The notes under the pieces were generated by a model that was given only the letters and a program-made list of their open reading frames with translations, did no database searches and had not been told where the DNA came from. The position numbers and the translations under genes were made by a program. From Pseudolabrys sp. (GTDB lineage Bacteria > Pseudomonadota > Alphaproteobacteria > Rhizobiales > Xanthobacteraceae), in NCBI GenBank assembly GCA_026125895.1, contig JAHCKG010000019.1, forward strand, positions 27,029-91,028: a DNA stretch of 64,000 nt, given 5' to 3'. Shown piece by piece: positions 1-64,000 of the stretch; position 1 is the first letter of the stretch; every line of letters starts with the position of its first letter.

Positions 1-237
1 GGAGACACCCTCGGTCATCATGACGAAGTCGAAGATCGAGCCGTTCTTGCCGGAGGAGAAATCGAACCAGGCTTCCTTCTGGTCATTGACGAAGAAGGAC
101 GGGGTCTTCTCCTTGTTGAACGGCGACAGCCCTTTGTACTCGCGGCCGGAGCGGACAAGCTTCACCCGCCGCCCGACCACTTCCGACACCGGAAGGCGGG
201 ATTTCAGCTCTTCGAGGAACTGGGGCGTGAAGCGCAT
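1..237 (-). CDS. dnaG: DNA primase DnaG, N-terminal fragment
   Basis: DnaG makes the RNA primers used at the replication fork. Only the first 79 residues are here and the gene runs off the left edge. The N-terminal zinc-domain fold is recognisable (LPVSEVVGRRVKL, then EKTPSF at 43-48, then a DFSSGKNG stretch). The four places that hold zinc ligands in a CHC2 finger are S38, N41, D59 and S62, so this finger should not bind zinc in the usual way. I recall similar finger-less primases in Bradyrhizobium-like relatives, so this is probably lineage-typical and not decay. The start is the ATG at 237. Confidence 0.9.
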   Translation of the reverse strand, partial: MRFTPQFLEELKSRLPVSEVVGRRVKLVRSGREYKGLSPFNKEKTPSFFVNDQKEAWFDFSSGKNGSIFDFVMMTEGVS

Positions 238-386
238 AGGGGTCTTAAAGCACCGAATCGATAGTCAGCGCCGATTTTTCGTATCTACCCGCCAAATATG
301 GCCGGCGAGAGGGACGAATTTTCCCCGCTAGTCACAGGGCGTCGCCCCGTCAGGCGGATGCCCACGAGCCATGCAGAAGAAAGTGC

Positions 387-415
387 CGGATCCCCGCTTT
401 CGCGGGAATGACCGG
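387..415. repeat. Partial copy of dispersed palindromic repeat, family B
   Basis: A short hairpin unit (CCGGATCCCCGCTTTCGCGG followed by GAATGACCGG) lies between dnaG and the DUF1398 gene. It matches one arm of the longer elements at 10841-10933 and 40075-40165. The rest of the 238-439 gap holds no recognisable gene. Confidence 0.6.
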
Positions 416-439
416 AGAGTGTGGCCGCCTTGGCCCCCC

Positions 440-841
440 TCACCGCGTCCCGGGGAAATACTCGGTGTGGCTGTCGCCGCCGCGGCCGTAATACACGACG
501 CGCTGGCCGGCGATGTGGACGTGATAGCCGACGCAGCCGGCGTCCATGACCTGCTCGCAGAAGGCCTTGTAATCGATCTCGCCCTTCTGGATCGCTTTCA
601 CCGCGGCTTCAACGGAGGCAGCCGCGAATGCCGCCGCCGGTACGCGGCCGATATCGTCAGTGGGAATGACGCGAGATTCGCCACCCGGCAGGAAGTAGGT
701 TTTTTCCGACCGCACGAGATCGGCGTGATAGCGCTCGACGCCGGCGCTCATCAGTTTGCCGACGACTTCCGGAAACGTCATGCGGCTTTCATCGGAGGCG
801 GCGGTGCAATCCTCGACGATACAGCCAAATTGCGCATTCAT
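440..841 (-). CDS. DUF1398 family protein
   Basis: A 133-residue protein whose sequence matches the DUF1398 family of small single-domain proteins. The conserved parts are TFPEVVGKLMSAGVERYHAD near residues 22-41, a YFLPGGES segment, and the C-terminal GCVGYHVHIAGQRVVYYGR followed by an acidic HTEYFPG tail. The family has no firmly established biochemical role, so none is given. There is no signal peptide or membrane segment, so it should be cytosolic. It lies 30 bp downstream of the MarR gene on the same strand and is probably its operon partner and regulatory target. Confidence 0.8.
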   Translation of the reverse strand: MNAQFGCIVEDCTAASDESRMTFPEVVGKLMSAGVERYHADLVRSEKTYFLPGGESRVIPTDDIGRVPAAAFAAASVEAAVKAIQKGEIDYKAFCEQVMDAGCVGYHVHIAGQRVVYYGRGGDSHTEYFPGTR

Positions 842-871
842 GGGTGTACTCCTGCCGTTGACATTCGACGT

Positions 872-1327
872 TCAATCGACGGGCACGCTGCGAATATCGC
901 GCCGCGCGATGATGCCGCGCATCAAGGTCTCGATGGCCTTGCGCTCGGCCGCCTTGAGATGGCCGAAGAATTCCCGCTCGTTCTGGTCGGCGAGCGCTGC
1001 CAGCCGGGGCACCAGCGCGCGGCCGGCCGGCGTCAGCGACAATTTCTGATAGCGGCGGTCTTCGGTATCGAAGCTTTGCGCGATCAGCTTCTTCGCCATC
1101 ATGCGGTCGGCGAGCTTGGAAATGGCGCCGCGCGTCATGCCGGTGAGATCGGCAAGCTCGCTCGGCGCCGCGCCGCGCTTGTCGAACAACAGCCGCAGGA
1201 TGACCCATTCGGCGACCGAGACGCCGAGCGCCTCGACCTTGCCGGCGAAGGCGCCGGACACCTGGTTCGATACGGCGCGCAGCCAGTAGCCGAGATGGGA
1301 TTCGAGCGACGCGACGGCGCGAGTCAT
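872..1327 (-). CDS. MarR family transcriptional regulator
   Basis: A winged-helix repressor of the MarR type. The recognition-helix region SELADLTGMTRGAISKLADR and the DTEDRRYQKLSLTPAG wing are clear, and a C-terminal dimerisation helix follows. I chose the ATG at 1327 (151 residues) over an in-frame ATG at 1357. A -35 TTGACG and -10 TAGTTT spaced by 17 bp sit at 1360-1388, which would put the transcript start at or after the 1357 codon. A perfect 12-bp palindrome overlaps the -10, which suggests autoregulation. The DUF1398 gene follows and is the likely co-regulated partner. The ligand cannot be told from sequence. Confidence 0.85.
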   Translation of the reverse strand: MTRAVASLESHLGYWLRAVSNQVSGAFAGKVEALGVSVAEWVILRLLFDKRGAAPSELADLTGMTRGAISKLADRMMAKKLIAQSFDTEDRRYQKLSLTPAGRALVPRLAALADQNEREFFGHLKAAERKAIETLMRGIIARRDIRSVPVD

Positions 1328-1350
1328 GAGGGATCCAGGCACAGCAATGA

Positions 1351-1388
1351 TTTCCATGGAAACTACATCGCGACAGTTTCCGCGTCAA
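1351..1388 (-). promoter_or_regulatory. MarR promoter with palindromic operator
   Basis: Read on the minus strand, TTGACG (1383-1388) and TAGTTT (1360-1365) are separated by 17 bp. The palindrome TTTCCATGGAAA at 1351-1362 overlaps the -10 hexamer, a typical place for a MarR autorepressor to bind. Confidence 0.5.
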
Positions 1389-1406
1389 CTACTTTGATGG
1401 CGGTTG

Positions 1407-3992
1407 TCAGCGCCGCCGCGCGGCGTGGCGATGGCGCCTCCCCGGCTTCATCGCCAGGCGCTTGAGGCCTTCCGCCGCCACCAGATAGCCGGCGACCAGC
1501 GCCGCGATGGCGAACCACAGCGCGCCCGGCAGCGGCACGAAGCCGAACGGCGCGCCGAGCGGCGTCAGCACCAAGGCGAAGGAGACGCCGAGCGCGGCGA
1601 GCGAGGTCAGCGTCAGCGCCGCGCGCGGCCTTGCCCACCACAGCGGCAGCGCAGTGCGGATGGCGAAGATCACCAAAATCTGCGTCATCATCGACTCGAT
1701 GAACCAGGCGGTACGGAACGTCTCGGCGCCGGCGTGAAAGCCTTGAAGCAGCAGTACGAAGATGGCGAGATCGAACAGCGACGACAGCGGCCCCATGATC
1801 AGCGTGAAGCGCATGAGCTCCGACATTTCCCAGCCATGGGGCTTGCGGATATCGCGCGGCTCTGCGCTGTCGAACGGAATGCCGACTTCGGAGAGATCGT
1901 AGAGCAGATTGTTGAGCAGCACCTGGATCGGCGTCAGCGGCAGGAACGGAATGAACAGCGAGGCCACCGCCATCGACAGCATGTTGCCGACATTCGACGA
2001 CGTGCCCATGCGCAGATATTTCATGATGTTGCTGTAGGTGCGCCGGCCCTCCTCGACGCCGTCGGCGACGACGCCGAGATCGGGATCGAGCAGAATGAGA
2101 TCGGCGGCAGCACGCGCCACGTCGGCCGCGCTGTCCACGGCAAGTCCGGCATCGGCGGCATGAATCGCCGGCGCGTCGTTGATGCCGTCGCCGATGAAGC
2201 CGACGCTGTGACCGCGGGCCTGCAGCGCGCGGATGATGCGCGTTTTCTGGTCGGGCGAGACGCGGGCGAACAGATCGGTGTGCAACACCTTGGCGGCGAG
2301 CGCGGCATCGCTGAGCTCGGCGATCTGCGCGCCGGTCAGCGAACCGCGGAGCGGAATACCGAGCGACTGCATCAGATGCCGCACCGTGGCCTCGGCATCG
2401 CCGGAGACGATCTTGACGCGGATGCCCTGCTTCTCGAGCCGCGCGATCGCCGCCGCGGCCGAGGTTTTCGGCGGATCGTCGAACACACAAAGCCCGGCGA
2501 ACACGAGATCTTTCTCGTCGGCGGCGGTGATTTTCTCACTGGCGAAGCTGCGCCAGGCAACGCCGAGACAGCGGCGGCCCTGCGCGATCTGCGCATCGTG
2601 CAGCTTGAGCAGCGCTTCGCGCCCCGCGTCGTCCAGCGGCTCAACGCTGCCATCGGACGCCTCGCGCGCGCCCGACGCCTCGATGATCGCTTCCGGCGCG
2701 CCCTTGATGACGAGAAGGCGCACGCCGTCGCGTTCGACGAGCACCGAAACGCGGCGGCGCTCGAAATCGAACGGGATATCGGCGATGCGGCGCCAGCCGT
2801 CGAGCGCAACGCCTGTCGCCGCGGCGATGATGGCGTCGTCGAGCGGGGTGCGGATGCCGGTCTCGAAATGGCTGTTGAGCGCAGCGAGTTCGAGCACGCG
2901 CGCGCATGGCGTGCCGTCGCTGCCGAACCGGGCAACGAGCGACATGCGCGCTTCGGTCAGCGTGCCGGTCTTGTCGGTACACAGCACGTCCATGGTGCCG
3001 AGGTCGTGGATCGCGGCGAGCCGCTTCACCACCACCTTGCGCTTCGCCATACGCTGCGCGCCGCGCGACAAGGTCACGGTCATGATCATCGGCAGGAGTT
3101 CGGGCGTCAGGCCGACGGCGAGCGCGGCCGCGAACAGGAACGAGTCGAGCACGGCGCGGCCGAAGGCGAGATGCGCCAGCAGCACGAACAGAACGAGGAA
3201 GCCGGTGATGCGCACGATCAGCACGCCGAAGGCGTGCAGGCCGCGCTCGAACGCGGTCGGCGGCGGCTCGGTCTCGAGCGCCGCGGCGATGGCGCCGAAG
3301 CGCGTCTGCGCGCCGGTCGCGGTCACCAGCATCGTCGCTTCGCCGCTGACCAAAGCAGTGCCGGAGAACAGCGCGCTGAACGCGTCGGCCGGCGTGTCGG
3401 CGGCGCAGATGCCGGCGCGCTTCGCCACCGGATAAGGCTCGCCGGTCAGCAACGACTCGTTGGCATGCGCATCGCGCGCCTCGAGCACGATGCCGTCGGC
3501 CGGCACCAGATTGCCGGCTTCGAGCTGAACGATGTCGCCGGGCACGATCTCTTCGACCGCCAGCAGCGCAATGCCGCCGTCGCGGCGCACGGCGACGTGC
3601 ACGGCGACCGAGCGCTTGAGCGCCTCGACGGCATTCTCCGCGCGCTCCTGCTGCACGATCTCCAGCGTGATCGAGACGACGAGGATGACGTTGATGATGG
3701 CGAAGCTCGCCCAGTCGCCGGTGAGACCGGAGATCGCCGCGGCAACAATGAGAATCGCGACCAGCGGATCGGCGAAGCGGCGCGCGATGCGGACGATCAG
3801 GCGACGGCGATGGCTGTCGCCGATGACGTTGCGGCCGCAGGCGGCGCGGCGGCGCGCGGCTTCATCCTGCGTCAGCCCGGCCGGCGTGGCCTCGAGCCGC
3901 GCCAGCACCTGCGCCGCCGGCAGCGACCAGAAGCGTTCGGGCAAAGGTGACAGCGACGGCGATGACAATGGCTCTGGCACGGGTTCTGGCAC
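1407..3992 (-). CDS. mgtA: Magnesium-translocating P-type ATPase (MgtA/MgtB type)
   Basis: An inner-membrane P-type ATPase of subclass IIIB that imports Mg2+ using ATP. Of 861 residues, the actuator TGE motif is at 183-185, the phosphorylated Asp is D340 in DKTGTLT, and the hinge motif GDGINDAP is at 601-608. The LTPELLPMI sequence in membrane helix 4 and NNLLYDLSEVGIPFD in the C-terminal membrane part are typical of MgtA and not of Ca or heavy-metal pumps. The length fits the family (about 860-900). The start is a GTG at 3992. A nearby in-frame GTG is possible, because the N-terminus is Pro/Ser-rich and poorly conserved. No Mg riboswitch-like leader was recognised upstream. Confidence 0.9.
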   Translation of the reverse strand: MPEPVPEPLSSPSLSPLPERFWSLPAAQVLARLEATPAGLTQDEAARRRAACGRNVIGDSHRRRLIVRIARRFADPLVAILIVAAAISGLTGDWASFAIINVILVVSITLEIVQQERAENAVEALKRSVAVHVAVRRDGGIALLAVEEIVPGDIVQLEAGNLVPADGIVLEARDAHANESLLTGEPYPVAKRAGICAADTPADAFSALFSGTALVSGEATMLVTATGAQTRFGAIAAALETEPPPTAFERGLHAFGVLIVRITGFLVLFVLLAHLAFGRAVLDSFLFAAALAVGLTPELLPMIMTVTLSRGAQRMAKRKVVVKRLAAIHDLGTMDVLCTDKTGTLTEARMSLVARFGSDGTPCARVLELAALNSHFETGIRTPLDDAIIAAATGVALDGWRRIADIPFDFERRRVSVLVERDGVRLLVIKGAPEAIIEASGAREASDGSVEPLDDAGREALLKLHDAQIAQGRRCLGVAWRSFASEKITAADEKDLVFAGLCVFDDPPKTSAAAAIARLEKQGIRVKIVSGDAEATVRHLMQSLGIPLRGSLTGAQIAELSDAALAAKVLHTDLFARVSPDQKTRIIRALQARGHSVGFIGDGINDAPAIHAADAGLAVDSAADVARAAADLILLDPDLGVVADGVEEGRRTYSNIMKYLRMGTSSNVGNMLSMAVASLFIPFLPLTPIQVLLNNLLYDLSEVGIPFDSAEPRDIRKPHGWEMSELMRFTLIMGPLSSLFDLAIFVLLLQGFHAGAETFRTAWFIESMMTQILVIFAIRTALPLWWARPRAALTLTSLAALGVSFALVLTPLGAPFGFVPLPGALWFAIAALVAGYLVAAEGLKRLAMKPGRRHRHAARRR

Positions 3993-4138
3993 GCGGCGCC
4001 TCGGCGAAGGGCTGAACGCCGGGCATCATCGCGCCGCCGGCGGCCGGAACCTTTGACCGGGGTCAACTCACGGGCCGTGGCCCGATTTCGCGCGGTTCCA
4101 ACCCTTGCGCTCGCGCCGGGGCGCGCGATATCGAGGCC

Positions 4139-4294
4139 ATGAGCATGCCCCTCTGGATCGCGACAGGAATTGCGCTCGGCACCGGGCTCGGCGCCATGAT
4201 GGACAATGGCGCTCTCGGCATTGCCGTCGGCGCGGCGCTCGGCGGCGCCATCGGCGCGTGGAGCCGGCGCCAGGGCCCGGACGACGCGCCCTGA
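4139..4294 (+). CDS. Small glycine-zipper membrane protein
   Basis: A 51-residue ORF starting MSMPLWIATGIALGTGLGAM. It has two short hydrophobic runs rich in the GxxxG pattern (GTGLGAM and GAALGGAIGAW) and then a charged tail SRRQGPDD. It looks like a small membrane protein or a glycine-zipper pore/packing peptide of a kind common in rhizobial genomes; the function is unknown. It sits alone between mgtA and the YqeY gene, reading away from mgtA. The only other ORFs here are arginine-rich antisense shadows, and the hydrophobic pattern is why I prefer this frame. Confidence 0.55.
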   Translation: MSMPLWIATGIALGTGLGAMMDNGALGIAVGAALGGAIGAWSRRQGPDDAP

Positions 4295-4303
4295 GGCGAC
4301 GGC

Positions 4304-4756
4304 TCAGCCGTTCAGCTTGGCCTTCACCATGCCGCTCGCCTTGCCGAAATCCATCTGCCCGGCATATTTGCCGCGCAGAATGCCGATGACCTTGCCCATG
4401 TCCTTCATGCCGGCGGCGCCGGTCTCGGCGATGGCGGCGTCGATCGCGGCGGCGACTTCGGCGTCCGACATCTGCTTCGGCAGGTAGGCCGAGATGACGG
4501 CGATCTCTTCCTCTTCCTGCTTCACCAGATCGGGACGCGCACCCTTCTTGTACATCTCGACCGATTCCTGGCGCTGCTTGATCATCTTCTGCAGGATCGA
4601 CAGCACGGCCGCGTCGTCGAGCGGCTTGCCGGTGGTGCGCGCCTCGATGTCGGCGTTCTTCAAGGTCGAATTGACCATGCGCAAGGTCGAGACCGTGCGC
4701 TCGTTCTTGGCCTTCATCGCCTCGGTCAGCGCCTTGTTGATGTCGTCGCGGATCAT
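4304..4756 (-). CDS. GatB/YqeY domain protein
   Basis: A 150-residue protein of the YqeY family, which shares a domain with the C-terminus of the tRNA-dependent amidotransferase subunit GatB. It has an N-terminal helical domain (MIRDDINKALTEAMKAKNE, then STLRMVNSTLKNADIE) and the GatB-type tail DMGKVIGILRGKYAGQMDFG. A direct role in tRNA metabolism is often supposed but not proven. In many relatives this gene lies near carA and dnaG, as it does here. The full family length is present. Confidence 0.88.
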   Translation of the reverse strand: MIRDDINKALTEAMKAKNERTVSTLRMVNSTLKNADIEARTTGKPLDDAAVLSILQKMIKQRQESVEMYKKGARPDLVKQEEEEIAVISAYLPKQMSDAEVAAAIDAAIAETGAAGMKDMGKVIGILRGKYAGQMDFGKASGMVKAKLNG

Positions 4757-4773
4757 GGTCTATTCCTTCTGAA

Positions 4774-5898
4774 TCACTTGACCGGCTGATGGCCCTGGTT
4801 TTCGCCGAAAGCTTCCTCGCGGTAGAGGCCGAGCGCCTGCATGACCGGCAAATCGTTAAAGCAGAACAAACAGGCGTCCTCGCTCGCCGAGGAATTGCCG
4901 TGCTCGTGGAAGGCCCAGGACGGCACGCAGAAGATGTCGCGCTTTTTCCAGTCGAGGCGCTTGCCGCCGATGATGGAATAGCCCTCGCCCTTGGCGCATT
5001 GATAGATCGACGAACCGGTGTGGCGGTGCGCGCGGGTTTTCTCGCCGGCGCGCAGCATCTGCATGGAGGCGCCGATGGTCTGCATCACCGGGCCGCCGGT
5101 CAGCGGATTGACGTAGTTCATCAGCACGCCGTCATAAGGCGAGCCGTCGGTCGCTTTGGCGAACTTCGTCAGCGACTCGTAAGTCGGCTCCCATTCGTAT
5201 TTGAGGAGCGGCGAATAGGGCTTCTGCCAGTCCTGCAACGCCGGCTGTAGTCCCGGCGCGCCCCAGGTCATGGTCGCGTCGTCGACCGCGTATGTCACCG
5301 GCTGCTTGAGGTCGGGATGCACCTTATAGAAATTGGCTTCGAGCGCATTGACCAGCGGAATGTCGAGGCCGTCCTGCCAAATGCAGTCGGTGCCGGAGGC
5401 TTCGACGCCATGCTCGTGCCATGAGCCGTTCGGCGTCAGCACGAAGTCGTTTTCGCCGAGCGTCATCTTGTGGCCGTCGACCACGGTGTAGGCGCCCTTG
5501 CCTTCCATGATGAAACGCAGAGCCGAAGCCGAATGCTGGTGCGCCGAGGCCGTCTCGCCGGCCTTCATCACCTGCAGGCCGGAATAGAGCCAGCCGACGG
5601 CGGCGGCCTGCTCGCGCCGGCCCGGATTGTTGAGATAGATGACGCGGCGGCCGGCCTTCTCCGGCGCCACCAGCTCGATCGAGCGCAGCACAGGCTCGCG
5701 CAGGTCCTGGTAGCGCCAAAGCACCGGCACGGACTCCGATTTCGGCTCCCAGGGCTCGATCTTGTTGGCCACGGTCCACAGCGCCGCCGCCTCGAACTTC
5801 TCGAGGTCGCCGTAATAGGCGGTGAGTTCAGCCGTATCCTCGACATTGGCGCGGCCGGCGACGTTTTCCCGGTACTGGTCGTGTCTGGCCGCGGTCAT
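4774..5898 (-). CDS. Bicupin dioxygenase, gentisate 1,2-dioxygenase-like
   Basis: A 374-residue double-cupin protein resembling the gentisate/salicylate/1-hydroxy-2-naphthoate ring-cleaving dioxygenases, which use one Fe(II) to open hydroxylated aromatic acids. Cupin 1 carries H120-x-H122, E132 and H161/H163. Cupin 2 carries H291-x-H293 (GEKTRAHRHTGSS) and a late FHEHGN. The start at 5898 was chosen because GGGAGATC lies just ahead and the family-like sequence begins there; an in-frame extension upstream is arginine-rich and unlikely. No other aromatic pathway gene is adjacent, so the substrate stays open. It reads divergently from carA. Confidence 0.8.
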   Translation of the reverse strand: MTAARHDQYRENVAGRANVEDTAELTAYYGDLEKFEAAALWTVANKIEPWEPKSESVPVLWRYQDLREPVLRSIELVAPEKAGRRVIYLNNPGRREQAAAVGWLYSGLQVMKAGETASAHQHSASALRFIMEGKGAYTVVDGHKMTLGENDFVLTPNGSWHEHGVEASGTDCIWQDGLDIPLVNALEANFYKVHPDLKQPVTYAVDDATMTWGAPGLQPALQDWQKPYSPLLKYEWEPTYESLTKFAKATDGSPYDGVLMNYVNPLTGGPVMQTIGASMQMLRAGEKTRAHRHTGSSIYQCAKGEGYSIIGGKRLDWKKRDIFCVPSWAFHEHGNSSASEDACLFCFNDLPVMQALGLYREEAFGENQGHQPVK

Positions 5899-5978
5899 GG
5901 CTGATCTCCCTTCAAATGCGCGGGGACGGCGGCGCCGCCCCCTTGCCTCGCCCGCCATAATACGCAACTAAGAGGCTT

Positions 5979-7193
5979 ATGACACAGGACAAAGCCGCCC
6001 CAAGCGGAGCAAATTCTTCAAGTATTTGGGCAGAGCCCAAGGCCACCGCGCTCATCGTGCTCGCCGATGGAACCGTGCTCGAAGGCTTCGGCATCGGCGC
6101 CGAAGGCCACGCCGTCGGCGAGGTCTGCTTCAACACCGCCATGACGGGTTACGAGGAAATCCTCACCGACCCGTCCTATGCCGGGCAGATCGTCACCTTC
6201 ACCTTCCCCCATGTCGGCAATGTCGGCACCAACGAGGAAGACATCGAGTCGCTGAACATGGCAGCCCGCCCGGGCGCCTGCGGCGTCATCCTGCGCACCG
6301 ACATCACGCAAGCCTCGAACTACCGCGCCACCCGCCCGCTCAACGACTGGCTCAAGGCGCGCGGCATCATCGGCCTGTCCGGCATCGACACCCGCGCGCT
6401 GACCGCGCTGATCCGCGAGAAGGGCATGCCGAACGCCGTGATCGCGCATTCGCCGTCCGGCAAGTTCGACCTCGAGGCGCTGAAGAAGGAAGCGCGCGAG
6501 TGGCCGGGCCTGGTCGGCATGGACCTGGTGCCGATGGTGACGTCGGCGCAGCGCTTCACCTGGGACGAGACCGAGTGGGTCTGGGGCAAGGGCTACGGCC
6601 GCCAGGACAAGCCGGAATTCCACGTCGTCGCGGTTGACTACGGCATCAAGCGCAACATCCTGCGCCTGCTCGCCAGCGCCGGCTGCAAGGTCACCGTGGT
6701 GCCGGCGACCACGAGCTATGACGACATCATGGCGCTCAAGCCCGACGGCGTGTTCCTGTCGAACGGCCCCGGCGATCCGGCCGAGACCGGCAAATACGCG
6801 GTGCCGGTCATTCAGCAGGTGGTGAACTCCGGCACGCCGACTTTCGGCATTTGTCTGGGCCACCAGATGCTCGGCCTCGCGCTCGGCGGCCGCACCGAGA
6901 AGATGCACCAGGGCCACCACGGCGCCAATCATCCGGTGAAGGACATCACGACCGGCAAGGTCGAGATCACCTCGATGAACCACGGCTTCGCGCTCGACAA
7001 GAACTCGCTGCCGGCGAGCGTCGAGCAGACGCACTTCTCGCTCTTTGACGGCTCCAATGCCGGCATCGCGCTCAAGGACAGACCGGTGTTCTCGGTGCAG
7101 TACCACCCCGAGGCCTCGCCCGGCCCGCGCGACAGCCATTATCTCTTCCAGCGCTTCGTCGGCCTGATGCGCGAGAAGAAGGCGAAGGTTTAG
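5979..7193 (+). CDS. carA: Carbamoyl-phosphate synthase small subunit
   Basis: The glutaminase subunit of carbamoyl-phosphate synthetase, which frees ammonia from glutamine and passes it to CarB for arginine and pyrimidine synthesis. Of 404 residues, the N-terminal half has the CarA-specific domain (ALIVLADGTVLEGFGIGAEG, FNTAMTGYEEILTDPSY). The C-terminal class I amidotransferase has the nucleophile C292 in GICLGHQMLGLA and the His/Glu pair in VQYHPEASPGP. The partner carB lies 12 kb away at 19074-22550 on the same strand, an arrangement common in Alphaproteobacteria. Confidence 0.97.
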   Translation: MTQDKAAPSGANSSSIWAEPKATALIVLADGTVLEGFGIGAEGHAVGEVCFNTAMTGYEEILTDPSYAGQIVTFTFPHVGNVGTNEEDIESLNMAARPGACGVILRTDITQASNYRATRPLNDWLKARGIIGLSGIDTRALTALIREKGMPNAVIAHSPSGKFDLEALKKEAREWPGLVGMDLVPMVTSAQRFTWDETEWVWGKGYGRQDKPEFHVVAVDYGIKRNILRLLASAGCKVTVVPATTSYDDIMALKPDGVFLSNGPGDPAETGKYAVPVIQQVVNSGTPTFGICLGHQMLGLALGGRTEKMHQGHHGANHPVKDITTGKVEITSMNHGFALDKNSLPASVEQTHFSLFDGSNAGIALKDRPVFSVQYHPEASPGPRDSHYLFQRFVGLMREKKAKV

Positions 7194-7199
7194 TTCTTC

Positions 7200-7297
7200 G
7201 TCATTCCGGGGCGCGCGTAGCGCGAGCCCGGAATCCATAACCCCGGCTGTGGCGTATGGATTCCGGGCCCGCCGCTTTCGCGGCGTCCCGGAATGAC
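7200..7297. repeat. Dispersed palindromic repeat, family A (copy 1)
   Basis: A 98-bp element bounded by inverted ends GTCATTCCGGG (7200-7210) and CCCGGAATGAC (7287-7297). Inside are smaller palindromes (GGATTCCGGG against CCCGGAATCC, and a GCGCGTAGCGCG loop). The same element occurs at 50825-50927. It starts 7 bp after carA and ends 7 bp before the next start codon, so it supplies that gene's ribosome-binding region. Confidence 0.8.
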
Positions 7298-7303
7298 AGC
7301 CCA

Positions 7304-7942
7304 ATGCCCTACAAGCTCGCGCTCTTCGACTTCGACGGCACGCTGGCGGACTCGTTCCCGTGGTTCGCCACCGTCATCAACGACACCGCCGACAAATTCC
7401 GCTTCCGCCGCGTCGAGGCGCATGAGGTCGACGGCCTGCGCGGCAAGTCATCGCGCCAAATGATGCAGATCCTCGGCGTGTCGGCCTGGAAGCTGCCGTT
7501 CATCGGCAACTACATCCGCAAGCGCAAGGCGCAGGACCTGCACGCCATCCCGCTGTTCGCCGAAACGCATGACGCGCTGCGCCGGCTGCACGGGGCCGGC
7601 GTCACGCTCGCCATCGTCAGTTCCAACTCGGAAGCCAATATCCGCGCCATGTTCGGCCCGGAGACTGCGGCTCTCATCAGCCATTACGAGTGCGGCTCGT
7701 CGCTGCACGGCAAGGCCAGACGCTTCCGCAAGCTGCTGCGCACGAGCGGCGTCGCCGCTTCGGACGCCATCGCCATCGGCGACGAACTGCGCGACATCGA
7801 CGCCGCGCGCGAGGCCGGCGTCGCCTTCGGCGCCGTGACCTGGGGCTACACCCACGGCGCGGCGATGAAGGCGGCCAAGCCGGACCATGCCTTCGATACC
7901 TTCGGCGCCATGGTCGAAGCGATCGCCGGCGCAGCGCGTTGA
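7304..7942 (+). CDS. HAD-family hydrolase, phosphoglycolate-phosphatase-like
   Basis: A soluble haloacid-dehalogenase phosphatase of 212 residues. Motif I is D9-F-D11-G-T, with D9 the nucleophile. Motif II is the Ser in AIVSSNSE, motif III a Lys in the HGKARRFRKLL region, and motif IV the acidic pair in AIGDELRDIDAA. An all-helical cap (subclass C1) lies between motifs I and II. Its physiological substrate is not given by sequence; phosphoglycolate or a similar small phosphate ester is plausible. The ATG at 7304 was chosen because the in-frame extension upstream is the palindromic repeat. The formamidase promoter -35 box overlaps its stop codon. Confidence 0.85.
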   Translation: MPYKLALFDFDGTLADSFPWFATVINDTADKFRFRRVEAHEVDGLRGKSSRQMMQILGVSAWKLPFIGNYIRKRKAQDLHAIPLFAETHDALRRLHGAGVTLAIVSSNSEANIRAMFGPETAALISHYECGSSLHGKARRFRKLLRTSGVAASDAIAIGDELRDIDAAREAGVAFGAVTWGYTHGAAMKAAKPDHAFDTFGAMVEAIAGAAR

Positions 7943-7968
7943 CAGCGCCTTTAGTAATATAACATAAT
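7939..7968 (+). promoter_or_regulatory. Sigma-70-type promoter for the formamidase gene
   Basis: A consensus -35 TTGACA (7939-7944) and a -10 CATAAT (7963-7968), spacer 18 bp, sit inside an AT-rich island (7951-7977) that is striking in this GC-rich DNA. The predicted start is about 30 bp ahead of the ATG at 8007. Confidence 0.6.
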
Positions 7969-8006
7969 TATTTAACGAAGGTATTTGCGGAGCGGCGCGG
8001 GGGCCG

Positions 8007-8966
8007 ATGACGATGCGCGATCCCGTTCATCACCGGCTCGACGCCGCGCCCGACACCGTGCACTGGGGCTATTTCAGCGCGGCGCTGCCGCCGCGATTGA
8101 CCATCGACAGCGGCGACCGCGTCACCATTTCCGCGGTCTCCGGCGGGCCCGACATTCTGCCGCCGCCGCCGCTCAAGGTGCCGCAGGCGCAGCGCGACAT
8201 CCACGCCAAGGTCACCGATCGCATGCCCGGCGCGATCCTTACCGGGCCGGTCGCCGTGCGCGGCGCCAGGAAAGGGCAAACGCTCCAGGTCGATATCGAG
8301 CGCATCGAGCCGCTGTGCGGCTGGGCCTATCATTCGATCCGGCCGCTGGTCGGCGCCCTGCCCCACGATTTCGACGAGACCCGCGTCATTCACCTGACGG
8401 TCGATGAGCAGCGCAAGGCATGGCGGCTGCCGTGGGGCCACAAGGTGCCCTACAAGCCGTTCTTCGGCATCATGGCGGTGGCGCCCCCTGCCAACTGGGG
8501 CAAGATCTCATCGCTGCCGCCGCGGCAAAACGGCGGCAATATCGACAACTGCGAGCTCGGCGCCGGCTCGACCTTGTACCTGCCGATCTTCACCGACGGC
8601 GCGCTGTTCTCGACCGGGGACGGCCACGGCGCGCAGAGCGACGGCGAGATCGGCATGGCCTGCGAGGCCGGGCTGATCGGCACCTTCCGCCTGACGGTGC
8701 GCGACGACATGCCGTTGCAATGGCCGATGGCCGAGACGCCGACGCATTACATCACAATGGCATTCGATCCCGACCTCGATGATTGCGTCGTCATCGCATT
8801 GCGGCTGATGCTCGACCTGATGGTCGCGCGCACCTCGCTCGACCGCTACCAGGCTTACGCCCTGATGAACCTCGCCGCCGACCTTCGTGTCACGCAGGTG
8901 GCGAACGGCGACAAGGGCATCCACTGCATGATGCACAAGAAGTACTTCGCGCCGCTGCCGGCCTGA
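8007..8966 (+). CDS. Acetamidase/formamidase family amidohydrolase
   Basis: A 319-residue cytosolic enzyme of the acetamidase/formamidase family, which releases ammonia from formamide, acetamide or related short amides. Diagnostic parts are GNIDNCELGAGSTLYLPIF, the GDGHGAQSDGE motif with metal/catalytic residues, and the C-terminal HCMMHKKYF. It has its own promoter in the gap after the HAD gene and ends against a terminator shared with the convergent binding-protein gene. The exact amide used is not known. Confidence 0.88.
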   Translation: MTMRDPVHHRLDAAPDTVHWGYFSAALPPRLTIDSGDRVTISAVSGGPDILPPPPLKVPQAQRDIHAKVTDRMPGAILTGPVAVRGARKGQTLQVDIERIEPLCGWAYHSIRPLVGALPHDFDETRVIHLTVDEQRKAWRLPWGHKVPYKPFFGIMAVAPPANWGKISSLPPRQNGGNIDNCELGAGSTLYLPIFTDGALFSTGDGHGAQSDGEIGMACEAGLIGTFRLTVRDDMPLQWPMAETPTHYITMAFDPDLDDCVVIALRLMLDLMVARTSLDRYQAYALMNLAADLRVTQVANGDKGIHCMMHKKYFAPLPA

Positions 8967-8974
8967 GCTTTCGC

Positions 8975-9008
8975 AAAAAACACCCGCTCTCAACGGAGAG
9001 AGCGGGTG
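8975..9008 (-). terminator. Intrinsic terminator of the binding-protein gene
   Basis: An 11-bp perfect stem CACCCGCTCTC/GAGAGCGGGTG (8981-8991 with 8998-9008) around a 6-nt loop, followed on the minus strand by six T. It lies between two converging genes and, by its U-run, serves the minus-strand gene. Confidence 0.85.
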
Positions 9009-9035
9009 CGAAGGTGCCGCTGGTGAGCGGAGGGA

Positions 9036-10001
9036 TTACTTCTTCGTCGTGTAGAGGATGTCGAGCAGATCCTTCTTTTCGTCGTCCGTCAGCGGCTTGT
9101 CGATGAACTTGCCGCTGATCGCCTGCTCGATGAGCGTGTCGAGTCCGCGGATCGGACCGAAGGAGAGCGCGTCGCGCTTGTAAAAGGCCAAGCCCTTGGC
9201 GGCGATCGACGGCGTCACCTTGTTCCAGGCGGCATAGCTCTTCGAAGCCTCATCGACGTTGGCATAAGCCCAGTCGATGCACTTATCGAGCGTCTCCATG
9301 AATTTCACCGCCACCGCGCGCCGCTTGGAAACGAAATCGGTGCTGGCGATGATGACGCGCCCCGTGAGCTGCGCCTGCGACTTGACGTCGTCGCCCGAGA
9401 ACAGCACGCGGATCTCGCCCTTCTCGACGGCATCGAGTCCGGACGGCGGTACGGAGAACCCGACGTCGATCTGCTTGGTCATCGCCATGGTAAAGGTGGC
9501 GTCCATCGCGCCGGTCGATATCGCCTTGAAGTCAATCTTGCGCTCGGCCTTCAGCGCCAGCAGGATCGCCTCGCTGGCGCCGCCGGGGCGGGAGAACGCG
9601 ACCGTCTTGCCCTGGATGTCGTCGATGCCCTTGAGCGGGCTGGCGGCCGGCACATAGAAGAACGAATCGTTCTGGCCGATGAATTCCGTGCTGATGATCT
9701 TGAACTTGCCGCCCTGACGATAAGCGGCGAGCACCGAGTTGGTGCCCGGCGAATAGCCGATGTCCATGCCGCCGGCGAGCACCGCCTGCACGTTCTCCGA
9801 ACCGCCGCGGGTCGACACCACTTCGACGTCCAGACCGGCCTTGGCGAATTCGCCGCGATCCTTGCACAAGGTCGGCTGGGTGGTGTCCCAGAGACCGACG
9901 AAGGTCGTCGCGACCTTCACTTTTTCCATCGACTGGGCCGATGCGGTCTGACCGAATGCGGCCAGGCAAAGCGCCGACGCGAGAACAATCCGAACAGTCA
10001 T
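9036..10001 (-). CDS. ABC transporter substrate-binding protein (NMT1/SsuA-like)
   Basis: A periplasmic solute-binding protein of the NMT1/THI5, taurine/nitrate/sulfonate type (321 residues). A Sec signal peptide (VRIVLASALCLAAFGQTASAQ) is followed by the family pattern GLWDTTQPTLCKDRGEFAKAGLDVEVVSTRGG and the hinge region AGGMDIGYSPGTNSVLAAYRQG. The ATG at 10001 is preferred over two GTG codons just upstream because AGAGGGGG sits 7 nt before it. No permease or ATPase gene is adjacent, so it is an orphan binding protein; its ligand is unknown. A candidate promoter lies at 10099-10126 and a terminator follows the stop. Confidence 0.85.
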   Translation of the reverse strand: MTVRIVLASALCLAAFGQTASAQSMEKVKVATTFVGLWDTTQPTLCKDRGEFAKAGLDVEVVSTRGGSENVQAVLAGGMDIGYSPGTNSVLAAYRQGGKFKIISTEFIGQNDSFFYVPAASPLKGIDDIQGKTVAFSRPGGASEAILLALKAERKIDFKAISTGAMDATFTMAMTKQIDVGFSVPPSGLDAVEKGEIRVLFSGDDVKSQAQLTGRVIIASTDFVSKRRAVAVKFMETLDKCIDWAYANVDEASKSYAAWNKVTPSIAAKGLAFYKRDALSFGPIRGLDTLIEQAISGKFIDKPLTDDEKKDLLDILYTTKK

Positions 10002-10309
10002 CACCACACCCCCTCTGTTTGTAAGAAACCGCCGCGACAGCGACCAACCACCGCCGCGCCACCTATTTATTATGCTTATATAACTTAGCTATCTGAATAG
10101 TATTGTGCGATAAGTTTTCGAGTCAAAGGGAATTTGGCCGCAGCCGCGCGGTCGTACGGCGGGAAGTTTTCGAGGCTGCAATCGGCGATGGGAGAGATGG
10201 TCCCGCCGCGCGCAACGGGTTACCTTCGGGCGCGCTCGCCGCCGCGCCGTCGTCGCGGATGGCCTCCGGCGTGCATCGAACCCGCCGCCCCGCAGGACGT
10301 TATCGGGAC
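10002..10309. other. Divergent intergenic region with AT-rich island
   Basis: This 308-bp gap separates the binding-protein gene from the cupin gene. The part at about 10067-10125 is unusually AT-rich. Read on the minus strand it holds TTGACT (10121-10126) and AATACT (10099-10104), 16 bp apart, a fair promoter for the binding protein with a leader of about 90 nt. The part 10126-10309 is GC-rich; an open frame continues upstream of the cupin start but its composition does not look coding. Confidence 0.45.
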
Positions 10310-10831
10310 ATGCAAACGCCCATCACCTATTTCTTTGAGGACGACGGCAAGGTGCCGAACAACGCGGCGCTGCCCATGCTGGTGTACAAGGCCGCGCTCG
10401 ATCTCGCGGCCAGCCGCGATCCCGAAGCTGCCATCGAGAAAATGTTCGACGCCAACGGTTGGGGCCACGGCCGGTGGCGCAACGGCATCTTCCCCTACAC
10501 GCATTATCACTCGATGATCCACGAGGTGCTCGGGATCGCCCGCGGCACCGCCAAGGTGCGCTTCGGCGGCGACAAGGGCGAAGTGCTGGATCTCGAGCCC
10601 GGCGACGTCGCGGTGCTGCCGGCCGGCACGGGTCATCAGCGGCTCGAGGGCTCGGCCGATCTCGTCGTCATCGGCGGCTATCCGCCCGAGGGCACGTATA
10701 ATCTGTGCCGCGGCGACCGCCCAGCCGACCGCGACGCCGCGCTCGAGACCATCCCGCAGGTGCCGGTTCCGGACAGCGACCCGGTCGAGGGGAAGGATGG
10801 GGCGCTGACCACCTTGTGGCGAAGCGCCTAA
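10310..10831 (+). CDS. Cupin domain protein, YjlB-like
   Basis: A single-cupin protein of 173 residues resembling the YjlB group. The core is THYHSMIHEVLGIARGTAKV, then FGGDKG and a second cupin motif DVAVLPAGTGHQRLEG. The His residues of HYHS and GH, with the Glu of HEV, are the expected metal ligands. The enzymatic function of the family is not established. The start at 10310 begins the conserved sequence (MQTPITYFFEDDG); an open extension back to 10103 is rejected as arginine-rich. It stands alone, followed by a palindromic repeat. Confidence 0.8.
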   Translation: MQTPITYFFEDDGKVPNNAALPMLVYKAALDLAASRDPEAAIEKMFDANGWGHGRWRNGIFPYTHYHSMIHEVLGIARGTAKVRFGGDKGEVLDLEPGDVAVLPAGTGHQRLEGSADLVVIGGYPPEGTYNLCRGDRPADRDAALETIPQVPVPDSDPVEGKDGALTTLWRSA

Positions 10832-10840
10832 CATGCGATT

Positions 10841-10933
10841 TCCGCGCGTCCCCGCGGAAGCGAGGACCCAGTGCCGTAGCAAGAGCCTCTCCGGCTTGGC
10901 CTCTGGATCCCCGCTTGCGCGGGGATGAGCGGA
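10841..10933. repeat. Dispersed palindromic repeat, family B (copy 2)
   Basis: A 93-bp element with inverted ends TCCGC/GCGGA. The two arms each carry a small hairpin (GTCCCCGCGGAAGCGAGGAC and GGATCCCCGCTTGCGCGGGG). It matches 40075-40165 and, in part, 387-415. It fills the space between the cupin and methyltransferase genes. Confidence 0.75.
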
Positions 10934-10962
10934 GTTTGACGATCTGCCTGAGGTCTGCGCGC

Positions 10963-11655
10963 ATGGACTGGATCAGCTTCTACGATTTCAAGCACTCGGT
11001 GATCTACGTGAACGGGCGTCACCGCGACGTCCATTACCAGACCATCGCCAAGGACATCCGCGTGCTGGTGCCCTCGCCCGACGCCATCGTCATGGACTAT
11101 GGCTGCGGCGAAGCGACGAGCGCGGCGCTGGTCGCGGAAGCCTGCCAGCATCTCACTTTGGTCGAAGCGGCCCCTAACGTGCGCGCCGCCTTGCGCGAGC
11201 GTTACGCCGCGAACCCGAAGATGTCGGTGATGAATCCCGACGAAGCGGCGAAGACCCCCGATGGCACCGTTGATATGATCGTGCTGCACTCGGTGGCGCA
11301 GTATCTGACCGCCGACGAACTCAAGGCGATGATGACGACGTTCCATCGGCTGCTGAAGCCGACCGGCACCTTTGTGCTCGGCGACATCGTCCCGCCGCAA
11401 ATGGCCTCGGTCTGGGCCGCGCTGTCGCTGCTGAAGTTCGGCGCGCAGAACGGCTTCTTCTGGGCCGCGGTCGGCGGCCTGATCCGCATCCTGGTGTCGG
11501 ACTATTTCACGCTGAAGAAGACGCACGGCCTGTCGCACTACACCGAGGCCGACATGCTGGCGCGGCTCCGGGCCGCCGGCTTCGCGCCGCGGCGCGCCCC
11601 GCACAACATCGGCCATAACCAGCACCGCATGACGTTCCTCTCGAAGCCGGTGTGA
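10963..11655 (+). CDS. Class I SAM-dependent methyltransferase
   Basis: A 230-residue Rossmann-fold methyltransferase. Motif I for S-adenosylmethionine is VMDYGCGEATSAALVA (near 46-61), motif II contains LTLVEAAPN, and post-motif residues TVDMIVLHSVAQYLT give the strand-4 region. A hydrophobic stretch (FGAQNGFFWAAVGGLIRILVS) in the C-terminal half could help it sit on membranes or bind a lipid-like acceptor. The acceptor is unknown. The ATG at 10963 follows directly on a palindromic repeat, which rules out most upstream extension. Confidence 0.82.
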   Translation: MDWISFYDFKHSVIYVNGRHRDVHYQTIAKDIRVLVPSPDAIVMDYGCGEATSAALVAEACQHLTLVEAAPNVRAALRERYAANPKMSVMNPDEAAKTPDGTVDMIVLHSVAQYLTADELKAMMTTFHRLLKPTGTFVLGDIVPPQMASVWAALSLLKFGAQNGFFWAAVGGLIRILVSDYFTLKKTHGLSHYTEADMLARLRAAGFAPRRAPHNIGHNQHRMTFLSKPV

Positions 11656-11761
11656 CGGGTTCCGACTGCATGCTTCGTGGTTAACAGCGCCGTTAACTGC
11701 AATCCAAAATGTCGCAGCGGATTAACGACCTTGTGATCGAGCCAGTGTAGGCTTCTGTCAT

Positions 11762-11837
11762 GGCCCGGTGGCGGAGCGTCTACGCAAAGGACCCTGCAAG
11801 GTCCTTCACCCTGGTTCAAATCCAGGCTGGGCCTCCA
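11762..11837 (+). tRNA. tRNA-Cys (GCA)
   Basis: A 76-nt cloverleaf. The acceptor arms GGCCCGG/CTGGGCC pair with one G-U, the anticodon arm GGACC-CTGCAAG-GGTCC-type stem shows anticodon GCA, and the T-arm CCTGG-TTCAAAT-CCAGG is perfect. The discriminator is U73 as expected for Cys, and CCA is encoded. Confidence 0.95.
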
Positions 11838-11855
11838 CTCTCTTCTCCTGCGTCG

Positions 11856-12764
11856 TCAGGACGTCTTCTTCGCCGCCGCCGCCAGGGTCTTCGACACGCG
11901 CTCCAGCAGGAAGCGCGCCGGCGCCGATAAGGTCCGCTCCTTTAACGTCAGAATGCCGAGCCGGCGCTGGATAGCGGGCGCCACCAGCGGCCGCATCGCC
12001 AGCGCGCGATGGCTGAACATCGCCAAGGTCAGCGACGGCAGCGCCGTGATGCCGAGCCCCGCGCTCACCAAAGTCACCGCCGACAGGATCTGCTCGACCT
12101 CGTAGCGCGGGCGGATGACGAGTTCGGTCTGGCCCATCGCCGTATCGGCGAAGCGCCGCACCGACGTCGTCGCCGACAATGCAATGAAGGGATAATCGAC
12201 GGTGTCCTTCCAGGTCACCGTCTTGAGCCGCGCCAGCGGGTGATTGCGCTTGCAGACGAGGTAGAACGGATCGGCGCCGAGTTCCTCGAAATGCAGTTCG
12301 GGATAAGCCGCCGCCTGCGTCGTCACCGCGAAATCGACGACGCCGTTGCGCAGGATCGCCACCGCGCGCTCCTGCAGCACATCGTGCACGCTGACGTCGA
12401 TCTCCGGATATTCTTTGGCGAAGGCGCCGAGCGCTTCGGGCAGCACGGTGGCAGCGACCGAGGGCAACACGGCAAGCGACACGCGACCGCGCTTGCCGGC
12501 GGCGCGCGCGCTGATGCCGGACAGCGCCGCCTCGAAATCCCGCACCAGATCGTCGGCAACCGCCGCCAGATCGCGGCCGTCGGCGGTGAGAATGAGCGAG
12601 CGCGTGGTGCGGTCGAACAGCCGCAAGCCGAGCTGGGTCTCGATCTTTGAAATGGTCCCGGACAGGCTCGGTTGCGAAATGCCGAGCCTGTCGGCCGCCT
12701 CGCTGAAGGAGCGGGCGCGGCTCGCGGCGACGAAAACCTGAAGCTGTCTCAAAGTTATATTCAT
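11856..12764 (-). CDS. LysR family transcriptional regulator
   Basis: A 302-residue LysR-type regulator. The N-terminal helix-turn-helix is FVAASRARSFSEAADRLGIS followed by QPSLSGTISKIETQLG. The C-terminal part is a two-lobed periplasmic-binding-like effector domain. It is divergent from the AtuA/TRAP operon, with only 94 bp between start codons, the classic arrangement for a LysR activator of the neighbouring operon. The effector is probably the compound brought in by the TAXI transporter or a product of it, which is an inference. Confidence 0.9.
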   Translation of the reverse strand: MNITLRQLQVFVAASRARSFSEAADRLGISQPSLSGTISKIETQLGLRLFDRTTRSLILTADGRDLAAVADDLVRDFEAALSGISARAAGKRGRVSLAVLPSVAATVLPEALGAFAKEYPEIDVSVHDVLQERAVAILRNGVVDFAVTTQAAAYPELHFEELGADPFYLVCKRNHPLARLKTVTWKDTVDYPFIALSATTSVRRFADTAMGQTELVIRPRYEVEQILSAVTLVSAGLGITALPSLTLAMFSHRALAMRPLVAPAIQRRLGILTLKERTLSAPARFLLERVSKTLAAAAKKTS

Positions 12765-12826
12765 AGGTCTCGATTATATATCAGGTGCAATCCTTCCTTG
12801 ACACCTATTTGTTTTTCGATTTCGAT
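12763..12826 (+). promoter_or_regulatory. Divergent LysR/AtuA promoter region
   Basis: Inverted ATAGGT (12763-12768) and ACCTAT (12803-12808), with an extra AGGTG copy between, flank an AT-rich core. A perfect -35 TTGACA lies at 12798-12803, overlapping one arm, with a weak -10 TTCGAT 17 bp on. The layout fits LysR binding across a shared regulatory region. Confidence 0.5.
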
Positions 12827-12858
12827 GCGACCGAGAAGAACGTGTCGAGGAAGCGTGC

Positions 12859-14214
12859 ATGGTGGAGCGACTATTGGTCGGCGCCGGCGCCGGTTATTCC
12901 GGCGACCGCATTGACGCCCCGATCGCCGTGGTGCGCGATCTCAAGGCCTCCGGCGAACGCGCCGCCATCATTTTCGAGACGCTCGGCGAACGGACCCTGG
13001 CGCTGGCGCAATTGCGCCGTCGTGAAAATCCGGAGCTCGGCTACGAACCGAAGCTGAAAGCCCTGCTGACGCCGGTGCTGAAGGATTGCGTCGATTCCAA
13101 GATCTCCATCATCGGCAATTTCGGCGCCGGCAATCCGCCGGCCGCCGCGCAGCTGATCGCGGAACTCGCCGCCGAGCAGAAGGTGAACGCCAGGATCGGC
13201 GTCGTCACCGGCGACGACATGCTCGGGCCCGAAGGGCTCGAGGTGCTGCGCGCCGCGAGCAACGAACTCCCGGACGACAAACTCCTCGTCTCGGCCAATG
13301 CCTATCTCGGCGCCGCGCCCATCGTCGAAGCGCTCGGCGAAGGGGCCGACGTCGTCGTCACCGGCCGCGTCGCCGATCCGTCGCTGACATTGGGGCCGCT
13401 GATCCATGCCTTCGGCTGGCAGTATGACGACTGGCATCGCCTCGGCGTCGGCACCATGGCCGGGCATCTGCTCGAATGCGGCGCGCAGGTGACCGGCGGC
13501 TATTTCGCCGATCCCGGCTTCAAGGACGTGCCGCAGCCGGAGAACATCGGCTTTCCCATCGCCGCCATCGAGCGCGACGCGAGCTTCGTGATCGGCAAGG
13601 CGCACGGCGGCGGGCTCGTCGACAAGCGCACGGTCGCCGAGCAACTGCTGTACGAGGTGCACGATCCGGCGGCTTATCTCACGCCCGATGTCACCGCCGA
13701 TATCAGCCGCGCCTCGATCGTCGAACTCGGCGGCGACCGCGTCCGCGTCGACGGCATCACCGGCCACCAGCGGCCGGACACGCTCAAAGTCACCGTCTGC
13801 TACGACGGCGGCTACATCGCCGAGGGCGAGATCTCCTATTACGGGCCGAATGCGCTGGCACGCGCGCGTCTCGCCGCCGACGTGGTGAAGAAGCGCAGCC
13901 CCAAGGGCATCCGCATGCGCTGCGACATCATCGGCGTGCTCAGCGTCCTGGGCGACGACACAGGACGCGCCTGGAGCGAGCTCGACAGCTTCGGCGAGCC
14001 GACCGAGGACGTGCGGCTGCGGGTCGCCTTTGCCGGCAACGACAAGGCGCTGGTGGAACGCGGTCTCCAGGAGGTCGAGGCGCTGTACTGCGCCGGGCCG
14101 GCCGCCGGCGGCGGCATCCGGCTGTCGCTGCGGCCGCGGATCGCCGCGACCTCATGCTTCATTCCGCGCAGCGCCGTGAAGCCCCGGGTCGAGATCGTGG
14201 AGGCGCGTTCATGA
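12859..14214 (+). CDS. Acyclic terpene utilisation AtuA family protein (DUF1446)
   Basis: A 451-residue protein of the DUF1446/AtuA family. The start (LLVGAGAGYSGDRIDAPIAV), the DCVDSKISIIGNFGAGNPPA block and the VVVTGRVADPSLTLGPLIH motif are hallmarks. AtuA is needed for citronellol/geraniol use in Pseudomonas, but family members occur in many organic-acid clusters and the reaction is not firmly known. The stop overlaps the start of the next gene by four bases (ATGA), so translation is probably coupled. It is the first gene of an operon with an AtuA-related small protein and a TAXI TRAP transporter. Confidence 0.88.
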   Translation: MVERLLVGAGAGYSGDRIDAPIAVVRDLKASGERAAIIFETLGERTLALAQLRRRENPELGYEPKLKALLTPVLKDCVDSKISIIGNFGAGNPPAAAQLIAELAAEQKVNARIGVVTGDDMLGPEGLEVLRAASNELPDDKLLVSANAYLGAAPIVEALGEGADVVVTGRVADPSLTLGPLIHAFGWQYDDWHRLGVGTMAGHLLECGAQVTGGYFADPGFKDVPQPENIGFPIAAIERDASFVIGKAHGGGLVDKRTVAEQLLYEVHDPAAYLTPDVTADISRASIVELGGDRVRVDGITGHQRPDTLKVTVCYDGGYIAEGEISYYGPNALARARLAADVVKKRSPKGIRMRCDIIGVLSVLGDDTGRAWSELDSFGEPTEDVRLRVAFAGNDKALVERGLQEVEALYCAGPAAGGGIRLSLRPRIAATSCFIPRSAVKPRVEIVEARS

Positions 14215-14570
14215 CCGAGGTTCAGCTTCATGCCCTCGCCCACGCGCGGACCGGCGACAAAGGCAACCGCCTCAACGTGTCGCTGATCGCCTACGACCCG
14301 GCGATCTATCCGCTTTTGGTCGAGCACGTCACCGAACAGGTGGTCGCGGCGCGCTTTGCCTGTCGCAAGCCGTCGGCGGTGAAGCGTTACGAACTGCCGA
14401 ACATGTTCGCGCTCAATTTCGTGCTCGACGACGTGCTCGACGGCGGCGTCACGCAGGCGCTCAACCTCGATTCGCACGGCAAGACCTTGAGCTTTCATCT
14501 GCTGGGCCTGCGCATTCCGGTGCCGGAGGCGCTTGCCAAATACGCGCGGGTCAAACCCGGCGAAGACTGA
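14211..14570 (+). CDS. AtuA-related small protein
   Basis: A 119-residue protein equivalent to the C-terminal section found fused to AtuA in some organisms. The conserved opening is LHALAHARTGDKGNRLNVSL, then FACRKPSAVKRYELPNMFALN, and a C-terminal GKTLSFHLLGLRIPVPE. It is translated from an ATG overlapping the preceding stop. It almost certainly forms a functional pair with the preceding protein; the reaction is unknown. Confidence 0.85.
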   Translation: MTEVQLHALAHARTGDKGNRLNVSLIAYDPAIYPLLVEHVTEQVVAARFACRKPSAVKRYELPNMFALNFVLDDVLDGGVTQALNLDSHGKTLSFHLLGLRIPVPEALAKYARVKPGED

Positions 14571-14607
14571 CAAGAAACGGCCAATGAAACTGATGGAGGA
14601 GACAACA

Positions 14608-15570
14608 ATGATTGCCAAAAAGCTATTGATCACCACCGCCGTCTTGATCGCCGGCATGACCGCGGCATCGGCGCAGCAGAAGCTGCTGATCGGCTCGACT
14701 TCGTCGTCGTCGTCGCAATACGGCTATTTCGTCGCCGTGTCGCAGATCATCAATGCCAAGGTGCAGGGCATCGAGTCGTCGGTGGTCGAAACCGGCGCCA
14801 CGGTGGATAACCTGCGCCGGCTCGACCGCAAGCAGATCGATCTCGGCCTCGTCACCACCAACACCGGCTACCAGGCTTATGCCGGCACCGAAGGCTTCAA
14901 GGACAAGCCCGTGCCGATACGCCTGCTGTGGGTCTACACCGCCGCGCCGCAGAACGTCATCGTCCGCAAGGACGCCAACATCGCCAAGATCGCGGACCTC
15001 GCCGGCAAGAAATTCAATCCGGGCCTGCGCGGCTCGGCGACCGAGAAGACCACCGAAGCGGTGTTCAAGCTGCTCGGCATCAAGGCCGACGAGGCACGCG
15101 GCTCGACCTCCGACATCGTCGATGCCATCAAGGACAACCGTGTCGTCGGTTACGTCAAGAGCGGCGCCGGCAACAAGCTCGACGGATCCTCGCTCGACAT
15201 CGCCACCTTCACGCCGATCCAGGTGCTGTCGCTGACCGACGAGCAGGCCGACAAGATCAAGAAGGAGATGCCCGACCTCGGCGTCGTCAAGGTGCCGGCC
15301 GGCGCCGCCGACGGCGTGCCCGCTTATACGACCTGGAGCTTCGGCCTCGCCGTCGTCGCCCGCGCCGACATGCCGGAGGACGTTGCCTACAAGATCGTCA
15401 AGGCGATCGACGAGGACAAGTCGGTGCAGGCCAATGCGCTCGCCGAAATGAAGGGCGCCAACATCGCGCAGATGACGGTCGATTACGGCTCGATCCCGCT
15501 GCACGCCGGAGCCGCCAAGTATCTCAAGGAGAAGGGCTTGGAAATCCCGGCCCGGATCGCGCCGAAATGA
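14608..15570 (+). CDS. TAXI-type TRAP transporter substrate-binding protein
   Basis: A periplasmic binding protein of the TAXI (TRAP-associated extracytoplasmic immunogenic) family, 320 residues. The signal peptide is MIAKKLLITTAVLIAGMTAA with cleavage near ASAQQ. The mature start KLLIGSTSSSSSQYGYFVAV, the GATVDNLRRLDRKQIDLGLV segment and the C-terminal VDYGSIPLHAGAAKYLKEKG are typical. TAXI proteins usually bind dicarboxylates or amino acids. A strong site GGAGGAGAC precedes the ATG at 14608. Its stop overlaps the permease start by four bases. Confidence 0.9.
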   Translation: MIAKKLLITTAVLIAGMTAASAQQKLLIGSTSSSSSQYGYFVAVSQIINAKVQGIESSVVETGATVDNLRRLDRKQIDLGLVTTNTGYQAYAGTEGFKDKPVPIRLLWVYTAAPQNVIVRKDANIAKIADLAGKKFNPGLRGSATEKTTEAVFKLLGIKADEARGSTSDIVDAIKDNRVVGYVKSGAGNKLDGSSLDIATFTPIQVLSLTDEQADKIKKEMPDLGVVKVPAGAADGVPAYTTWSFGLAVVARADMPEDVAYKIVKAIDEDKSVQANALAEMKGANIAQMTVDYGSIPLHAGAAKYLKEKGLEIPARIAPK

Positions 15571-17510
15571 GCACGGCGATCGAGACCGGCGCCGCCGAAC
15601 TCAACGACGAAGGCCGGACGGTTGAAAAACCGTCCGGCGTCCGCGCCCTCGGCGTGCGCTGGCTGTCGGTCGCGCTCAGCCTGTTCGTTCTTTACACCGC
15701 GGCTTTCGGCCAGTTCGAAAGTCTGGTGCAGCGGCCGGTCTTCACCGCGCTGGTGGTGCTGATCACCGTTCTGCTCTATCCGCTCGGCGCGCATACGCGC
15801 TGGCGGCCGCTCGGCATCGCCGTCGATGCGGCGCTGGCGCTGCTCACCATCGCGAGCTGCGTCTACGTCACGGTCTTCAGCGACAAGATCATGGTCGATC
15901 TGCCGACCGCCGAATGGTACGACACCGTGCTCACCATCGGCCTCGTCGCCGCCGTTCTGGAAACGTCCCGGCGTGCCGTCGGCATCATCTTTCCCGCCAT
16001 CGTCGCCCTTGCGCTCGTCTATGCGCTGTACGGCCACCACCTGTCCGGGCCGCTGTCGCATCGCGCCTTCGACGGCGACTTCATTGTCGAAACGCTGCTG
16101 CTCGGCGATCTCGGCATCTGGGGCCTGCTCACCGGCGTGGCCGCCACCACCATCGCCGCCTTCGTACTGTTCGGCAGCGTGCTGCTGTTCACCGGCTCCG
16201 GCCAGACCTTCATGGATCTTGCCGTGCTGCTCGGCGGCCGCTCGCCGGGCGGCGCCGCCAAGATCGCGACCATCGCCTCCGGCCTGTTCGGCACCATCAA
16301 CGGCAGCGCGGTGGCCAATGCCGCCACCGTCGGCAACTTCACCATTCCGCTGATGCAGCGGCTGAAATATCCGTCGAAGTTCGCCGCCGCGGTGGAAGCG
16401 GTCGCATCGACCGGCGGCCAGATCGCGCCGCCCGTCATGGGCGCCGGCGCTTTCGTCATGGCCGAGATCATCGGCACCAGCTACGCCAAGATCATGGTGG
16501 CGGCGATCCTGCCGGCTTTCCTGTTCTATCTCGGCGTCTTCCTCACCATTCACGTCATCGCGGTGAGCCGTCATCTGCCCGTCGTTCCCGCGAGCGAAAT
16601 TCCGGCCTGGCGCTCGGTGCTCACCGTGCAGCGCATGCTGCCAATCCTCGCCGCCTTCGCCGGGCTGCTGGCCGGCGTGTTCATGGGCCGCTCGGTGCAG
16701 ACCTCGGCGTTCTGGGGCATCGTCGGCCTTCTCGCCGCCCACGCGCTGGTGACGTTGCGTTCGGCCAAGGACGTCAAGGCGCTCGGCACCGTGGTGCTGG
16801 AATCGCTGGCCGATGCCGGCAAGGGCCTGGTGCTGATCGGCGTGCTGCTGATCGGCGCGCAGATCCTCGTCGCCATGATCAACCTGACCGGCGCCGGCAT
16901 CGCGCTGTCCAACCTGATCGCGTCGATGGCGGGCGAATCGACCCTCATCCTCGCCGTGCTGGTGGCGCTGATCTGCCTGATCCTCGGCATGGGCATCCCC
17001 ACCACTGCGGCCTATGTGCTGGTCGCGGCCGTGCTGGCGCCGGCGCTGATGAAGGCCGGCAGCGGCACATTGGTCGCGCACATGTTCGTATTCTACTTCG
17101 CCACCATCTCGGTGATCACGCCGCCGGTCTGCGTCGCGGTGTTCGTGTCCGCCGGCATCGCCAAGACGCCGTGGCTGCCGGTCGGCATCGAGGCCTGCAA
17201 GATCGCGGCGGTGACCTATGTCGTGCCGTTCCTGTTCCTGATCTATCCGGGAATGCTGGCGGCCGGCACACCGTTGCAGATCGCCGATGCGGCGTTGTCG
17301 GGCGTGCTGTTCGTCATCGCCTTTGCCCTGCTGTTCGGCGGCGCGCGCATCACAGGTTCGCGGGCGCTGGACGTGGCGGCGACGATCGCGATGGCGGCGC
17401 TGGCGATCGCGCCCTACCGCATCGGGCTGGCCGTCTCGGCGCTGGTCGGCATCGGCCTGATCTGGGCATGGCGGCGCAACCGGGCCGCCCGCCCGTTGGC
17501 CGCTGCCTAG
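15567..17510 (+). CDS. TRAP transporter fused permease (DctQM fusion)
   Basis: A 647-residue inner-membrane protein in which the small (4-helix) and large (12-helix) TRAP subunits are fused, as is usual for TAXI systems. The large-subunit part contains GSGQTFMDLAVLLGGRSPGG, GTINGSAVANAATVGNFTIP, GGQIAPPVMGAGAFVMAEI and GMGIPTTAAYVLVAAVLAP. Transport is driven by the sodium or proton gradient. It begins at the ATGA overlap with the binding protein and ends the AtuA operon. No fragmentation is seen. Confidence 0.92.
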   Translation: MSTAIETGAAELNDEGRTVEKPSGVRALGVRWLSVALSLFVLYTAAFGQFESLVQRPVFTALVVLITVLLYPLGAHTRWRPLGIAVDAALALLTIASCVYVTVFSDKIMVDLPTAEWYDTVLTIGLVAAVLETSRRAVGIIFPAIVALALVYALYGHHLSGPLSHRAFDGDFIVETLLLGDLGIWGLLTGVAATTIAAFVLFGSVLLFTGSGQTFMDLAVLLGGRSPGGAAKIATIASGLFGTINGSAVANAATVGNFTIPLMQRLKYPSKFAAAVEAVASTGGQIAPPVMGAGAFVMAEIIGTSYAKIMVAAILPAFLFYLGVFLTIHVIAVSRHLPVVPASEIPAWRSVLTVQRMLPILAAFAGLLAGVFMGRSVQTSAFWGIVGLLAAHALVTLRSAKDVKALGTVVLESLADAGKGLVLIGVLLIGAQILVAMINLTGAGIALSNLIASMAGESTLILAVLVALICLILGMGIPTTAAYVLVAAVLAPALMKAGSGTLVAHMFVFYFATISVITPPVCVAVFVSAGIAKTPWLPVGIEACKIAAVTYVVPFLFLIYPGMLAAGTPLQIADAALSGVLFVIAFALLFGGARITGSRALDVAATIAMAALAIAPYRIGLAVSALVGIGLIWAWRRNRAARPLAAA

Positions 17511-17591
17511 CAGCCTTGCCGCTGGCGTCATGGACAGGGAGCGGCGCGGATAGTATGACCCGCCCGGCTTTCACGGCAGCAGGCAGGCGAC

Positions 17592-17798
17592 ATGTCGAAG
17601 CAGGAACAGCGTGCGGAGGCCGAGCGCCTGATGCGCGAGGCGATGGAGCGCAAGGGACTCGCCGTCAAGCAGGTCGATACGCGGATCGAGACCAAGTGCG
17701 GCAAGTGCGGCGCGGTCAACAAGGTCAACGCCAAGGTTGGCGAGACCCGCGTCATGTACAAGTGCAAGGATTGCGGCCACGAGCAGCGGGCGATGTAG
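17592..17798 (+). CDS. Small zinc-ribbon protein
   Basis: A 68-residue protein with an N-terminal charged helix (KQEQRAEAERLMREAMERKG) and a C-terminal zinc ribbon made by the pairs KCGKC and KCKDC. It looks like a nucleic-acid or protein-binding ribbon; a role is not known. It ends ten bases before the convergent YihY gene and has its own short upstream gap, so it may be monocistronic. Confidence 0.65.
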   Translation: MSKQEQRAEAERLMREAMERKGLAVKQVDTRIETKCGKCGAVNKVNAKVGETRVMYKCKDCGHEQRAM

Positions 17799-17807
17799 CC
17801 TGAGGCT

Positions 17808-18809
17808 CTAGGCCGGCGGCAATGACCGCCGCGCTTCGGCGACCTCGGAATTGAGTTCGGCACCGACCAGCACCACGATCGCCGTCATCCACAGCCACAT
17901 CATCAGGCCGATGCCGGCCCCGAGCGAGCCGTAAGTGGCGTCGTAATTGGCGAAACTGCCGAGATACCACGACAGCAGCGCCGAACCGCCGAGCCAGGCC
18001 GCCGACGCGAACGCCGCGCCCGGGCTGACCCATTGCCAGCGCGCATGGTCCCGATCCGGACCGAAGCGATACAGCACCGCCAGCCCCAGCATGACGGCGA
18101 CGAGCAACGCCGGCCAGCGCAGCAGCGGCAGAAAGGTGGCGTCGTAGCCGTAGAGCGGCAGGTACGACAGCATCACCGGGATGACGACGATGGCGGCGAA
18201 GGCGGTGAGCAGCATCGCCAGGGCGCCGAGGGTGAAGGCGAGCGACACCAGGTTTAGGCGAATGAAGGAACGCCGCTCCTTCACGCCATAGACGACGTTG
18301 AGCGCGTCGATGATGGCCTTGACGCCGGCATTGGCGCTCCACAGCGCCAGCCCAAGGCCGAATAGGAAGGTGAAGCTCAGATTGCCGGTGGTGCGGGTGA
18401 CGATGCTCGCCACCTGCTCGGTGACGATCGAGAAGGCGCCCGCCGGCATGACCGAGGCCAGCAGTCCGAGGTGGCCGCCGATGGTCGAGGCATCGGCAAA
18501 CAGCGCGTAACTCGACACCAGCGCCGTGAGCGCCGGAAAGATGGCGAGCAGCCCGTAGAAGACGACCCCTGCGGCAAGGGCGAGGAGCCGGTCGTCATTG
18601 ATCTCCTGGTAGGTGCGGTAAAGCACGTGTTTCCAGAAGGCGAACCCTTCAAGCCGGGGCTCGGCGGCCGGCTTCGGCCTGGCGGCGGCCTCGCCGTACC
18701 GATCCAGAATGGTGGATGCTGCGTATGTACCAGCAAGCGCCAGCGCGACCAGCAACGCGGGCCGGTTGCTCTGGCGGGCGGCGTTGAAGAAGCGGGCCTT
18801 GGTCCTCAT
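17808..18809 (-). CDS. YihY/BrkB family inner-membrane protein
   Basis: A 333-residue integral membrane protein of the YihY/virulence factor BrkB family. Recognisable parts are FWKHVLYRTYQEINDDRLLALAAG split over the first amphipathic helix, GVVFYGLLAIFPALTALVS, the NAGVKAIIDALNVVYGVKERR loop and the GSFANYDATYGSLGAGIGLMMWLWMTA helix. Five to six membrane helices are visible. The family was once taken for RNase BN, which is wrong; its molecular role is unsettled. I start at the ATG 18809; a TTG at 18836 would add nine residues. It is divergent from the carB leader. Confidence 0.85.
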   Translation of the reverse strand: MRTKARFFNAARQSNRPALLVALALAGTYAASTILDRYGEAAARPKPAAEPRLEGFAFWKHVLYRTYQEINDDRLLALAAGVVFYGLLAIFPALTALVSSYALFADASTIGGHLGLLASVMPAGAFSIVTEQVASIVTRTTGNLSFTFLFGLGLALWSANAGVKAIIDALNVVYGVKERRSFIRLNLVSLAFTLGALAMLLTAFAAIVVIPVMLSYLPLYGYDATFLPLLRWPALLVAVMLGLAVLYRFGPDRDHARWQWVSPGAAFASAAWLGGSALLSWYLGSFANYDATYGSLGAGIGLMMWLWMTAIVVLVGAELNSEVAEARRSLPPA

Positions 18810-18881
18810 ATGAGGAGAACCGAAAAAATCCGACAAAGTTTCGCCAAATCAGGGTCATGGTCCCTGAGCGGCTGGACGAAA

Positions 18882-18971
18882 ATGGGCTGTGGCTGGCGCG
18901 GCGCTAAAGGCTTCCCCCTGCGGCGATTCTGGTCTAAGCACCCGGCGCGGCCCCGCTGCCGCCCATCTTGA
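18882..18971 (+). CDS. Putative arginine-rich leader peptide of carB
   Basis: A 29-codon ORF in the carB leader beginning MGCGWRGAKGFPLRRF and ending RPRCRPS. Six codons are Arg (positions 6, 14, 15, 23, 25, 27) and two are Trp. It stops seven bases before a sequence that can form an antiterminator. The ribosome site is weak (GGACGAAA). In GC-rich DNA Arg codons are common by chance, so this may not be translated. If it is, the Arg richness fits control by arginine of a gene that feeds arginine synthesis. Confidence 0.3.
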   Translation: MGCGWRGAKGFPLRRFWSKHPARPRCRPS

Positions 18972-18977
18972 AGATTT

Positions 18978-19041
18978 GCGCTTTCCGGCCGGCTGACCGG
19001 GGTTCTCAGCCAGAAAGCGCGCGAAAGCGCGCCCTTTTTTT
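18978..19041 (+). promoter_or_regulatory. Candidate transcription attenuator ahead of carB
   Basis: Two mutually exclusive structures are visible. The antiterminator pairs GCGCTTTC (18978-18985) with GAAAGCGC (19013-19020), enclosing GGCTGA/TCAGCC (18991-18996 with 19006-19011). The terminator pairs GCGCGC with GCGCGC (19017-19022 with 19027-19032) around a GAAA tetraloop and ends in seven T (19035-19041). Bases 19017-19020 are used by both. The terminator is on carB's strand, 33 bp before its start codon, and no other plus-strand gene precedes it after 17798. Confidence 0.6.
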
Positions 19042-19073
19042 GTGCCCAGTTTCCGGGAGCTCGATACTTCCGA

Positions 19074-22000
19074 ATGCCCAAACGCACCGACATCAAGACC
19101 GTGATGATCATCGGCGCCGGGCCGATCGTGATCGGCCAGGCCTGTGAATTCGACTATTCCGGCACGCAAGCCTGCAAGGCGCTCAAGGAAGAAGGCTACC
19201 GCGTCGTCCTGGTGAACTCGAACCCGGCGACGATCATGACCGATCCCGACCTCGCCGACGCCACCTATATCGAGCCGATCACCCCCGAGATCGTCGCCAA
19301 GATCATCGAGAAGGAGCGCAACGTCGTCCCCGGCGGCTTCGCGCTGCTGCCGACCATGGGCGGCCAGACCGCGCTCAACTGCGCGCTGTCGCTGCGCCGG
19401 CTCGGCACCCTCGACAAGTTCGACGTGCAGATGATCGGCGCCACCGCCGACGCCATCGACAAGGCGGAGGATCGCGCGCTGTTCCGCGAGGCCATGACCA
19501 AGATCGGCCTGGAGACACCACGCTCCAAACTCGCCAATGCCTCCGAGCTCAAGCGCCAGGATCGCGAGACCTACAAGGCGCAGCGCGACCAGATCGCCAG
19601 CCGCGACGTTTCCGCCGACGAGAAGAGCCGTCTTCTCGCCGACTTCGAACTCGCCTGGAAGAAGGGCGAGCCGGAGCGCGCCGAGCGTTACCAGTCACAG
19701 GCGTTGATCGAGGCGCTGCAGGCACTCGACTACGTCGGCCTGCCCGCCATCATTCGCCCGTCCTTCACGCTCGGCGGCACCGGCGGCGGCATTGCCTATA
19801 ACAAGGCGGAATTCCTGGAGATCGTCGAAGGCGGCCTCGATGCCTCGCCGACCAACGAAGTGCTGATCGAAGAGTCGGTGCTCGGCTGGAAGGAATTCGA
19901 GATGGAAGTTGTCCGCGACAAGAAGGACAACTGCATCATCATTTGCTCCATCGAGAACGTCGATCCGATGGGCGTGCACACCGGCGATTCGATCACCATC
20001 GCGCCGGCGCTGACGCTAACCGACAAAGAATACCAGATCATGCGCGACGCCTCGATCGCGGTGCTGCGCGAGATCGGCGTCGAGACCGGCGGCTCGAACG
20101 TGCAGTTCGCCGTCAATCCGGAAGACGGCCGTCTCGTCGTCATCGAGATGAATCCGCGCGTGTCGCGCTCCTCGGCGCTAGCATCGAAAGCGACCGGCTT
20201 TCCGATCGCCAAGGTCGCGGCCAAGCTCGCGGTCGGCTACACGCTCGACGAAATCGCCAACGACATCACCGGCGGCGCGACGCCGGCATCGTTCGAGCCG
20301 ACCATCGACTACGTCGTCACCAAGATCCCGCGCTTTGCTTTCGAGAAATTCCCCGGCGCCTCGAACGTCCTGACGACATCGATGAAGTCGGTCGGCGAAG
20401 CCATGGCGATCGGCCGCACCTTCCAGGAGAGCCTGCAGAAGGCGCTGCGCTCGCTGGAGACCGGGCTGACCGGCCTCGACGAGATTCCGATCGACGGTTA
20501 CGACGCCGGCAAGGGCCCCGACGACGCCGACAACAAGGCGGCGATCCGCGCCGCGCTCGGCACGCCGACGCCCGACCGGCTGCTCAAGGTCGCGCAGGCG
20601 ATGCGCCTCGGCGCCACCGACGACCTGATCTACAACGCCTGCAAGATCGATCCGTGGTTCCTGCGCGAACTGCGGGGCATCGTCGAGGCCGAGGCCGAGA
20701 TCGCCGCCAAGGGTCTGCCGCCGACCGCCGGTCCGTTCCGGCGGCTCAAGGCCATGGGTTTTTCCGACAAGCGGCTCGGAAAGCTGACCGGCAACAGCGA
20801 CGACGCGGTCAGCGCCGCGCGGCGCAAGCTCGACGTGCGTCCGGTTTACAAGCGCATCGACACCTGCGCCGCCGAATTCGCCTCGCCGACGGCCTACATG
20901 TATTCGACCTACGAGACCGCCTTCGCCGGCCAGATGGCCAACGAGGCGCGGCCGTCGGACAAGAAGAAGGTCGTTATTCTCGGCGGCGGCCCGAACCGTA
21001 TCGGCCAAGGCATCGAGTTCGACTACTGCTGCTGCCACGCCTGCTTCGCGCTCAAGGATGCCGGCTACGAGACCATCATGGTCAACTGCAATCCGGAGAC
21101 GGTGTCGACCGATTACGACACCTCGGATCGGCTGTATTTCGAGCCGCTGACGCCGGAAGACGTGATCGAGATCATCGATGTCGAGCGCTCCAAGGGCACG
21201 CTGCACGGCGTCATCGTACAGTTCGGCGGCCAGACGCCGCTCAAGCTGGCGAGCTCGCTCGAGAAGGCCAATGTGCCGATCCTCGGCACCTCACCGGACG
21301 CCATCGACCTCGCCGAAGACCGCGACCGCTTCAAGAAGCTGATCGACAAATTGAAAATCCGCCAGCCGGCCAACGGCATCGCCACGTCGCCGGCCGCGGT
21401 GCGCGAGGTGGCCGACAAGATCGGCTATCCGGTCGTGATCAGACCGTCGAACGTGCTCGGCGGCCGCGGCATGGAGATCGTGCGCGACGGCGCGCATGCC
21501 GACCGCTATGTGCAGCGCCTCGCCGCGACGCTCGACAAGCCGTCCGAACTCATCGTGTCGGAGAAGAGCCCGCTGCTGATCGACAGCTATCTGACCGATG
21601 CCACCGAAGTCGATGTCGACTGCCTCGCCGACGGCAAGGACACCTACATCGCCGGCATCATGGAACACATCGAGGAAGCCGGCATTCACTCGGGCGACTC
21701 GGCCTGCGCCCTGCCGCCGCACTCGTTATCAAAAGACATCATCGCCGAACTCGAACGCCAGACGCGGGAACTGGCGCTGGCGCTCAACGTTGGCGGCCTG
21801 ATGAACGTGCAATATGCCATCAAGGACGGCGACATCTACGTGCTCGAAGTAAACCCGCGCGCCTCGCGCACGGTGCCCTTCGTCGCCAAGGTGATCGGCC
21901 TGCCCGTCGCCAAGATCGCCTCGCGCATCATGGCCGGCGAGAGCCTCGCCAGCTTCAAGCTCAAGCAGCCGAGCTACCGGCACAAGGCGGTCAAGGAAGC

Positions 22001-22550
22001 GGTGTTCCCCTTTGCCCGTTTCCCGGGCGTCGATACCGTGCTCGGGCCGGAGATGAAATCGACCGGCGAGGTGATGGGCCTCGACACGACGTTCGAGACC
22101 GCCTTCGCCAAGAGCCAGATCGGCGGCGGCACTAATTTGCCGCGGGCCGGCACCGTGTTCGTGTCGGTGCGCGATGAGGACAAGGCGCGCATCCTGCCGT
22201 CGATCAAGCTGCTGACCGCGCTCGGCTTCAAATGCATCGCCACCTCCGGAACCCAGCGCTATCTGGCCGAACACGGCGTCGAGGCGGCCAAAATCAACAA
22301 GGTGCTGGAAGGCCGGCCGCATATCGTCGATGCGATCAAGAATGGCGGTGTGCAACTCGTATTCAACACCACCGAGGGCGCCGCGGCGCTGTCCGACAGC
22401 CGGTCCCTGCGCCATGCCGCCCTCTTGCATAAAGTGCCGTACTACACCACTCTTTCAGGTGCCGTCGCGGCTGCGCAAGGCATAAAGGCCTATCTCGGGG
22501 GCGACCTCGAGGTCCGCGCGCTGCAAAGCTATTTTACCGGGCGGGGCTGA
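19074..22550 (+). CDS. carB: Carbamoyl-phosphate synthase large subunit
   Basis: The synthetase subunit that builds carbamoyl phosphate from bicarbonate, ammonia and two ATP. Its 1158 residues hold two homologous ATP-grasp halves. The first opens [22 protein letters not shown] and the second [20 protein letters not shown]. Each half has a glycine-rich loop ([26 protein letters not shown]), and a C-terminal MGS-like allosteric domain ([12 protein letters not shown] onward) follows. It is longer than the E. coli enzyme (about 1073) because of an insertion near residues 155-210, usual in rhizobia. Its leader carries a candidate attenuator. greA follows at 250 bp. Confidence 0.97.
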
Positions 22551-22659
22551 ACGGCCCCTCCGGCAGACGGCATGTAAGGCCGGCAGATCCGACGGTCGCG
22601 GGTGGAGCGTCAAAGCTCGCCGCGGCTGGTCAGTGTTTTGGCCGGTTGAGGTTTCGAGA

Positions 22660-22692
22660 GGACTCCGGAGCGGATTTCCGTGGCCGGAGTCC
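22660..22692 (+). other. Perfect stem-loop in the carB-greA gap
   Basis: GGACTCCGG (22660-22668) pairs perfectly with CCGGAGTCC (22684-22692), and a nested CGGA/TCCG lies in the loop. No T-run follows on the plus strand, so it is not a standard terminator; it may be a carB 3' hairpin or part of a structured greA leader. The rest of the 22551-22797 gap shows no gene. Confidence 0.45.
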
Positions 22693-22797
22693 AATTATGA
22701 TGGGCCGGACCACGAGGGGCGGCCGTTTTGGATGGAAAGGCTTGGCGGCGCGGGCTCCTGATCGGAGCGACGCGGGACCGCCAGGAGGAGAAAGACG

Positions 22798-23271
22798 ATG
22801 GACAAGATTCCGATGACCGCCGCGGGCTACGCCGTGCTGGAACAGGAGCTGAAGCACCGCCAGTCGGTCGAACGCCCGCGTATCATCCAGCAGATCACCG
22901 AGGCGCGCTCGCATGGCGACCTCTCGGAAAACGCCGAGTATCACGCCGCCAAAGAGCAGCAGTCGCTGAACGAGGGCGCGATCGCCGAACTCGAGGACAA
23001 GCTGGCGCGTGCTGACGTCATCGACGTGTCGAAGCTCTCGGGCGACACCATTACTTTCGGCGCCACCGTCACGCTGATCGACGAAGACACCGATGAGAAA
23101 AAGGTGTGGCAGATCGTCGGCGAGCCAGAAGCCAACGCCAAGGCCGGCAAGATCTCCGTCACCTCGCCGATGGCGAAGGCGCTGATCGGCAAGGCCAAGG
23201 GCGCCTCGATTGAGGTCAACGCCCCCGGCGGCGCCAAAGGCTATGAGATCAAGAAGGTGGAGTGGAAGTAG
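22798..23271 (+). CDS. greA: Transcription elongation factor GreA
   Basis: GreA rescues backtracked RNA polymerase by stimulating transcript cleavage. Of 157 residues (normal length), the N-terminal coiled coil carries the family signature [20 protein letters not shown] with the acidic tip residues D and E. The C-terminal FKBP-like domain includes [20 protein letters not shown] and [14 protein letters not shown] strong ribosome site (AGGAGGAGAAAG) precedes the ATG. It ends at a clear intrinsic terminator. Confidence 0.97.
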
Positions 23272-23309
23272 GCTTCCGCCACCGGATTTCACCTGAGAAG
23301 AACCATCTA

Positions 23310-23335
23310 GGCCGGGGCTTGCCCCGGCCATTTTT
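23310..23335 (+). terminator. Intrinsic terminator of greA
   Basis: GGCCGGGGC (23310-23318) and GCCCCGGCC (23321-23329) form a nine-bp stem with a TT loop, followed by ATTTTT. It separates greA from the PatG-type locus, so that locus needs its own promoter. Confidence 0.88.
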
Positions 23336-23397
23336 GTTGACCCGTTGCCCGGCCCGCACGGCGGCCTGGCACCGTGCAGGCTAGCTCATGTTAAGGG

Positions 23398-23426
23398 TTG
23401 CATTTATCTCTTACACAAGTAATAGT
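23398..23426 (+). promoter_or_regulatory. Candidate promoter of the PatG-type locus
   Basis: TTGCAT (23398-23403) and AATAGT (23421-23426) are 17 bp apart in a locally AT-rich stretch 35 bp before the GTG start of the protease. The match to the sigma-70 consensus is moderate (3/6 and 4/6). Confidence 0.4.
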
Positions 23427-23461
23427 TGTGCTTGGATGGATAAACGCCTCTGGAGGCGAGA

Positions 23462-25441
23462 GTGGTCGGACTGCCAGATCAGATCGGCATGCTCGACCCG
23501 CCGGCCCGGCCGGCGGCAACGAATATAGCCGCCGCGCTGAATCTCGATGCCGTCTGGGCGGAAACGCGGGGGGATCCGGGCATTCGCATCGCGATCCTCG
23601 ACGGACCGGTCGACCTCGCGCAGCCGTGTTTCGCCGGGGCCCGGATCTCGACGCTGCCGACCCTCGCCGCCGCCACCGTCGATGACAGCCCGGCCTGTCG
23701 TCACGGCACCCACGTCGCCAGCCTCATATTCGGTCAGCACGGCGGTCCGGTGATCGGCGTGGCGCCGAACTGCACCGGATTGGCGCTCGCGGTGTTTTCG
23801 TCGGGCACCGATACAACGCCGGCACCGTGTTCGCAGCTCGACCTCGCTCGCGCCATCCTTCAGGCCGTCGAATCCGGCGCACACATCATCAACATCAGCG
23901 GCGGCCAGCTAACGCGAACGGGCGAATCCGAGCCGATGCTGGATCACGCCATCGGCGTGTGCGCCGAAGCCAACGTGCTGGTGGCCTGTGACCAGAACGG
24001 TGAGCCGCTCGACGCCAGCAATTGGGGCGCGACCTACCGGCAACATGGCGTGCTGGCGCCCGGGGTGAACATTCCCGGTGCCCTGCCCGGCCAGCGAACC
24101 GGGCTGAAAACCGGGACGAGCTTCGCAACGCCGCTCGTCGCCGGCGTCGCTGCCCTGCTTCTGAGCGCGCAACTCAAGCGCGGCGAGGCGCCGGATCCGC
24201 GCGCCGTGCGTGCGGCCCTGCTCGGCAGCGCCTTTCCGTGCAATCCGCAGCAAATCCGCGACTGCCGCCGCTTTCTTGCCGGACGGATCAACCCGGCCGG
24301 CGCCCTCGATCTCATTGGCACACACATCAAACCGAGTGGGGGAGTACCGACCATGAATGACACAACCGCATTGATGCCGAGCCTGTCGCCGGAAAATCCC
24401 GAAACAATCGCCCCGGGCATCGCTCATGAAACGGCGCGCACAACGCCGCCGGAAACGCGCGTCTTTGCATCGGAAACACGCGCGCCGGATCAACGGAACG
24501 TGGCACCGCAGGAAACCTTGCCCGGGGCGGCGATCCTGCCCGACGGCGTGAACCTTTCCGATTGCGGCTGCGGTTGCGGCGGCGGCAGTAGCAGCGGCAA
24601 GGAAAGCTGTTCATGCGCCGGCAATAAAACCGTGCAGCTCGTCTATGCGCTCGGCAAGCTCGGCATTGATTTCGGCACAGAAGCACGCCGCGACCGCTTC
24701 ATTCAGTACATGGGCGATGCCGCGGCGCCGTACGATCCCGTCAGACTCGGCGCTTATCTCAATGATAATCCGGACGAAGCCGCTTCGCTGATCTGGACTC
24801 TCAATCTCGACGCCACGCCGATCTACGCCATCGTGCCGTCGGGACCTTTCGCCGAGCTGGGCTATCGCCGCCTGCGCGAGGTTCTCGACGGTCAGACCAA
24901 GAAGGACGGCGTCGAGATGGTATCGGTGCCGGGCTATGTCGGCGGCAGCGTTACGTTGATGTCGGGGCAGAAAGTGCCGCTGATCGCGCCAGCCATCCGC
25001 GGGCTGCACGCCTGGTCGATCGGCGCGCTGATCAAGAGCGTGCTCGGCGCGAGGCCGCGCGCGGAAGCCGAACAATCTCTCTACGACGCGCGCGCGTCCG
25101 GCGTCAGCAATTTCCTGTCCCGCGTCTACTACGACCTCCGCAACCTCGGACTGACCGGATCGGAGCGGGCGCTCAACTACGCCGCCACCAACGCCTACCA
25201 GGCTTCGCAGGTCATTACGATGGCCGGCAGCGAGGGCCGCGAACTCGATACCATCGTCGTGCGCAAGAGCCCGGTCTGCCGGCCCGACTCCGAGTGCTAC
25301 GACGTCGAGGTGAGCTTCTTCGGACCGGACAACGTGCTCAAGGCCAACCGGGTCTTCCGATACACGGTGGATGTCAGCGACGTCATCCCGGTCACGATCG
25401 GCGACATCCGCACCTTCGCCAAGCGCGGCTCAGGTACATAA
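23462..25441 (+). CDS. Subtilisin fused to PatG-type C-terminal region (cyanobactin-maturation-protease-like)
   Basis: A 659-residue protein with two parts. Residues about 25-290 are an S8 subtilisin domain with the triad D47 (IAILDG), H81 (HGTHVA) and S220 (GTSFATP), plus substrate-cleft IINISGG. A Pro/Thr-rich linker leads to a Cys cluster CGCGCGGG and CSC (368-385). Residues about 388-652 closely resemble the C-terminal region of cyanobactin proteases PatG/PatA: VQLVYALGKLGIDFGTEARR, EAASLIWTLNLDATPIYAI, FLSRVYYDLRNLG, ALNYAATNAYQA, VFRYTVDVSDVIPVTIGD. In cyanobactins PatA cleaves the leader and PatG macrocyclises. The GTG start at 23462 has GGAGG five bases ahead. No signal peptide is seen. 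Two precursor-like peptides follow; no cyclodehydratase or exporter is adjacent. Confidence 0.85.
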   Translation: MVGLPDQIGMLDPPARPAATNIAAALNLDAVWAETRGDPGIRIAILDGPVDLAQPCFAGARISTLPTLAAATVDDSPACRHGTHVASLIFGQHGGPVIGVAPNCTGLALAVFSSGTDTTPAPCSQLDLARAILQAVESGAHIINISGGQLTRTGESEPMLDHAIGVCAEANVLVACDQNGEPLDASNWGATYRQHGVLAPGVNIPGALPGQRTGLKTGTSFATPLVAGVAALLLSAQLKRGEAPDPRAVRAALLGSAFPCNPQQIRDCRRFLAGRINPAGALDLIGTHIKPSGGVPTMNDTTALMPSLSPENPETIAPGIAHETARTTPPETRVFASETRAPDQRNVAPQETLPGAAILPDGVNLSDCGCGCGGGSSSGKESCSCAGNKTVQLVYALGKLGIDFGTEARRDRFIQYMGDAAAPYDPVRLGAYLNDNPDEAASLIWTLNLDATPIYAIVPSGPFAELGYRRLREVLDGQTKKDGVEMVSVPGYVGGSVTLMSGQKVPLIAPAIRGLHAWSIGALIKSVLGARPRAEAEQSLYDARASGVSNFLSRVYYDLRNLGLTGSERALNYAATNAYQASQVITMAGSEGRELDTIVVRKSPVCRPDSECYDVEVSFFGPDNVLKANRVFRYTVDVSDVIPVTIGDIRTFAKRGSGT

Positions 25442-25447
25442 CGGTTT

Positions 25448-25466
25448 CAGACGCCGCAAGCGTCTG
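25448..25466 (+). other. Intercistronic hairpin 1 (protease to precursor 1)
   Basis: CAGACGC (25448-25454) pairs with GCGTCTG (25460-25466) around a CGCAA loop, seven bases after the protease stop. It has no U-run. It could mark a processing or partial-termination point that uncouples peptide from protease expression. Confidence 0.45.
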
Positions 25467-25524
25467 CGGGTCATGCCCGTACCCCGAAACAAACGCGGGC
25501 GATCGAGAGCGTAGGAGACCATCC

Positions 25525-25695
25525 ATGAACCTTCCCAAGCAATCGGCGCCGGTCCGGCGCAACGCATCGGTGTCGGGTGTCAGGAGCAACGGCATCGCGC
25601 CGTCCGACTGCTGCGGATCCGGCAGTTGCTGCGTCGGCGCGTGCCTGTTCGGCCATTGCGCCGGGGCCTGCGTCCCGAATATCGGGCAGTGCTGA
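25525..25695 (+). CDS. Candidate cyanobactin-like RiPP precursor 1 (Cys-rich)
   Basis: A 56-residue ORF with a good ribosome site (TAGGAGACC, ATG at 25525). Its leader begins MNLPKQSAPVRRNAS, matching the pattern LPxQxxPVxR found in cyanobactin precursors such as PatE (LPQQGQPVIR). The C-terminal half is the likely core, with eight Cys (29, 30, 35, 36, 40, 45, 49, 56), including two CxxxC units (CVGAC and CAGAC), and it ends in Cys. There is no AYDG-type macrocyclisation signal. It lies 83 bp after the PatG-type protease. The leader and context support a peptide substrate; the modification and activity are unknown. Confidence 0.72.
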   Translation: MNLPKQSAPVRRNASVSGVRSNGIAPSDCCGSGSCCVGACLFGHCAGACVPNIGQC

Positions 25696-25721
25696 CCTCT
25701 TCGCTGGCATCGCGCCACGGA

Positions 25722-25749
25722 CGCGTTCGCTGACAGCCCGGCGAGCGCG
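25722..25749 (+). other. Intercistronic hairpin 2 (between the precursors)
   Basis: CGCGTTCGC (25722-25730) pairs with GCGAGCGCG (25741-25749) with one G-U, loop of ten bases, followed after a few bases by TTTT. It resembles a weak terminator or processing stem between precursor genes. Confidence 0.4.
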
Positions 25750-25784
25750 CCCGTCCTTTTCCCAATCAACCGGAGATCAAGAAG

Positions 25785-25961
25785 ATGAATCTTCCTTTGC
25801 AAGCGCCACCCGTCAGCCGCCAGGCAAGCACGCATCATTACAGCGCGGGGCACATTGCCGGTTCAGGCATCGCCTGCACGATATGCCGCGCCGCCTGCGA
25901 CCAACTCGGCGGCATCGCCAAGCAGCTCTGCCTCGCGGCCTGTGACCGGACGGTGTGCTGA
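25785..25961 (+). CDS. Candidate cyanobactin-like RiPP precursor 2 (Cys-rich)
   Basis: A 58-residue ORF preceded by CGGAGATCAAGAAG. The leader MNLPLQAPPVSRQAS shares ten of its first fifteen residues with precursor 1 (M, N, L, P, Q, P, V, R, A, S) and keeps LPxQxxPVxR. The core has six Cys (31, 34, 38, 49, 53, 58), with CRAAC and CLAAC forming a CxxxC-x10-CxxxC hairpin pattern, and ends in Cys. The leaders are alike while the cores differ, the usual sign of a precursor family worked on by one enzyme. A GC-rich hairpin ten bases after the stop probably ends the transcript. Confidence 0.72.
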   Translation: MNLPLQAPPVSRQASTHHYSAGHIAGSGIACTICRAACDQLGGIAKQLCLAACDRTVC

Positions 25962-25970
25962 CCGCGTCGC

Positions 25971-25995
25971 GGCGACCGCGAAATCCGCGGTCGCC
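25971..25995. terminator. GC-rich hairpin after precursor 2
   Basis: GGCGACCGCG (25971-25980) pairs with CGCGGTCGCC (25986-25995) around AAATC. It lacks a T-run, but sits between converging genes, ten bases after the precursor 2 stop and eight before the racemase stop. It is a probable transcript end or RNA-stabilising stem. Confidence 0.5.
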
Positions 25996-26003
25996 GTCGT
26001 CCC

Positions 26004-26729
26004 TCACGCCACCTTCTGGAATAACGAACCCCAGCCCGTAACGCGTTTGGGATCGGCACCGGCAACAATCAAGCTCTTCCACACCACCGTGGCGATTGTG
26101 TCATAGATCGGCAGGCCGGTAGCGCGCTCCAGCTTTTTGATCAGCGGCGCCGCACGCAGATTGGTGCAGATGATGGCAATCGCCTGCGGCTTTGCCTTGG
26201 CAACGTCCATTGTCATCTCCTCGAGTTGCTGCGGCTCGACCTCGGCGAATGAGAAGTTGTCTTGCAGGTTGAGATGACGCTCGGCGGCGCAGCCGACTCC
26301 GAGGCTTTCGTAATTGGCCAGAATCTTCCGCTGCACGTCGTCGCGATAAGGCGTGACATAGCCGAGCAGGGTGACGCCGGTCTTCTCCAGTATCTCGTTG
26401 AGCGCCAGCATCGACGTCGTCGCTGGAATGCCGGTTGCCGCCCTAATGCGCTCGCACAGCTTCATGTCGCGCTCGAAGCCGAGCCAGCCCGATGACGTGC
26501 CGTTCCAGCCGATGCAATTCACCTTGGCATGCGCCAGCAGTTCGGCAGCGCGGAGAATCTCGCTGTCGTCGAACTGCGCCAGTGCACTCGGCGACAGCGC
26601 GATCTCCGTCACCTTGAAGCGCGAGAAATGCGCCGACACGTCCGGCAGACCGGCGACCATCGCCTGCGTGATCGGCTCGAGCGCCGTGTTCGACGACGGC
26701 GTTAGCATGCCCAGCAAGACCCGCTTCAT
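26004..26729 (-). CDS. Aspartate/glutamate racemase family protein (maleate isomerase-like)
   Basis: A 241-residue two-domain protein of the Asp/Glu racemase superfamily, closest to the maleate cis-trans isomerase/arylmalonate decarboxylase branch (LGMLTPSSNTALEPITQAM opening). The C-terminal catalytic Cys is visible in AIIICTNLRAAP. At the N-terminal catalytic position the sequence reads WNGTSSGWLG, with no Cys inside the GTS motif; a Cys stands a few residues earlier (VNCIG). It may be an isomerase, decarboxylase or racemase; the substrate is not given. It converges on the peptide locus but is not obviously part of it. Confidence 0.78.
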   Translation of the reverse strand: MKRVLLGMLTPSSNTALEPITQAMVAGLPDVSAHFSRFKVTEIALSPSALAQFDDSEILRAAELLAHAKVNCIGWNGTSSGWLGFERDMKLCERIRAATGIPATTSMLALNEILEKTGVTLLGYVTPYRDDVQRKILANYESLGVGCAAERHLNLQDNFSFAEVEPQQLEEMTMDVAKAKPQAIAIICTNLRAAPLIKKLERATGLPIYDTIATVVWKSLIVAGADPKRVTGWGSLFQKVA

Positions 26730-26805
26730 GGCCGCATCCTCGGCTGCCGACGATAACGATGGCGTTCATCGTGCCCGCGCCAAAGTGTGATGTCGAGCGG
26801 TCTGC

Positions 26806-27351
26806 TCAGAGCATTGCTGAAAGTAAGCGGGCGAGGACGAAAATTGCGCCGCCGAGAAGAAACAGCAGCAGCGGGTGCAGCCGCGGCTGCCACAGCAGCA
26901 GCGCCCCGGCGCCGCCGGCGACCGCCCACGCCAGCGGCCCGCCGTGGCCGATCGTCAGGATCGACACGGCGCCGGCGAGGATGAGGCCGACGCCGATCGG
27001 CGCCAGGCCCTGCTCCAGCGCGGTGTGCCAGCGTTTGCCGCGATGCTGGCGCCAGACCATCGCCACGCCGTAGCAGATGATCGAGGACGGCACGAACAGC
27101 GCCAAGGTCGCCACAAGCGCACCGGTCCAGCCGGCGACGTGCCAGCCGATCAAGGTGGTGAGCATAGAGCCGGGGCCCGGCGCGGCGCGCGAAATGGCGA
27201 AGAAGTTGACGAATTCGCGCGACGTCATCCAGTGCTGGACGTCCACGGCCTGGTGCTGAATGCCGGCGATGATGCTCGGCCCGCCGCCGATAGAGATCAG
27301 CGAGAACGGCACGAACACCGCGATCAGCTTCAACAGCGGGTCGTCCTTCAC
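26806..27351 (-). CDS. Chromate transporter ChrA-type, C-terminal half
   Basis: The second of two half-length CHR-family membrane proteins (181 residues; PF02417-type). The CHR motif region is SLISIGGGPSIIAGIQHQAV with a following FFAISRAAPGPGSMLTTLIG. It starts at a GTG that overlaps the stop of the upstream half (GTGA), so the two are coupled and likely form a heterodimer. The family exports chromate in some species, but many paired short forms have not been tested on chromate, so the substrate should be held loosely. Confidence 0.82.
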   Translation of the reverse strand: MKDDPLLKLIAVFVPFSLISIGGGPSIIAGIQHQAVDVQHWMTSREFVNFFAISRAAPGPGSMLTTLIGWHVAGWTGALVATLALFVPSSIICYGVAMVWRQHRGKRWHTALEQGLAPIGVGLILAGAVSILTIGHGGPLAWAVAGGAGALLLWQPRLHPLLLFLLGGAIFVLARLLSAML

Positions 27352-27926
27352 GGCTTGGCGCTCCTGCGCCAGGCCGCCCAGACCGACAGCGGCGCGACGA
27401 TGGCGACCACCAGGAGCAGCGACTGGTGAAACACCGCGACGCCGAGGAAGGTCGCGACGAGAGCGACGCTCGAGCCGAGATGCCGCGATGCGCGCCGGGC
27501 CCCCTTCACGGCGACGACCAGCAGAAGGCCAATCGCGGAAGCGGCAACGCCGTCCATCACGGTCTCGGTCCAGTCGAACGATGTCATTACGCTGTAGGCG
27601 CTGACCAAACCGATCGCTACGAAGAACGGGCCGCTCAGCAAGGCGACCAGGGCCACCACCGCACCGGTGATGCCGAACAGCTTCTGCCCGATATAGAGCG
27701 ACAAGTTCGCGACATTGGCGCCGGGCAGGATCTGCGACACCGCCAGCCCCGACATGAATTCGTCTTCGTCGATCCAGCCACGCAAGGTCACCACCTCGCG
27801 GAAGATCCAGCCGCTCAACCCGCCGCCGAACGAAAACAGTCCGATGCGCAGGAAGACGGTGAAGAGTTCGAAGAGGGTCGGTGGGAGGCGGGATTCGGTA
27901 GCGATCGTCTGTTCGGCCATTTCCAT
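27348..27926 (-). CDS. Chromate transporter ChrA-type, N-terminal half
   Basis: The first of the paired short CHR proteins (192 residues). The motif FLRIGLFSFGGGLSGWIFRE and the loop EFMSGLAVSQILPGANVANL are the family hallmark, and five to six membrane helices follow. Canonical ChrA is one protein of about 400 residues; here it is split into two genes joined by a four-base overlap. The pair is followed on this strand only by a gap and the racemase gene. An alternative start two codons downstream (27920) is possible. Confidence 0.82.
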   Translation of the reverse strand: MEMAEQTIATESRLPPTLFELFTVFLRIGLFSFGGGLSGWIFREVVTLRGWIDEDEFMSGLAVSQILPGANVANLSLYIGQKLFGITGAVVALVALLSGPFFVAIGLVSAYSVMTSFDWTETVMDGVAASAIGLLLVVAVKGARRASRHLGSSVALVATFLGVAVFHQSLLLVVAIVAPLSVWAAWRRSAKP

Positions 27927-27950
27927 TGACAGTCGTGGAGCGTCGCCCGC

Positions 27951-28412
27951 CTACATCGGCACCATGGCTGCGTCCTTGGACTGGCGCAGCGTCAGCGAGG
28001 TCTTGACGTTCTTCACGTTGGGACCCGAGGTGAGCTTCTCGACGAAGGTCTGGAAGGTTTTCAGGTCGGGCGCGACGCATTTCAATACGAAGTCGATCTC
28101 GCCCGACAGCATCCAGCATTCGCGCACCAGCGGCTGGGCCCGCACAAACGATTCGAAAGCGACCAGGTCTGCTTCGGCCTGGCTCGCCAGGTGGACGAAT
28201 GCGAAGACCACGACCTCATAGCCGAGCAGCTTTTCGTCGAGCAGAGCCCGGTATCCCTTGATGTAACCGGCCTCCTCCAGCGCCCGCACGCGGCGAAGGC
28301 ACGGCGGCGCCGAGATGCCGACGCGACGCGCGAGTTCCACATTGGTCATCCGGCCGTCGTCCTGAAGTTCCTTCAGGATTTTGCGGTCGATGGCATCAAG
28401 GCTGGCTGGCAC
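27951..28412 (-). CDS. Lrp/AsnC family transcriptional regulator
   Basis: A 153-residue leucine-responsive-type regulator. The helix-turn-helix is MTNVELARRVGISAPPCLRR, and the RAM effector domain runs from about residue 65 (LGYEVVVFAFVHL through GEIDFVLKCVAPDL). I start at the GTG 28412 because GAGGAGAACGAC precedes it and the family opening (PASLDAIDRKILKELQ) begins there; an ATG at 28457 would add a non-conserved extension. It is divergent from trxB, and a large palindrome 53 bp upstream suggests autoregulation. The effector is not known. Confidence 0.9.
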   Translation of the reverse strand: MPASLDAIDRKILKELQDDGRMTNVELARRVGISAPPCLRRVRALEEAGYIKGYRALLDEKLLGYEVVVFAFVHLASQAEADLVAFESFVRAQPLVRECWMLSGEIDFVLKCVAPDLKTFQTFVEKLTSGPNVKNVKTSLTLRQSKDAAMVPM

Positions 28413-28464
28413 GTCGTTCTCCTCGCGCGGATCTGCACTCCCGAGCAAAACATCCATACCGTGA

Positions 28465-28488
28465 AATATTCTTTCGCGAAAGATTATT
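28465..28488. promoter_or_regulatory. Palindromic operator between lrp and trxB
   Basis: TCTTTCGCGAAAGA (28470-28483) is a perfect 14-bp palindrome. With one T-T mismatch on each side the symmetry extends to AATA (28465-28468) and TATT (28485-28488), 24 bp in all. It lies 53 bp before the lrp start and 172 bp before trxB. Confidence 0.55.
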
Positions 28489-28606
28489 GCGCGTATTGAT
28501 CACAGGTGGGCGAAGCTTGTGGGTCGGCGGGGTTGCGTATCTTGCATGGCTCCTAGAAAGCCATAGATTAGGACCAGCTTTGGAGCCGGCCCTGAGGGGT
28601 CGGTGA

Positions 28607-30540
<1,934 letters not shown>

Positions 30541-30585
30541 CCACCGCCGCACGGCCGACGCATTCGCCGGCCAAAGCGAGGCGAG

Positions 30586-31641
30586 ATGAACCGCAGCGCC
30601 GTCGGATTCGCGCTTCTGTCGGCCGCCTTGTTCGGCGTCTCGACCCCGGCCGCCAAGGCGTTGCTCGGCAGCGTCGATCCCGCCCTGCTCGCCGGCCTGT
30701 TTTATTGCGGCGCCGGTATCGGCACCGGCATCCTGCGCCGGGCGCTGCGATCGCTCAGCACCGACAGTGCGGCGCAGGAAACGCCACTGGCGCGCGGCGA
30801 CGTCCCTTGGCTCGCCGGCGCGATCTTGTGCGGCGGCGTGATCGGGCCGCTGCTGCTGATGGTCGGCCTCGCCCGCACCGAAGCCTCGACCGCATCGCTG
30901 CTACTGACGCTCGAAGGCGTCGCCACGGCGCTGCTGGCCTGGTTTGTATTCCACGAGAACTTCGATCGCCGTATCGCGCTCGGCATGCTGCTGCTGGTCG
31001 CCGGTGCGGGCGTGCTGGCGTGGTCGGGCACGGCGACGTTTGCGAACGTCGCCGGCATGGCGACGATCGTCGGCGCCTGCGTGGCCTGGGGTCTCGACAA
31101 CAATCTGACGCGCAAGGTTTCGCTCGCAGACCCGTTGCAGATCGTCGAAATAAAGGGACTGGTCGCGGGACCGGTCAATCTCCTGCTCGCGCTCGCCGCG
31201 GGAAGTGCGTGGCCGAGAGCGGAAGTCGCCCTCGCTGCGGCGATCGTCGGCTTCATCGGTTACGGCGCGAGCCTGGCGCTGTACGTGCTGGCGCTGCGAC
31301 ATCTCGGCACAGCGCGCACCGGCGCCTATTTCGCCACGGCGCCGTTTCTCGGCGCCGTCGCCGCCCTCGCCTTTCTACACGAGCCGCTGACGCTTCAACT
31401 TGTCGCAGCCGGCTTCATGATGGCGGCGGGAGTCTATCTGCACCTCACCGAACGGCACGAGCACGACCACGTGCATGAGCCGATGACGCACAGTCATCCG
31501 CATGTTCACGACGAACATCATCAGCACGAACATGGGCCGGATGATCCTCCGGGCGAACCGCACACGCATGTGCATCGTCACGCGCCATTACGTCACAGCC
31601 ATCCGCATGCGCCAGACATGCATCACACGCATCAACACTGA
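30586..31641 (+). CDS. EamA/DMT family transporter with His-rich C-terminal tail
   Basis: A 351-residue inner-membrane protein with ten predicted helices in two EamA repeats (drug/metabolite transporter superfamily), opening GFALLSAALFGVSTPAAKAL. After the last helix, from about residue 292, comes a hydrophilic tail of some 60 residues rich in His with HEHDHVHE, HSHPHVHDEHHQHEHG and HTHVHRHAPLRHSHPHA patterns. Such tails bind Ni, Co, Zn or Cu in other transporters, so metal handling or metal gating is a reasonable inference. It follows the LysR gene by 45 bp and may share its transcript. Confidence 0.85.
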   Translation: MNRSAVGFALLSAALFGVSTPAAKALLGSVDPALLAGLFYCGAGIGTGILRRALRSLSTDSAAQETPLARGDVPWLAGAILCGGVIGPLLLMVGLARTEASTASLLLTLEGVATALLAWFVFHENFDRRIALGMLLLVAGAGVLAWSGTATFANVAGMATIVGACVAWGLDNNLTRKVSLADPLQIVEIKGLVAGPVNLLLALAAGSAWPRAEVALAAAIVGFIGYGASLALYVLALRHLGTARTGAYFATAPFLGAVAALAFLHEPLTLQLVAAGFMMAAGVYLHLTERHEHDHVHEPMTHSHPHVHDEHHQHEHGPDDPPGEPHTHVHRHAPLRHSHPHAPDMHHTHQH

Positions 31642-31743
31642 AAGCTGCGGTGCAAACAGCGCGGTCACGCCATGCGAAACGCGAAGCGGGCTGCGCGCTT
31701 TTTTCGCAGTGCTGAGTGCATGGCTGACATTCGCGCGATGGCA

Positions 31744-31772
31744 TTGCTGGCGCGCGTTGCGGCAAGCATAGT
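31744..31772 (+). promoter_or_regulatory. Promoter of the candidate sRNA
   Basis: TTGCTG (31744-31749) and CATAGT (31767-31772) with a 17-bp spacer. The predicted transcript start is near 31779, just before the first stem of the RNA. Confidence 0.45.
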
Positions 31773-31778
31773 GTGAAC

Positions 31779-31903
31779 ACGCTGCGACGGCGGATGTATA
31801 TCCTCCCAGAGTCGCCGCTGACGCAGCAAGTTCCCCTCTGAGGTTTGCCGGCCCCCACGCCGGCATTCTCCAACCGGGCCCCCTCGCGGGGCCCGGTTTT
31901 TTT
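31779..31903 (+). ncRNA. Candidate trans-acting sRNA with anti-Shine-Dalgarno loop
   Basis: A predicted RNA of about 125 nt. Stem 1 pairs GCTGCG (31781-31786) with CGCAGC (31822-31827) and CGGCG (31788-31792) with CGCCG (31813-31817). Its loop exposes TCCTCCC (31801-31807), the complement of a ribosome-binding site. Stem 2 pairs TGCCGGC (31846-31852) with GCCGGCA (31859-31865). Stem 3 is a strong terminator. This three-hairpin layout with a CU-rich loop resembles the rhizobial alpha-r14 (NfeR-type) riboregulators; a link to that family is an inference. A promoter sits just upstream. Confidence 0.6.
31872..31903 (+). terminator. Intrinsic terminator of the sRNA
   Basis: ACCGGGCCCC (31873-31882) pairs perfectly with GGGGCCCGGT (31888-31897) around a five-base loop, and seven T follow. 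Confidence 0.88.
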
Positions 31904-32195
31904 CGTCAGGTACAGGCGACCCGCGGGCGTGTGACCCTCGTCACAGCGGCCAACCCGAAATTGCGGTTTTTACGTGCCACGCCATCGACAGGACGACGAT
32001 TCGGGAACATGCACACGGGCTGTCAGTTGAGCCGCTGTTGCTGGGCAAGGTAATGCCGCACCAGTGTAAAATAGTCACACTGCGCTGCGGATCGCTGAAA
32101 CGCTCTTGGAAATTTCGTAACGATAATCGGCCTATCGAGTAGTATGGAAAGGCCCCATCTGGGGGCGTTCCCCGACAGCCTTGGGAGAATTCGCG

Positions 32196-34241
32196 GTGAA
32201 AGTCGTAAGTTTTGACCGTCTGCTGGCCACCACCGCCGTCGGATTGGTTCTTGTCCTGACCAGCCAGCCCGGTTGGGCGCAGGCGCAGTCACTGGAGGAG
32301 CAGCTCAAGGCCGCTGCGCCGCTCTCCGATACCATGGCACCTCCGTCGGCGAGCGACTTCACGGCGCCGAAGGCCGCCGAAACGCCCGCCGCCAAGCCGG
32401 CTGATGTCCCCAAGGCGGCCGCCGTCCCGGCTGCCACGCCGGCGCCGGCCGCGACCGACACCGCCACCACCGCCCCGGTCGAAAGCCCGACCGCCAACAA
32501 AGCGGTCGCCGACAAGCTGCGCGAAATGGTCACGGGCAAGGCGCTCGACCGCGTTGTCTCCCGCAAGGCCGAACGCGCCGGCATCGAGGCCTTCTACAAG
32601 GCCCGCGACTATGCGCCGCTGTGGCTCGACAACGGCAAGGTCACCGACCGCGCCAAGTCGGCGATGACGACGCTCAAGGATGCCGACAGTGCCGGCCTTG
32701 ACGCCCGCGATTACCCGACCCCGGATTTCGCCGCGGCGACGACCGCCGATGCGGCGGCCGATGCCGAACTCAAGCTCACCAACGCCGTGCTGACCTATGC
32801 GCGCCAGGCGCAGATCGGCCGCGTCCACTTCAGCCGCGTCGCCGCCGACATCCAGTTCGACCTCAAGGCGCCGGAGCCGGAGAGCGTGCTCCAGAACCTC
32901 GCCAAGGCGGACGACGCCGGCAAGGCGCTCGACGGCTACAATCCGCCGATGCCCGAGTTCAAGGCGCTGCGCGCCAAGCTCGCCGAACTTCGCGCCGGCA
33001 AGGTGCAGGCCGAGCAGAAGGATGAAGCAAAGCCCGCGCCCGCGATCCAGATCGCGTCGGGCCCGATCCTGCGCCCCGGCAGCAAGGACCCGCGAGTCAT
33101 CCAACTGCGCCAGCGGCTCGACATCGCTGGCGACAAGAACAATCCCGTTTACGATGACGCGGTCGTCGAAGCCGTGAAGACCTTCCAGACGCAGGCCGAT
33201 CTCGACACCGACGGCAATGTCGGTCCGCAGACGCTGCGCGTGCTCAACGGCGCCAAGCCGGAGACGAGCAAGATCGATCGCGCCTCGAACGATCCGATCG
33301 ACACCATCATCGTCAATATGGAGCGCTGGCGCTGGTTCCCGCGCGACCTCGGCAACCCGCACGTCATCGTCAACGTGCCGGACTATCGCCTGACGCTCTG
33401 GAACGACGGCAAGGTCTACTGGACCACCAAGATCGTCGCCGGCAAGGCGGGCAGCCATGCGACGCCGATGATCTCCGCGGAGATGAAGTTCATCACGGTC
33501 AACCCGACCTGGAACGTGCCGCCTTCGATCATTCAGAACGAGTATCTTCCGGCGCTGCAGGAAGATCCGGGTGCGCTCGACCGCATCGGCCTCAAGGTCG
33601 AGCAGGCCGCCGACGGCACCGTGCGCATCTATCAGCCGCCGGGCGCCGGCAATGCGCTGGGCCGCATCCGCTTCAACTTCCCGAACAAGTTCCTGGTGTA
33701 TCAGCACGACACGCCGGACAAGTATCTCTTCAAGAAGGAAAAGCGCGCTTTCAGCCACGGCTGCATGCGCGTCGAGAACCCGCTCGTGTATGGCGAGAAG
33801 CTGTTGTCGCTGGCGATGCCGGACCAGCACTACACCGCCGCGAAGCTCGAGAGCATGTTCGGCGGTTCGGAAATCAACCTGAACTTCCCGAAGAACATCT
33901 GGGTGCACCTGACCTATCAGACCGCCTTCGTCGATGCCGACGGCAAGCTGCAGTTCCGCGAGGATGTGTACGGCCGCGACCAGCGCATGATAGCGATCCT
34001 CAAGGGCAGCGATCGCAAGGTCGCCGATATCGCGATCGAGCGCCCGGCGAACACCTCGTCGAAGCCGGTCCGGCTGCCGCCGGGGGCGATCGCCGGCGGT
34101 GGCGGCGGCTACAACAGCGGCCCGAACTTCTTCGAGGCGCTGTTCGGCGGCTTCGGCCGGCCGCAGCCGGAGCCGGTCTATCGCCCGGGCCGCAATGTCG
34201 GTCCGCGCTATGGCCGCGACGGCCGGGTGGTGGTGCGCTAA
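32196..34241 (+). CDS. L,D-transpeptidase (YcbB/LdtD-like)
   Basis: A periplasmic peptidoglycan cross-linking enzyme of 681 residues. A Sec signal (LLATTAVGLVLVLTSQPGWA) leads to a long Ala/Pro-rich linker, then a helical scaffold domain, a peptidoglycan-binding domain (GSKDPRVIQLRQRLDIAG) and the YkuD catalytic domain (VNVPDYRLTLWNDGKVYWTT) with catalytic C523 in FSHGCMRV. The Gly/Pro/Arg-rich C-terminal tail is disordered. The GTG at 32196 is chosen because GGGAG sits eight bases ahead and the signal peptide starts there. Such enzymes form 3-3 cross-links, which are prominent in Rhizobiales. It ends at a clear terminator. Confidence 0.92.
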   Translation: MKVVSFDRLLATTAVGLVLVLTSQPGWAQAQSLEEQLKAAAPLSDTMAPPSASDFTAPKAAETPAAKPADVPKAAAVPAATPAPAATDTATTAPVESPTANKAVADKLREMVTGKALDRVVSRKAERAGIEAFYKARDYAPLWLDNGKVTDRAKSAMTTLKDADSAGLDARDYPTPDFAAATTADAAADAELKLTNAVLTYARQAQIGRVHFSRVAADIQFDLKAPEPESVLQNLAKADDAGKALDGYNPPMPEFKALRAKLAELRAGKVQAEQKDEAKPAPAIQIASGPILRPGSKDPRVIQLRQRLDIAGDKNNPVYDDAVVEAVKTFQTQADLDTDGNVGPQTLRVLNGAKPETSKIDRASNDPIDTIIVNMERWRWFPRDLGNPHVIVNVPDYRLTLWNDGKVYWTTKIVAGKAGSHATPMISAEMKFITVNPTWNVPPSIIQNEYLPALQEDPGALDRIGLKVEQAADGTVRIYQPPGAGNALGRIRFNFPNKFLVYQHDTPDKYLFKKEKRAFSHGCMRVENPLVYGEKLLSLAMPDQHYTAAKLESMFGGSEINLNFPKNIWVHLTYQTAFVDADGKLQFREDVYGRDQRMIAILKGSDRKVADIAIERPANTSSKPVRLPPGAIAGGGGGYNSGPNFFEALFGGFGRPQPEPVYRPGRNVGPRYGRDGRVVVR

Positions 34242-34266
34242 ACGCCCTTCCCTATCGGACGAATAC

Positions 34267-34297
34267 AAAACGCCGGCGAGAGATCGCCGGCGTTTTT
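34267..34297 (+). terminator. Intrinsic terminator of the L,D-transpeptidase gene
   Basis: CGCCGGCGA (34271-34279) pairs with TCGCCGGCG (34284-34292) around GAGA. AAAA before and TTTT(T) after extend the stem, so it can work for both converging genes. Confidence 0.88.
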
Positions 34298-34316
34298 GTT
34301 TGTCAGCTATTCGACG

Positions 34317-35531
34317 TCAGGCTGAGCGTTCGCGCGGCGACAACAGGTAGATGCCGAGCGCGATCGCGAGCGCAATGCCAAAGGCGGTGAACAGCCGGCC
34401 ATAGAGGATATCGGGCGCCACCGCCGCGATTTCGGCCGCCTTGACGTAGCGGCCCGACAGCCACTGCCCGATGCCGGCGCCACCGAAGAACAACAGATTC
34501 ATCATCGTCACGCCCTGCCCCAGCAAATGAGCCGGCAGGAACGCACGCGCATGCGCGAGCAGGATCGCAAAGCTCGCCCCGAAGCCGGCCACGGCGAAAA
34601 GCAGCGCGAGAGCCAGCACGCCCGAATGGCTTCCAAACAAGCCGAGCACCAGCCAGCCGGCGACCGCCACCACGGTGCCGGCCGCGAGCGTGACCTTGGC
34701 ATCACGCAGATAGCGGTTCGCCGGCGCGTAGAGCACGCCGCCGACCGCCAGCGCGAGTCCCATTGCGGTGGCGCTGAGGCCAACGGCCTGCGCGCTAAAG
34801 TGATGCACCTGCGCCAGGTAAGGCGCGATCCACAATCCGCGCACCGCTGCGATCACGGCGTAGCACACGAAAGCTATCGGCACGATCGGCCAGAGGGCGC
34901 GGATGGCGACGATCTGTTTCGTCGCGGCGAGTGTGGAAATCTTGCCGCCCGGCGCTTCGATGCGCGGCGGGTCGCGCAGCACGAGGACGATCAGCAAGAG
35001 GCTGACGAGCGTAACGCCGGCCATGCCGAAGATGGTCGGGCGCCAGCCGAAGGCGGCGACGGCCAGCGTCAACGGCGCGCCGCTGACCGGATCGCCCAGC
35101 GTGCCGAGGCCGAACAGCAGCGACGACAAGGTCGCAAACCGTGCGGCCGAATAGACGCGGCCGATGACATAGAAGCCGGCCATCATCACCGGAGAAAAGC
35201 CGACGCCAAGCAACGCCATGGCGAGCGACACCTGCCACGGCCGGCCGGCCAGGCTCAGCAGAACGCCGCCGGCGACGGCGCAGCTCAGGCCCAGAATGAG
35301 AATGCGGCGCGGCCCGAAGCGGTCGAGCGTCAGCGCGACCGGCACCTGCGTCAGCGCGAAAGCCAGGAGGAACGTGGCCTGCAGCCCGGCGAGACCGGCG
35401 GCGTCGAAACCGAACTCACGCGACAGATCGCCGGCCACGACGGCCAGGAAAGGCCGGTAAAAATTGCCAAGGAAGTAAGGAAACAGGAGCGCGAAAAACA
35501 CGGAGCAGACTACATTTCGAGGATCAGGCAA
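34317..35531 (-). CDS. MFS transporter
   Basis: A 404-residue major facilitator with 12 predicted membrane helices. The loop 2-3 motif reads LDRFGPRRILILG (a DRxGRR-like motif A), and the helix-5 region is GVGFSPVMMAGFYVIGRV. It resembles the CynX/NimT-like or general drug/anion branches; the substrate is not recognisable. The start is a TTG at 35531 giving MPDPRNVVCSVFF; no better start lies near. It converges on the transpeptidase gene at a shared terminator and lies just downstream of tRNA-His. Confidence 0.82.
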   Translation of the reverse strand: MPDPRNVVCSVFFALLFPYFLGNFYRPFLAVVAGDLSREFGFDAAGLAGLQATFLLAFALTQVPVALTLDRFGPRRILILGLSCAVAGGVLLSLAGRPWQVSLAMALLGVGFSPVMMAGFYVIGRVYSAARFATLSSLLFGLGTLGDPVSGAPLTLAVAAFGWRPTIFGMAGVTLVSLLLIVLVLRDPPRIEAPGGKISTLAATKQIVAIRALWPIVPIAFVCYAVIAAVRGLWIAPYLAQVHHFSAQAVGLSATAMGLALAVGGVLYAPANRYLRDAKVTLAAGTVVAVAGWLVLGLFGSHSGVLALALLFAVAGFGASFAILLAHARAFLPAHLLGQGVTMMNLLFFGGAGIGQWLSGRYVKAAEIAAVAPDILYGRLFTAFGIALAIALGIYLLSPRERSA

Positions 35532-35551
35532 TCCGCTTCGGTTTTATCAAG

Positions 35552-35628
35552 TGGTACAGGCGGGTGGACTTGAACCACCGACCTCCGGTTCCACAGACCG
35601 GCGCTCTAACCAACTGAGCTACGCCTGC
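35552..35628 (-). tRNA. tRNA-His (GTG)
   Basis: A 77-nt cloverleaf with anticodon GTG in a CCGGT-CTGTGGA-ACCGG arm, T-arm GGTGG-TTCAAGT-CCACC, and encoded CCA. The base before position 1 is T, not the G-1 that marks tRNA-His in most bacteria, and the discriminator is A73 (not C73), with G1-U72. This matches the alphaproteobacterial variant read by a divergent histidyl-tRNA synthetase. Confidence 0.95.
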
Positions 35629-35878
35629 ATACACATCGCCAGTGCCCGAGGGCCTCAAGCCGTCGAGGGCAGAACGGCTCCCGAAGGCTTACGGGGCCCG
35701 CAAAGGGCCCCGGACGCGGCGCGAACCTAAGAGCCACGCCCGGCTTTGGCAAGCGCTTTGGCCGCCGAGAAAACTTTGATTTTTCGGCCGCGAAGGCCCG
35801 CGCTATGGCCGCTCAAGCAGCAAAAAGCCCGGGCCAGAGGCCCGGGCGGATTTGTTGGCGTCGATCCAATCCGGTCGC

Positions 35879-36373
35879 TCAGGCGGCCTGGTTGATCTTG
35901 GCGAAGGTCTCTTTCATCGGCTCGGCCGACTCGGTCGCGACCTTCTGGGCCTGCGCCGTCAGTTCCTTGGTCTGAGCCGTCAGCGCGTCGAAACGGTTGC
36001 GCATGAAGGCGGTGGTGAGCTCGAGCACCTGCGAATACGACTTGGCGCCCATCAGTTCGCCCATCAGATCGAAGGCAGCGTTCGAATTGGCGCGCGCCGT
36101 CTCGATGAGCTTGAGGTTGTAGTCGGTGCAGCCCTTGGCGGCGATCGCGTAGGTCTCTTCGAGAGTCTCGGTGGTCTTTTCGGCGTTGGCCTTGATCTTC
36201 TCGTAGCCTTCCTTCGCCTGGGCGATGCCCTTCTCGGCGAATTCGCGGAAGGCCGGCGGTACTTCCATATTCGGCACGTCGAACTTCGGGATGTCGAATT
36301 TCGGCATCTGGAACATCGACTCGTTCACGGCGAAAAGCTTCGGCTTGTTTTCCATGGCAGTTTCGTCGGACAT
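35879..36373 (-). CDS. Phasin family protein
   Basis: A 164-residue phasin, an amphipathic helical protein that coats polyhydroxybutyrate granules. The phasin domain runs from PPAFREFAEKGIAQAKEGYE through KLIETARANSNAAFDLMGEL to RNRFDALTAQTKELTAQAQK. I start at the ATG 36373 (MSDETAMENKPK) because AAAGGATCA precedes it. Its promoter region carries paired TGC-NNT-GCAACA boxes. A second phasin lies upstream on the same strand. No PHB synthase or PhaR gene is in the window. Confidence 0.9.
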   Translation of the reverse strand: MSDETAMENKPKLFAVNESMFQMPKFDIPKFDVPNMEVPPAFREFAEKGIAQAKEGYEKIKANAEKTTETLEETYAIAAKGCTDYNLKLIETARANSNAAFDLMGELMGAKSYSQVLELTTAFMRNRFDALTAQTKELTAQAQKVATESAEPMKETFAKINQAA

Positions 36374-36489
36374 GGGGGTGATCCTTTGTGAGGACATTTC
36401 CGGCTGCGTACGGACCGCTGCCCTCTGCCGGTCCGTAAGCGATGTGAGCAATCGCTGTCGCTCCCCGCAGGAAGCGACCTTGCCAGCTC

Positions 36490-36538
36490 AATATAAGCGC
36501 CATCGAGTGCATTGCAACAAAAATATTGCGATGCAACA
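36490..36538 (-). promoter_or_regulatory. Phasin promoter with PhaR-like boxes
   Basis: On the minus strand, TTGCAA (plus 36512-36517) and TATATT (plus 36490-36495) are 16 bp apart. Two direct repeats, TGCATTGCAACA (36508-36519) and TGCGATGCAACA (36527-36538), overlap and flank the -35. They resemble the TGC-N-GCA operators of the PHB regulator PhaR. Confidence 0.55.
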
Positions 36539-36576
36539 TGAAATGAACGGTAATTTAATACCGAAGGAGGCGCCGC

Positions 36577-36936
36577 CTATTTTGGAGTCATCTTCGACGC
36601 GTGCGCCGACAGCGCCTTGGCCTGCTCCGACAAGGTAGCGATCTGGCTCTTGATGTATTCGACCTGGAGCTCGGTCACTTCCTTGGCGTCCTTGGCCTTG
36701 AGCAGCCGATGGGCGAGGTCGAACGAGGCGGTCAGGTTGCGCTCGGCAAAGCTCATGGCGAGCTGGCCGGCCTCCTTGGCGTTGCTCTGCAAGCTCTTGG
36801 CTTGGGTCTCGGCGGTGCCGACGGCGTGGCGGCTGGCGGCGACAAAGCTGTCGAAGGCCTGCTTGGCCTGGTCCATGCTCTTCTCGGCGAATTCACGCAT
36901 CTCGGCCGGAATTTGGTACTTCATGTCCTGCGCCAT
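36577..36936 (-). CDS. Phasin family protein
   Basis: A 119-residue phasin, with EMREFAEKSMDQAKQAFDSF at the start of the domain, then GTAETQAKSLQSNAKEAGQL and a C-terminal KSQIATLSEQAKALSAHASK helix. It is shorter than its neighbour but shares the EFAEKxxxQAK pattern, so the two are probably an old duplication. The ATG at 36936 has AAGGAG seven bases ahead. A gap of about 200 bp with its own promoter separates it from the next phasin, so the two need not be co-transcribed. Confidence 0.9.
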   Translation of the reverse strand: MAQDMKYQIPAEMREFAEKSMDQAKQAFDSFVAASRHAVGTAETQAKSLQSNAKEAGQLAMSFAERNLTASFDLAHRLLKAKDAKEVTELQVEYIKSQIATLSEQAKALSAHASKMTPK

Positions 36937-37159
36937 GGTGGGAACTCCTTGGGTGGTTTTCAGCCTCACGGTCGGCGAATCCTACCCCGTCTGTCCAGCG
37001 GATGTGTGACGGGCTGCCCCCGCGGTTTCCGTAAAATCGGCCGGATTAAGGTTACTCCGGTATGAATGGGGGCGACAGGGCCAGTTGCATGGACCTGCCT
37101 TGGCGCCCGCCGTATTAATGCTTTGTTAGTTGTAACTTTTTGCGGTTTTCCGACGCGCA

Positions 37160-40051
37160 ATGGACCGGGCGACACAACAAGAACAATGGCTCGACGATGC
37201 TCGTCTGGCCGAATACGCGCTCGCGCCGGCGCCAGTCTGGCTCTGGAGCGCCGACGCCCGCGCCGTCCTGTGGGCGAACGCCGGGGCCGCCGCGATCTTC
37301 AACGCGCCGACGGCGGCCGACCTGGCGCAGCAGACCTTCGATCCGCATCATACCGCCGCGGCGCAGATCAAACGCCTTGCCGGCACGCTACCGCCGGCCG
37401 GCATCAAACGTCTCGAGCGCCTGCGCGGCTTCGGCGCGCCGCTCGGCGGCGTGCTGACCTGCCTGTGTTCGCGGCTCAAGCTCGCCGACAACTCGGAAGC
37501 CATTCTGGTCACCGCCACCGAGCGCGCCGGTCAGGAATTCACCTTGCGCGAACGCGCGCGGCGCCTCATCGCCACCGTCGATCGGCCGGTGGCGCTGTTC
37601 ACCGCCGACGGCGAACTGATCGAGGCCAATGCCGCAGGCCGCCAACGGCTCGGCGACAAGTCGGATCTCGTCGCGCTCGACCTCGTAGGGCTGGCGCGCG
37701 AAGCCAGCCATAACGGCCGCGCCGAAGGCGACAGCGCCGCCGGCGCAGTGACCTTGCGCAAGCTCGGCGCCGGTACGACCGACGCGTTGCTGCTGCAATT
37801 CGCCGCCGCGAAGCCGGAAACGGCGCCAGCGCCGGCACCTGCGAACGATGTCGTTGCGCTCAAGCCGGTCGCGCCCGTAACCGCACCGAAGCCGCCGCTC
37901 GAAGCCACATCGCGCCCGCAGCCTTACCGCTTCGTCTGGCAAATGGATGCGGGCACGCATTTCACGCAAGGCATGGAGAATTTCGCGCAACTGCTCGGTC
38001 CGGAAACGGCATCGGTGCTGCTGCGCGCCTGGGCCGATATCACGCAGACGCTCGGCCTGGATCCCGAAGGACGCATCGCGCGCGCGCTGGCGGCGCGCGA
38101 GACCTGGAGCGGCGTCGTCGTGCATTGGCCGGTCGACGGCTCGAGCGAGCGCGTCGCGATCGAAATGTCCGGCCTGCCGATGTTCGATCGCGAGCGCAAC
38201 TTCACAGGCTATCGCGGCTTCGGCATCTGCCGCGCCGGGCTGCGCAACGTCGATGGAGCGGCAGCGCGTCCCGCCCCGCCAGTGACCGAGGCCAAGGTGC
38301 TGCCGTTGCGTGCGGTGACGCCGGAGCCGCCGGTGCTGCCGACGCCACCGATCGCGCCGATCGCGCCGGCCGAGGCACCCGGGCAAACGCCGTCGCTCTC
38401 TCCCGGTGAAACCAGCAATTTCGAAGAGTTGGCGCGCGAACTCAATGCGCGGCTCAAGGGTGCAGCGCGACGCGCGCCCCCGCCCGACGACACGCCCGAC
38501 TTCGCTGCCGAGCCGCTGACGGTGCCGTTGACGACGCCGGCGCCACCGGCGACTGCCGACAACAGCCGCGTGATACTCGATCGCCTACCGACTGGCATCC
38601 TCGTCTACCGGCTCAACAACTTGCTCTACGCCAACCGCGCCTTTCTCGACTGGACCGGTTACGTCAGCCTCGCGGCGCTGACCGAAGCCGGCGGTCTCGA
38701 CAGCCTTTTCATTGAGCCGTCGCGTGACGGCAACGGCGCGACGACGTCCAATGGCAATGGGGGTGGCCACCACGCCAAGTCGCTGACGATCAACACCGTC
38801 AGCGGCGAGCGCAAGCCGGTTCAAGGCAAATTGTTCAGCGTGCCATGGGGCGGCGAGAACGCGCTGGTGCTGATGATCCAGACCAACGGCGTCGCCGAGG
38901 CTCATACGCAGTCCAACGATGCCACGCTGCGCCGGCTTGAAAGCGAAGCGACCGAACTGCGCGCCATTCTCGACACCGCGACCGACGGCGTGCTGGTGCT
39001 CGACCGCGCCGGCCGCGTCCTTTCCGCCAACCGCTCGGCGCAAGCCTTGTTCGGCTACGACGCCGCCGACTTCACCGATCTGGGCTTGGGCGAACTGTTC
39101 GCACCGGAAAGCCGGCGCAGCATGCTCGATTATCTCGATCGGGTTGCCGGGGACCGCGGCAGCCTGCCCGATGCCGGCCGCGAAGCCATCGGCCGTTTCA
39201 AGCGTGGCGGCCTGGTGCCGCTCTACGTCACCATGGGCCGGCTCGAAAACGGCGACAAGTTCTGCGCCGTGCTGCGCGACCTCACCGCCTGGAAGCGCAC
39301 CGAGGAAGAACTGATCAATGCGCGACGCGAGGCCGAACGCGTCTCGACCGCCAAATCGGAATTCCTCGCCAAGATCAGCCACGAGATCCGCACGCCGCTT
39401 AATGCCATCATCGGTTTTTCCGAAGTGATGATGGACGAGCGTTTCGGCGCCATCGGCAACGACCGATACAGGCAGTACCTCAAGGACATTCATTCGTCGG
39501 GCGGACACCTGATCTCGCTGCTCAACGATCTGCTCGATCTTTCGAAGATCGAAGCCGGCAAGCTCGATCTCACTTTCGCCAGCGTCAACTTGAACGATAT
39601 CGTCCAGGAATGCGTGGCGATGATGCAGCAGCAGGCCAATCGCGAGCGCGTCATCATCCGCACCTCGCTGTCGCCGAACCTGCCGCCGATCGTCGCCGAC
39701 GCGCGCTCCGTGCGGCAGATCGCGCTCAACATCCTGTCGAACTCGATCAAGTTCACCGGCGCCGGCGGCCAGGTCATCGTCTCGACCGCGGTCAATGACG
39801 ACAACGAAGCAAGCCTGCGCGTGCGCGATACCGGCGCCGGCATGAGCGAATTGGAATTGCAGACGGCGCTGGAGCCGTTCCGGCAGCTTTCGACGACCTC
39901 GCGCTGGGGCGCCAGCGGCACCGGCCTCGGCCTGCCGATCACCAAGGCGCTGGCGGAAGCCAATCACGCCCGGTTCCGCATCACCAGCCGGCCCGACGAC
40001 GGAACCCTGGTCGAAGTCGCCTTCCCGGCGACCCGGGTGCTGGCGGAATAA
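37160..40051 (+). CDS. PAS-domain sensor histidine kinase (PdhS/PleC-like)
   Basis: A 963-residue cytoplasmic kinase with no membrane helix. Several weak N-terminal PAS-like regions joined by Pro/Ala-rich linkers precede a clear PAS domain (about 610-730: ATDGVLVLDRAGRVLSANRS). The HisKA domain has the phospho-acceptor H741 in ISHEIRTPLNAIIGFSEVMM, and the HATPase has NILSNSIKFTGAGG, DTGAGMSELE and GTGLGLPITKALAE. The HisKA sequence (ERFGAIGNDRYRQYLKDIHS) is close to that of alphaproteobacterial cell-cycle kinases PdhS/PleC/DivJ, which signal to DivK and PleD. That assignment is an inference. The N-terminus lacks an obvious ribosome site. Confidence 0.85.
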   Translation: MDRATQQEQWLDDARLAEYALAPAPVWLWSADARAVLWANAGAAAIFNAPTAADLAQQTFDPHHTAAAQIKRLAGTLPPAGIKRLERLRGFGAPLGGVLTCLCSRLKLADNSEAILVTATERAGQEFTLRERARRLIATVDRPVALFTADGELIEANAAGRQRLGDKSDLVALDLVGLAREASHNGRAEGDSAAGAVTLRKLGAGTTDALLLQFAAAKPETAPAPAPANDVVALKPVAPVTAPKPPLEATSRPQPYRFVWQMDAGTHFTQGMENFAQLLGPETASVLLRAWADITQTLGLDPEGRIARALAARETWSGVVVHWPVDGSSERVAIEMSGLPMFDRERNFTGYRGFGICRAGLRNVDGAAARPAPPVTEAKVLPLRAVTPEPPVLPTPPIAPIAPAEAPGQTPSLSPGETSNFEELARELNARLKGAARRAPPPDDTPDFAAEPLTVPLTTPAPPATADNSRVILDRLPTGILVYRLNNLLYANRAFLDWTGYVSLAALTEAGGLDSLFIEPSRDGNGATTSNGNGGGHHAKSLTINTVSGERKPVQGKLFSVPWGGENALVLMIQTNGVAEAHTQSNDATLRRLESEATELRAILDTATDGVLVLDRAGRVLSANRSAQALFGYDAADFTDLGLGELFAPESRRSMLDYLDRVAGDRGSLPDAGREAIGRFKRGGLVPLYVTMGRLENGDKFCAVLRDLTAWKRTEEELINARREAERVSTAKSEFLAKISHEIRTPLNAIIGFSEVMMDERFGAIGNDRYRQYLKDIHSSGGHLISLLNDLLDLSKIEAGKLDLTFASVNLNDIVQECVAMMQQQANRERVIIRTSLSPNLPPIVADARSVRQIALNILSNSIKFTGAGGQVIVSTAVNDDNEASLRVRDTGAGMSELELQTALEPFRQLSTTSRWGASGTGLGLPITKALAEANHARFRITSRPDDGTLVEVAFPATRVLAE

Positions 40052-40074
40052 GGCACGCGGACGCGAGTTCGCGC

Positions 40075-40165
40075 TCCGCTCGTCCCTGCGAAAGCGGGGA
40101 CCCAGTGACAGGCCCATGAATAGACTAATCCGCTTTGATCCCCCGCTTTCGCGGAGGTAAGCGGA
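40075..40165. repeat. Dispersed palindromic repeat, family B (copy 3)
   Basis: A 91-bp element with inverted ends TCCGCT/AGCGGA, each arm carrying a small hairpin (GTCCCTGCGAAAGCGGGGAC and CCCCGCTTTCGCGG). It matches 10841-10933. It lies between the kinase and the DUF1194 gene. Confidence 0.75.
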
Positions 40166-40237
40166 TTATGTATCGGCGCCATTCCATTCCCCGGGGTTTC
40201 AGGTAGCTTTATCGTTCAGCGGCAAGCGAGGCTCGTC

Positions 40238-40978
40238 ATGCGACGGTGGTTTCGTTCGGCTCTTCTTCTCAGCTTCGCCATTGCTCTGGCGTTTGCTCGC
40301 GCCGCGCACGCCGCCGAGAAGGTGGACCTGCTGCTGGTGCTGGCGTCCGATGTGTCGCGCAGCGTCACCGCCGACAAATTCAAGCTGCAACGCGAGGGCT
40401 ATGCCGCGGCGATCGCCAATCCGCGCGTGCTCGATGCCGTCAAGGGCGGCCGTCACGGCCGTATCGCCGTTCAGTTCATCGAATGGTCGGGCTTCGGCAA
40501 CCAGAAGGTCGTGATCGACTGGACCATCATCGACGGCGAACGCGCGGCCCATGCCTTCGGTACGCGCATGTTGGAGGAGCCGCGGGCCTTCGCCGACCGC
40601 ACCTCGATCAGCGGCGGGATCGAGGCGGCGATGGCCGAGCTCGACAAGGCGCCTTACGAGTCCGAACGGCAGACCATCGACGTTTCCGGCGACGGCACCA
40701 ACAACTCCGGGCGCGATGTCGCGGCGGTGCGCGATCAAGCCATCAACAAAGGCATCGTCATCAACGGCCTGGTGATCCTCAGCGATACGCCGATGCCGTG
40801 GAATCCCGAACACACCAATCCGCCCGGCGGCCTCGCCAAATATTATCGCGACAATGTCACCGGCGGTCCCGGCAGTTTCGTCATGGAAGCGCAGAGCTTC
40901 GAATCGTTCGGCGATGCGATCCTGAAAAAGATGATTGCGGAGATCGCCGATGCCGGCGGCGGTAACGCGCTCCGCTGA
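40238..40978 (+). CDS. DUF1194 secreted protein (von Willebrand A-like)
   Basis: A 246-residue exported protein. The Sec signal is RSALLLSFAIALAFARAAHA. The mature part opens VDLLLVLASDVSRSVTADKF, where D-x-S-x-S is a MIDAS-like metal site, and contains RTSISGGIEAAMAELDKAPY and QTIDVSGDGTNNSGRDVAAV, as in DUF1194 proteins with a von Willebrand A fold. It probably binds a partner protein in the periplasm; no partner is adjacent. It is monocistronic, between a repeat and the iron transporter genes. Confidence 0.85.
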   Translation: MRRWFRSALLLSFAIALAFARAAHAAEKVDLLLVLASDVSRSVTADKFKLQREGYAAAIANPRVLDAVKGGRHGRIAVQFIEWSGFGNQKVVIDWTIIDGERAAHAFGTRMLEEPRAFADRTSISGGIEAAMAELDKAPYESERQTIDVSGDGTNNSGRDVAAVRDQAINKGIVINGLVILSDTPMPWNPEHTNPPGGLAKYYRDNVTGGPGSFVMEAQSFESFGDAILKKMIAEIADAGGGNALR

Positions 40979-41234
40979 AACGGCAAAACGGCGCGGCCGT
41001 GGCTACGGCACATTGTCGCAAGCGGCGGCTCCGGCAGCGGCCGCGCCGCGTGGCGGCACGGATATCCCCCTGCCGAAACAGGCTTTTTCATCCCACGGCG
41101 GGCCCGCCGCGCAGCCTGTAATCATTCTAAACTATTGGTTTTAAAGAGGAATTCATATTGACCGGCGCGGCCTGGCGCAGCCACATAACGCCGGCCTGAC
41201 GCAGCTTGCGCGCGCCATCCCGGAGATTTCAGAC

Positions 41235-42254
41235 ATGTTGAAGCCATCGATTATCGCGTGTGTCGCCGCCTCGATCGCGACCCTCGTCGCGTCTGCGCCG
41301 GCCACCGCCCAGGGCGAGGTCAACGTCTACAGCTATCGCGAAACCAAGCTCATCCAGCCGCTGTTCGAGGCCTTCACCAAGGACACCGGCATCAAGGTCA
41401 ACGTCATCTCGGCGAGCTCCGGCCTCGAGCAGCGCATCAAGACCGAGGGCGAGAGCAGCCCGGCCGACGTGCTGCTCACCGTCGATATCGGCCGCCTCGA
41501 AGATGCGGTAAACGCCGGCATCAGCCAGCCGATCGTCTCGGCCGAACTCGACAAAGTGGTGCCCGCGCAGTTCCGCGATCCGGAAGGCCACTGGTACGCG
41601 ATCTCGATGCGCGCCCGCGTCATCTACGCCTCGGCCGAGCGCGTGAAGCAGAGCGCGATCACCTATGACGAACTCGCAGACCCGAAGTGGAAGGGCAAGA
41701 TCTGCATCCGCTCCGGTCAGCACATGTACAACAACGCGCTGTTCGCCGCTTACGTCGCCAAGCACGGCGAAGCGAAGGCCGAAGCCTGGCTCAAGGGCAT
41801 CAAGGCCAACCTGGCGCAGAAGCCGTCGGGCGGCGATCGCGAGACCGCGCGCGACGTCGCGGCCGGCAAGTGCGACCTCGGTATCGGCAACACCTATTAC
41901 TGGGCGCTGATGACGCAGAACCCGCAGCAGAAGCCCTGGGCCGACGCGACCAAGGTGATCCTGCCGACCTTCGAAGGCGGCGGCACGCATGTGAACGTCT
42001 CCGGCGTCGTGCTCGCCAAGCACGCGCCGAACAAGGCCAATGCGATGAAACTGATCGAATGGCTGGCCGGCGAGAAGGCGCAGCACATGTATGCCGACGT
42101 CAACTTCGAATATCCGTTGCGCCCCGGCATCGCCGTCAATCCGATCATCGCCGGCTATGGCACGCTCAACCCCGACCCGCTGCCGCTATCGAAGATTGCA
42201 GCCTCGAAAAAGACGGCCTCGGAACTGGTCGACAAGGTCGGCTTCGACAACTGA
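41235..42254 (+). CDS. Iron(III) ABC transporter substrate-binding protein
   Basis: A periplasmic ferric-ion-binding protein of the FbpA/FutA type (339 residues). The signal peptide is IIACVAASIATLVASAPATA, and the mature N-terminus GEVNVYSYRETKLIQPLFEA is typical. Tyrosine ligands are expected in DLGIGNTYYWALM. The permease gene follows at 18 bp. Upstream there is an AT-rich stretch with TTCTAAA (41125-41131), a half-site resembling the iron-control element bound by Irr; this is weak evidence for iron regulation. No ATPase gene follows the permease. Confidence 0.9.
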   Translation: MLKPSIIACVAASIATLVASAPATAQGEVNVYSYRETKLIQPLFEAFTKDTGIKVNVISASSGLEQRIKTEGESSPADVLLTVDIGRLEDAVNAGISQPIVSAELDKVVPAQFRDPEGHWYAISMRARVIYASAERVKQSAITYDELADPKWKGKICIRSGQHMYNNALFAAYVAKHGEAKAEAWLKGIKANLAQKPSGGDRETARDVAAGKCDLGIGNTYYWALMTQNPQQKPWADATKVILPTFEGGGTHVNVSGVVLAKHAPNKANAMKLIEWLAGEKAQHMYADVNFEYPLRPGIAVNPIIAGYGTLNPDPLPLSKIAASKKTASELVDKVGFDN

Positions 42255-42272
42255 TACGGATCTGAACAGGCT

Positions 42273-44009
42273 ATGACGTCGCTCTCCGGCGGCCCCGCCT
42301 TGCGCGGGGCCGTTGGCCGTTTTCCGGCCGACAAGATTTCGAGCCTGACGATCGCCGCGGCCATGGCGACGCTGATCGCATTGCCGCTCGGCAGCCTCGT
42401 CCAACTGGCGCTGACCGGCGATACGGCGTTGTGGCCGCACCTCGCCGCTTACGTTCTGCCGGTTGCAACGGTGCAGACGGTGCTGCTGCTGGCCGGCGTC
42501 GCCGTGGTGACGGCGCTTTGCGGCATCGCGCCGGCCTGGCTGGTGGCGTGCTTCGAATTCCGCGGCCGCCGGTTGCTCGAATGGCTGCTGCCCTTGCCGC
42601 TGGCGATCCCGACCTACATCGCCGCTTATGTTTACGCCGACATGCTCGATGCCGCGGGGCCGGTGCAAAGCGGGCTGCGCGCGCTGTTCGGCTGGAAGAC
42701 CGGAGCCGACTACTGGTTTCCGCCGGTGCGCTCGCTCGGCGGCGGCATTCTGATCATCGGCTTCGTCCTCTACCCCTACGTCTATCTGGCGGCGCGCGCG
42801 CTGTTCAAAACGCAGAGCGCCAGCTTCGCCGAGTCGGCGTACACGCTCGGCGCGTCGCTGACGCAGGTGCTGCGGCACATCTCGCTGCCGCTGGCGCGCC
42901 CGGCGATCGCCGTCGGCCTGGCGCTGGCGCTGCTCGAAACCCTCAACGACATCGGCGCCAGCGAATATCTCGGCGTGCAAACGCTGACCTTGTCGATCTT
43001 CACCACCTGGCTCAACCGCGGCAGCCTTGGCGGCGCGGCGCAGGTCGCGCTGGCGCTGCTGACCATCGTCATTGTGCTCATCGCCGTCGAACGCAGCGCC
43101 CGGCGGCGTCAGTCGATCGAGAGCGACGTGCAGGACGGCACGGTGGCGAGGCGCCTGCCGCTCAAGGGCCGCGCCGCATGGCTGGCGGCGGCGGTCTGTG
43201 CGGTGCCGGTCGGCTTCGGATTTGTCATTCCAGGCGGTTATCTAATCCGCGAGGCAGTGCTACGCGCGGCGATCTCCGGCGTCGATCCGGCGCTCATCCA
43301 GGCGCTTACCACCACCGTACTTCTCGCCGCGATCGCCACTGCGGTTGTGCTGCTGCTCGGTGTCGCCGCCATCGTGCCACTGCGGCTCTCGCAAATTCCG
43401 TACGGCCGCGTGCTGCTGGCGATCGCCAGCCTAGGGTATGCGATCCCCGGCACCGTACTCGCACTCGGCCTCATGTCGCCGCTGGTCGCAGCGGACGGCG
43501 TCATCAACCGATTGCTCGAACTGGCCTTCGGCCTCCATCCCGGACTAGTTCTGACGGGTTCGGCGGCGGCCCTCATCATCGCCTACAGCGCCCGCTTCGG
43601 GTCCATCGCCATTGGCCTCGTACAATCGGGACTGGCGCAAATACCCCGCGAGTTCGACGACAGCGCTCGCCTCGACGGCGTCGGCGCCTGGCCTATCTTG
43701 CGGTATATCCAGTTGCCCTTGATAGCGCCGACCCTGACGGCGGCGGCACTTCTCGTTTTCGTCGACTGCCTCAAGGAACTGCCGGTGACGCTCCTGCTGC
43801 GCCCGCTCAACGTTGAGACGCTGGCGACCTCGATCTACCAGCACGCCACCCGCGGCAGCTTCGAGGAAGGCGCGCTGGCCGCGCTGCTGATCGTTGCGGC
43901 GGGCATCCCCCCGATCGTCCTGCTGATGCGGCTGACTGACGCCCGCGACCGCGAAACCGGCCCGCGCCGTCAGATGCGGCCAATTTTTATCGCGGAGAAA
44001 CGGCCCTAA
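42273..44009 (+). CDS. Iron(III) ABC transporter permease (FbpB-like)
   Basis: A 578-residue inner-membrane permease with two fused binding-protein-dependent transport domains (about 12 helices), as in FbpB/SfuB. EAA-type loops are seen at ESAYTLGASLTQVLRHISLP in the first half and DDSARLDGVGAWPILRYIQL in the second; these contact the ATPase. It follows the binding protein by 18 bp. The next gene is AsmA, so the ATPase (FbpC) must be encoded elsewhere or shared. Confidence 0.9.
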   Translation: MTSLSGGPALRGAVGRFPADKISSLTIAAAMATLIALPLGSLVQLALTGDTALWPHLAAYVLPVATVQTVLLLAGVAVVTALCGIAPAWLVACFEFRGRRLLEWLLPLPLAIPTYIAAYVYADMLDAAGPVQSGLRALFGWKTGADYWFPPVRSLGGGILIIGFVLYPYVYLAARALFKTQSASFAESAYTLGASLTQVLRHISLPLARPAIAVGLALALLETLNDIGASEYLGVQTLTLSIFTTWLNRGSLGGAAQVALALLTIVIVLIAVERSARRRQSIESDVQDGTVARRLPLKGRAAWLAAAVCAVPVGFGFVIPGGYLIREAVLRAAISGVDPALIQALTTTVLLAAIATAVVLLLGVAAIVPLRLSQIPYGRVLLAIASLGYAIPGTVLALGLMSPLVAADGVINRLLELAFGLHPGLVLTGSAAALIIAYSARFGSIAIGLVQSGLAQIPREFDDSARLDGVGAWPILRYIQLPLIAPTLTAAALLVFVDCLKELPVTLLLRPLNVETLATSIYQHATRGSFEEGALAALLIVAAGIPPIVLLMRLTDARDRETGPRRQMRPIFIAEKRP

Positions 44010-44107
44010 AAGGGTCACAGACCCCGCTAATGTTGGCGTCGGGCGGCCCGATGGTATAGTCACATCGGCCAGAACCGGGCCCCGTACCGACCCATCGGAT
44101 ACCTATT

Positions 44108-46030
44108 TTGACGGCTTTTGCTGGCATTCGACGCTTGGGATTCGTGCTGCTCGCCGTCGCCGCGGTGGCGGTCGGCGTCCTCACGACAGCTGGCTACCTG
44201 ATCTCGCCGGACACGGTGCGCAGCGAGGTCCTGACCGGCATCCGTTCGGCGACCGGGCTCGATCCCATCCTCGGCGGTAAGGCCAGCGTCACCTTGTTCC
44301 CGAAGGGCAGCGTCAGTTTCGCGGACGTCGTACTCGGCGACCCGAAGCGGCCGGCACTGACCGCCGAGCGCCTGACCGCACGGCTGCGCTTCTTCCCGCT
44401 ACTGGTCGGCCGTGTCGAGATCGCCGACATCTCGCTGGAGAAACCGACCATCGCCATCGACATCGACCGCGACGGCGGATCGAACTGGTCGGCGCTGATC
44501 GCGGCTCTGGCCCGCGGCCAGAAGCCGCATGGCAACCGCACGGTGGCCGCCTTCTCCGAAATGCGCATCGACGACGGCACACTCCTGTTACGCAATGACG
44601 AAGGCCGCACGGTCGAGACCCTGCACGGCGTCGATTTCTCGCTGGCCTGGCCGTCAATTTCCAAGAGCCTCGGCGCCACCGGTCATTTCATCTGGCACGG
44701 CGAAAAAATCGATGTCAGCGTCACGCTCGCCGACTTTGCCGCCGCGCTCGCCGGCACGCGCAGCGGCGTGAAATTGCGCCTGAGCGGCGCGCCGATGAAT
44801 GCGGCCTTCGAAGGCGCGTTCAGTTTCAAACCAACGTTGAAAGTCGAAGGCACGCTCGCGGCGGACGCGGTGTCTCTGCGGCGCACGCTGACTTGGGCCG
44901 GCCATGAGCCCCTGCCGGGCGGCGGCTTCGGCCGCTTCGCCATCAAGGCGCAGACCAACATCGTCGGCGACACCATTAGTCTCGCCGGCGTCAACGTCGA
45001 GCTCGACGGCAACACTGCAGAAGGCGTGCTGTCCTTCGCCAATGAAGGTCGGCAAACGCTGCAAGGCACGCTGGCGGCTGAGAGCCTCAACCTCACGCCT
45101 TACATTTCCACGGTGCGGCTGCTCGCCAGCAACCAGCGCGCCTGGAACGATTCACGGCTGTCGCCCGAAGGCCTCAACGGCATGGACTTCGACCTGCGCG
45201 TGTCGGCCGCGAATGTGGTCATGGGTAACGCCAAGGTTGGCCGCACCGCCATCGGCGCCAACCTGCACAACGGCAAGCTCATGATCTCGATCGGCGAAGC
45301 CCAGGCGTTCGGCGGCGTCATCAAGGGATCGCTGGCGCTGACCAACTTCGATTCCGGCGTCGATTTCAAATCGCAGGTACAGTTCGCCGATGTCGAACTG
45401 GAAAACTGCCTCGGGCAGTTGTTCGGGCTCAAGCGCCTCGAGGGCAAGGGCACCGTGTCGATGTCGATCGACGGCACCGGCGATAGCGTGCTCGCGGTGA
45501 CGCGGACATTGAGCGGCACGGCCTCGCTGACCGGACGCGACGGCGCGATTTCCGGCATCGATGTCGAGCAATTGCTGAAGCGGCTCGAGCGGCGTCCGCT
45601 GTCGGGCGGCGGCGACTTCCGCAGCGGCAGCACGCCCTACGACAAGATCGCGATCAACCTGCGCATGACGCAAGGTACCGTCGAGGTGCAGGACGTGAAG
45701 GTGGAAAGCGCCGCGATGCGCCTGGCGCTTGCCGGCTCCGCCTCGGTCCCCAACCGTGAACTCGACCTCAAAGGTACCGCCGCGCTGGTGACGCCGACGC
45801 GCGCCGGCGCTCAGCCTTTTGCCCTGCCTTTCGTCGTGCAAGGCTCGTGGGACGACCCGACAATGCTGCCCGACACCGAAGCCCTCATCCGCCGTTCCGG
45901 CGCGGCGGCGCCGCTGCTCAATGCGGTGCGCGAGCGCAGCGCCCGCGAAACCGTGCGCTCGGCGATCGAGCGGCTGACCGGCGGCGCCGTGCCTGCGGCC
46001 GAGACCGGCACCGCGCCGGCCAAGCCCTGA
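44108..46030 (+). CDS. AsmA family protein
   Basis: A 640-residue AsmA/TamB-like inner-membrane-anchored periplasmic protein. One N-terminal helix (GFVLLAVAAVAVGVLTTAGY) is followed by the family repeat structure, including LTARLRFFPLLVGRVEIADI, then LEKPTIAIDIDRDGGSNW and a C-terminal AsmA domain (LEGKGTVSMSIDGTGDSVLA). Family members help outer-membrane assembly and probably conduct phospholipids. The start is a TTG at 44108. Its stop is four bases before the convergent glpK stop. Confidence 0.87.
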   Translation: MTAFAGIRRLGFVLLAVAAVAVGVLTTAGYLISPDTVRSEVLTGIRSATGLDPILGGKASVTLFPKGSVSFADVVLGDPKRPALTAERLTARLRFFPLLVGRVEIADISLEKPTIAIDIDRDGGSNWSALIAALARGQKPHGNRTVAAFSEMRIDDGTLLLRNDEGRTVETLHGVDFSLAWPSISKSLGATGHFIWHGEKIDVSVTLADFAAALAGTRSGVKLRLSGAPMNAAFEGAFSFKPTLKVEGTLAADAVSLRRTLTWAGHEPLPGGGFGRFAIKAQTNIVGDTISLAGVNVELDGNTAEGVLSFANEGRQTLQGTLAAESLNLTPYISTVRLLASNQRAWNDSRLSPEGLNGMDFDLRVSAANVVMGNAKVGRTAIGANLHNGKLMISIGEAQAFGGVIKGSLALTNFDSGVDFKSQVQFADVELENCLGQLFGLKRLEGKGTVSMSIDGTGDSVLAVTRTLSGTASLTGRDGAISGIDVEQLLKRLERRPLSGGGDFRSGSTPYDKIAINLRMTQGTVEVQDVKVESAAMRLALAGSASVPNRELDLKGTAALVTPTRAGAQPFALPFVVQGSWDDPTMLPDTEALIRRSGAAAPLLNAVRERSARETVRSAIERLTGGAVPAAETGTAPAKP

Positions 46031-46034
46031 TATC

Positions 46035-47531
<1,497 letters not shown>

Positions 47532-47593
47532 GAGCGTCCCCGGCCGCTGGATCGGCCGAGGCTAAAACGGATCGGGCGCGATTTGAAGCCGGA

Positions 47594-48112
47594 TCAGTTG
47601 AGGAACACCAGCGTCGAGGAGTCCTCGCTGTCGCGCTGAATATCGGAGAGACGGCGCGGCACCGGTCCGTAATAGTCGCCGGAGCGGATCATCGGCCGGG
47701 GGTTGAACAGCACGGCGGCCAGCCGGTCGCGCAGCGAATTCGTCGAGACCGGCTTGAGCAGGAATTCGTTGATGCCGATTTCCACGGCCTCGATCACCTT
47801 GGCCCGCTCGCCGTGTCCGGTCAGCATGATGATCGGGATATCCGGCATCGGGAAGGTCTGCGGCGACCGCACCATGCGCACGAAGGCCGGACCGTCCATG
47901 CCGGGCATGCTCCAGTCGAGGATGACGACATCGGGCAAATTGCGGCGGATCGATTCCAGACCGGCGAGACCGTCGCTCGCCTCCATCACCGTACGGACAC
48001 CCATGCCGGTAAGCAGGGTCCGGACGACTTTTCGCATGAAAGGTTCATCATCGATGACGAGAACCTTCAGCTTCCCCAACCGACGTTCCAATTCGCGCAC
48101 GTCATACGCCAT
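47594..48112 (-). CDS. Single-domain response regulator
   Basis: A CheY-like receiver protein of 172 residues. The acidic pocket is in KVLVIDDEPFMRKVVR, the phospho-acceptor is D66 in VVILDWSMPGMDG, the conserved Thr/Ser is in IIMLTGHGE and the Lys in EFLLKPVS. After the receiver (to about residue 135) a short polar tail without a DNA-binding domain follows. The start is taken at ATG 48112 (MAYDVRELERR); ATG 48124 is an alternative. It sits between glpD and glpK, which is unusual, and no cognate kinase is adjacent. Confidence 0.88.
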   Translation of the reverse strand: MAYDVRELERRLGKLKVLVIDDEPFMRKVVRTLLTGMGVRTVMEASDGLAGLESIRRNLPDVVILDWSMPGMDGPAFVRMVRSPQTFPMPDIPIIMLTGHGERAKVIEAVEIGINEFLLKPVSTNSLRDRLAAVLFNPRPMIRSGDYYGPVPRRLSDIQRDSEDSSTLVFLN

Positions 48113-48218
48113 GTGCGGCCCCATTCTGGTGCGTCTCTCACTCTGGTATTCAACCACAGCCGCGTCGCTACAACGTGAAGGTTGTAAACCCAATTGCGAC
48201 GCAGGCGTCGACGTTTCG

Positions 48219-49763
48219 TTAACCTTGCACCGCCGACTGCCGTAGCGTCCCGATCAAACGCTCGATGGCGGCGCGCTCCTCCGACGTCGCTGTCAGGCCG
48301 AATTTGCCGCGGCGCCAGAGGATGTCGTCGGCGGTTTCCGCCCATTCGTTCTCGACGAGATAGCGGATTTCCGCGGCCGTCAGATCGCCGGTCAGGACAG
48401 GTCCGAGTTCTTCCAGTTGCTGCGCCTCGCCCAGGAAGCGCTCGGCGCGCAGGCCATAGGCGCGCAGCAAGCGCCGCGCCATTGGCTCGGACAAGAACGG
48501 CCAGCGCGTACGCATCTCCGCCATCACTTCCTTGACGCTGCCGGAGGCGAACTCGCCACCGGGCAACTTCTCGCTGGCAGTCCAGGCCGGGCGGCCGGAG
48601 AAATAGTGAGAGAGCTTGGCGAGCGCGGCTTCAGCGAGCCGGCGATAGGTCGTGATCTTGCCGCCGTAGATCGTCAGCAGCGGCGCCTCACCGCGCCGCG
48701 CGTCGAGTTCAAGATGATAATCGCGCGTCACATCTTCCGGCCTGCCTTTGCCATTGTCGTACAGCGGGCGGACGCCGGCATAGGACCAGACGAGTTCATC
48801 GGGCGTCAGCGTCTGGCGGAAGTAGCGGTTGGCGACTTCGCAGAGATAGAGGATCTCCTCCGGGCCTGGAGCCGGTGAATTGACGTCACCGACGAAGTTC
48901 TCGTCGGTTGTGCCGATCAGCGTGAACTCGTCGGCGAAAGGCAAAGCGAAAACGACGCGATTGTCGGGAGCCTGAAGAATGTAGCCGCTTTCATGATCGA
49001 ACAGCTTGCGCACGACGATGTGGCTGCCCTTGATCAGGCGCACCCTGGCCGACAATTTCTGCCGCAGAACGTTCTCGGCGACCTCCCCGATCCACGGACC
49101 GGCGGCGTTGACCAGAACACGCGCAGTGGCGACATCGCGGCGACCGTGGTCGTGCAGCACCAGCTCCCAGTGCTCCTTGCGCTCCGCGCGTACGCATCGC
49201 GTGCGGGTGCGGATCGAGGCGCCGCGATCGGCGGCGTCGCGAGCGTTGAGCACGACAAGGCGGCTATCGTCGACCCAGCAATCGGAGTATTCGAAGCCGT
49301 AACGGAACGAGCGCTTGAGCGGCTGGCCGACGACGTTGTGCGTCAGGTCAATGGTGCGGGAGGGCGGCAACAGCTTGCGCGCGCCGAGCACGTCGTAAAG
49401 CCCGAGGCCGAAGCGCAGGAGCAACGGTGCGCGCATGCCGGGCGCCGGTGGCAACACGAAGCGCATCGGCCGCACGACATGCGGGGCGATGTCGAGCAGC
49501 ACTTCGCGCTCGCTCAGCGCCTCGCGCACCAGCCGAAAAGCGAAGTGCTCGAGATAGCGCAGGCCGCCATGGACCAGCTTTGATGAGGCCGACGAGGTGC
49601 CGCCAGCAAGATCGTTCATTTCGACCAACAGCACCTTGAGGCCGCGTCCCGCGGCGTCGCGCGCCAGCCCGGCGCCGTTGATGCCGCCACCGATGATGGC
49701 GAGGTCGAAATCGACCCCTTCCGTGCGCCCTTGGCCACGGCGGGCCCTGTCAAAATCGGCCAT
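48219..49763 (-). CDS. glpD: Aerobic glycerol-3-phosphate dehydrogenase
   Basis: A membrane-associated FAD enzyme that oxidises glycerol 3-phosphate to dihydroxyacetone phosphate and passes electrons to quinone. Of 514 residues, the N-terminal FAD motif is DLAIIGGGINGAGLARDAAG, then GTSSASSKLVHGGLRYLEHF, the substrate-region GVRPLYDNGKG and the C-terminal GGKITTYRRLAE. The C-terminal helical domain (MRTRWPFLSEPMARRLLRAY) is complete. It is first in the glpD-regulator-glpK order. No GlpR-type repressor gene is adjacent. Confidence 0.96.
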   Translation of the reverse strand: MADFDRARRGQGRTEGVDFDLAIIGGGINGAGLARDAAGRGLKVLLVEMNDLAGGTSSASSKLVHGGLRYLEHFAFRLVREALSEREVLLDIAPHVVRPMRFVLPPAPGMRAPLLLRFGLGLYDVLGARKLLPPSRTIDLTHNVVGQPLKRSFRYGFEYSDCWVDDSRLVVLNARDAADRGASIRTRTRCVRAERKEHWELVLHDHGRRDVATARVLVNAAGPWIGEVAENVLRQKLSARVRLIKGSHIVVRKLFDHESGYILQAPDNRVVFALPFADEFTLIGTTDENFVGDVNSPAPGPEEILYLCEVANRYFRQTLTPDELVWSYAGVRPLYDNGKGRPEDVTRDYHLELDARRGEAPLLTIYGGKITTYRRLAEAALAKLSHYFSGRPAWTASEKLPGGEFASGSVKEVMAEMRTRWPFLSEPMARRLLRAYGLRAERFLGEAQQLEELGPVLTGDLTAAEIRYLVENEWAETADDILWRRGKFGLTATSEERAAIERLIGTLRQSAVQG

Positions 49764-49951
49764 GGGGCCTCTCGGTTCGCATGATTTGCCCTGCCGGCCA
49801 CGTCAGCACCCGGCGCCGGACACTTTACCGTCCGCCCTGTTAACGCCCGTTAAAGCCGGAAATTTCCCTCAACCGTTGCCAAATGCCTTGGCTTCGACAT
49901 ATCTCTCCTGCTGTTTCCGCGTCACGTTGACGCCTGCCTCCCCAGGTCCTC

Positions 49952-50818
49952 ATGCCCACCCCGCGCCTGCTTGTCATCGAAGGCAACACCCCCGCCATCA
50001 TGGCCGAACACGTCTCGTTCGGCGGCACCGAAGCCAGCAAGGGCTATGCGGCTCTGCTGCGTGAGCTGTTGCCGGTGGCACAGGTCGACATCTGTCAGCC
50101 GGCCGATGTGACGGCGCAATTGCCGGCCGGCGAGGCGCTGGAGGGCTATGACGGCATCGCCATCACCGGATCAGGCCTGCATATTTATAATGGCGGCCCC
50201 GAGGTTACCCGGCAGATCGAGCTGGTGCGCACGGCGTTGGGTACCGGCACGCCGGTGTTCGGCTCGTGCTGGGGCTTGCAGGTCCTCACCGTCGCGACCG
50301 GCGGCGTCGTGCGCCGCAATCCCAAAGGCCGCGAGATCGGCTTTGGCCGCGGCATCCGGCTCACGGAGGCCGGGCGCAAGCACCCGATGTATGTCGGGAA
50401 GCTCGACGTCTTCAATGCGCCAACCGTTCATCTCGACGAGGTCGAGACTTTGCCGGCAGGCGCCACGGTGCTGTCGAGCAACGCGGTGTCCCAGGTACAG
50501 GCGGTGGAATTCCGCACACCGGCCTCGACCGCGTGGGGCGTGCAGTATCATCCGGAATATCCGCTGCGCGAACTCGCAGTGATCGTGCGGCGCATCGGCA
50601 CGCGGCTGATCGGCGAAGGCTTCTTCGCCGACGAGACCGACATGAAGGAATTCGCCCGCGACCTCGACGCGCTGGACCGTGACCCGGCCTGCAAGCGCCT
50701 GTCGTGGCGCCACGGCATCAGTCAGAACGTCCTCGACAAGAAGCTGCGCGTCAGCGAGGTGGCGAATTGGGTCGAGTATCAGGTGCTGCCGATGCGCGTA
50801 AAGCGCGGGCGAGGCTAG
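49952..50818 (+). CDS. Stand-alone class I glutamine amidotransferase
   Basis: A 288-residue GATase-like protein. The nucleophile is C106 in GSCWGLQVLTVATGG, and the catalytic His/Glu pair is in WGVQYHPEYPLRE. The sequence resembles the GuaA glutaminase domain and the GGH/YfeJ-like stand-alone hydrolases; no synthetase domain is attached. The actual substrate could be a gamma-glutamyl compound. The C-terminal third (SWRHGISQNVLDKKLRVSEV) is specific to this subgroup. It is followed at once by palindromic repeat family A. Confidence 0.85.
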   Translation: MPTPRLLVIEGNTPAIMAEHVSFGGTEASKGYAALLRELLPVAQVDICQPADVTAQLPAGEALEGYDGIAITGSGLHIYNGGPEVTRQIELVRTALGTGTPVFGSCWGLQVLTVATGGVVRRNPKGREIGFGRGIRLTEAGRKHPMYVGKLDVFNAPTVHLDEVETLPAGATVLSSNAVSQVQAVEFRTPASTAWGVQYHPEYPLRELAVIVRRIGTRLIGEGFFADETDMKEFARDLDALDRDPACKRLSWRHGISQNVLDKKLRVSEVANWVEYQVLPMRVKRGRG

Positions 50819-50824
50819 CTTGCT

Positions 50825-50927
50825 GTCATTCCGGGGCGCGGACGGAGTCCGCGAGCCCGGAGTCCATAGCCTCGGCGCTGCGGTTTATGGATTCCGGGCT
50901 CGCCGCTGCGCGGCGCCCCGGAATGAC
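50825..50927. repeat. Dispersed palindromic repeat, family A (copy 2)
   Basis: A 103-bp element with inverted ends GTCATTCCGGG/CCCCGGAATGAC and internal palindromes, matching 7200-7297. As with copy 1 it lies directly after one plus-strand gene and 24 bp before the next. Confidence 0.8.
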
Positions 50928-50951
50928 CGGTTACAATTGACGGAGCGCGCG

Positions 50952-51650
50952 ATGTCCTTCACCAACAAAACCATTGTCGTCACCGGCGGCACCGGCGCGC
51001 TCGGCGCAGCCGTGGTTGCCGCGCTGATCGGACAGGGCGCGCGCTGTATCCTGCCCTTCCGTCATGAAGCCGAGGCGCAGCGCTTCGCCCATCGCGACAG
51101 CGGCAACGTTACCCTGATACCGGCCGGCGATCTTGCCGACGAAGCGGTGGTGGCGAAGATCTATGACGGTCTCAAGCTCTGGGGCTCGATCCACATCGCC
51201 GGCGGCTTCGCCATGGGCGAGATCGAGGACACCGACAAGGCGGCGCTGATGGCGCAGCTCGACGGCAACCTCGTCTCCTGCTTCCTGTGCTGCCGCGCCG
51301 CGGTCAAGGCCATCAGAGCCGCTGGGACCGGCGGCCGCATCGTCAATGTCGCGGCACGCCCCGCGCTCGAGCCGCGCACCGGCGCCGGCATGACGGCATA
51401 TACCATCGCCAAATCCGGCGTCGCGGCGCTGTCGGCGGCGCTCGCCGAGGAAGTCGCCAGGGACGGCATCCTCGTCAACGCGGTGGCGCCGTCGATCATG
51501 GACACCGAGGCCAACCGCAAGGCGATGCCGAAGGCGGACTTTGCCAAATGGCCGAAGGTCGAGGAGGTCGCGGCGACGATTCTCCATCTCGCCTCGCCCG
51601 CCAACACCGTGGCACGCGGCGGCGTCGTGCCGGTCTACGGCAGGTCGTGA
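50952..51650 (+). CDS. Short-chain dehydrogenase/reductase
   Basis: A 232-residue SDR with the nucleotide-binding motif VTGGTGALGAAVVAAL near the N-terminus, the NxxG-equivalent region IHIAGGFAMGEIE, and the catalytic Y-x3-K in AYTIAKSGVAALSAALAEE. The active-site Ser position reads VNVAARPALEPRTG, so the usual Ser is not obvious. The substrate is not recognisable. The ATG at 50952 follows the repeat; an open frame running back through the repeat is rejected. Confidence 0.82.
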   Translation: MSFTNKTIVVTGGTGALGAAVVAALIGQGARCILPFRHEAEAQRFAHRDSGNVTLIPAGDLADEAVVAKIYDGLKLWGSIHIAGGFAMGEIEDTDKAALMAQLDGNLVSCFLCCRAAVKAIRAAGTGGRIVNVAARPALEPRTGAGMTAYTIAKSGVAALSAALAEEVARDGILVNAVAPSIMDTEANRKAMPKADFAKWPKVEEVAATILHLASPANTVARGGVVPVYGRS

Positions 51651-51655
51651 AGGCC

Positions 51656-51786
51656 TGCCCCGGACGCGGCGCAGCACGTAGCGCAGCGAAGTGGTGCGCC
51701 GCAGAGCCGGGGCCGTCGCAAACTCCATTTTCGTGAAGATCCCGGGTCTGCAGCGCATCGCTTCGTGCTGCGCTGCGCCCGGGGCA
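51656..51786. repeat. Dispersed palindromic repeat, family C
   Basis: A 131-bp element with inverted ends TGCCCCGG/CCGGGGCA. It contains two long arms of related hairpins (GCGCAGCACGTAGCGCAGCG and GCAGCGCATCGCTTCGTGCT). It fills the gap between the converging SDR and malonyl-CoA decarboxylase genes and could end both transcripts. I know similar elements from Bradyrhizobium-like genomes; only one copy is in this window. Confidence 0.65.
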
Positions 51787-51788
51787 AG

Positions 51789-53153
51789 TCAACCTGCGAT
51801 CGGAACGAGCTCTAGCGCCGGGCGCAGCAATCGCTGCACCGCGTTCGAGGCCACCACGGTGCGCTGTTCGGCGAAGGCCTCGTGGTTCTTCTCGATGTCC
51901 TCGAGGTCGTAGAGATAGTTGACCATCAGCCCGTAGGACTGGGCGATACCCTTCTCCGAGGCGTCGGCGAGCCAGTCGATGCGCTCCAGCCGCGCCCCGT
52001 TGCCAAGATGGAAACGCGCCACCGGATCGACCGGCATGCCGCGCGGCGTCTTGGCGCGCAGGTAGTAATATGCGGCGGCGCGTTTCATGGTATCGCGCAG
52101 CGCCTCGACCTTCTCCTTGTCATTCCACCAGCCCGGCTCATCGAAGGTCGCCAGCAACGCCTTGTCGGCGTCAGTCAGCACCACCGAGGCCTCCGTGGCG
52201 CGCTCACGCTTGAGCCACTTGGCGAAGGTCGGCGCCGGCGACAAGGTCACCAGGTTCGACAGCTTCGGCAGTTCGCGGCAGATCTCCTCGACCACCTGCT
52301 TGATCAGGAAATTGCCGAACGACACGCCGGCAAGCCCACGCTGGCAGTTGGAGATCGAATAGAACACCGCGGTGCGCGCTTTCTCGGGCTCGATGACGTC
52401 GCGGGACTTGGCCAGGATCGGGGCAATCGCCTCCGGAATGTCGCGCGTCAACGCCACCTCGACGAAAATCAACGGCTCGTCATTCAGCGCCGGATGGAAG
52501 AAGGCGTAGCAGCGCCGGTCCTCCGGATCGATACGGCGGCGCAGGTCGTCCCAGTCATGGATTTCGTGGACCGCCTCGTAGCGGATGATCTTTTCCAGGA
52601 TGTTCGCCGGGGTCGACCAGTCGATGTGGCGCAGCACCAGGAAGCCGCGGTTGAACCACGAGGTGAACAGGTGCACGAAATCGTCGTCCACTGCCTGCAG
52701 CTCCGGCCGGTTCGGCAGCACGTCCATGAGCTGTTCGCGCATGGCGACCAGCGCCGCGGTGCCGCCGGGCGCGAGGTTGAGCCGGCGGAACAGTTCCTGG
52801 CGGCGCGGCTCGGACGCGGCATGCAGCGCCGCCGCGGTCTTGTCGTTCGGTTCGGCTTCCCAGGCGGCGTAGGCCGCCTTCATCCGCTCGGCGTCGGCGC
52901 CGAAACGCTTGGCCAGCGCCTCGAAAAAGGCGATGCGCGGCCCGGTCGTCAGTTCGGCATATTCGGTCAGGATGTCGCGGGCGCGGGCGACCCCGGACGC
53001 CTCGCCGCGGCCGGAAAGCAGGTGCTCGCACAATTCGACCAGGCTCTCCGAGCGGGCCTCGGTGTCGCCGCGGCGGTCGCGGCCGCGGTCGAGCAAGGCC
53101 CGGCCGCGGTCGGAAATGGTCTGCAGGAGTTCGCCGAAAAACGAGGTGTTCAT
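51789..53153 (-). CDS. Malonyl-CoA decarboxylase
   Basis: Converts malonyl-CoA to acetyl-CoA and CO2; 454 residues. The N-terminal helical domain is followed by the acetyltransferase-like catalytic domain. Recognisable parts are FFHPALNDEPLIFVEVAL, ISNCQRGLAGVSFGNFLIKQ, LVTLSPAPTFAKWL with the catalytic Ser, and PVARFHLGNGARLERIDWLA with the catalytic His. It is last in an order binding protein, small permease, large permease, decarboxylase, 21 bp after the TRAP permease. This matches the rhizobial malonate-use order matPQMA, so the transporter probably imports malonate. Confidence 0.93.
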   Translation of the reverse strand: MNTSFFGELLQTISDRGRALLDRGRDRRGDTEARSESLVELCEHLLSGRGEASGVARARDILTEYAELTTGPRIAFFEALAKRFGADAERMKAAYAAWEAEPNDKTAAALHAASEPRRQELFRRLNLAPGGTAALVAMREQLMDVLPNRPELQAVDDDFVHLFTSWFNRGFLVLRHIDWSTPANILEKIIRYEAVHEIHDWDDLRRRIDPEDRRCYAFFHPALNDEPLIFVEVALTRDIPEAIAPILAKSRDVIEPEKARTAVFYSISNCQRGLAGVSFGNFLIKQVVEEICRELPKLSNLVTLSPAPTFAKWLKRERATEASVVLTDADKALLATFDEPGWWNDKEKVEALRDTMKRAAAYYYLRAKTPRGMPVDPVARFHLGNGARLERIDWLADASEKGIAQSYGLMVNYLYDLEDIEKNHEAFAEQRTVVASNAVQRLLRPALELVPIAG

Positions 53154-53174
53154 GACGCTCCTATCGTAGCGGCT

Positions 53175-54494
53175 TTATTTTGCGACCGCCCCCATCAAAT
53201 AGTCTGGGAGCCATGTGGCGATCTCGGGGAAAATACACAAGATCACGATGCAGAGCACCATCATCCCGACATAGGGCACCGAGCCCCACAGCACGGTCTT
53301 GGTCGGCACGTCGGGCGCTATCGCGTTGACGACAAAGAGATTCAACCCGACCGGCGGCGTGATGAGGCCGATCTCCATATTGATGGTCACAATCACGCCA
53401 AACCATACAGGATCGAACCCCGCAGCGGTGATGATCGGCAGCAGGATCGGCGCCGTCATCAAAATGATGCCCGCCGGCGGGATGAAGCAGCCGCAGACGA
53501 GCAGGAACACGTTGATGAGGCCCATCAACACCCATTTGTTGACCTGCATGGCGGCAATCGTTTCCGCCAGGGTCTGGGTGATGTACAGCGACGTCAGCAT
53601 GTAGCCGAACAACACGGAAGTGGCGATGATCATGAGGATCATCACCGACTCGCGCGTCGTGGAACGTAGAATGTCCCACCACTGCATCGGGTTCCACATG
53701 CGGTAGATGGCCACGGCAAGAAAGAAGCAGAATGCCGCGCCGACACCGGCGGCTTCCGAGGGCGTCGCCACACCACCGTACAGAACATACATGACCGCCA
53801 CGACGATCACGAGGAACGGGGCGACCTTCGGGATCGCCTCGAACTTCTCCCTCCACGAGTATCGGAAGTCGGCCGCATAGGCGCGGAAGCCCTTGCGCCA
53901 GATGTAGAAGGTCGTCCACGCCATGAACAAGGCAGTCAGCAACAGGCCCGGCATCACGCCGGCGAGGAACAGCCGGCCAATCGAGGTCTCCGTGGCGATG
54001 CCGTAGAGGATGAACGTGATCGACGGCGGGATGAGAATGCCGAGCGTGCCGCCGGCGCAGATCGAGCCGGTGGCGACCTCATCCGGGTAGCCGCGCTTGC
54101 GCATTTCCGGGATGCCCATCTTCCCGATCGCGGCGCAGGTCGCGGGCGACGAGCCGGTCAGCGCGGCGAAGATGGCGCAGGCGCCGAGGTTCGAGACCAC
54201 AAGGCCGCCGGGCACGCGATACAGCCAGCGGTCGAGCGCGATGTAGAGATCGCGTCCCGCCGGCGACGAGCCGATTGCCGCACCCATCATGATGAACATC
54301 GGGATGGAGACCAGCGTGAAGTCGTGCAGGCCGGAGTACAGCGTCTCGGCCGCGACGTGCAGCGAGTCCGCGCCCTGGAAGATCACCAGGAAGGCGACGC
54401 CGACGGCGCCGAGCGCGAAAGCAACGGGGGCGCCGGTCAGAAAGACGGCGACCGTGACGATGAGAACGAGAATACCTTGCGTGGCCGGACTCAT
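53175..54494 (-). CDS. TRAP transporter large permease (DctM-type)
   Basis: A 439-residue inner-membrane protein of about 12 helices that forms the transport channel of a TRAP system. Hallmarks are GAAIGSSPAGRDLYIALDRW, ATCAAIGKMGIPEMRKRGYP, GTLGILIPPSITFILYGIAT and GLITPPVGLNLFVVNAIAPD. The start ATG at 54494 overlaps the small permease stop (ATGA), so the subunits are translationally coupled. By context (next gene malonyl-CoA decarboxylase) it is probably MatM-like, for malonate. Confidence 0.92.
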   Translation of the reverse strand: MSPATQGILVLIVTVAVFLTGAPVAFALGAVGVAFLVIFQGADSLHVAAETLYSGLHDFTLVSIPMFIMMGAAIGSSPAGRDLYIALDRWLYRVPGGLVVSNLGACAIFAALTGSSPATCAAIGKMGIPEMRKRGYPDEVATGSICAGGTLGILIPPSITFILYGIATETSIGRLFLAGVMPGLLLTALFMAWTTFYIWRKGFRAYAADFRYSWREKFEAIPKVAPFLVIVVAVMYVLYGGVATPSEAAGVGAAFCFFLAVAIYRMWNPMQWWDILRSTTRESVMILMIIATSVLFGYMLTSLYITQTLAETIAAMQVNKWVLMGLINVFLLVCGCFIPPAGIILMTAPILLPIITAAGFDPVWFGVIVTINMEIGLITPPVGLNLFVVNAIAPDVPTKTVLWGSVPYVGMMVLCIVILCIFPEIATWLPDYLMGAVAK

Positions 54495-55033
54495 GTGCCG
54501 GTCTCCTTGATCGAAACGGCAGGACCTTCCCCGGTGATCCCGAAGGGCGGTTCGCGGCCCGTCAGTAGATCGATGAGGTCGACGATGTATTGCAGCGAAA
54601 GAATGCCGAGACCGACCGGCATCGCCATGTATGGAATCCATAACCTGGCACGCCACATCGAATCCGAGCGCCAGTTGTTCTGGTAGGACTCGAGCCAGAA
54701 GGAAGCAGTAAGCCAGGTCATCACCAGGACGAACGCCAACGATACCGTGACGGCAAGGAATGCCAGCCACCAGCGGACGCGCGGGCCCGAATAGATCGGC
54801 AGCACGTCGACGTTCACGTGCCCTTTGGTCAGCAGCACGTAGGGGCTGCCGAGGAAGGTCGCCGCAACGAGGCTATAGGTGACAAAGTCGGTCTGCCAGA
54901 TGGTCGTCTGATTCAGCACGTAGCGAACGAACACCATCTGACAGACGATGACCACCGCAGCAGCCGTCAGCGACGCCGCGAACAGGCCCAATGCGACCGA
55001 CATCCATCGCACGATGCGAGCGAAGAGTTCCAT
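54491..55033 (-). CDS. TRAP transporter small permease (DctQ-type)
   Basis: A 180-residue protein with four membrane helices. QTDFVTYSLVAATFLGSPYV and LTKGHVNVDVLPIYSGPRVR match the conserved DctQ loop (here HVNVD). It bridges the binding protein and the large permease. It lies 68 bp after the binding-protein gene, with no terminator-like structure seen between them, and overlaps the large permease by four bases. Confidence 0.9.
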   Translation of the reverse strand: MELFARIVRWMSVALGLFAASLTAAAVVIVCQMVFVRYVLNQTTIWQTDFVTYSLVAATFLGSPYVLLTKGHVNVDVLPIYSGPRVRWWLAFLAVTVSLAFVLVMTWLTASFWLESYQNNWRSDSMWRARLWIPYMAMPVGLGILSLQYIVDLIDLLTGREPPFGITGEGPAVSIKETGT

Positions 55034-55101
55034 GATCCCCTCGTGTAACAGCCAAGAAAAATCGGCCGGCGCGAGGCCGGCCGATCATTCGCAAACGACG
55101 A

Positions 55102-56091
55102 TTACTTCACCGCGAGAGCTTCGTCGATCAGCTTCTTGCCGTCCGGAACTTCGTCGGCAAAGATCTTGTACGAACTCTGCTGGGCGATCTTGATCCAGGC
55201 ATCATATTCTTGCGGCGTGAGCGTCACGACCTCAACGTTGTTCTTCTTGAACGTCTCGACCATCTTTTCGTCGAGGCCGCGGGTTTCCTTGTTGAAGTAC
55301 TCTTCCGACTTCTTGCCGGCAGCCATCAGCGCCTTCTTCTGGTCGGCGGAGAGCTTGTCGTAGCTCTTCTTCGACATCAGCACCGGCTCGTACATGAACC
55401 ACAGCGCGTTCTCGCCCGGCGCGGTGATGCACTTGACCTGTTCATAGATGCGGAACGAGATGAAGCTGCCGGCCGAGGTGTCGGTGCCGTCGGCGACGCC
55501 GGTCTGAAGGGCGTTGTAGACTTCGTTCGACGGGATGTTGACGATCGAAGCGCCGGCCTGTTGCCACATCGCGGCAAAGGTCGGACCGGCGGAGCGGACC
55601 TTCTGGCCCTTGATGTCGTCCGGCTTGCGGATGCAGCCCTTCTTGGAGGCCACAGCGCCGGCGAGCCACGCGTCGGCGACGACGATGACGCCGGCCTTCT
55701 CGATCTTGGCTTTGATGTCCTTCATGAAGGGCGAGTTATTGAGACGCACGGCGCGGTCGTGATTGCGCACCAGACCCGGCATCAGCGTGGCCGAAAAGGC
55801 GCCGACCTTGCCCGAGGCGTAGTCGAGCGGGAAAGCGGCGAAGTCGAGCTGGCCGTTGACCAGCGCGTTCCACTGATCGTTCGGCTTGAACAGCGATGCG
55901 CCGGGATAGACCTGGATATCGACGCCGGCCGCCTTCATGTCCTTGGCGATGATCTGCACCATCTCGTCACGCGGGTCGCCCTTGCCGCCCGGGAACTGGT
56001 GCGAGGCTTTCATGGTGATCTGGGCCTGCGCCGAGGCCGACATGGCGATCACCGCGGCGGCGGCCGCCAACATCGTGAATTTTTTGGTCAT
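55102..56091 (-). CDS. TRAP transporter substrate-binding protein (DctP-type)
   Basis: A periplasmic DctP-family protein of 329 residues. The signal is MTKKFTMLAAAAAVIAMSAS with cleavage near AQAQ; the mature start ITMKASHQFPGGKGDPRDEM is typical. The region DDIKGQKVRSAGPTFAAMWQ contains the conserved Arg that binds a ligand carboxylate. The ATG at 56091 has GGAGGAAAGC ahead. As the first gene of a TRAP-decarboxylase block it probably binds malonate or a related dicarboxylate. An in-frame extension upstream is rejected because the signal peptide begins here. Confidence 0.92.
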   Translation of the reverse strand: MTKKFTMLAAAAAVIAMSASAQAQITMKASHQFPGGKGDPRDEMVQIIAKDMKAAGVDIQVYPGASLFKPNDQWNALVNGQLDFAAFPLDYASGKVGAFSATLMPGLVRNHDRAVRLNNSPFMKDIKAKIEKAGVIVVADAWLAGAVASKKGCIRKPDDIKGQKVRSAGPTFAAMWQQAGASIVNIPSNEVYNALQTGVADGTDTSAGSFISFRIYEQVKCITAPGENALWFMYEPVLMSKKSYDKLSADQKKALMAAGKKSEEYFNKETRGLDEKMVETFKKNNVEVVTLTPQEYDAWIKIAQQSSYKIFADEVPDGKKLIDEALAVK

Positions 56092-56183
56092 CAGCTTTCC
56101 TCCGTTTAATTGGCAGTCTTCTGTTGTGGCAGTCTTTTGATACGGCGGACGTCCATGGAAGGCGCCCGCCCGAAGTGCGATAG

Positions 56184-56200
56184 AACAATAGCGAGTTGTT
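56184..56200. promoter_or_regulatory. Inverted repeat between the TRAP operon and CaiB gene
   Basis: AACAA (56184-56188) and TTGTT (56196-56200) flank TAGCGAG, a 17-bp operator-like site. It lies in the 279-bp divergent gap, 93 bp before the binding-protein start. No regulator gene is adjacent; a GntR-type protein would be the usual one for malonate genes. Confidence 0.3.
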
Positions 56201-56370
56201 ACCCCCACCGCGACCTTAGCCGCCTGGGCGGCACAGCGCCATAGCGCGGGCGGGAATTGCAGGGCAAGCCCTTTTCGCTTAAGGGAAATCCTGTCCGGCC
56301 GGCGCCGGACCGTGCGTCGATAAGCAGCACCGAACCACTTTGTCCTGAATTACGTCCCGGAGTTTAGAAC

Positions 56371-57543
56371 ATGTCCAAGCCCCTCCAAGGCGTCCGCGTC
56401 CTTGAACTTGCCCGCATCCTGGCTGGGCCATGGGCGGGACAGACGCTCGCCGATCTCGGCGCGGATGTGATCAAGGTCGAACGCAAGGGCGCCGGTGACG
56501 ATACCCGGCAATGGGGCCCGCCCTTTGTCGAGGCCAAGGAAGGCGACCACCTCGGCGCTGCCTATTTTCACGCGGCCAATCGCGGCAAACGCTCGATCGA
56601 ACTCGACTTCGAAGATCCTGAGGGCCAGCGCATCGTGCGCAAGCTGGCGGCGAAATCCGATGTGCTGATCGAGAACTTCAAGGTCGGCGGGCTGGCCAAG
56701 TTCAAGCTCGACTATGCGAGCATGAAGGAGGAATTCCCGCACCTCATCTATTGCTCGGTGACTGGTTTCGGCCAGGACGGCCCTTATGCCAAGCGCGCCG
56801 GCTACGATCTCATGGCGCAGGGCATGGGCGGCGTGATGGAACTCACCGGCATGCCCGACGGCGAGCCGACGCGCATCGGTATTCCGATGTCTGACATTTT
56901 TACCGGTGTCTATTCGGTCATCGGGATTCTTTCTGCGCTGCACCAACGCAAGACCACCGGCAAGGGCTGCTACGTCGATACGGCGCTCGTCGACTCCACC
57001 GTCGGCGTGCTGTCGAACCAGGCGCTGAATTACATGGTGTCCGGCAACATCCCCAAGCGCATCGGCAACGCGCACGCCAACATCGTGCCGTACCAGGTTT
57101 TCCCGGTTGCCGACGGCCACATCATCATCGCCACCGGCAACACCGGGCAGTACATCAAACTTTGCAATATTCTCGGCGCGCCCGAGCTGGCGCAGAACCC
57201 GGCTTATGCCGACAACACCGGCCGTCTGACGCATCGCGAGGAGCTGATCGGCAAGCTGTCGGCGATGACGTCGAAAATGAAGCGCGACGATCTGCTGGCG
57301 CAACTCGAGACGCAGGGCGTGCCGGCGGGTCCGATCAACAATGTCGAGCAGGTGTTCAACGATCCGCAGGTCGTGCATCGCGGCATGAAGCTCGAATATC
57401 CGAGCGCCGACGCCAAGTCGGGCAAGATCCCCGGCGTGCGCACGCCGATCGTGATGGACGGCTGGCGCGCGGCAAGCGACCGCCCCTCGCCCAAGCTCGG
57501 CGAGCACACCGCGGAGATCCTCAAGGAGATCGGCGAAGGCTGA
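56371..57543 (+). CDS. CaiB/BaiF family CoA-transferase (class III)
   Basis: A 390-residue class III CoA-transferase. The N-terminus PLQGVRVLELARILAGPWAG and VLIENFKVGGLAKFKLDYAS are typical. The catalytic Asp that forms the acyl anhydride is D175 in GIPMSDIFTGVYS. The family moves CoA between carboxylic acids. It is divergent from the TRAP-malonyl-CoA decarboxylase operon, which lacks a malonyl-CoA synthetase, so it may load CoA onto the imported acid. That link is an inference from neighbourhood. Confidence 0.9.
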   Translation: MSKPLQGVRVLELARILAGPWAGQTLADLGADVIKVERKGAGDDTRQWGPPFVEAKEGDHLGAAYFHAANRGKRSIELDFEDPEGQRIVRKLAAKSDVLIENFKVGGLAKFKLDYASMKEEFPHLIYCSVTGFGQDGPYAKRAGYDLMAQGMGGVMELTGMPDGEPTRIGIPMSDIFTGVYSVIGILSALHQRKTTGKGCYVDTALVDSTVGVLSNQALNYMVSGNIPKRIGNAHANIVPYQVFPVADGHIIIATGNTGQYIKLCNILGAPELAQNPAYADNTGRLTHREELIGKLSAMTSKMKRDDLLAQLETQGVPAGPINNVEQVFNDPQVVHRGMKLEYPSADAKSGKIPGVRTPIVMDGWRAASDRPSPKLGEHTAEILKEIGEG

Positions 57544-58755
57544 TCAGGCTTCGTGCCGCCGGCGCAGCGACAGCCACTCCCATAGCGCGACGACGATCAT
57601 GACCGCCGTCGTCGTGGCCGACAGCTCGACCGGCGTCACATAGAACGACGCCGGCACGCTCAGCGCCAGCAGGCCCAGACCGATCAGGTGCGAGAGCGGC
57701 AGGTTTGGCGCCGACAGCCGCTTGAACAAAGCGTTGCCGAGAAGATAAAGCGCCGGCCCGCCGACCAGTGCACAGAGCGCCGGCAATTCGACGTGGCCGC
57801 CGGGATGGTGCAGCACCAGTTCGTCGCCGACGGCGACGACGATGATTCCCGCAACGATCGGAACGTGCAAGTAGGTATAGCCCGAGCGCGCCAGGCGGCC
57901 GGGATCGCCGGAGGTCTCGATCTGCCGGCTCGCGCGTTCGGCGCCGATGTTGAAGTACACCGCCCACAGCGCGACGCTGCCGATGAAGGCGGTCAGGAAC
58001 GCGGCGATGTGTTCGCCGGTCCAGGCCAGTTCGGCGAAAGTCGCACCGGTGATCAGGATCGACTCGCCGAGCGCGATGATGATGAACAGGCCGCAGCGCT
58101 CGGCCATATGATTGCCGGCGACCACCCAGTCGCTGGTGGTGGAGCGGCCGAGCCTTGGCACCCAGTAGCCGACAATCGGCGCCACCGTTTCGATGGCCGC
58201 GGCCAGCGTCCACACCTCGAGCCGCAACGTGGCATCGACAAAGGCGCCGGCCAGCCACACCGGGGCCGCCGCCAGATGCCACAGCGAGATGCGCACGAAG
58301 TTGCGGAAGTTGACGGCGTCATGACGTCGCAGCGCCCAGAGCATGGTGAGATCGCGCACGACGTGCATTGCCACGTAGGCGACAGCCAGAGCGCCGGCAC
58401 GGTCCTCGAAGCCTTTCGGGATCGCCGTGGTGAACACCAGGCCGGCGAGCATCAGCGCGAACAGCATCATGCGCACGGCGGGCCGCGCCGGGTCGAGCCA
58501 GTTGGTGACCCAGGCCGCGTTGATCCACGCCCACCACACGGCGATCAGCAGCACGGTCATCTGCGCAAGGCCCGTCAGCGTCAGATGCGCCAGCAGACCG
58601 TGCGACAATTGCGTGACCGCGAAAACAAACACCAGGTCGAAGAACAATTCGACATAGGTGACGCGGCTGCTGTCGTGGTGGCCGCGAACACGCAACTGGC
58701 TGGTTCGGGCGGCAAGGAGGCTCATGCGGGCGGGTCCGGTTGACGCCGCATTCAT
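57544..58755 (-). CDS. Low temperature requirement protein A (LtrA) family
   Basis: A 403-residue polytopic membrane protein of the LtrA family, named from a Listeria gene needed for growth in the cold; its activity is unknown. The signature opening VTYVELFFDLVFVFAVTQLS and the AERCGLFIIIALGESILITG motif are clear, and about ten helices are visible. I start at the ATG 58755; a TTG at 58779 would add eight residues. It converges on the CaiB gene with one base between stop codons. Confidence 0.88.
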   Translation of the reverse strand: MNAASTGPARMSLLAARTSQLRVRGHHDSSRVTYVELFFDLVFVFAVTQLSHGLLAHLTLTGLAQMTVLLIAVWWAWINAAWVTNWLDPARPAVRMMLFALMLAGLVFTTAIPKGFEDRAGALAVAYVAMHVVRDLTMLWALRRHDAVNFRNFVRISLWHLAAAPVWLAGAFVDATLRLEVWTLAAAIETVAPIVGYWVPRLGRSTTSDWVVAGNHMAERCGLFIIIALGESILITGATFAELAWTGEHIAAFLTAFIGSVALWAVYFNIGAERASRQIETSGDPGRLARSGYTYLHVPIVAGIIVVAVGDELVLHHPGGHVELPALCALVGGPALYLLGNALFKRLSAPNLPLSHLIGLGLLALSVPASFYVTPVELSATTTAVMIVVALWEWLSLRRRHEA

Positions 58756-58808
58756 AACCGCCGCCGTGGCGGGAGCCAATCGCCGGGACGCGTGTTATGC
58801 TCAGCGCC

Positions 58809-59096
58809 ATGGCACGGAAAAAGCGCAAATCGGCGGCGGGCAAGCAGACCAATGCGGCTTCCGACGAGGACGATCTGGTCGGCAAGCGCATCCAGATCGA
58901 GCGCGCCACCTTCGACGCCATCTCGCTGATGGCGCGCGAACAGATGAAGGACCTGCCCGAGGTCACTGAAGAAGCCTTCCGCGACCTCCTGAAGAAATAC
59001 GGCCGCACCGCCGATTTCCGCGAGGCGCTGAAGATGAGCGCCAGGCAGGCCGGCAGGAAACAGGCCGGCAAGAAACAGGCCGGGAAGAAGGCCTGA
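58809..59096 (+). CDS. Hypothetical protein with Lys/Ala repeat tail
   Basis: A 95-residue basic protein. The start is MARKKRKSAAGK, then a folded-looking middle (VGKRIQIERATFDAISLMAR, EVTEEAFRDLLKKYGR), and a C-terminus of near-perfect repeats AGRKQ-AGKKQ-AGKKA. The tail resembles histone H1-like or other nucleic-acid-binding tails. I do not recognise the family with certainty; the middle region suggests a small conserved rhizobial protein. An ATG four codons upstream (58797) is also possible. Confidence 0.6.
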   Translation: MARKKRKSAAGKQTNAASDEDDLVGKRIQIERATFDAISLMAREQMKDLPEVTEEAFRDLLKKYGRTADFREALKMSARQAGRKQAGKKQAGKKA

Positions 59097-59158
59097 CGGC
59101 CATTTTTGTCGCGGCAGTGGACGGGAACCCGGCGGCGGCCTGCCAAGTTTCAAACCCC

Positions 59159-59620
59159 ATGGACAGCAACGCCTGGGACGAAATCTTCCGCCTTGTCGCG
59201 GCGGCGGCGGCCGGCATCGCCATCGGCCTCAATCGCGAAATGCAGGGCAAGCCGCTGGGCATGCGGACATTGGCCCTCGTCGCCCTGGGCTCGGCCATCG
59301 CCGCCCTCACGGCCGTCGATTACCGCGGCCTCGACCATAATCCCGATGCGCTGAGCCGCGTCGTTCAGGGCGTGCTGCAGGGCGTGCTCACCGGCATCGG
59401 CTTCATCGGCGCCGGCGTCGTGCTGCGCAACAAGGAATCTGGAACGGTCGAGGGCCTGACCACGGCTGCTTCCGTTTGGGTCACAGCCGCCATCGGCATC
59501 GCCTGCGCGCTGGCGGCCTGGCATCTCGTCGTCATCGGCGTCGCGCTGACGCTCCTCGTGCTCGCCGGTCTCGGCTGGGTGGAGTACAAGCTCTTCCCCG
59601 ACACCAAGCGTCAGGATTAA
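59159..59620 (+). CDS. MgtC/SapB family membrane protein
   Basis: A 153-residue inner-membrane protein of the MgtC/SapB family with four helices in the conserved N-terminal domain: LVAAAAAGIAIGLNREMQGK, GMRTLALVALGSAIAALTAV, GIGFIGAGVVLRNKE and GLTTAASVWVTAAIGIACAL. It lacks the cytosolic C-terminal ACT-like domain of virulence MgtC, so it is the short type. Links to Mg2+ starvation or to F-ATPase control are known only for pathogens. Its stop overlaps the convergent MFS stop by four bases. Confidence 0.88.
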   Translation: MDSNAWDEIFRLVAAAAAGIAIGLNREMQGKPLGMRTLALVALGSAIAALTAVDYRGLDHNPDALSRVVQGVLQGVLTGIGFIGAGVVLRNKESGTVEGLTTAASVWVTAAIGIACALAAWHLVVIGVALTLLVLAGLGWVEYKLFPDTKRQD

Positions 59621-61071
59621 TCGACGAAGGTCAGCGGCCGCGCCACGTGCTCGAGCGGCTTGCGCTCGGCGGCGACGCCCCAACGCCATGCGACGAGGCC
59701 GCCGAGCACCATCAGCACGGCGCCGAGCAGATAGCCGCCGAACACGCTGACGCGCGAGCCGGTGTCGATCAGCGCCCCGAACAGCCACGGCCCGACGATG
59801 CCGCCGACGCCGGTGCCGAAGGCATAGAACAGCGCGATCGCCAGCGCGCGCATTTCCAGCGGGAAGATTTCGCTGACGGTCAGATAGGCCGAACTCGCGG
59901 CCGCCGAGGCGAAGAAGAAGATGGCCATCCAGCAGATGGTCTGCGTTTCCGCGCCGATCAGATCCTTCATGAACAGATAGCCGGTTGCCGCCAGCAGGAT
60001 GCCGGAGATCATGTAGGTGAAGGCGATCATGATGCGGCGGCCGAGTGTATCGAACAGCCGGCCGATCAGCACCGGCCCGAGAAAATTGCCGGCGGCGAAG
60101 GGCAGGATGTACCAGCCGACATGATCGGCCGGCACACGGTAGAAATCGGTGAGGATCAAGGCGTAGGTGAAGAAGATGGCGTTGTAGAAAAACGCCTGCG
60201 ACGCCATCAGCGCGAGGCCGACAAAAGCGCGCTGGCGATATTGCCCGATCAATGTCCGCGCAACTTCGAGGAGCGGCGTGCTGCGCCGCGCACGCAGGCG
60301 CACGCGCGGCAGTTCATGCGCCGGCGGCAGATCCGCGAAGCGCGCTTCGATCGAGGCGACGACACGGTGCGCCTCATCGATGCGACCATGCGTCATCAGC
60401 CAGCGCGGGCTTTCCGGCAGCCACATCCGCATGAAGAAGATGACCAGCGCCAAAGCCGCGCCGATCAGAAAGGCGAGCCGCCAACCGTGGTCGGGATCGA
60501 TCACGGCGGGATCGAGCAGCACCAGCGAGCCGACGGCGCCGATCGCGGCGCCGATCCAGAAGCTGCCGTTGATGACCAGGTCGGTCCAGCCGCGCCGGCG
60601 CGCCGGGATGAGCTCCTGGATGGTCGAGTTGATGGCGGCGTATTCACCGCCGATGCCGGCGCCGGTGATGAAGCGGAACAGCGCGAAGCTCGCGATGTTC
60701 CACGACAGCGCCGTGGCCGCCGTGGCGGTGAGATAGACCACGAGCGTGATGAAAAAGAGCTTCTTGCGGCCGAGACGGTCGGTCAGCCAGCCGAAGAAGA
60801 GCGCGCCTAGCACTGCGCCGGCGAGATAGGCACTGGCAGCGATACCGATATCGGTGTTGGTGAATTGCAGCACCGGGCTCTGTTTGAGAGCGCCGGCAAG
60901 ACTGCCCGCCAGCGTCACCTCGAGGCCGTCGAGCACCCAGGTGATGCCGAGGGCGGCGACCACCAGCGTGTGAAATCGGCCCCACGGCAGCCGGTCGAGC
61001 CGCGCCGGAATATCGGTCTCGACGATTCCGGCCTCGCGGCGATCGGCGCCCGCCTCAAGCTCCGCAGCCAT
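59617..61071 (-). CDS. MFS transporter, sugar porter/aromatic acid symporter type
   Basis: A 484-residue major facilitator with 12 helices. Motif A is GWLTDRLGRKKLFFITLVVY, the second-half equivalent is RLFDTLGRRIMIAFTYMISG, and the sugar-porter-like loop RMWLPESPRWLMTHGRIDEA follows helix 6. The sequence is close to the metabolite/aromatic acid:H+ symporters. The substrate is not fixed. The ATG at 61071 has GAGAGGATC ahead. It converges on mgtC with overlapping stop codons. Confidence 0.88.
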   Translation of the reverse strand: MAAELEAGADRREAGIVETDIPARLDRLPWGRFHTLVVAALGITWVLDGLEVTLAGSLAGALKQSPVLQFTNTDIGIAASAYLAGAVLGALFFGWLTDRLGRKKLFFITLVVYLTATAATALSWNIASFALFRFITGAGIGGEYAAINSTIQELIPARRRGWTDLVINGSFWIGAAIGAVGSLVLLDPAVIDPDHGWRLAFLIGAALALVIFFMRMWLPESPRWLMTHGRIDEAHRVVASIEARFADLPPAHELPRVRLRARRSTPLLEVARTLIGQYRQRAFVGLALMASQAFFYNAIFFTYALILTDFYRVPADHVGWYILPFAAGNFLGPVLIGRLFDTLGRRIMIAFTYMISGILLAATGYLFMKDLIGAETQTICWMAIFFFASAAASSAYLTVSEIFPLEMRALAIALFYAFGTGVGGIVGPWLFGALIDTGSRVSVFGGYLLGAVLMVLGGLVAWRWGVAAERKPLEHVARPLTFVD

Positions 61072-61223
61072 CGGTGATCCTCTCCAGCCGCCCCTTCGAG
61101 ACTAACGCCTTGATCCGAGCAGCGTTCGCCCCGGCGCACGGCAGCCCCTAAGGTTCGCAGTTGGCGGCGAAATCGGCTAGTATTGCGCCGCGGCAAGCCG
61201 CGCCGCCCTTCGAGACCCCCCAT

Positions 61224-61667
61224 ATGGATTCCGACGTCCTCCGCCGTCTGCATTACGCCGCCGCCATCGGCTGCGGCGTCTTTGCCGCGCTCGTTGTGCA
61301 CATCGTGCTCACGGTGTTCGGCGTCGGACTCGATGCCGTGCTGCGAGAGGCGAGCCGCGGCTCGGCCAGCCAACTGGCTTCGGCCATGGCCTGGTGGGCG
61401 ATCGGCGCCGCCGGCTTCGTCGGCGGTTGGGGAACCGGCGCTTACCTGATCGCGGCGGCGCGCGAGCGTACCTTCGTCTTTCGGCTGGCGCAGCGCTTCC
61501 TCGTCGCCGTGGTCTTCGCGGCGGCCACCGCCGGCGGCATCATCAGCAAGACCGGCAATGCCGGCGGCACTGTCGACGTGATCGCGGGGCTGACCGCGCT
61601 TGGCCTCGGCGTCGTGTGTGCCTTCTGCGGGGCGCGACTCGCCTATCTGAACGCCGAGCAGGTTTGA
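61224..61667 (+). CDS. Hypothetical four-helix membrane protein
   Basis: A 147-residue protein with four hydrophobic stretches: YAAAIGCGVFAALVVHIVLT, AMAWWAIGAAGFVGGWGTGA, RFLVAVVFAAATAGGIISKT and GLTALGLGVVCAFCGARLAY. I do not recognise a family. Coding is supported by the clean membrane pattern, an in-frame ATG at 61224, and strong wobble GC. It is divergent from the MFS gene and stands alone. Confidence 0.6.
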   Translation: MDSDVLRRLHYAAAIGCGVFAALVVHIVLTVFGVGLDAVLREASRGSASQLASAMAWWAIGAAGFVGGWGTGAYLIAAARERTFVFRLAQRFLVAVVFAAATAGGIISKTGNAGGTVDVIAGLTALGLGVVCAFCGARLAYLNAEQV

Positions 61668-62104
61668 CGGGACGGAGTTTCCGTCGTCTTTCAACTACAT
61701 CTCAATACGATATATACGAAAGTCTAAGAGGCAAGCGTGCCCGATGGAACTTTCTCCATCCTGATCGCCGCCGACTCTCGTGATTGAACAGCATCACTCG
61801 GTACAAATTTATTTCATTCGCGCGCGTGCATCGCACAGCACGATCGGCGCTGGATTCACGATCAAACAGCGATGACTTCATCGCAGTGCACATCATGCGT
61901 CCGACCAAAGTGGCATTGACGCTGATACCTTTTCAGTTCGCCATAAGCTCGATGGTTTCTGGTGACGCGTTTGCCAACAACAAGTGCGCCCCGGTGGGCC
62001 ATTTTTCATCTGATGTCCGGCCTCGGCCGTCAGCAAAAAGATAAGCAATTTGCACAAGCAGCCCGGGGGGCACTCGGGATTTGCGAACCAAGGAGGAGAC
62101 TTCA
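61668..62104 (+). other. Low-GC intergenic region before the ABC operon
   Basis: A 437-bp gap visibly richer in A and T than its surroundings (for example around 61700-61730 and 61800-61830). An open frame of 86 codons from a TTG (61784-62044) has no ribosome site and no coding-like composition. The region probably holds the promoter of the binding protein at 62105, and its unusual composition may mark an old insertion; no terminal repeats were seen. Confidence 0.4.
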
Positions 62105-63454
62105 GTGTCATTGCATGACAAGGACGGCGTATCGCGCCGTAAGGTTCTGACCATCGGCGCCGGCATCGCCGGCGCTGCCGCGCTGCCGTCGGGCGGCTTC
62201 CTGATGCCGGTTTACGCCGCCGACAAGCCGGCGATCGGCACCTATCCGGCCGGCTCGCAGGGCTCGACTGTCTACATCGGCGCCGCCGTTCCGCGCACCG
62301 GCGCCTATGCCGTGCAGGGCGAAGATGAGCTCAAGGGCATGCAGCTTGCCGTCGAGCACATCAACACCGATCACCCGTTGATGAAGAAGATCGCGCCCAA
62401 GGTTTCCAAGGGCGTGCTCGGCAAGAAGGTCGAGGTGCTCGCCGCCGACAGCGCCGCCAAGCCGAACCAGGCGGTGCAGGCTCAGCAGACCTTCATCAAC
62501 GAGAACAAGATCATCTTGATGACCGGCTCGACCTCGTCGGCCGTCGCCGTGGCGCTCAACAAGTTCGCCGACCGCGAGAAGATCCTCTACGTATCGGCGA
62601 TTTCGGGCTCCAACGACACCACCGGCAAGGACTGCGTGCGTTATGGCTTCCGCCAGTGCTTCTACGGTGAGACCGCCGCCAACGCCATCGGTCCGGTGCT
62701 GGTGAAGGCCTATGGCAAGGGCAAGAAGGCGGCGTTCATGACGCCGGACTACACCTACGGCCACACCGTCACTAAGTCGGTCAACGACTATCTGACCAAG
62801 AACGGCGGCTGGACCATGGTGACCAACCAGGTCTCGCCGCTCGGCACGCAGGACTTCTCGCAGTACCTGACCAACATCGCCAACTCCGGCGCCGACGTGA
62901 TCGTCAACGTCAACTGGGGCCGTGACGCGGTGCTCTCGGTGCAGCAGGCCAAGCAGTTCGGCCTGACGCCGAAGATGAAGATGGTGATCCCCTATCAGAT
63001 CCCCTTCCTCGCCAAGGAAGTGGGCGCCGAGCTCACCGAAGGCGTCTATGCGGCCACCGACTTCTGGTGGACGCTGGAAGACAAGTATCCGCTCGCCAAG
63101 ATGTTCGTCGAAGCGTTCCAGAAGAAATACGGCTACCGGCCGGAATGGGGCGCCGAAAACGGCTACATCAGCTTCGCCCACTGGGCGCGCATGGTGACCG
63201 AGGCGAACAGCTTCTATCCGCCGGACATCATCAAGCAGTACGAGAAGGGCGAGACCATCCCCGGCCTCGTCGGCGATTGCCACTATCGTCCGGAAGACCA
63301 CCAGTGCGTCCGCCCGGTCGTCATCGTCAAGGGCAAGGCGCCGAAGGACATGAAGAACAAGGAAGACTTCTGGGAAGTTCTCGAAGTCGTTCCGGGCGAG
63401 CCGCTGATGCAGAAGCCGGATGCGTTCGGCTGCAAGCTCGGCAGCTATACCTGA
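62105..63454 (+). CDS. ABC transporter substrate-binding protein (branched-chain amino acid/amide type)
   Basis: A 449-residue periplasmic binding protein of the LivK/UrtA class (type I fold). A twin-arginine signal (VSRRKVLTIGAGIAGAAALP) suggests export of a folded protein by Tat. The mature part has YIGAAVPRTGAYAVQGEDEL and TFINENKIILMTGSTSSAVA typical of the family. The GTG start at 62105 is fixed by AAGGAGGAGAC four bases ahead. A LivH-type permease follows, so this opens an operon cut by the window edge. The ligand may be a branched-chain amino acid, amide, urea or aromatic compound. Confidence 0.9.
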   Translation: MSLHDKDGVSRRKVLTIGAGIAGAAALPSGGFLMPVYAADKPAIGTYPAGSQGSTVYIGAAVPRTGAYAVQGEDELKGMQLAVEHINTDHPLMKKIAPKVSKGVLGKKVEVLAADSAAKPNQAVQAQQTFINENKIILMTGSTSSAVAVALNKFADREKILYVSAISGSNDTTGKDCVRYGFRQCFYGETAANAIGPVLVKAYGKGKKAAFMTPDYTYGHTVTKSVNDYLTKNGGWTMVTNQVSPLGTQDFSQYLTNIANSGADVIVNVNWGRDAVLSVQQAKQFGLTPKMKMVIPYQIPFLAKEVGAELTEGVYAATDFWWTLEDKYPLAKMFVEAFQKKYGYRPEWGAENGYISFAHWARMVTEANSFYPPDIIKQYEKGETIPGLVGDCHYRPEDHQCVRPVVIVKGKAPKDMKNKEDFWEVLEVVPGEPLMQKPDAFGCKLGSYT

Positions 63455-63462
63455 TCGTGACG

Positions 63463-63484
63463 CGCCCGTCCTGACGGACGGGCG
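63463..63484 (+). other. Stem-loop after the binding-protein gene
   Basis: CGCCCGTCC (63463-63471) pairs with GGACGGGCG (63476-63484) around TGAC, eight bases after the stop. There is no T-run. Such stems often protect binding-protein mRNA so that it outnumbers permease mRNA in the same operon. Confidence 0.6.
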
Positions 63485-63594
63485 CCTTCATGCGATGCGA
63501 TGGCCGGGCGGGACTTTCGGACGCGCCCGGCCATTCGCGCACTTTCGGTTCGCCGAATTTCATTTCCCACCAACCTCGGACGACGGGCGACAAC

Positions 63595-64000
63595 GTGGTC
63601 AATTGGGCAAATTTCTTTTCGCAATGCTTTAACGGGCTGGTGCTCGGCGCGCTGCTAGCGCTGATCTCCTCCGGCCTCACCATCATCTACGGCACGCTTG
63701 GCGTCCTTAATCTCGCGCACGGCGCGATGTTCATGCTCGGCGGCTATGCCGGTTGGGTGGCCTACACCTATACGGGTTCGTTCCTGGTCGCGGTGGCCGC
63801 CGGCTCGCTGTTCGTGATGCTGGTCGGCGTCATCATGGAGCGCGGCATTATCCGGTATTTCTACGGCCGGCCGCATGAGGATCAGCTTCTCGTCACCTTC
63901 GGGCTCGGCATCGTTTTTGTCGAAGCGGTGCGCTTCGGCTTCGGCAGTCTGTCGAAGATGACGCCGCCGCCGGCGCTTTTCACCGGCATCACAAATCTCG
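63595..64000 (+). CDS. Branched-chain amino acid-type ABC permease (LivH/UrtB), partial
   Basis: The start of an inner-membrane permease; 135 residues are visible before the right edge. The opening FNGLVLGALLALISSGLTII, then YGTLGVLNLAHGAMFMLGGY, and LVTFGLGIVFVEAVRFGFG are characteristic of LivH-type permeases. The GTG at 63595 is the best start, preceded by a weak ACGGGCGAC. It follows the binding protein by 140 bp, with a stem-loop in between. LivM, LivG and LivF homologues are expected beyond the window. Confidence 0.9.
   Translation, partial: MVNWANFFSQCFNGLVLGALLALISSGLTIIYGTLGVLNLAHGAMFMLGGYAGWVAYTYTGSFLVAVAAGSLFVMLVGVIMERGIIRYFYGRPHEDQLLVTFGLGIVFVEAVRFGFGSLSKMTPPPALFTGITNL

What the first reader, a model, noticed from the sequence alone, without database searches (positions are those of the whole stretch)
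23462..25961. Minimal cyanobactin-related RiPP locus in an alphaproteobacterium
One ORF joins a complete subtilisin triad (D47, H81, S220) to a region that closely tracks the C-terminus of PatG (FGTEARR, SLIWTLNL, YYDLRNLG, FRYTVDVSDVIPVT). Two tiny Cys-rich ORFs follow directly. The usual cyanobactin partners (YcaO cyclodehydratase, oxidase, prenyltransferase) are absent: greA lies upstream and a racemase-like gene downstream. The locus has its own promoter and lies between a terminator and a hairpin, as a self-contained cassette. The sequence features are seen; membership of the PatA/PatG family is from established knowledge; function as a peptide-maturing system is inferred.
Basis: partly seen in the sequence, partly recalled or inferred. 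Interest (0 to 1): 0.92.

Follow-up and report, generated by a model that had tools for sequence, protein, structure and literature searches.

The report
Cyanobactin-type peptide cassette outside cyanobacteria
An alphaproteobacterium carries a small gene cassette, related to the machinery that trims cyanobacterial ring peptides, which seems built only to cut short cysteine-rich peptides free of their leaders; the cutting enzyme in this particular copy looks damaged.

Summary
The observation largely holds. ORF 23462-25441 is a PatA/PatG-family protease (TIGR03895, 580 bits, cut-off 421). The two small ORFs carry a cyanobactin-type leader (LPxQxxPVxR); ORF A has a PatA-type cut site (GIAPS|DCC), ORF B a looser one. 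I compared 22 stand-alone proteases (17 alphaproteobacterial with the window, 3 cyanobacterial, 2 Streptomyces): 18 of 22 have such ORFs downstream by a strict pattern, the other 4 diverged versions by eye.

The protease is PatA-like, not PatG-macrocyclase-like. Cores run to the C-terminus without a PatG follower; no YcaO was found in the held genome. Best reading: leader cutting that frees linear, probably disulfide-bonded peptides.

The type II core is conserved (88%, pN/pS 0.14), its leader variable (41%). New variant of a known kind.

The parts
23462..25441 (+). PatA/PatG-family protease, 659 aa, GTG start
23543..24316 (+). S8 (subtilisin) domain, residues 28-285, PatA-like; triad D47, H81, S220
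23983..23984 (+). junction where about 25 residues present in relatives (with the oxyanion-hole Asn) are missing, between residues 174 and 175
24545..24559 (+). copy of the precursor cut site in the protease linker (GVNLS, residues 362-366)
24560..24625 (+). Cys-rich linker stretch (residues 367-388) that follows the linker site
24635..25426 (+). PatG-type C-terminal domain (residues 392-655; PF18047 and PF18065)
   Evidence: 4uvq, 220 bits
25525..25695 (+). precursor ORF A (type II), 56 aa, 8 Cys
25525..25605 (+). leader of ORF A, ending in the site GIAPS
25606..25692 (+). predicted core of ORF A, 29 aa
   Evidence: cut inferred
25785..25961 (+). precursor ORF B (type III), 58 aa, 6 Cys
25866..25958 (+). 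predicted core of ORF B, 31 aa; its two halves are a 37-nt repeat at 73% identity; predicted two helices
   Evidence: cut inferred
23310..23339 (+). terminator of greA, left edge of the cassette (ancestral, not part of it)
25968..26001 (+). stable hairpin after ORF B

Best explanation
A leader-cutting cassette derived from the cyanobactin family. A single PatA-type protease with a PatG-type C-terminal domain recognises small precursors through an N-terminal LPxQxxPVxR leader and cuts after a G-[VIL]-x-[PA]-[SA] type site, freeing a linear peptide that runs to the natural C-terminus. Cys-rich cores would then fold through disulfides, ORF B probably as a helical hairpin. Shown: family membership, leader and site motifs, precursors lying next to the protease, no YcaO in the held genome. 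Inferred: the cut itself, disulfides, export, and a bacteriocin-like or otherwise membrane-active role. In this genome the protease lacks the oxyanion-hole segment, so this copy is most likely impaired or decaying, unless the assembly is wrong there.
For: Protease family and PatA-likeness: 255 bits to PatA 4h6v against 134 to PatG macrocyclase 4h6x/4aks. Leader pattern in 32 of 104 small ORFs downstream of 22 proteases against 3 of 897 control ORFs; two of those three are further Streptomyces precursors by eye. Published PatA consensus G(L/V)E(A/P)S, with PatG cutting before AYDG (PMC10885120, passages); of 45 hand-picked sites 38 have V/I/L at P4, 41 S/A at P1, 33 P/A at P2, 22 G at P5. In the alphaproteobacterial Cys-rich types I to V the ORF ends at, or within about five residues of, its last Cys, with no AYDG-like follower. 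Type II: core pN/pS 0.14, 88% identity; leader 0.73, 41% (8 sequences). The type II profile gave clear matches (E below 1e-4) in 4 of 394 genomes of the order, and those 4 also have the PatG_C domain. Three congeners have greA and the racemase gene side by side without the cassette.
Against: The window protease lacks about 25 core residues, and two of the other 21 relatives also have damaged proteases (L037, L047). No cleavage was seen; motifs are sequence evidence only. ORF B's site (HIAGS) is a poor match. Among ORFs of 100 aa or more within 6 kb in 22 loci, no export, immunity or disulfide-forming partner is shared; the two most widespread clusters are antisense ORFs within the protease, and the next is a lepA-like neighbour in six loci. 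NCBIfam precursor models match only weakly and below their cut-offs (E 0.03-0.98). Precursor ORFs with another, Cys-poor pattern (type VI, L035-L037) have no role in this reading.
Confidence: 0.72

Rival explanations
1. The cassette in this genome is a decaying remnant: the protease is dead and the two ORFs survive only for now.
For: In-frame loss of about 25 residues including the oxyanion-hole Asn; no second protease of this family in the held genome; damaged copies also in L037 and L047.
Against: The frame is otherwise open over 659 aa and the C-terminal domain, leaders and cores are intact; the genome is an 82% complete draft with 5% contamination, so an assembly error or an unseen second copy is possible.
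Confidence: 0.5
2. The protease domain acts as a leader-binding or chaperone protein rather than a cutter, with the Cys-rich linker and cores acting in metal binding or redox chemistry.
For: Cys-rich linker in the protease beside Cys-rich cores; strong conservation of the type II core, unlike a variable toxin; broken catalytic core here.
Against: Triad and oxyanion motif are kept in the relatives; Cys-free cores in L050 and Streptomyces; the site motif matches the published PatA site.
Confidence: 0.12
3. A true cyanobactin pathway whose macrocyclase and tailoring genes lie elsewhere in the genome.
For: Shared leader and N-terminal cut site; the genome is incomplete.
Against: No YcaO and no second PatA/PatG-type protease in the held genome; precursors lack a follower; 21 other stand-alone loci have the same layout.
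Confidence: 0.06
4. The small ORFs are chance ORFs beside an unrelated housekeeping protease.
For: NCBIfam and Pfam give no family above cut-off for them.
Against: 32 of 104 against 3 of 897 for the leader pattern; purifying selection on the type II core.
Confidence: 0.01

Closest known systems
PatA, the N-terminal cyanobactin protease (PDB 4h6v, 4h6w, 3zxx, 3zxy)
   Same: S8 domain, 253 to 255 bits; same triad; matching cut site; PatA also ends in a PatG-type DUF (PMC4259220, passages)
   Different: Stands alone, without PatG or PatD; the window copy lacks the oxyanion-hole segment. The one canonical PatA compared (Gloeothece, L046) also has a short site-like stretch in its linker (SASGCGC), so the linker site may be older than this group
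PatG (macrocyclase 4h6x, 4aks, 4akt; DUF 4uvq)
   Same: C-terminal domain, 220 bits to 4uvq
   Different: Protease half far less similar (about 131 to 134 bits); no AYDG-type follower in the precursors
Cyanobactin precursors (TIGR03678, TIGR04446)
   Same: Leader of LPxQxxPVxR type and a G(V/I)xPS site; weak model matches over the leader
   Different: Type II core conserved and leader variable; longer cores. The review gives 3 to 20 residues for cyanobactins (PMC4663559, passages)
Cyanobactin peptidase of Roseomonas oryzae (PMC8776678, one passage)
   Same: A cyanobactin-type peptidase in an alphaproteobacterium, already in print, with a new cyanobactin-like peptide suggested
   Different: The passage names no precursors, leader, cut site or linker
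Alpha-hairpinin peptides (vicilin leader and vicilin-buried peptides 7lxk, 7uv2, 6o3q)
   Same: ORF B core predicted as two helices (residues 27-38 and 44-56) with Cys on both; these entries head the fold search (the name alpha-hairpinin is recalled)
   Different: Matches not significant (best E 2.7; none below 0.001)

Membership tests
PatA/PatG cyanobactin maturation protease (TIGR03895) | score above the curated cut-off | tested here: met
   580.2 against 421.05 bits
PatA/PatG cyanobactin maturation protease (TIGR03895) | Asp-His-Ser triad | tested here: met
   D47, H81, S220 aligned
PatA/PatG cyanobactin maturation protease (TIGR03895) | complete S8 core with the oxyanion-hole Asn (needed for an active enzyme; role recalled) | tested here: not met
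   missing in the window, present in 21 of 21 other S8-bearing rows. Homology stands; 'active protease' does not, for this copy
PatA/PatG cyanobactin maturation protease (TIGR03895) | PatG-type C-terminal domain | tested here: met
   PF18047, PF18065; 4uvq
Cyanobactin gene cluster | both an A and a G protease | tested here: not met
   one PatA-like protease; one match in the held genome. Requirement from PMC4663559 passages
Cyanobactin gene cluster | precursor with leader and N-terminal site (RSII) | tested here: met
   only loosely for ORF B
Cyanobactin gene cluster | C-terminal site (RSIII, AYDG type) after the core | tested here: not met
   cores run to the stop codon
Cyanobactin gene cluster | YcaO heterocyclase (absent from some cyanobactin clusters; PMC4603692, passages) | tested here: not met
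   0 matches in the held genome, 82% complete
Cyanobactin gene cluster | PatB and PatC small proteins | tested here: inconclusive
   the PatB model touches only residues 1-16 of ORF A, E 0.084; no search for PatC was made beyond the two ORFs
Cyanobactin product | macrocyclic or heterocycle-bearing short peptide | not testable with these tools
   needs mass spectrometry

The most novel reading that the evidence does not exclude
A class of ribosomal peptide systems spread over three phyla (Alphaproteobacteria, Cyanobacteria, Streptomyces) uses a cyanobactin-type leader and a lone PatA-type protease with no tailoring enzyme, and the protease carries a built-in copy of its own substrate (cut site plus Cys-rich stretch) in its linker, so that it cuts itself or is held by a pseudo-substrate; enzyme site and precursor sites evolve together.
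Probability: 0.4. Interest if true: 0.75.

Novelty: new variant of a known kind. Interest (0 to 1): 0.6.

Why it matters
If right, the cyanobactin leader and protease form a portable peptide-release module used well beyond cyanobacteria and without cyclisation or heterocycles: a minimal ribosomal peptide system of one enzyme and a few precursors. A 2015 review (PMC4663559, passages) says cyanobactin clusters were known only from cyanobacteria and always encode both A and G proteases. The system would give a simple setting for asking what the PatG-type domain does, a question left open by the structure paper (PMC4259220, passages), and a strongly conserved 29-32 residue, eight-Cys peptide whose target is unknown. 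The linker site that mirrors the precursor site offers a direct test of self-processing.

Tried and rejected
Rejected: chance ORFs; a phage or mobile-element origin for the gene (no viral contigs match; only generic S8 matches in phages, and in PHROGs); a complete cyanobactin cluster; an RNA element (no Rfam match in 22700-26800); foreign base composition (G+C 0.660 against 0.652 for the window; third-position G+C 0.79 against 0.81-0.88 for three neighbours).

Led nowhere: the AlphaFold model of the protease has mean pLDDT 45 and was not used. The fold search with the ORF B model gave nothing significant. The type II precursor found nothing in plasmids. Weak Pfam matches of type I precursors to Acanthaporin (E 0.04-0.05 in 2 of 3 type I sequences given) are below cut-off and were not followed. 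In one search, 14 of 18 matches have E between 6e-4 and 0.01; they are partial and were taken as chance without being looked at one by one, and the first look scored at most 16 candidates a genome.

Rows dropped: L042 (second PatG_C hit of G125, no match to the window protease) is in no count. L046, the canonical Gloeothece cluster, served as comparison and is not among the 22; its own small ORFs gave no strict match. L059, L061, L063 and L005 duplicate L002, L001, L004 and L038. One search left out a diverged second L064 copy (ECCPGG) and the L039 variant from type II. One search left out L037, L047 and the Gloeothece PatG; L050 and the Gloeothece PatA had no label in its change count. One search used 20 of 22 loci (not L037, L047) and left out type IV precursors of five loci and type VI precursors; sites were picked by eye, two have an unknown P1, one (GVEAD) fell into the S class by default, and the shuffle ignores kinship. 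One of 20 loci (L050) goes against the match.

Papers: nine full-text searches were answered; passages of five papers were seen. None described stand-alone PatA-type systems with such precursors; the library holds only open-licence papers, so this is no proof of novelty.
Full report
What is there. ORF 23462-25441 (GTG, 659 aa) exceeds the curated cut-off of NCBIfam TIGR03895, 'PatA/PatG family cyanobactin maturation protease' (580.2 against 421.05 bits). Pfam gives Peptidase_S8 (67.1 bits), PatG_D (50.6) and PatG_C (114.9). Against solved structures the S8 half scores 253 to 255 bits with PatA (4h6v, 4h6w, 3zxx, 3zxy) but only about 131 to 134 with the PatG macrocyclase (4h6x, 4aks, 4akt), and the C-terminal half 220 bits with the PatG DUF (4uvq). 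So it is PatA-like in architecture: protease plus DUF.

A missing piece. The triad (D47, H81, S220) is present. But aligned with five named relatives the window protein lacks about 25 residues between 174 and 175. These hold the AAxGN motif whose Asn forms the subtilisin oxyanion hole (recalled). The motif is present in 21 of 21 other S8-bearing rows (20 relatives and the Gloeothece PatA) and absent only from the window. The loss is in frame and the rest of the ORF is open. It is either real, making this copy impaired, or an assembly error in a draft genome (82% complete, 5% contamination, 50 contigs). No second protease of this family was found in that genome.

The small ORFs are precursors. 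ORF A (25525-25695) begins MNLPKQSAPVRR and has GIAPS before a Cys-rich core; ORF B (25785-25961) begins MNLPLQAPPVSR and has HIAGS before its core. Five named relatives and others from searches with the PatG_C model (8 of 397 genomes of the order; 2 of 385 of the class; 2 of 398 of the phylum; 8 of 199 of the family of G371; the window's genome counts in the first three) were read out to several kilobases. Twenty-two stand-alone proteases were compared: 17 alphaproteobacterial including the window, 3 on cyanobacterial plasmids, 2 on Streptomyces plasmids. A strict leader pattern matches 32 of 104 small ORFs with a ribosome-binding-like site within 2.2 kb downstream, in 18 of 22 loci; in control DNA 3 of 897, of which two (Streptomyces L048) look like further precursors. 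The other four loci (L040, L041, L045, L050) have diverged versions, judged by eye.

Cores come in types: I (69-71 aa ORFs, 8 or 9 Cys), II (ORF A), III (ORF B), IV (ORFs at the protease stop codon in five loci), V (short, 42-56 aa) and a Cys-poor type VI. L050 has two Cys-free, hydrophobic cores, and Streptomyces precursors include Cys-free ones. In type II the core is 88% identical with pN/pS 0.14 while the leader is 41% identical with 0.73; type I 0.39 against 0.60; type III 0.53 against 0.70 (substitutions are near saturation, so the ratios are rough). This is the reverse of the hypervariable cores described for cyanobactins (PMC4663559 and PMC4603692, passages).

The cut site. A review gives G(L/V)E(A/P)S as the site after which PatA-like enzymes cut, and AYDG for PatG (PMC10885120, passages). 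Of 45 sites picked by eye in 20 loci, 38 have V/I/L at P4, 33 P/A at P2 and 41 S/A at P1. In the alphaproteobacterial Cys-rich types I to V the ORF ends at or within about five residues of the last Cys, so PatG would have nothing to remove.

A copy of the site in the protease. Between the S8 domain and the DUF the protease itself has a site-like string before a Cys-rich stretch: GVNLS|DCGCGCGG in the window, GIEPS|DCGCGCGG in L064, AVTPS|EC in Gloeocapsa L044, GVRPS|C in Streptomyces L048. Where the precursors read QS (L035, L036, L058) the linker has QQ or QS; where they read PA (L040, L041) the linker has PA. The linker class is among the precursor classes in 19 of 20 loci, against 0 of 20,000 shuffles that reach this (kinship ignored). 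On a tree made without the linker the classes need two changes, so the independent evidence is two events, not 20; L050 disagrees. The only canonical PatA compared also has SASGCGC there, so the feature may be older than this group. Self-cutting or pseudo-substrate inhibition is inference.

Origin. On the tree the alphaproteobacterial proteases and the two cyanobacterial stand-alone ones in it form a supported set (98/98) apart from Streptomyces and the Gloeothece PatA; one Phenylobacterium row lies among the Hyphomicrobiales rows. The greA search gave 30 loci from 41 positive of 43 congeneric genomes; of the 29 that are not the window, three (L066, L069, L084) have the racemase gene about 75 to 110 bp after greA, with greA's terminator in place, so the cassette is an insertion in the window lineage or was lost there. 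Base composition does not stand out.

Structure and function. ORF B's core is predicted as two helices (pLDDT 81-86 in the last three blocks), its two halves being a DNA repeat (73%). The leading fold matches are vicilin leader and vicilin-buried peptides, not significant (E 2.7 and up). Among ORFs of 100 aa or more within 6 kb no shared partner was seen; the largest clusters are antisense to the protease, the next a lepA-like neighbour in six loci (gene name recalled). A bacteriocin-like role is suggested by amphipathic-looking Cys-free cores in relatives; conserved type II cores fit a fixed target or ligand at least as well. This stays open.

Verdict.

Noticed in passing
L050 (G676), 133 and 390 bases after the protease: Two tandem precursors with the leader but Cys-free, hydrophobic small-residue-rich cores that look like membrane-active peptides.
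   Followed up: partly
L048 and L049 (Streptomyces plasmids): Stand-alone PatA-type proteases with several precursors, some Cys-free, with sites such as GVEAS and GIEPS; a BTAD-type regulator gene stands upstream in both.
   Followed up: partly
L037 (G155) and L047 (Nostoc plasmid): The protease is in pieces (L037) or lacks the part of the S8 domain with the catalytic Ser (L047), with precursor ORFs still beside it.
   Followed up: partly
L035, L036, L037, downstream of the protease: A further small ORF with a leader-like start and a shared NPCL-QL-TF stretch (type VI), unexplained.
   Followed up: no
L044 and L047 (cyanobacterial plasmids): A CAP domain-containing protein gene is annotated just upstream of the protease in both.
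   Followed up: no
L042 (G125:C1:1829500-1842000): A second PatG_C protein in one genome, far from the family (25% identity to L041 over the DUF), without an S8 match.
   Followed up: no
window 25866-25947: The two halves of ORF B's core are a 37-nt direct repeat at 73% identity.
   Followed up: partly
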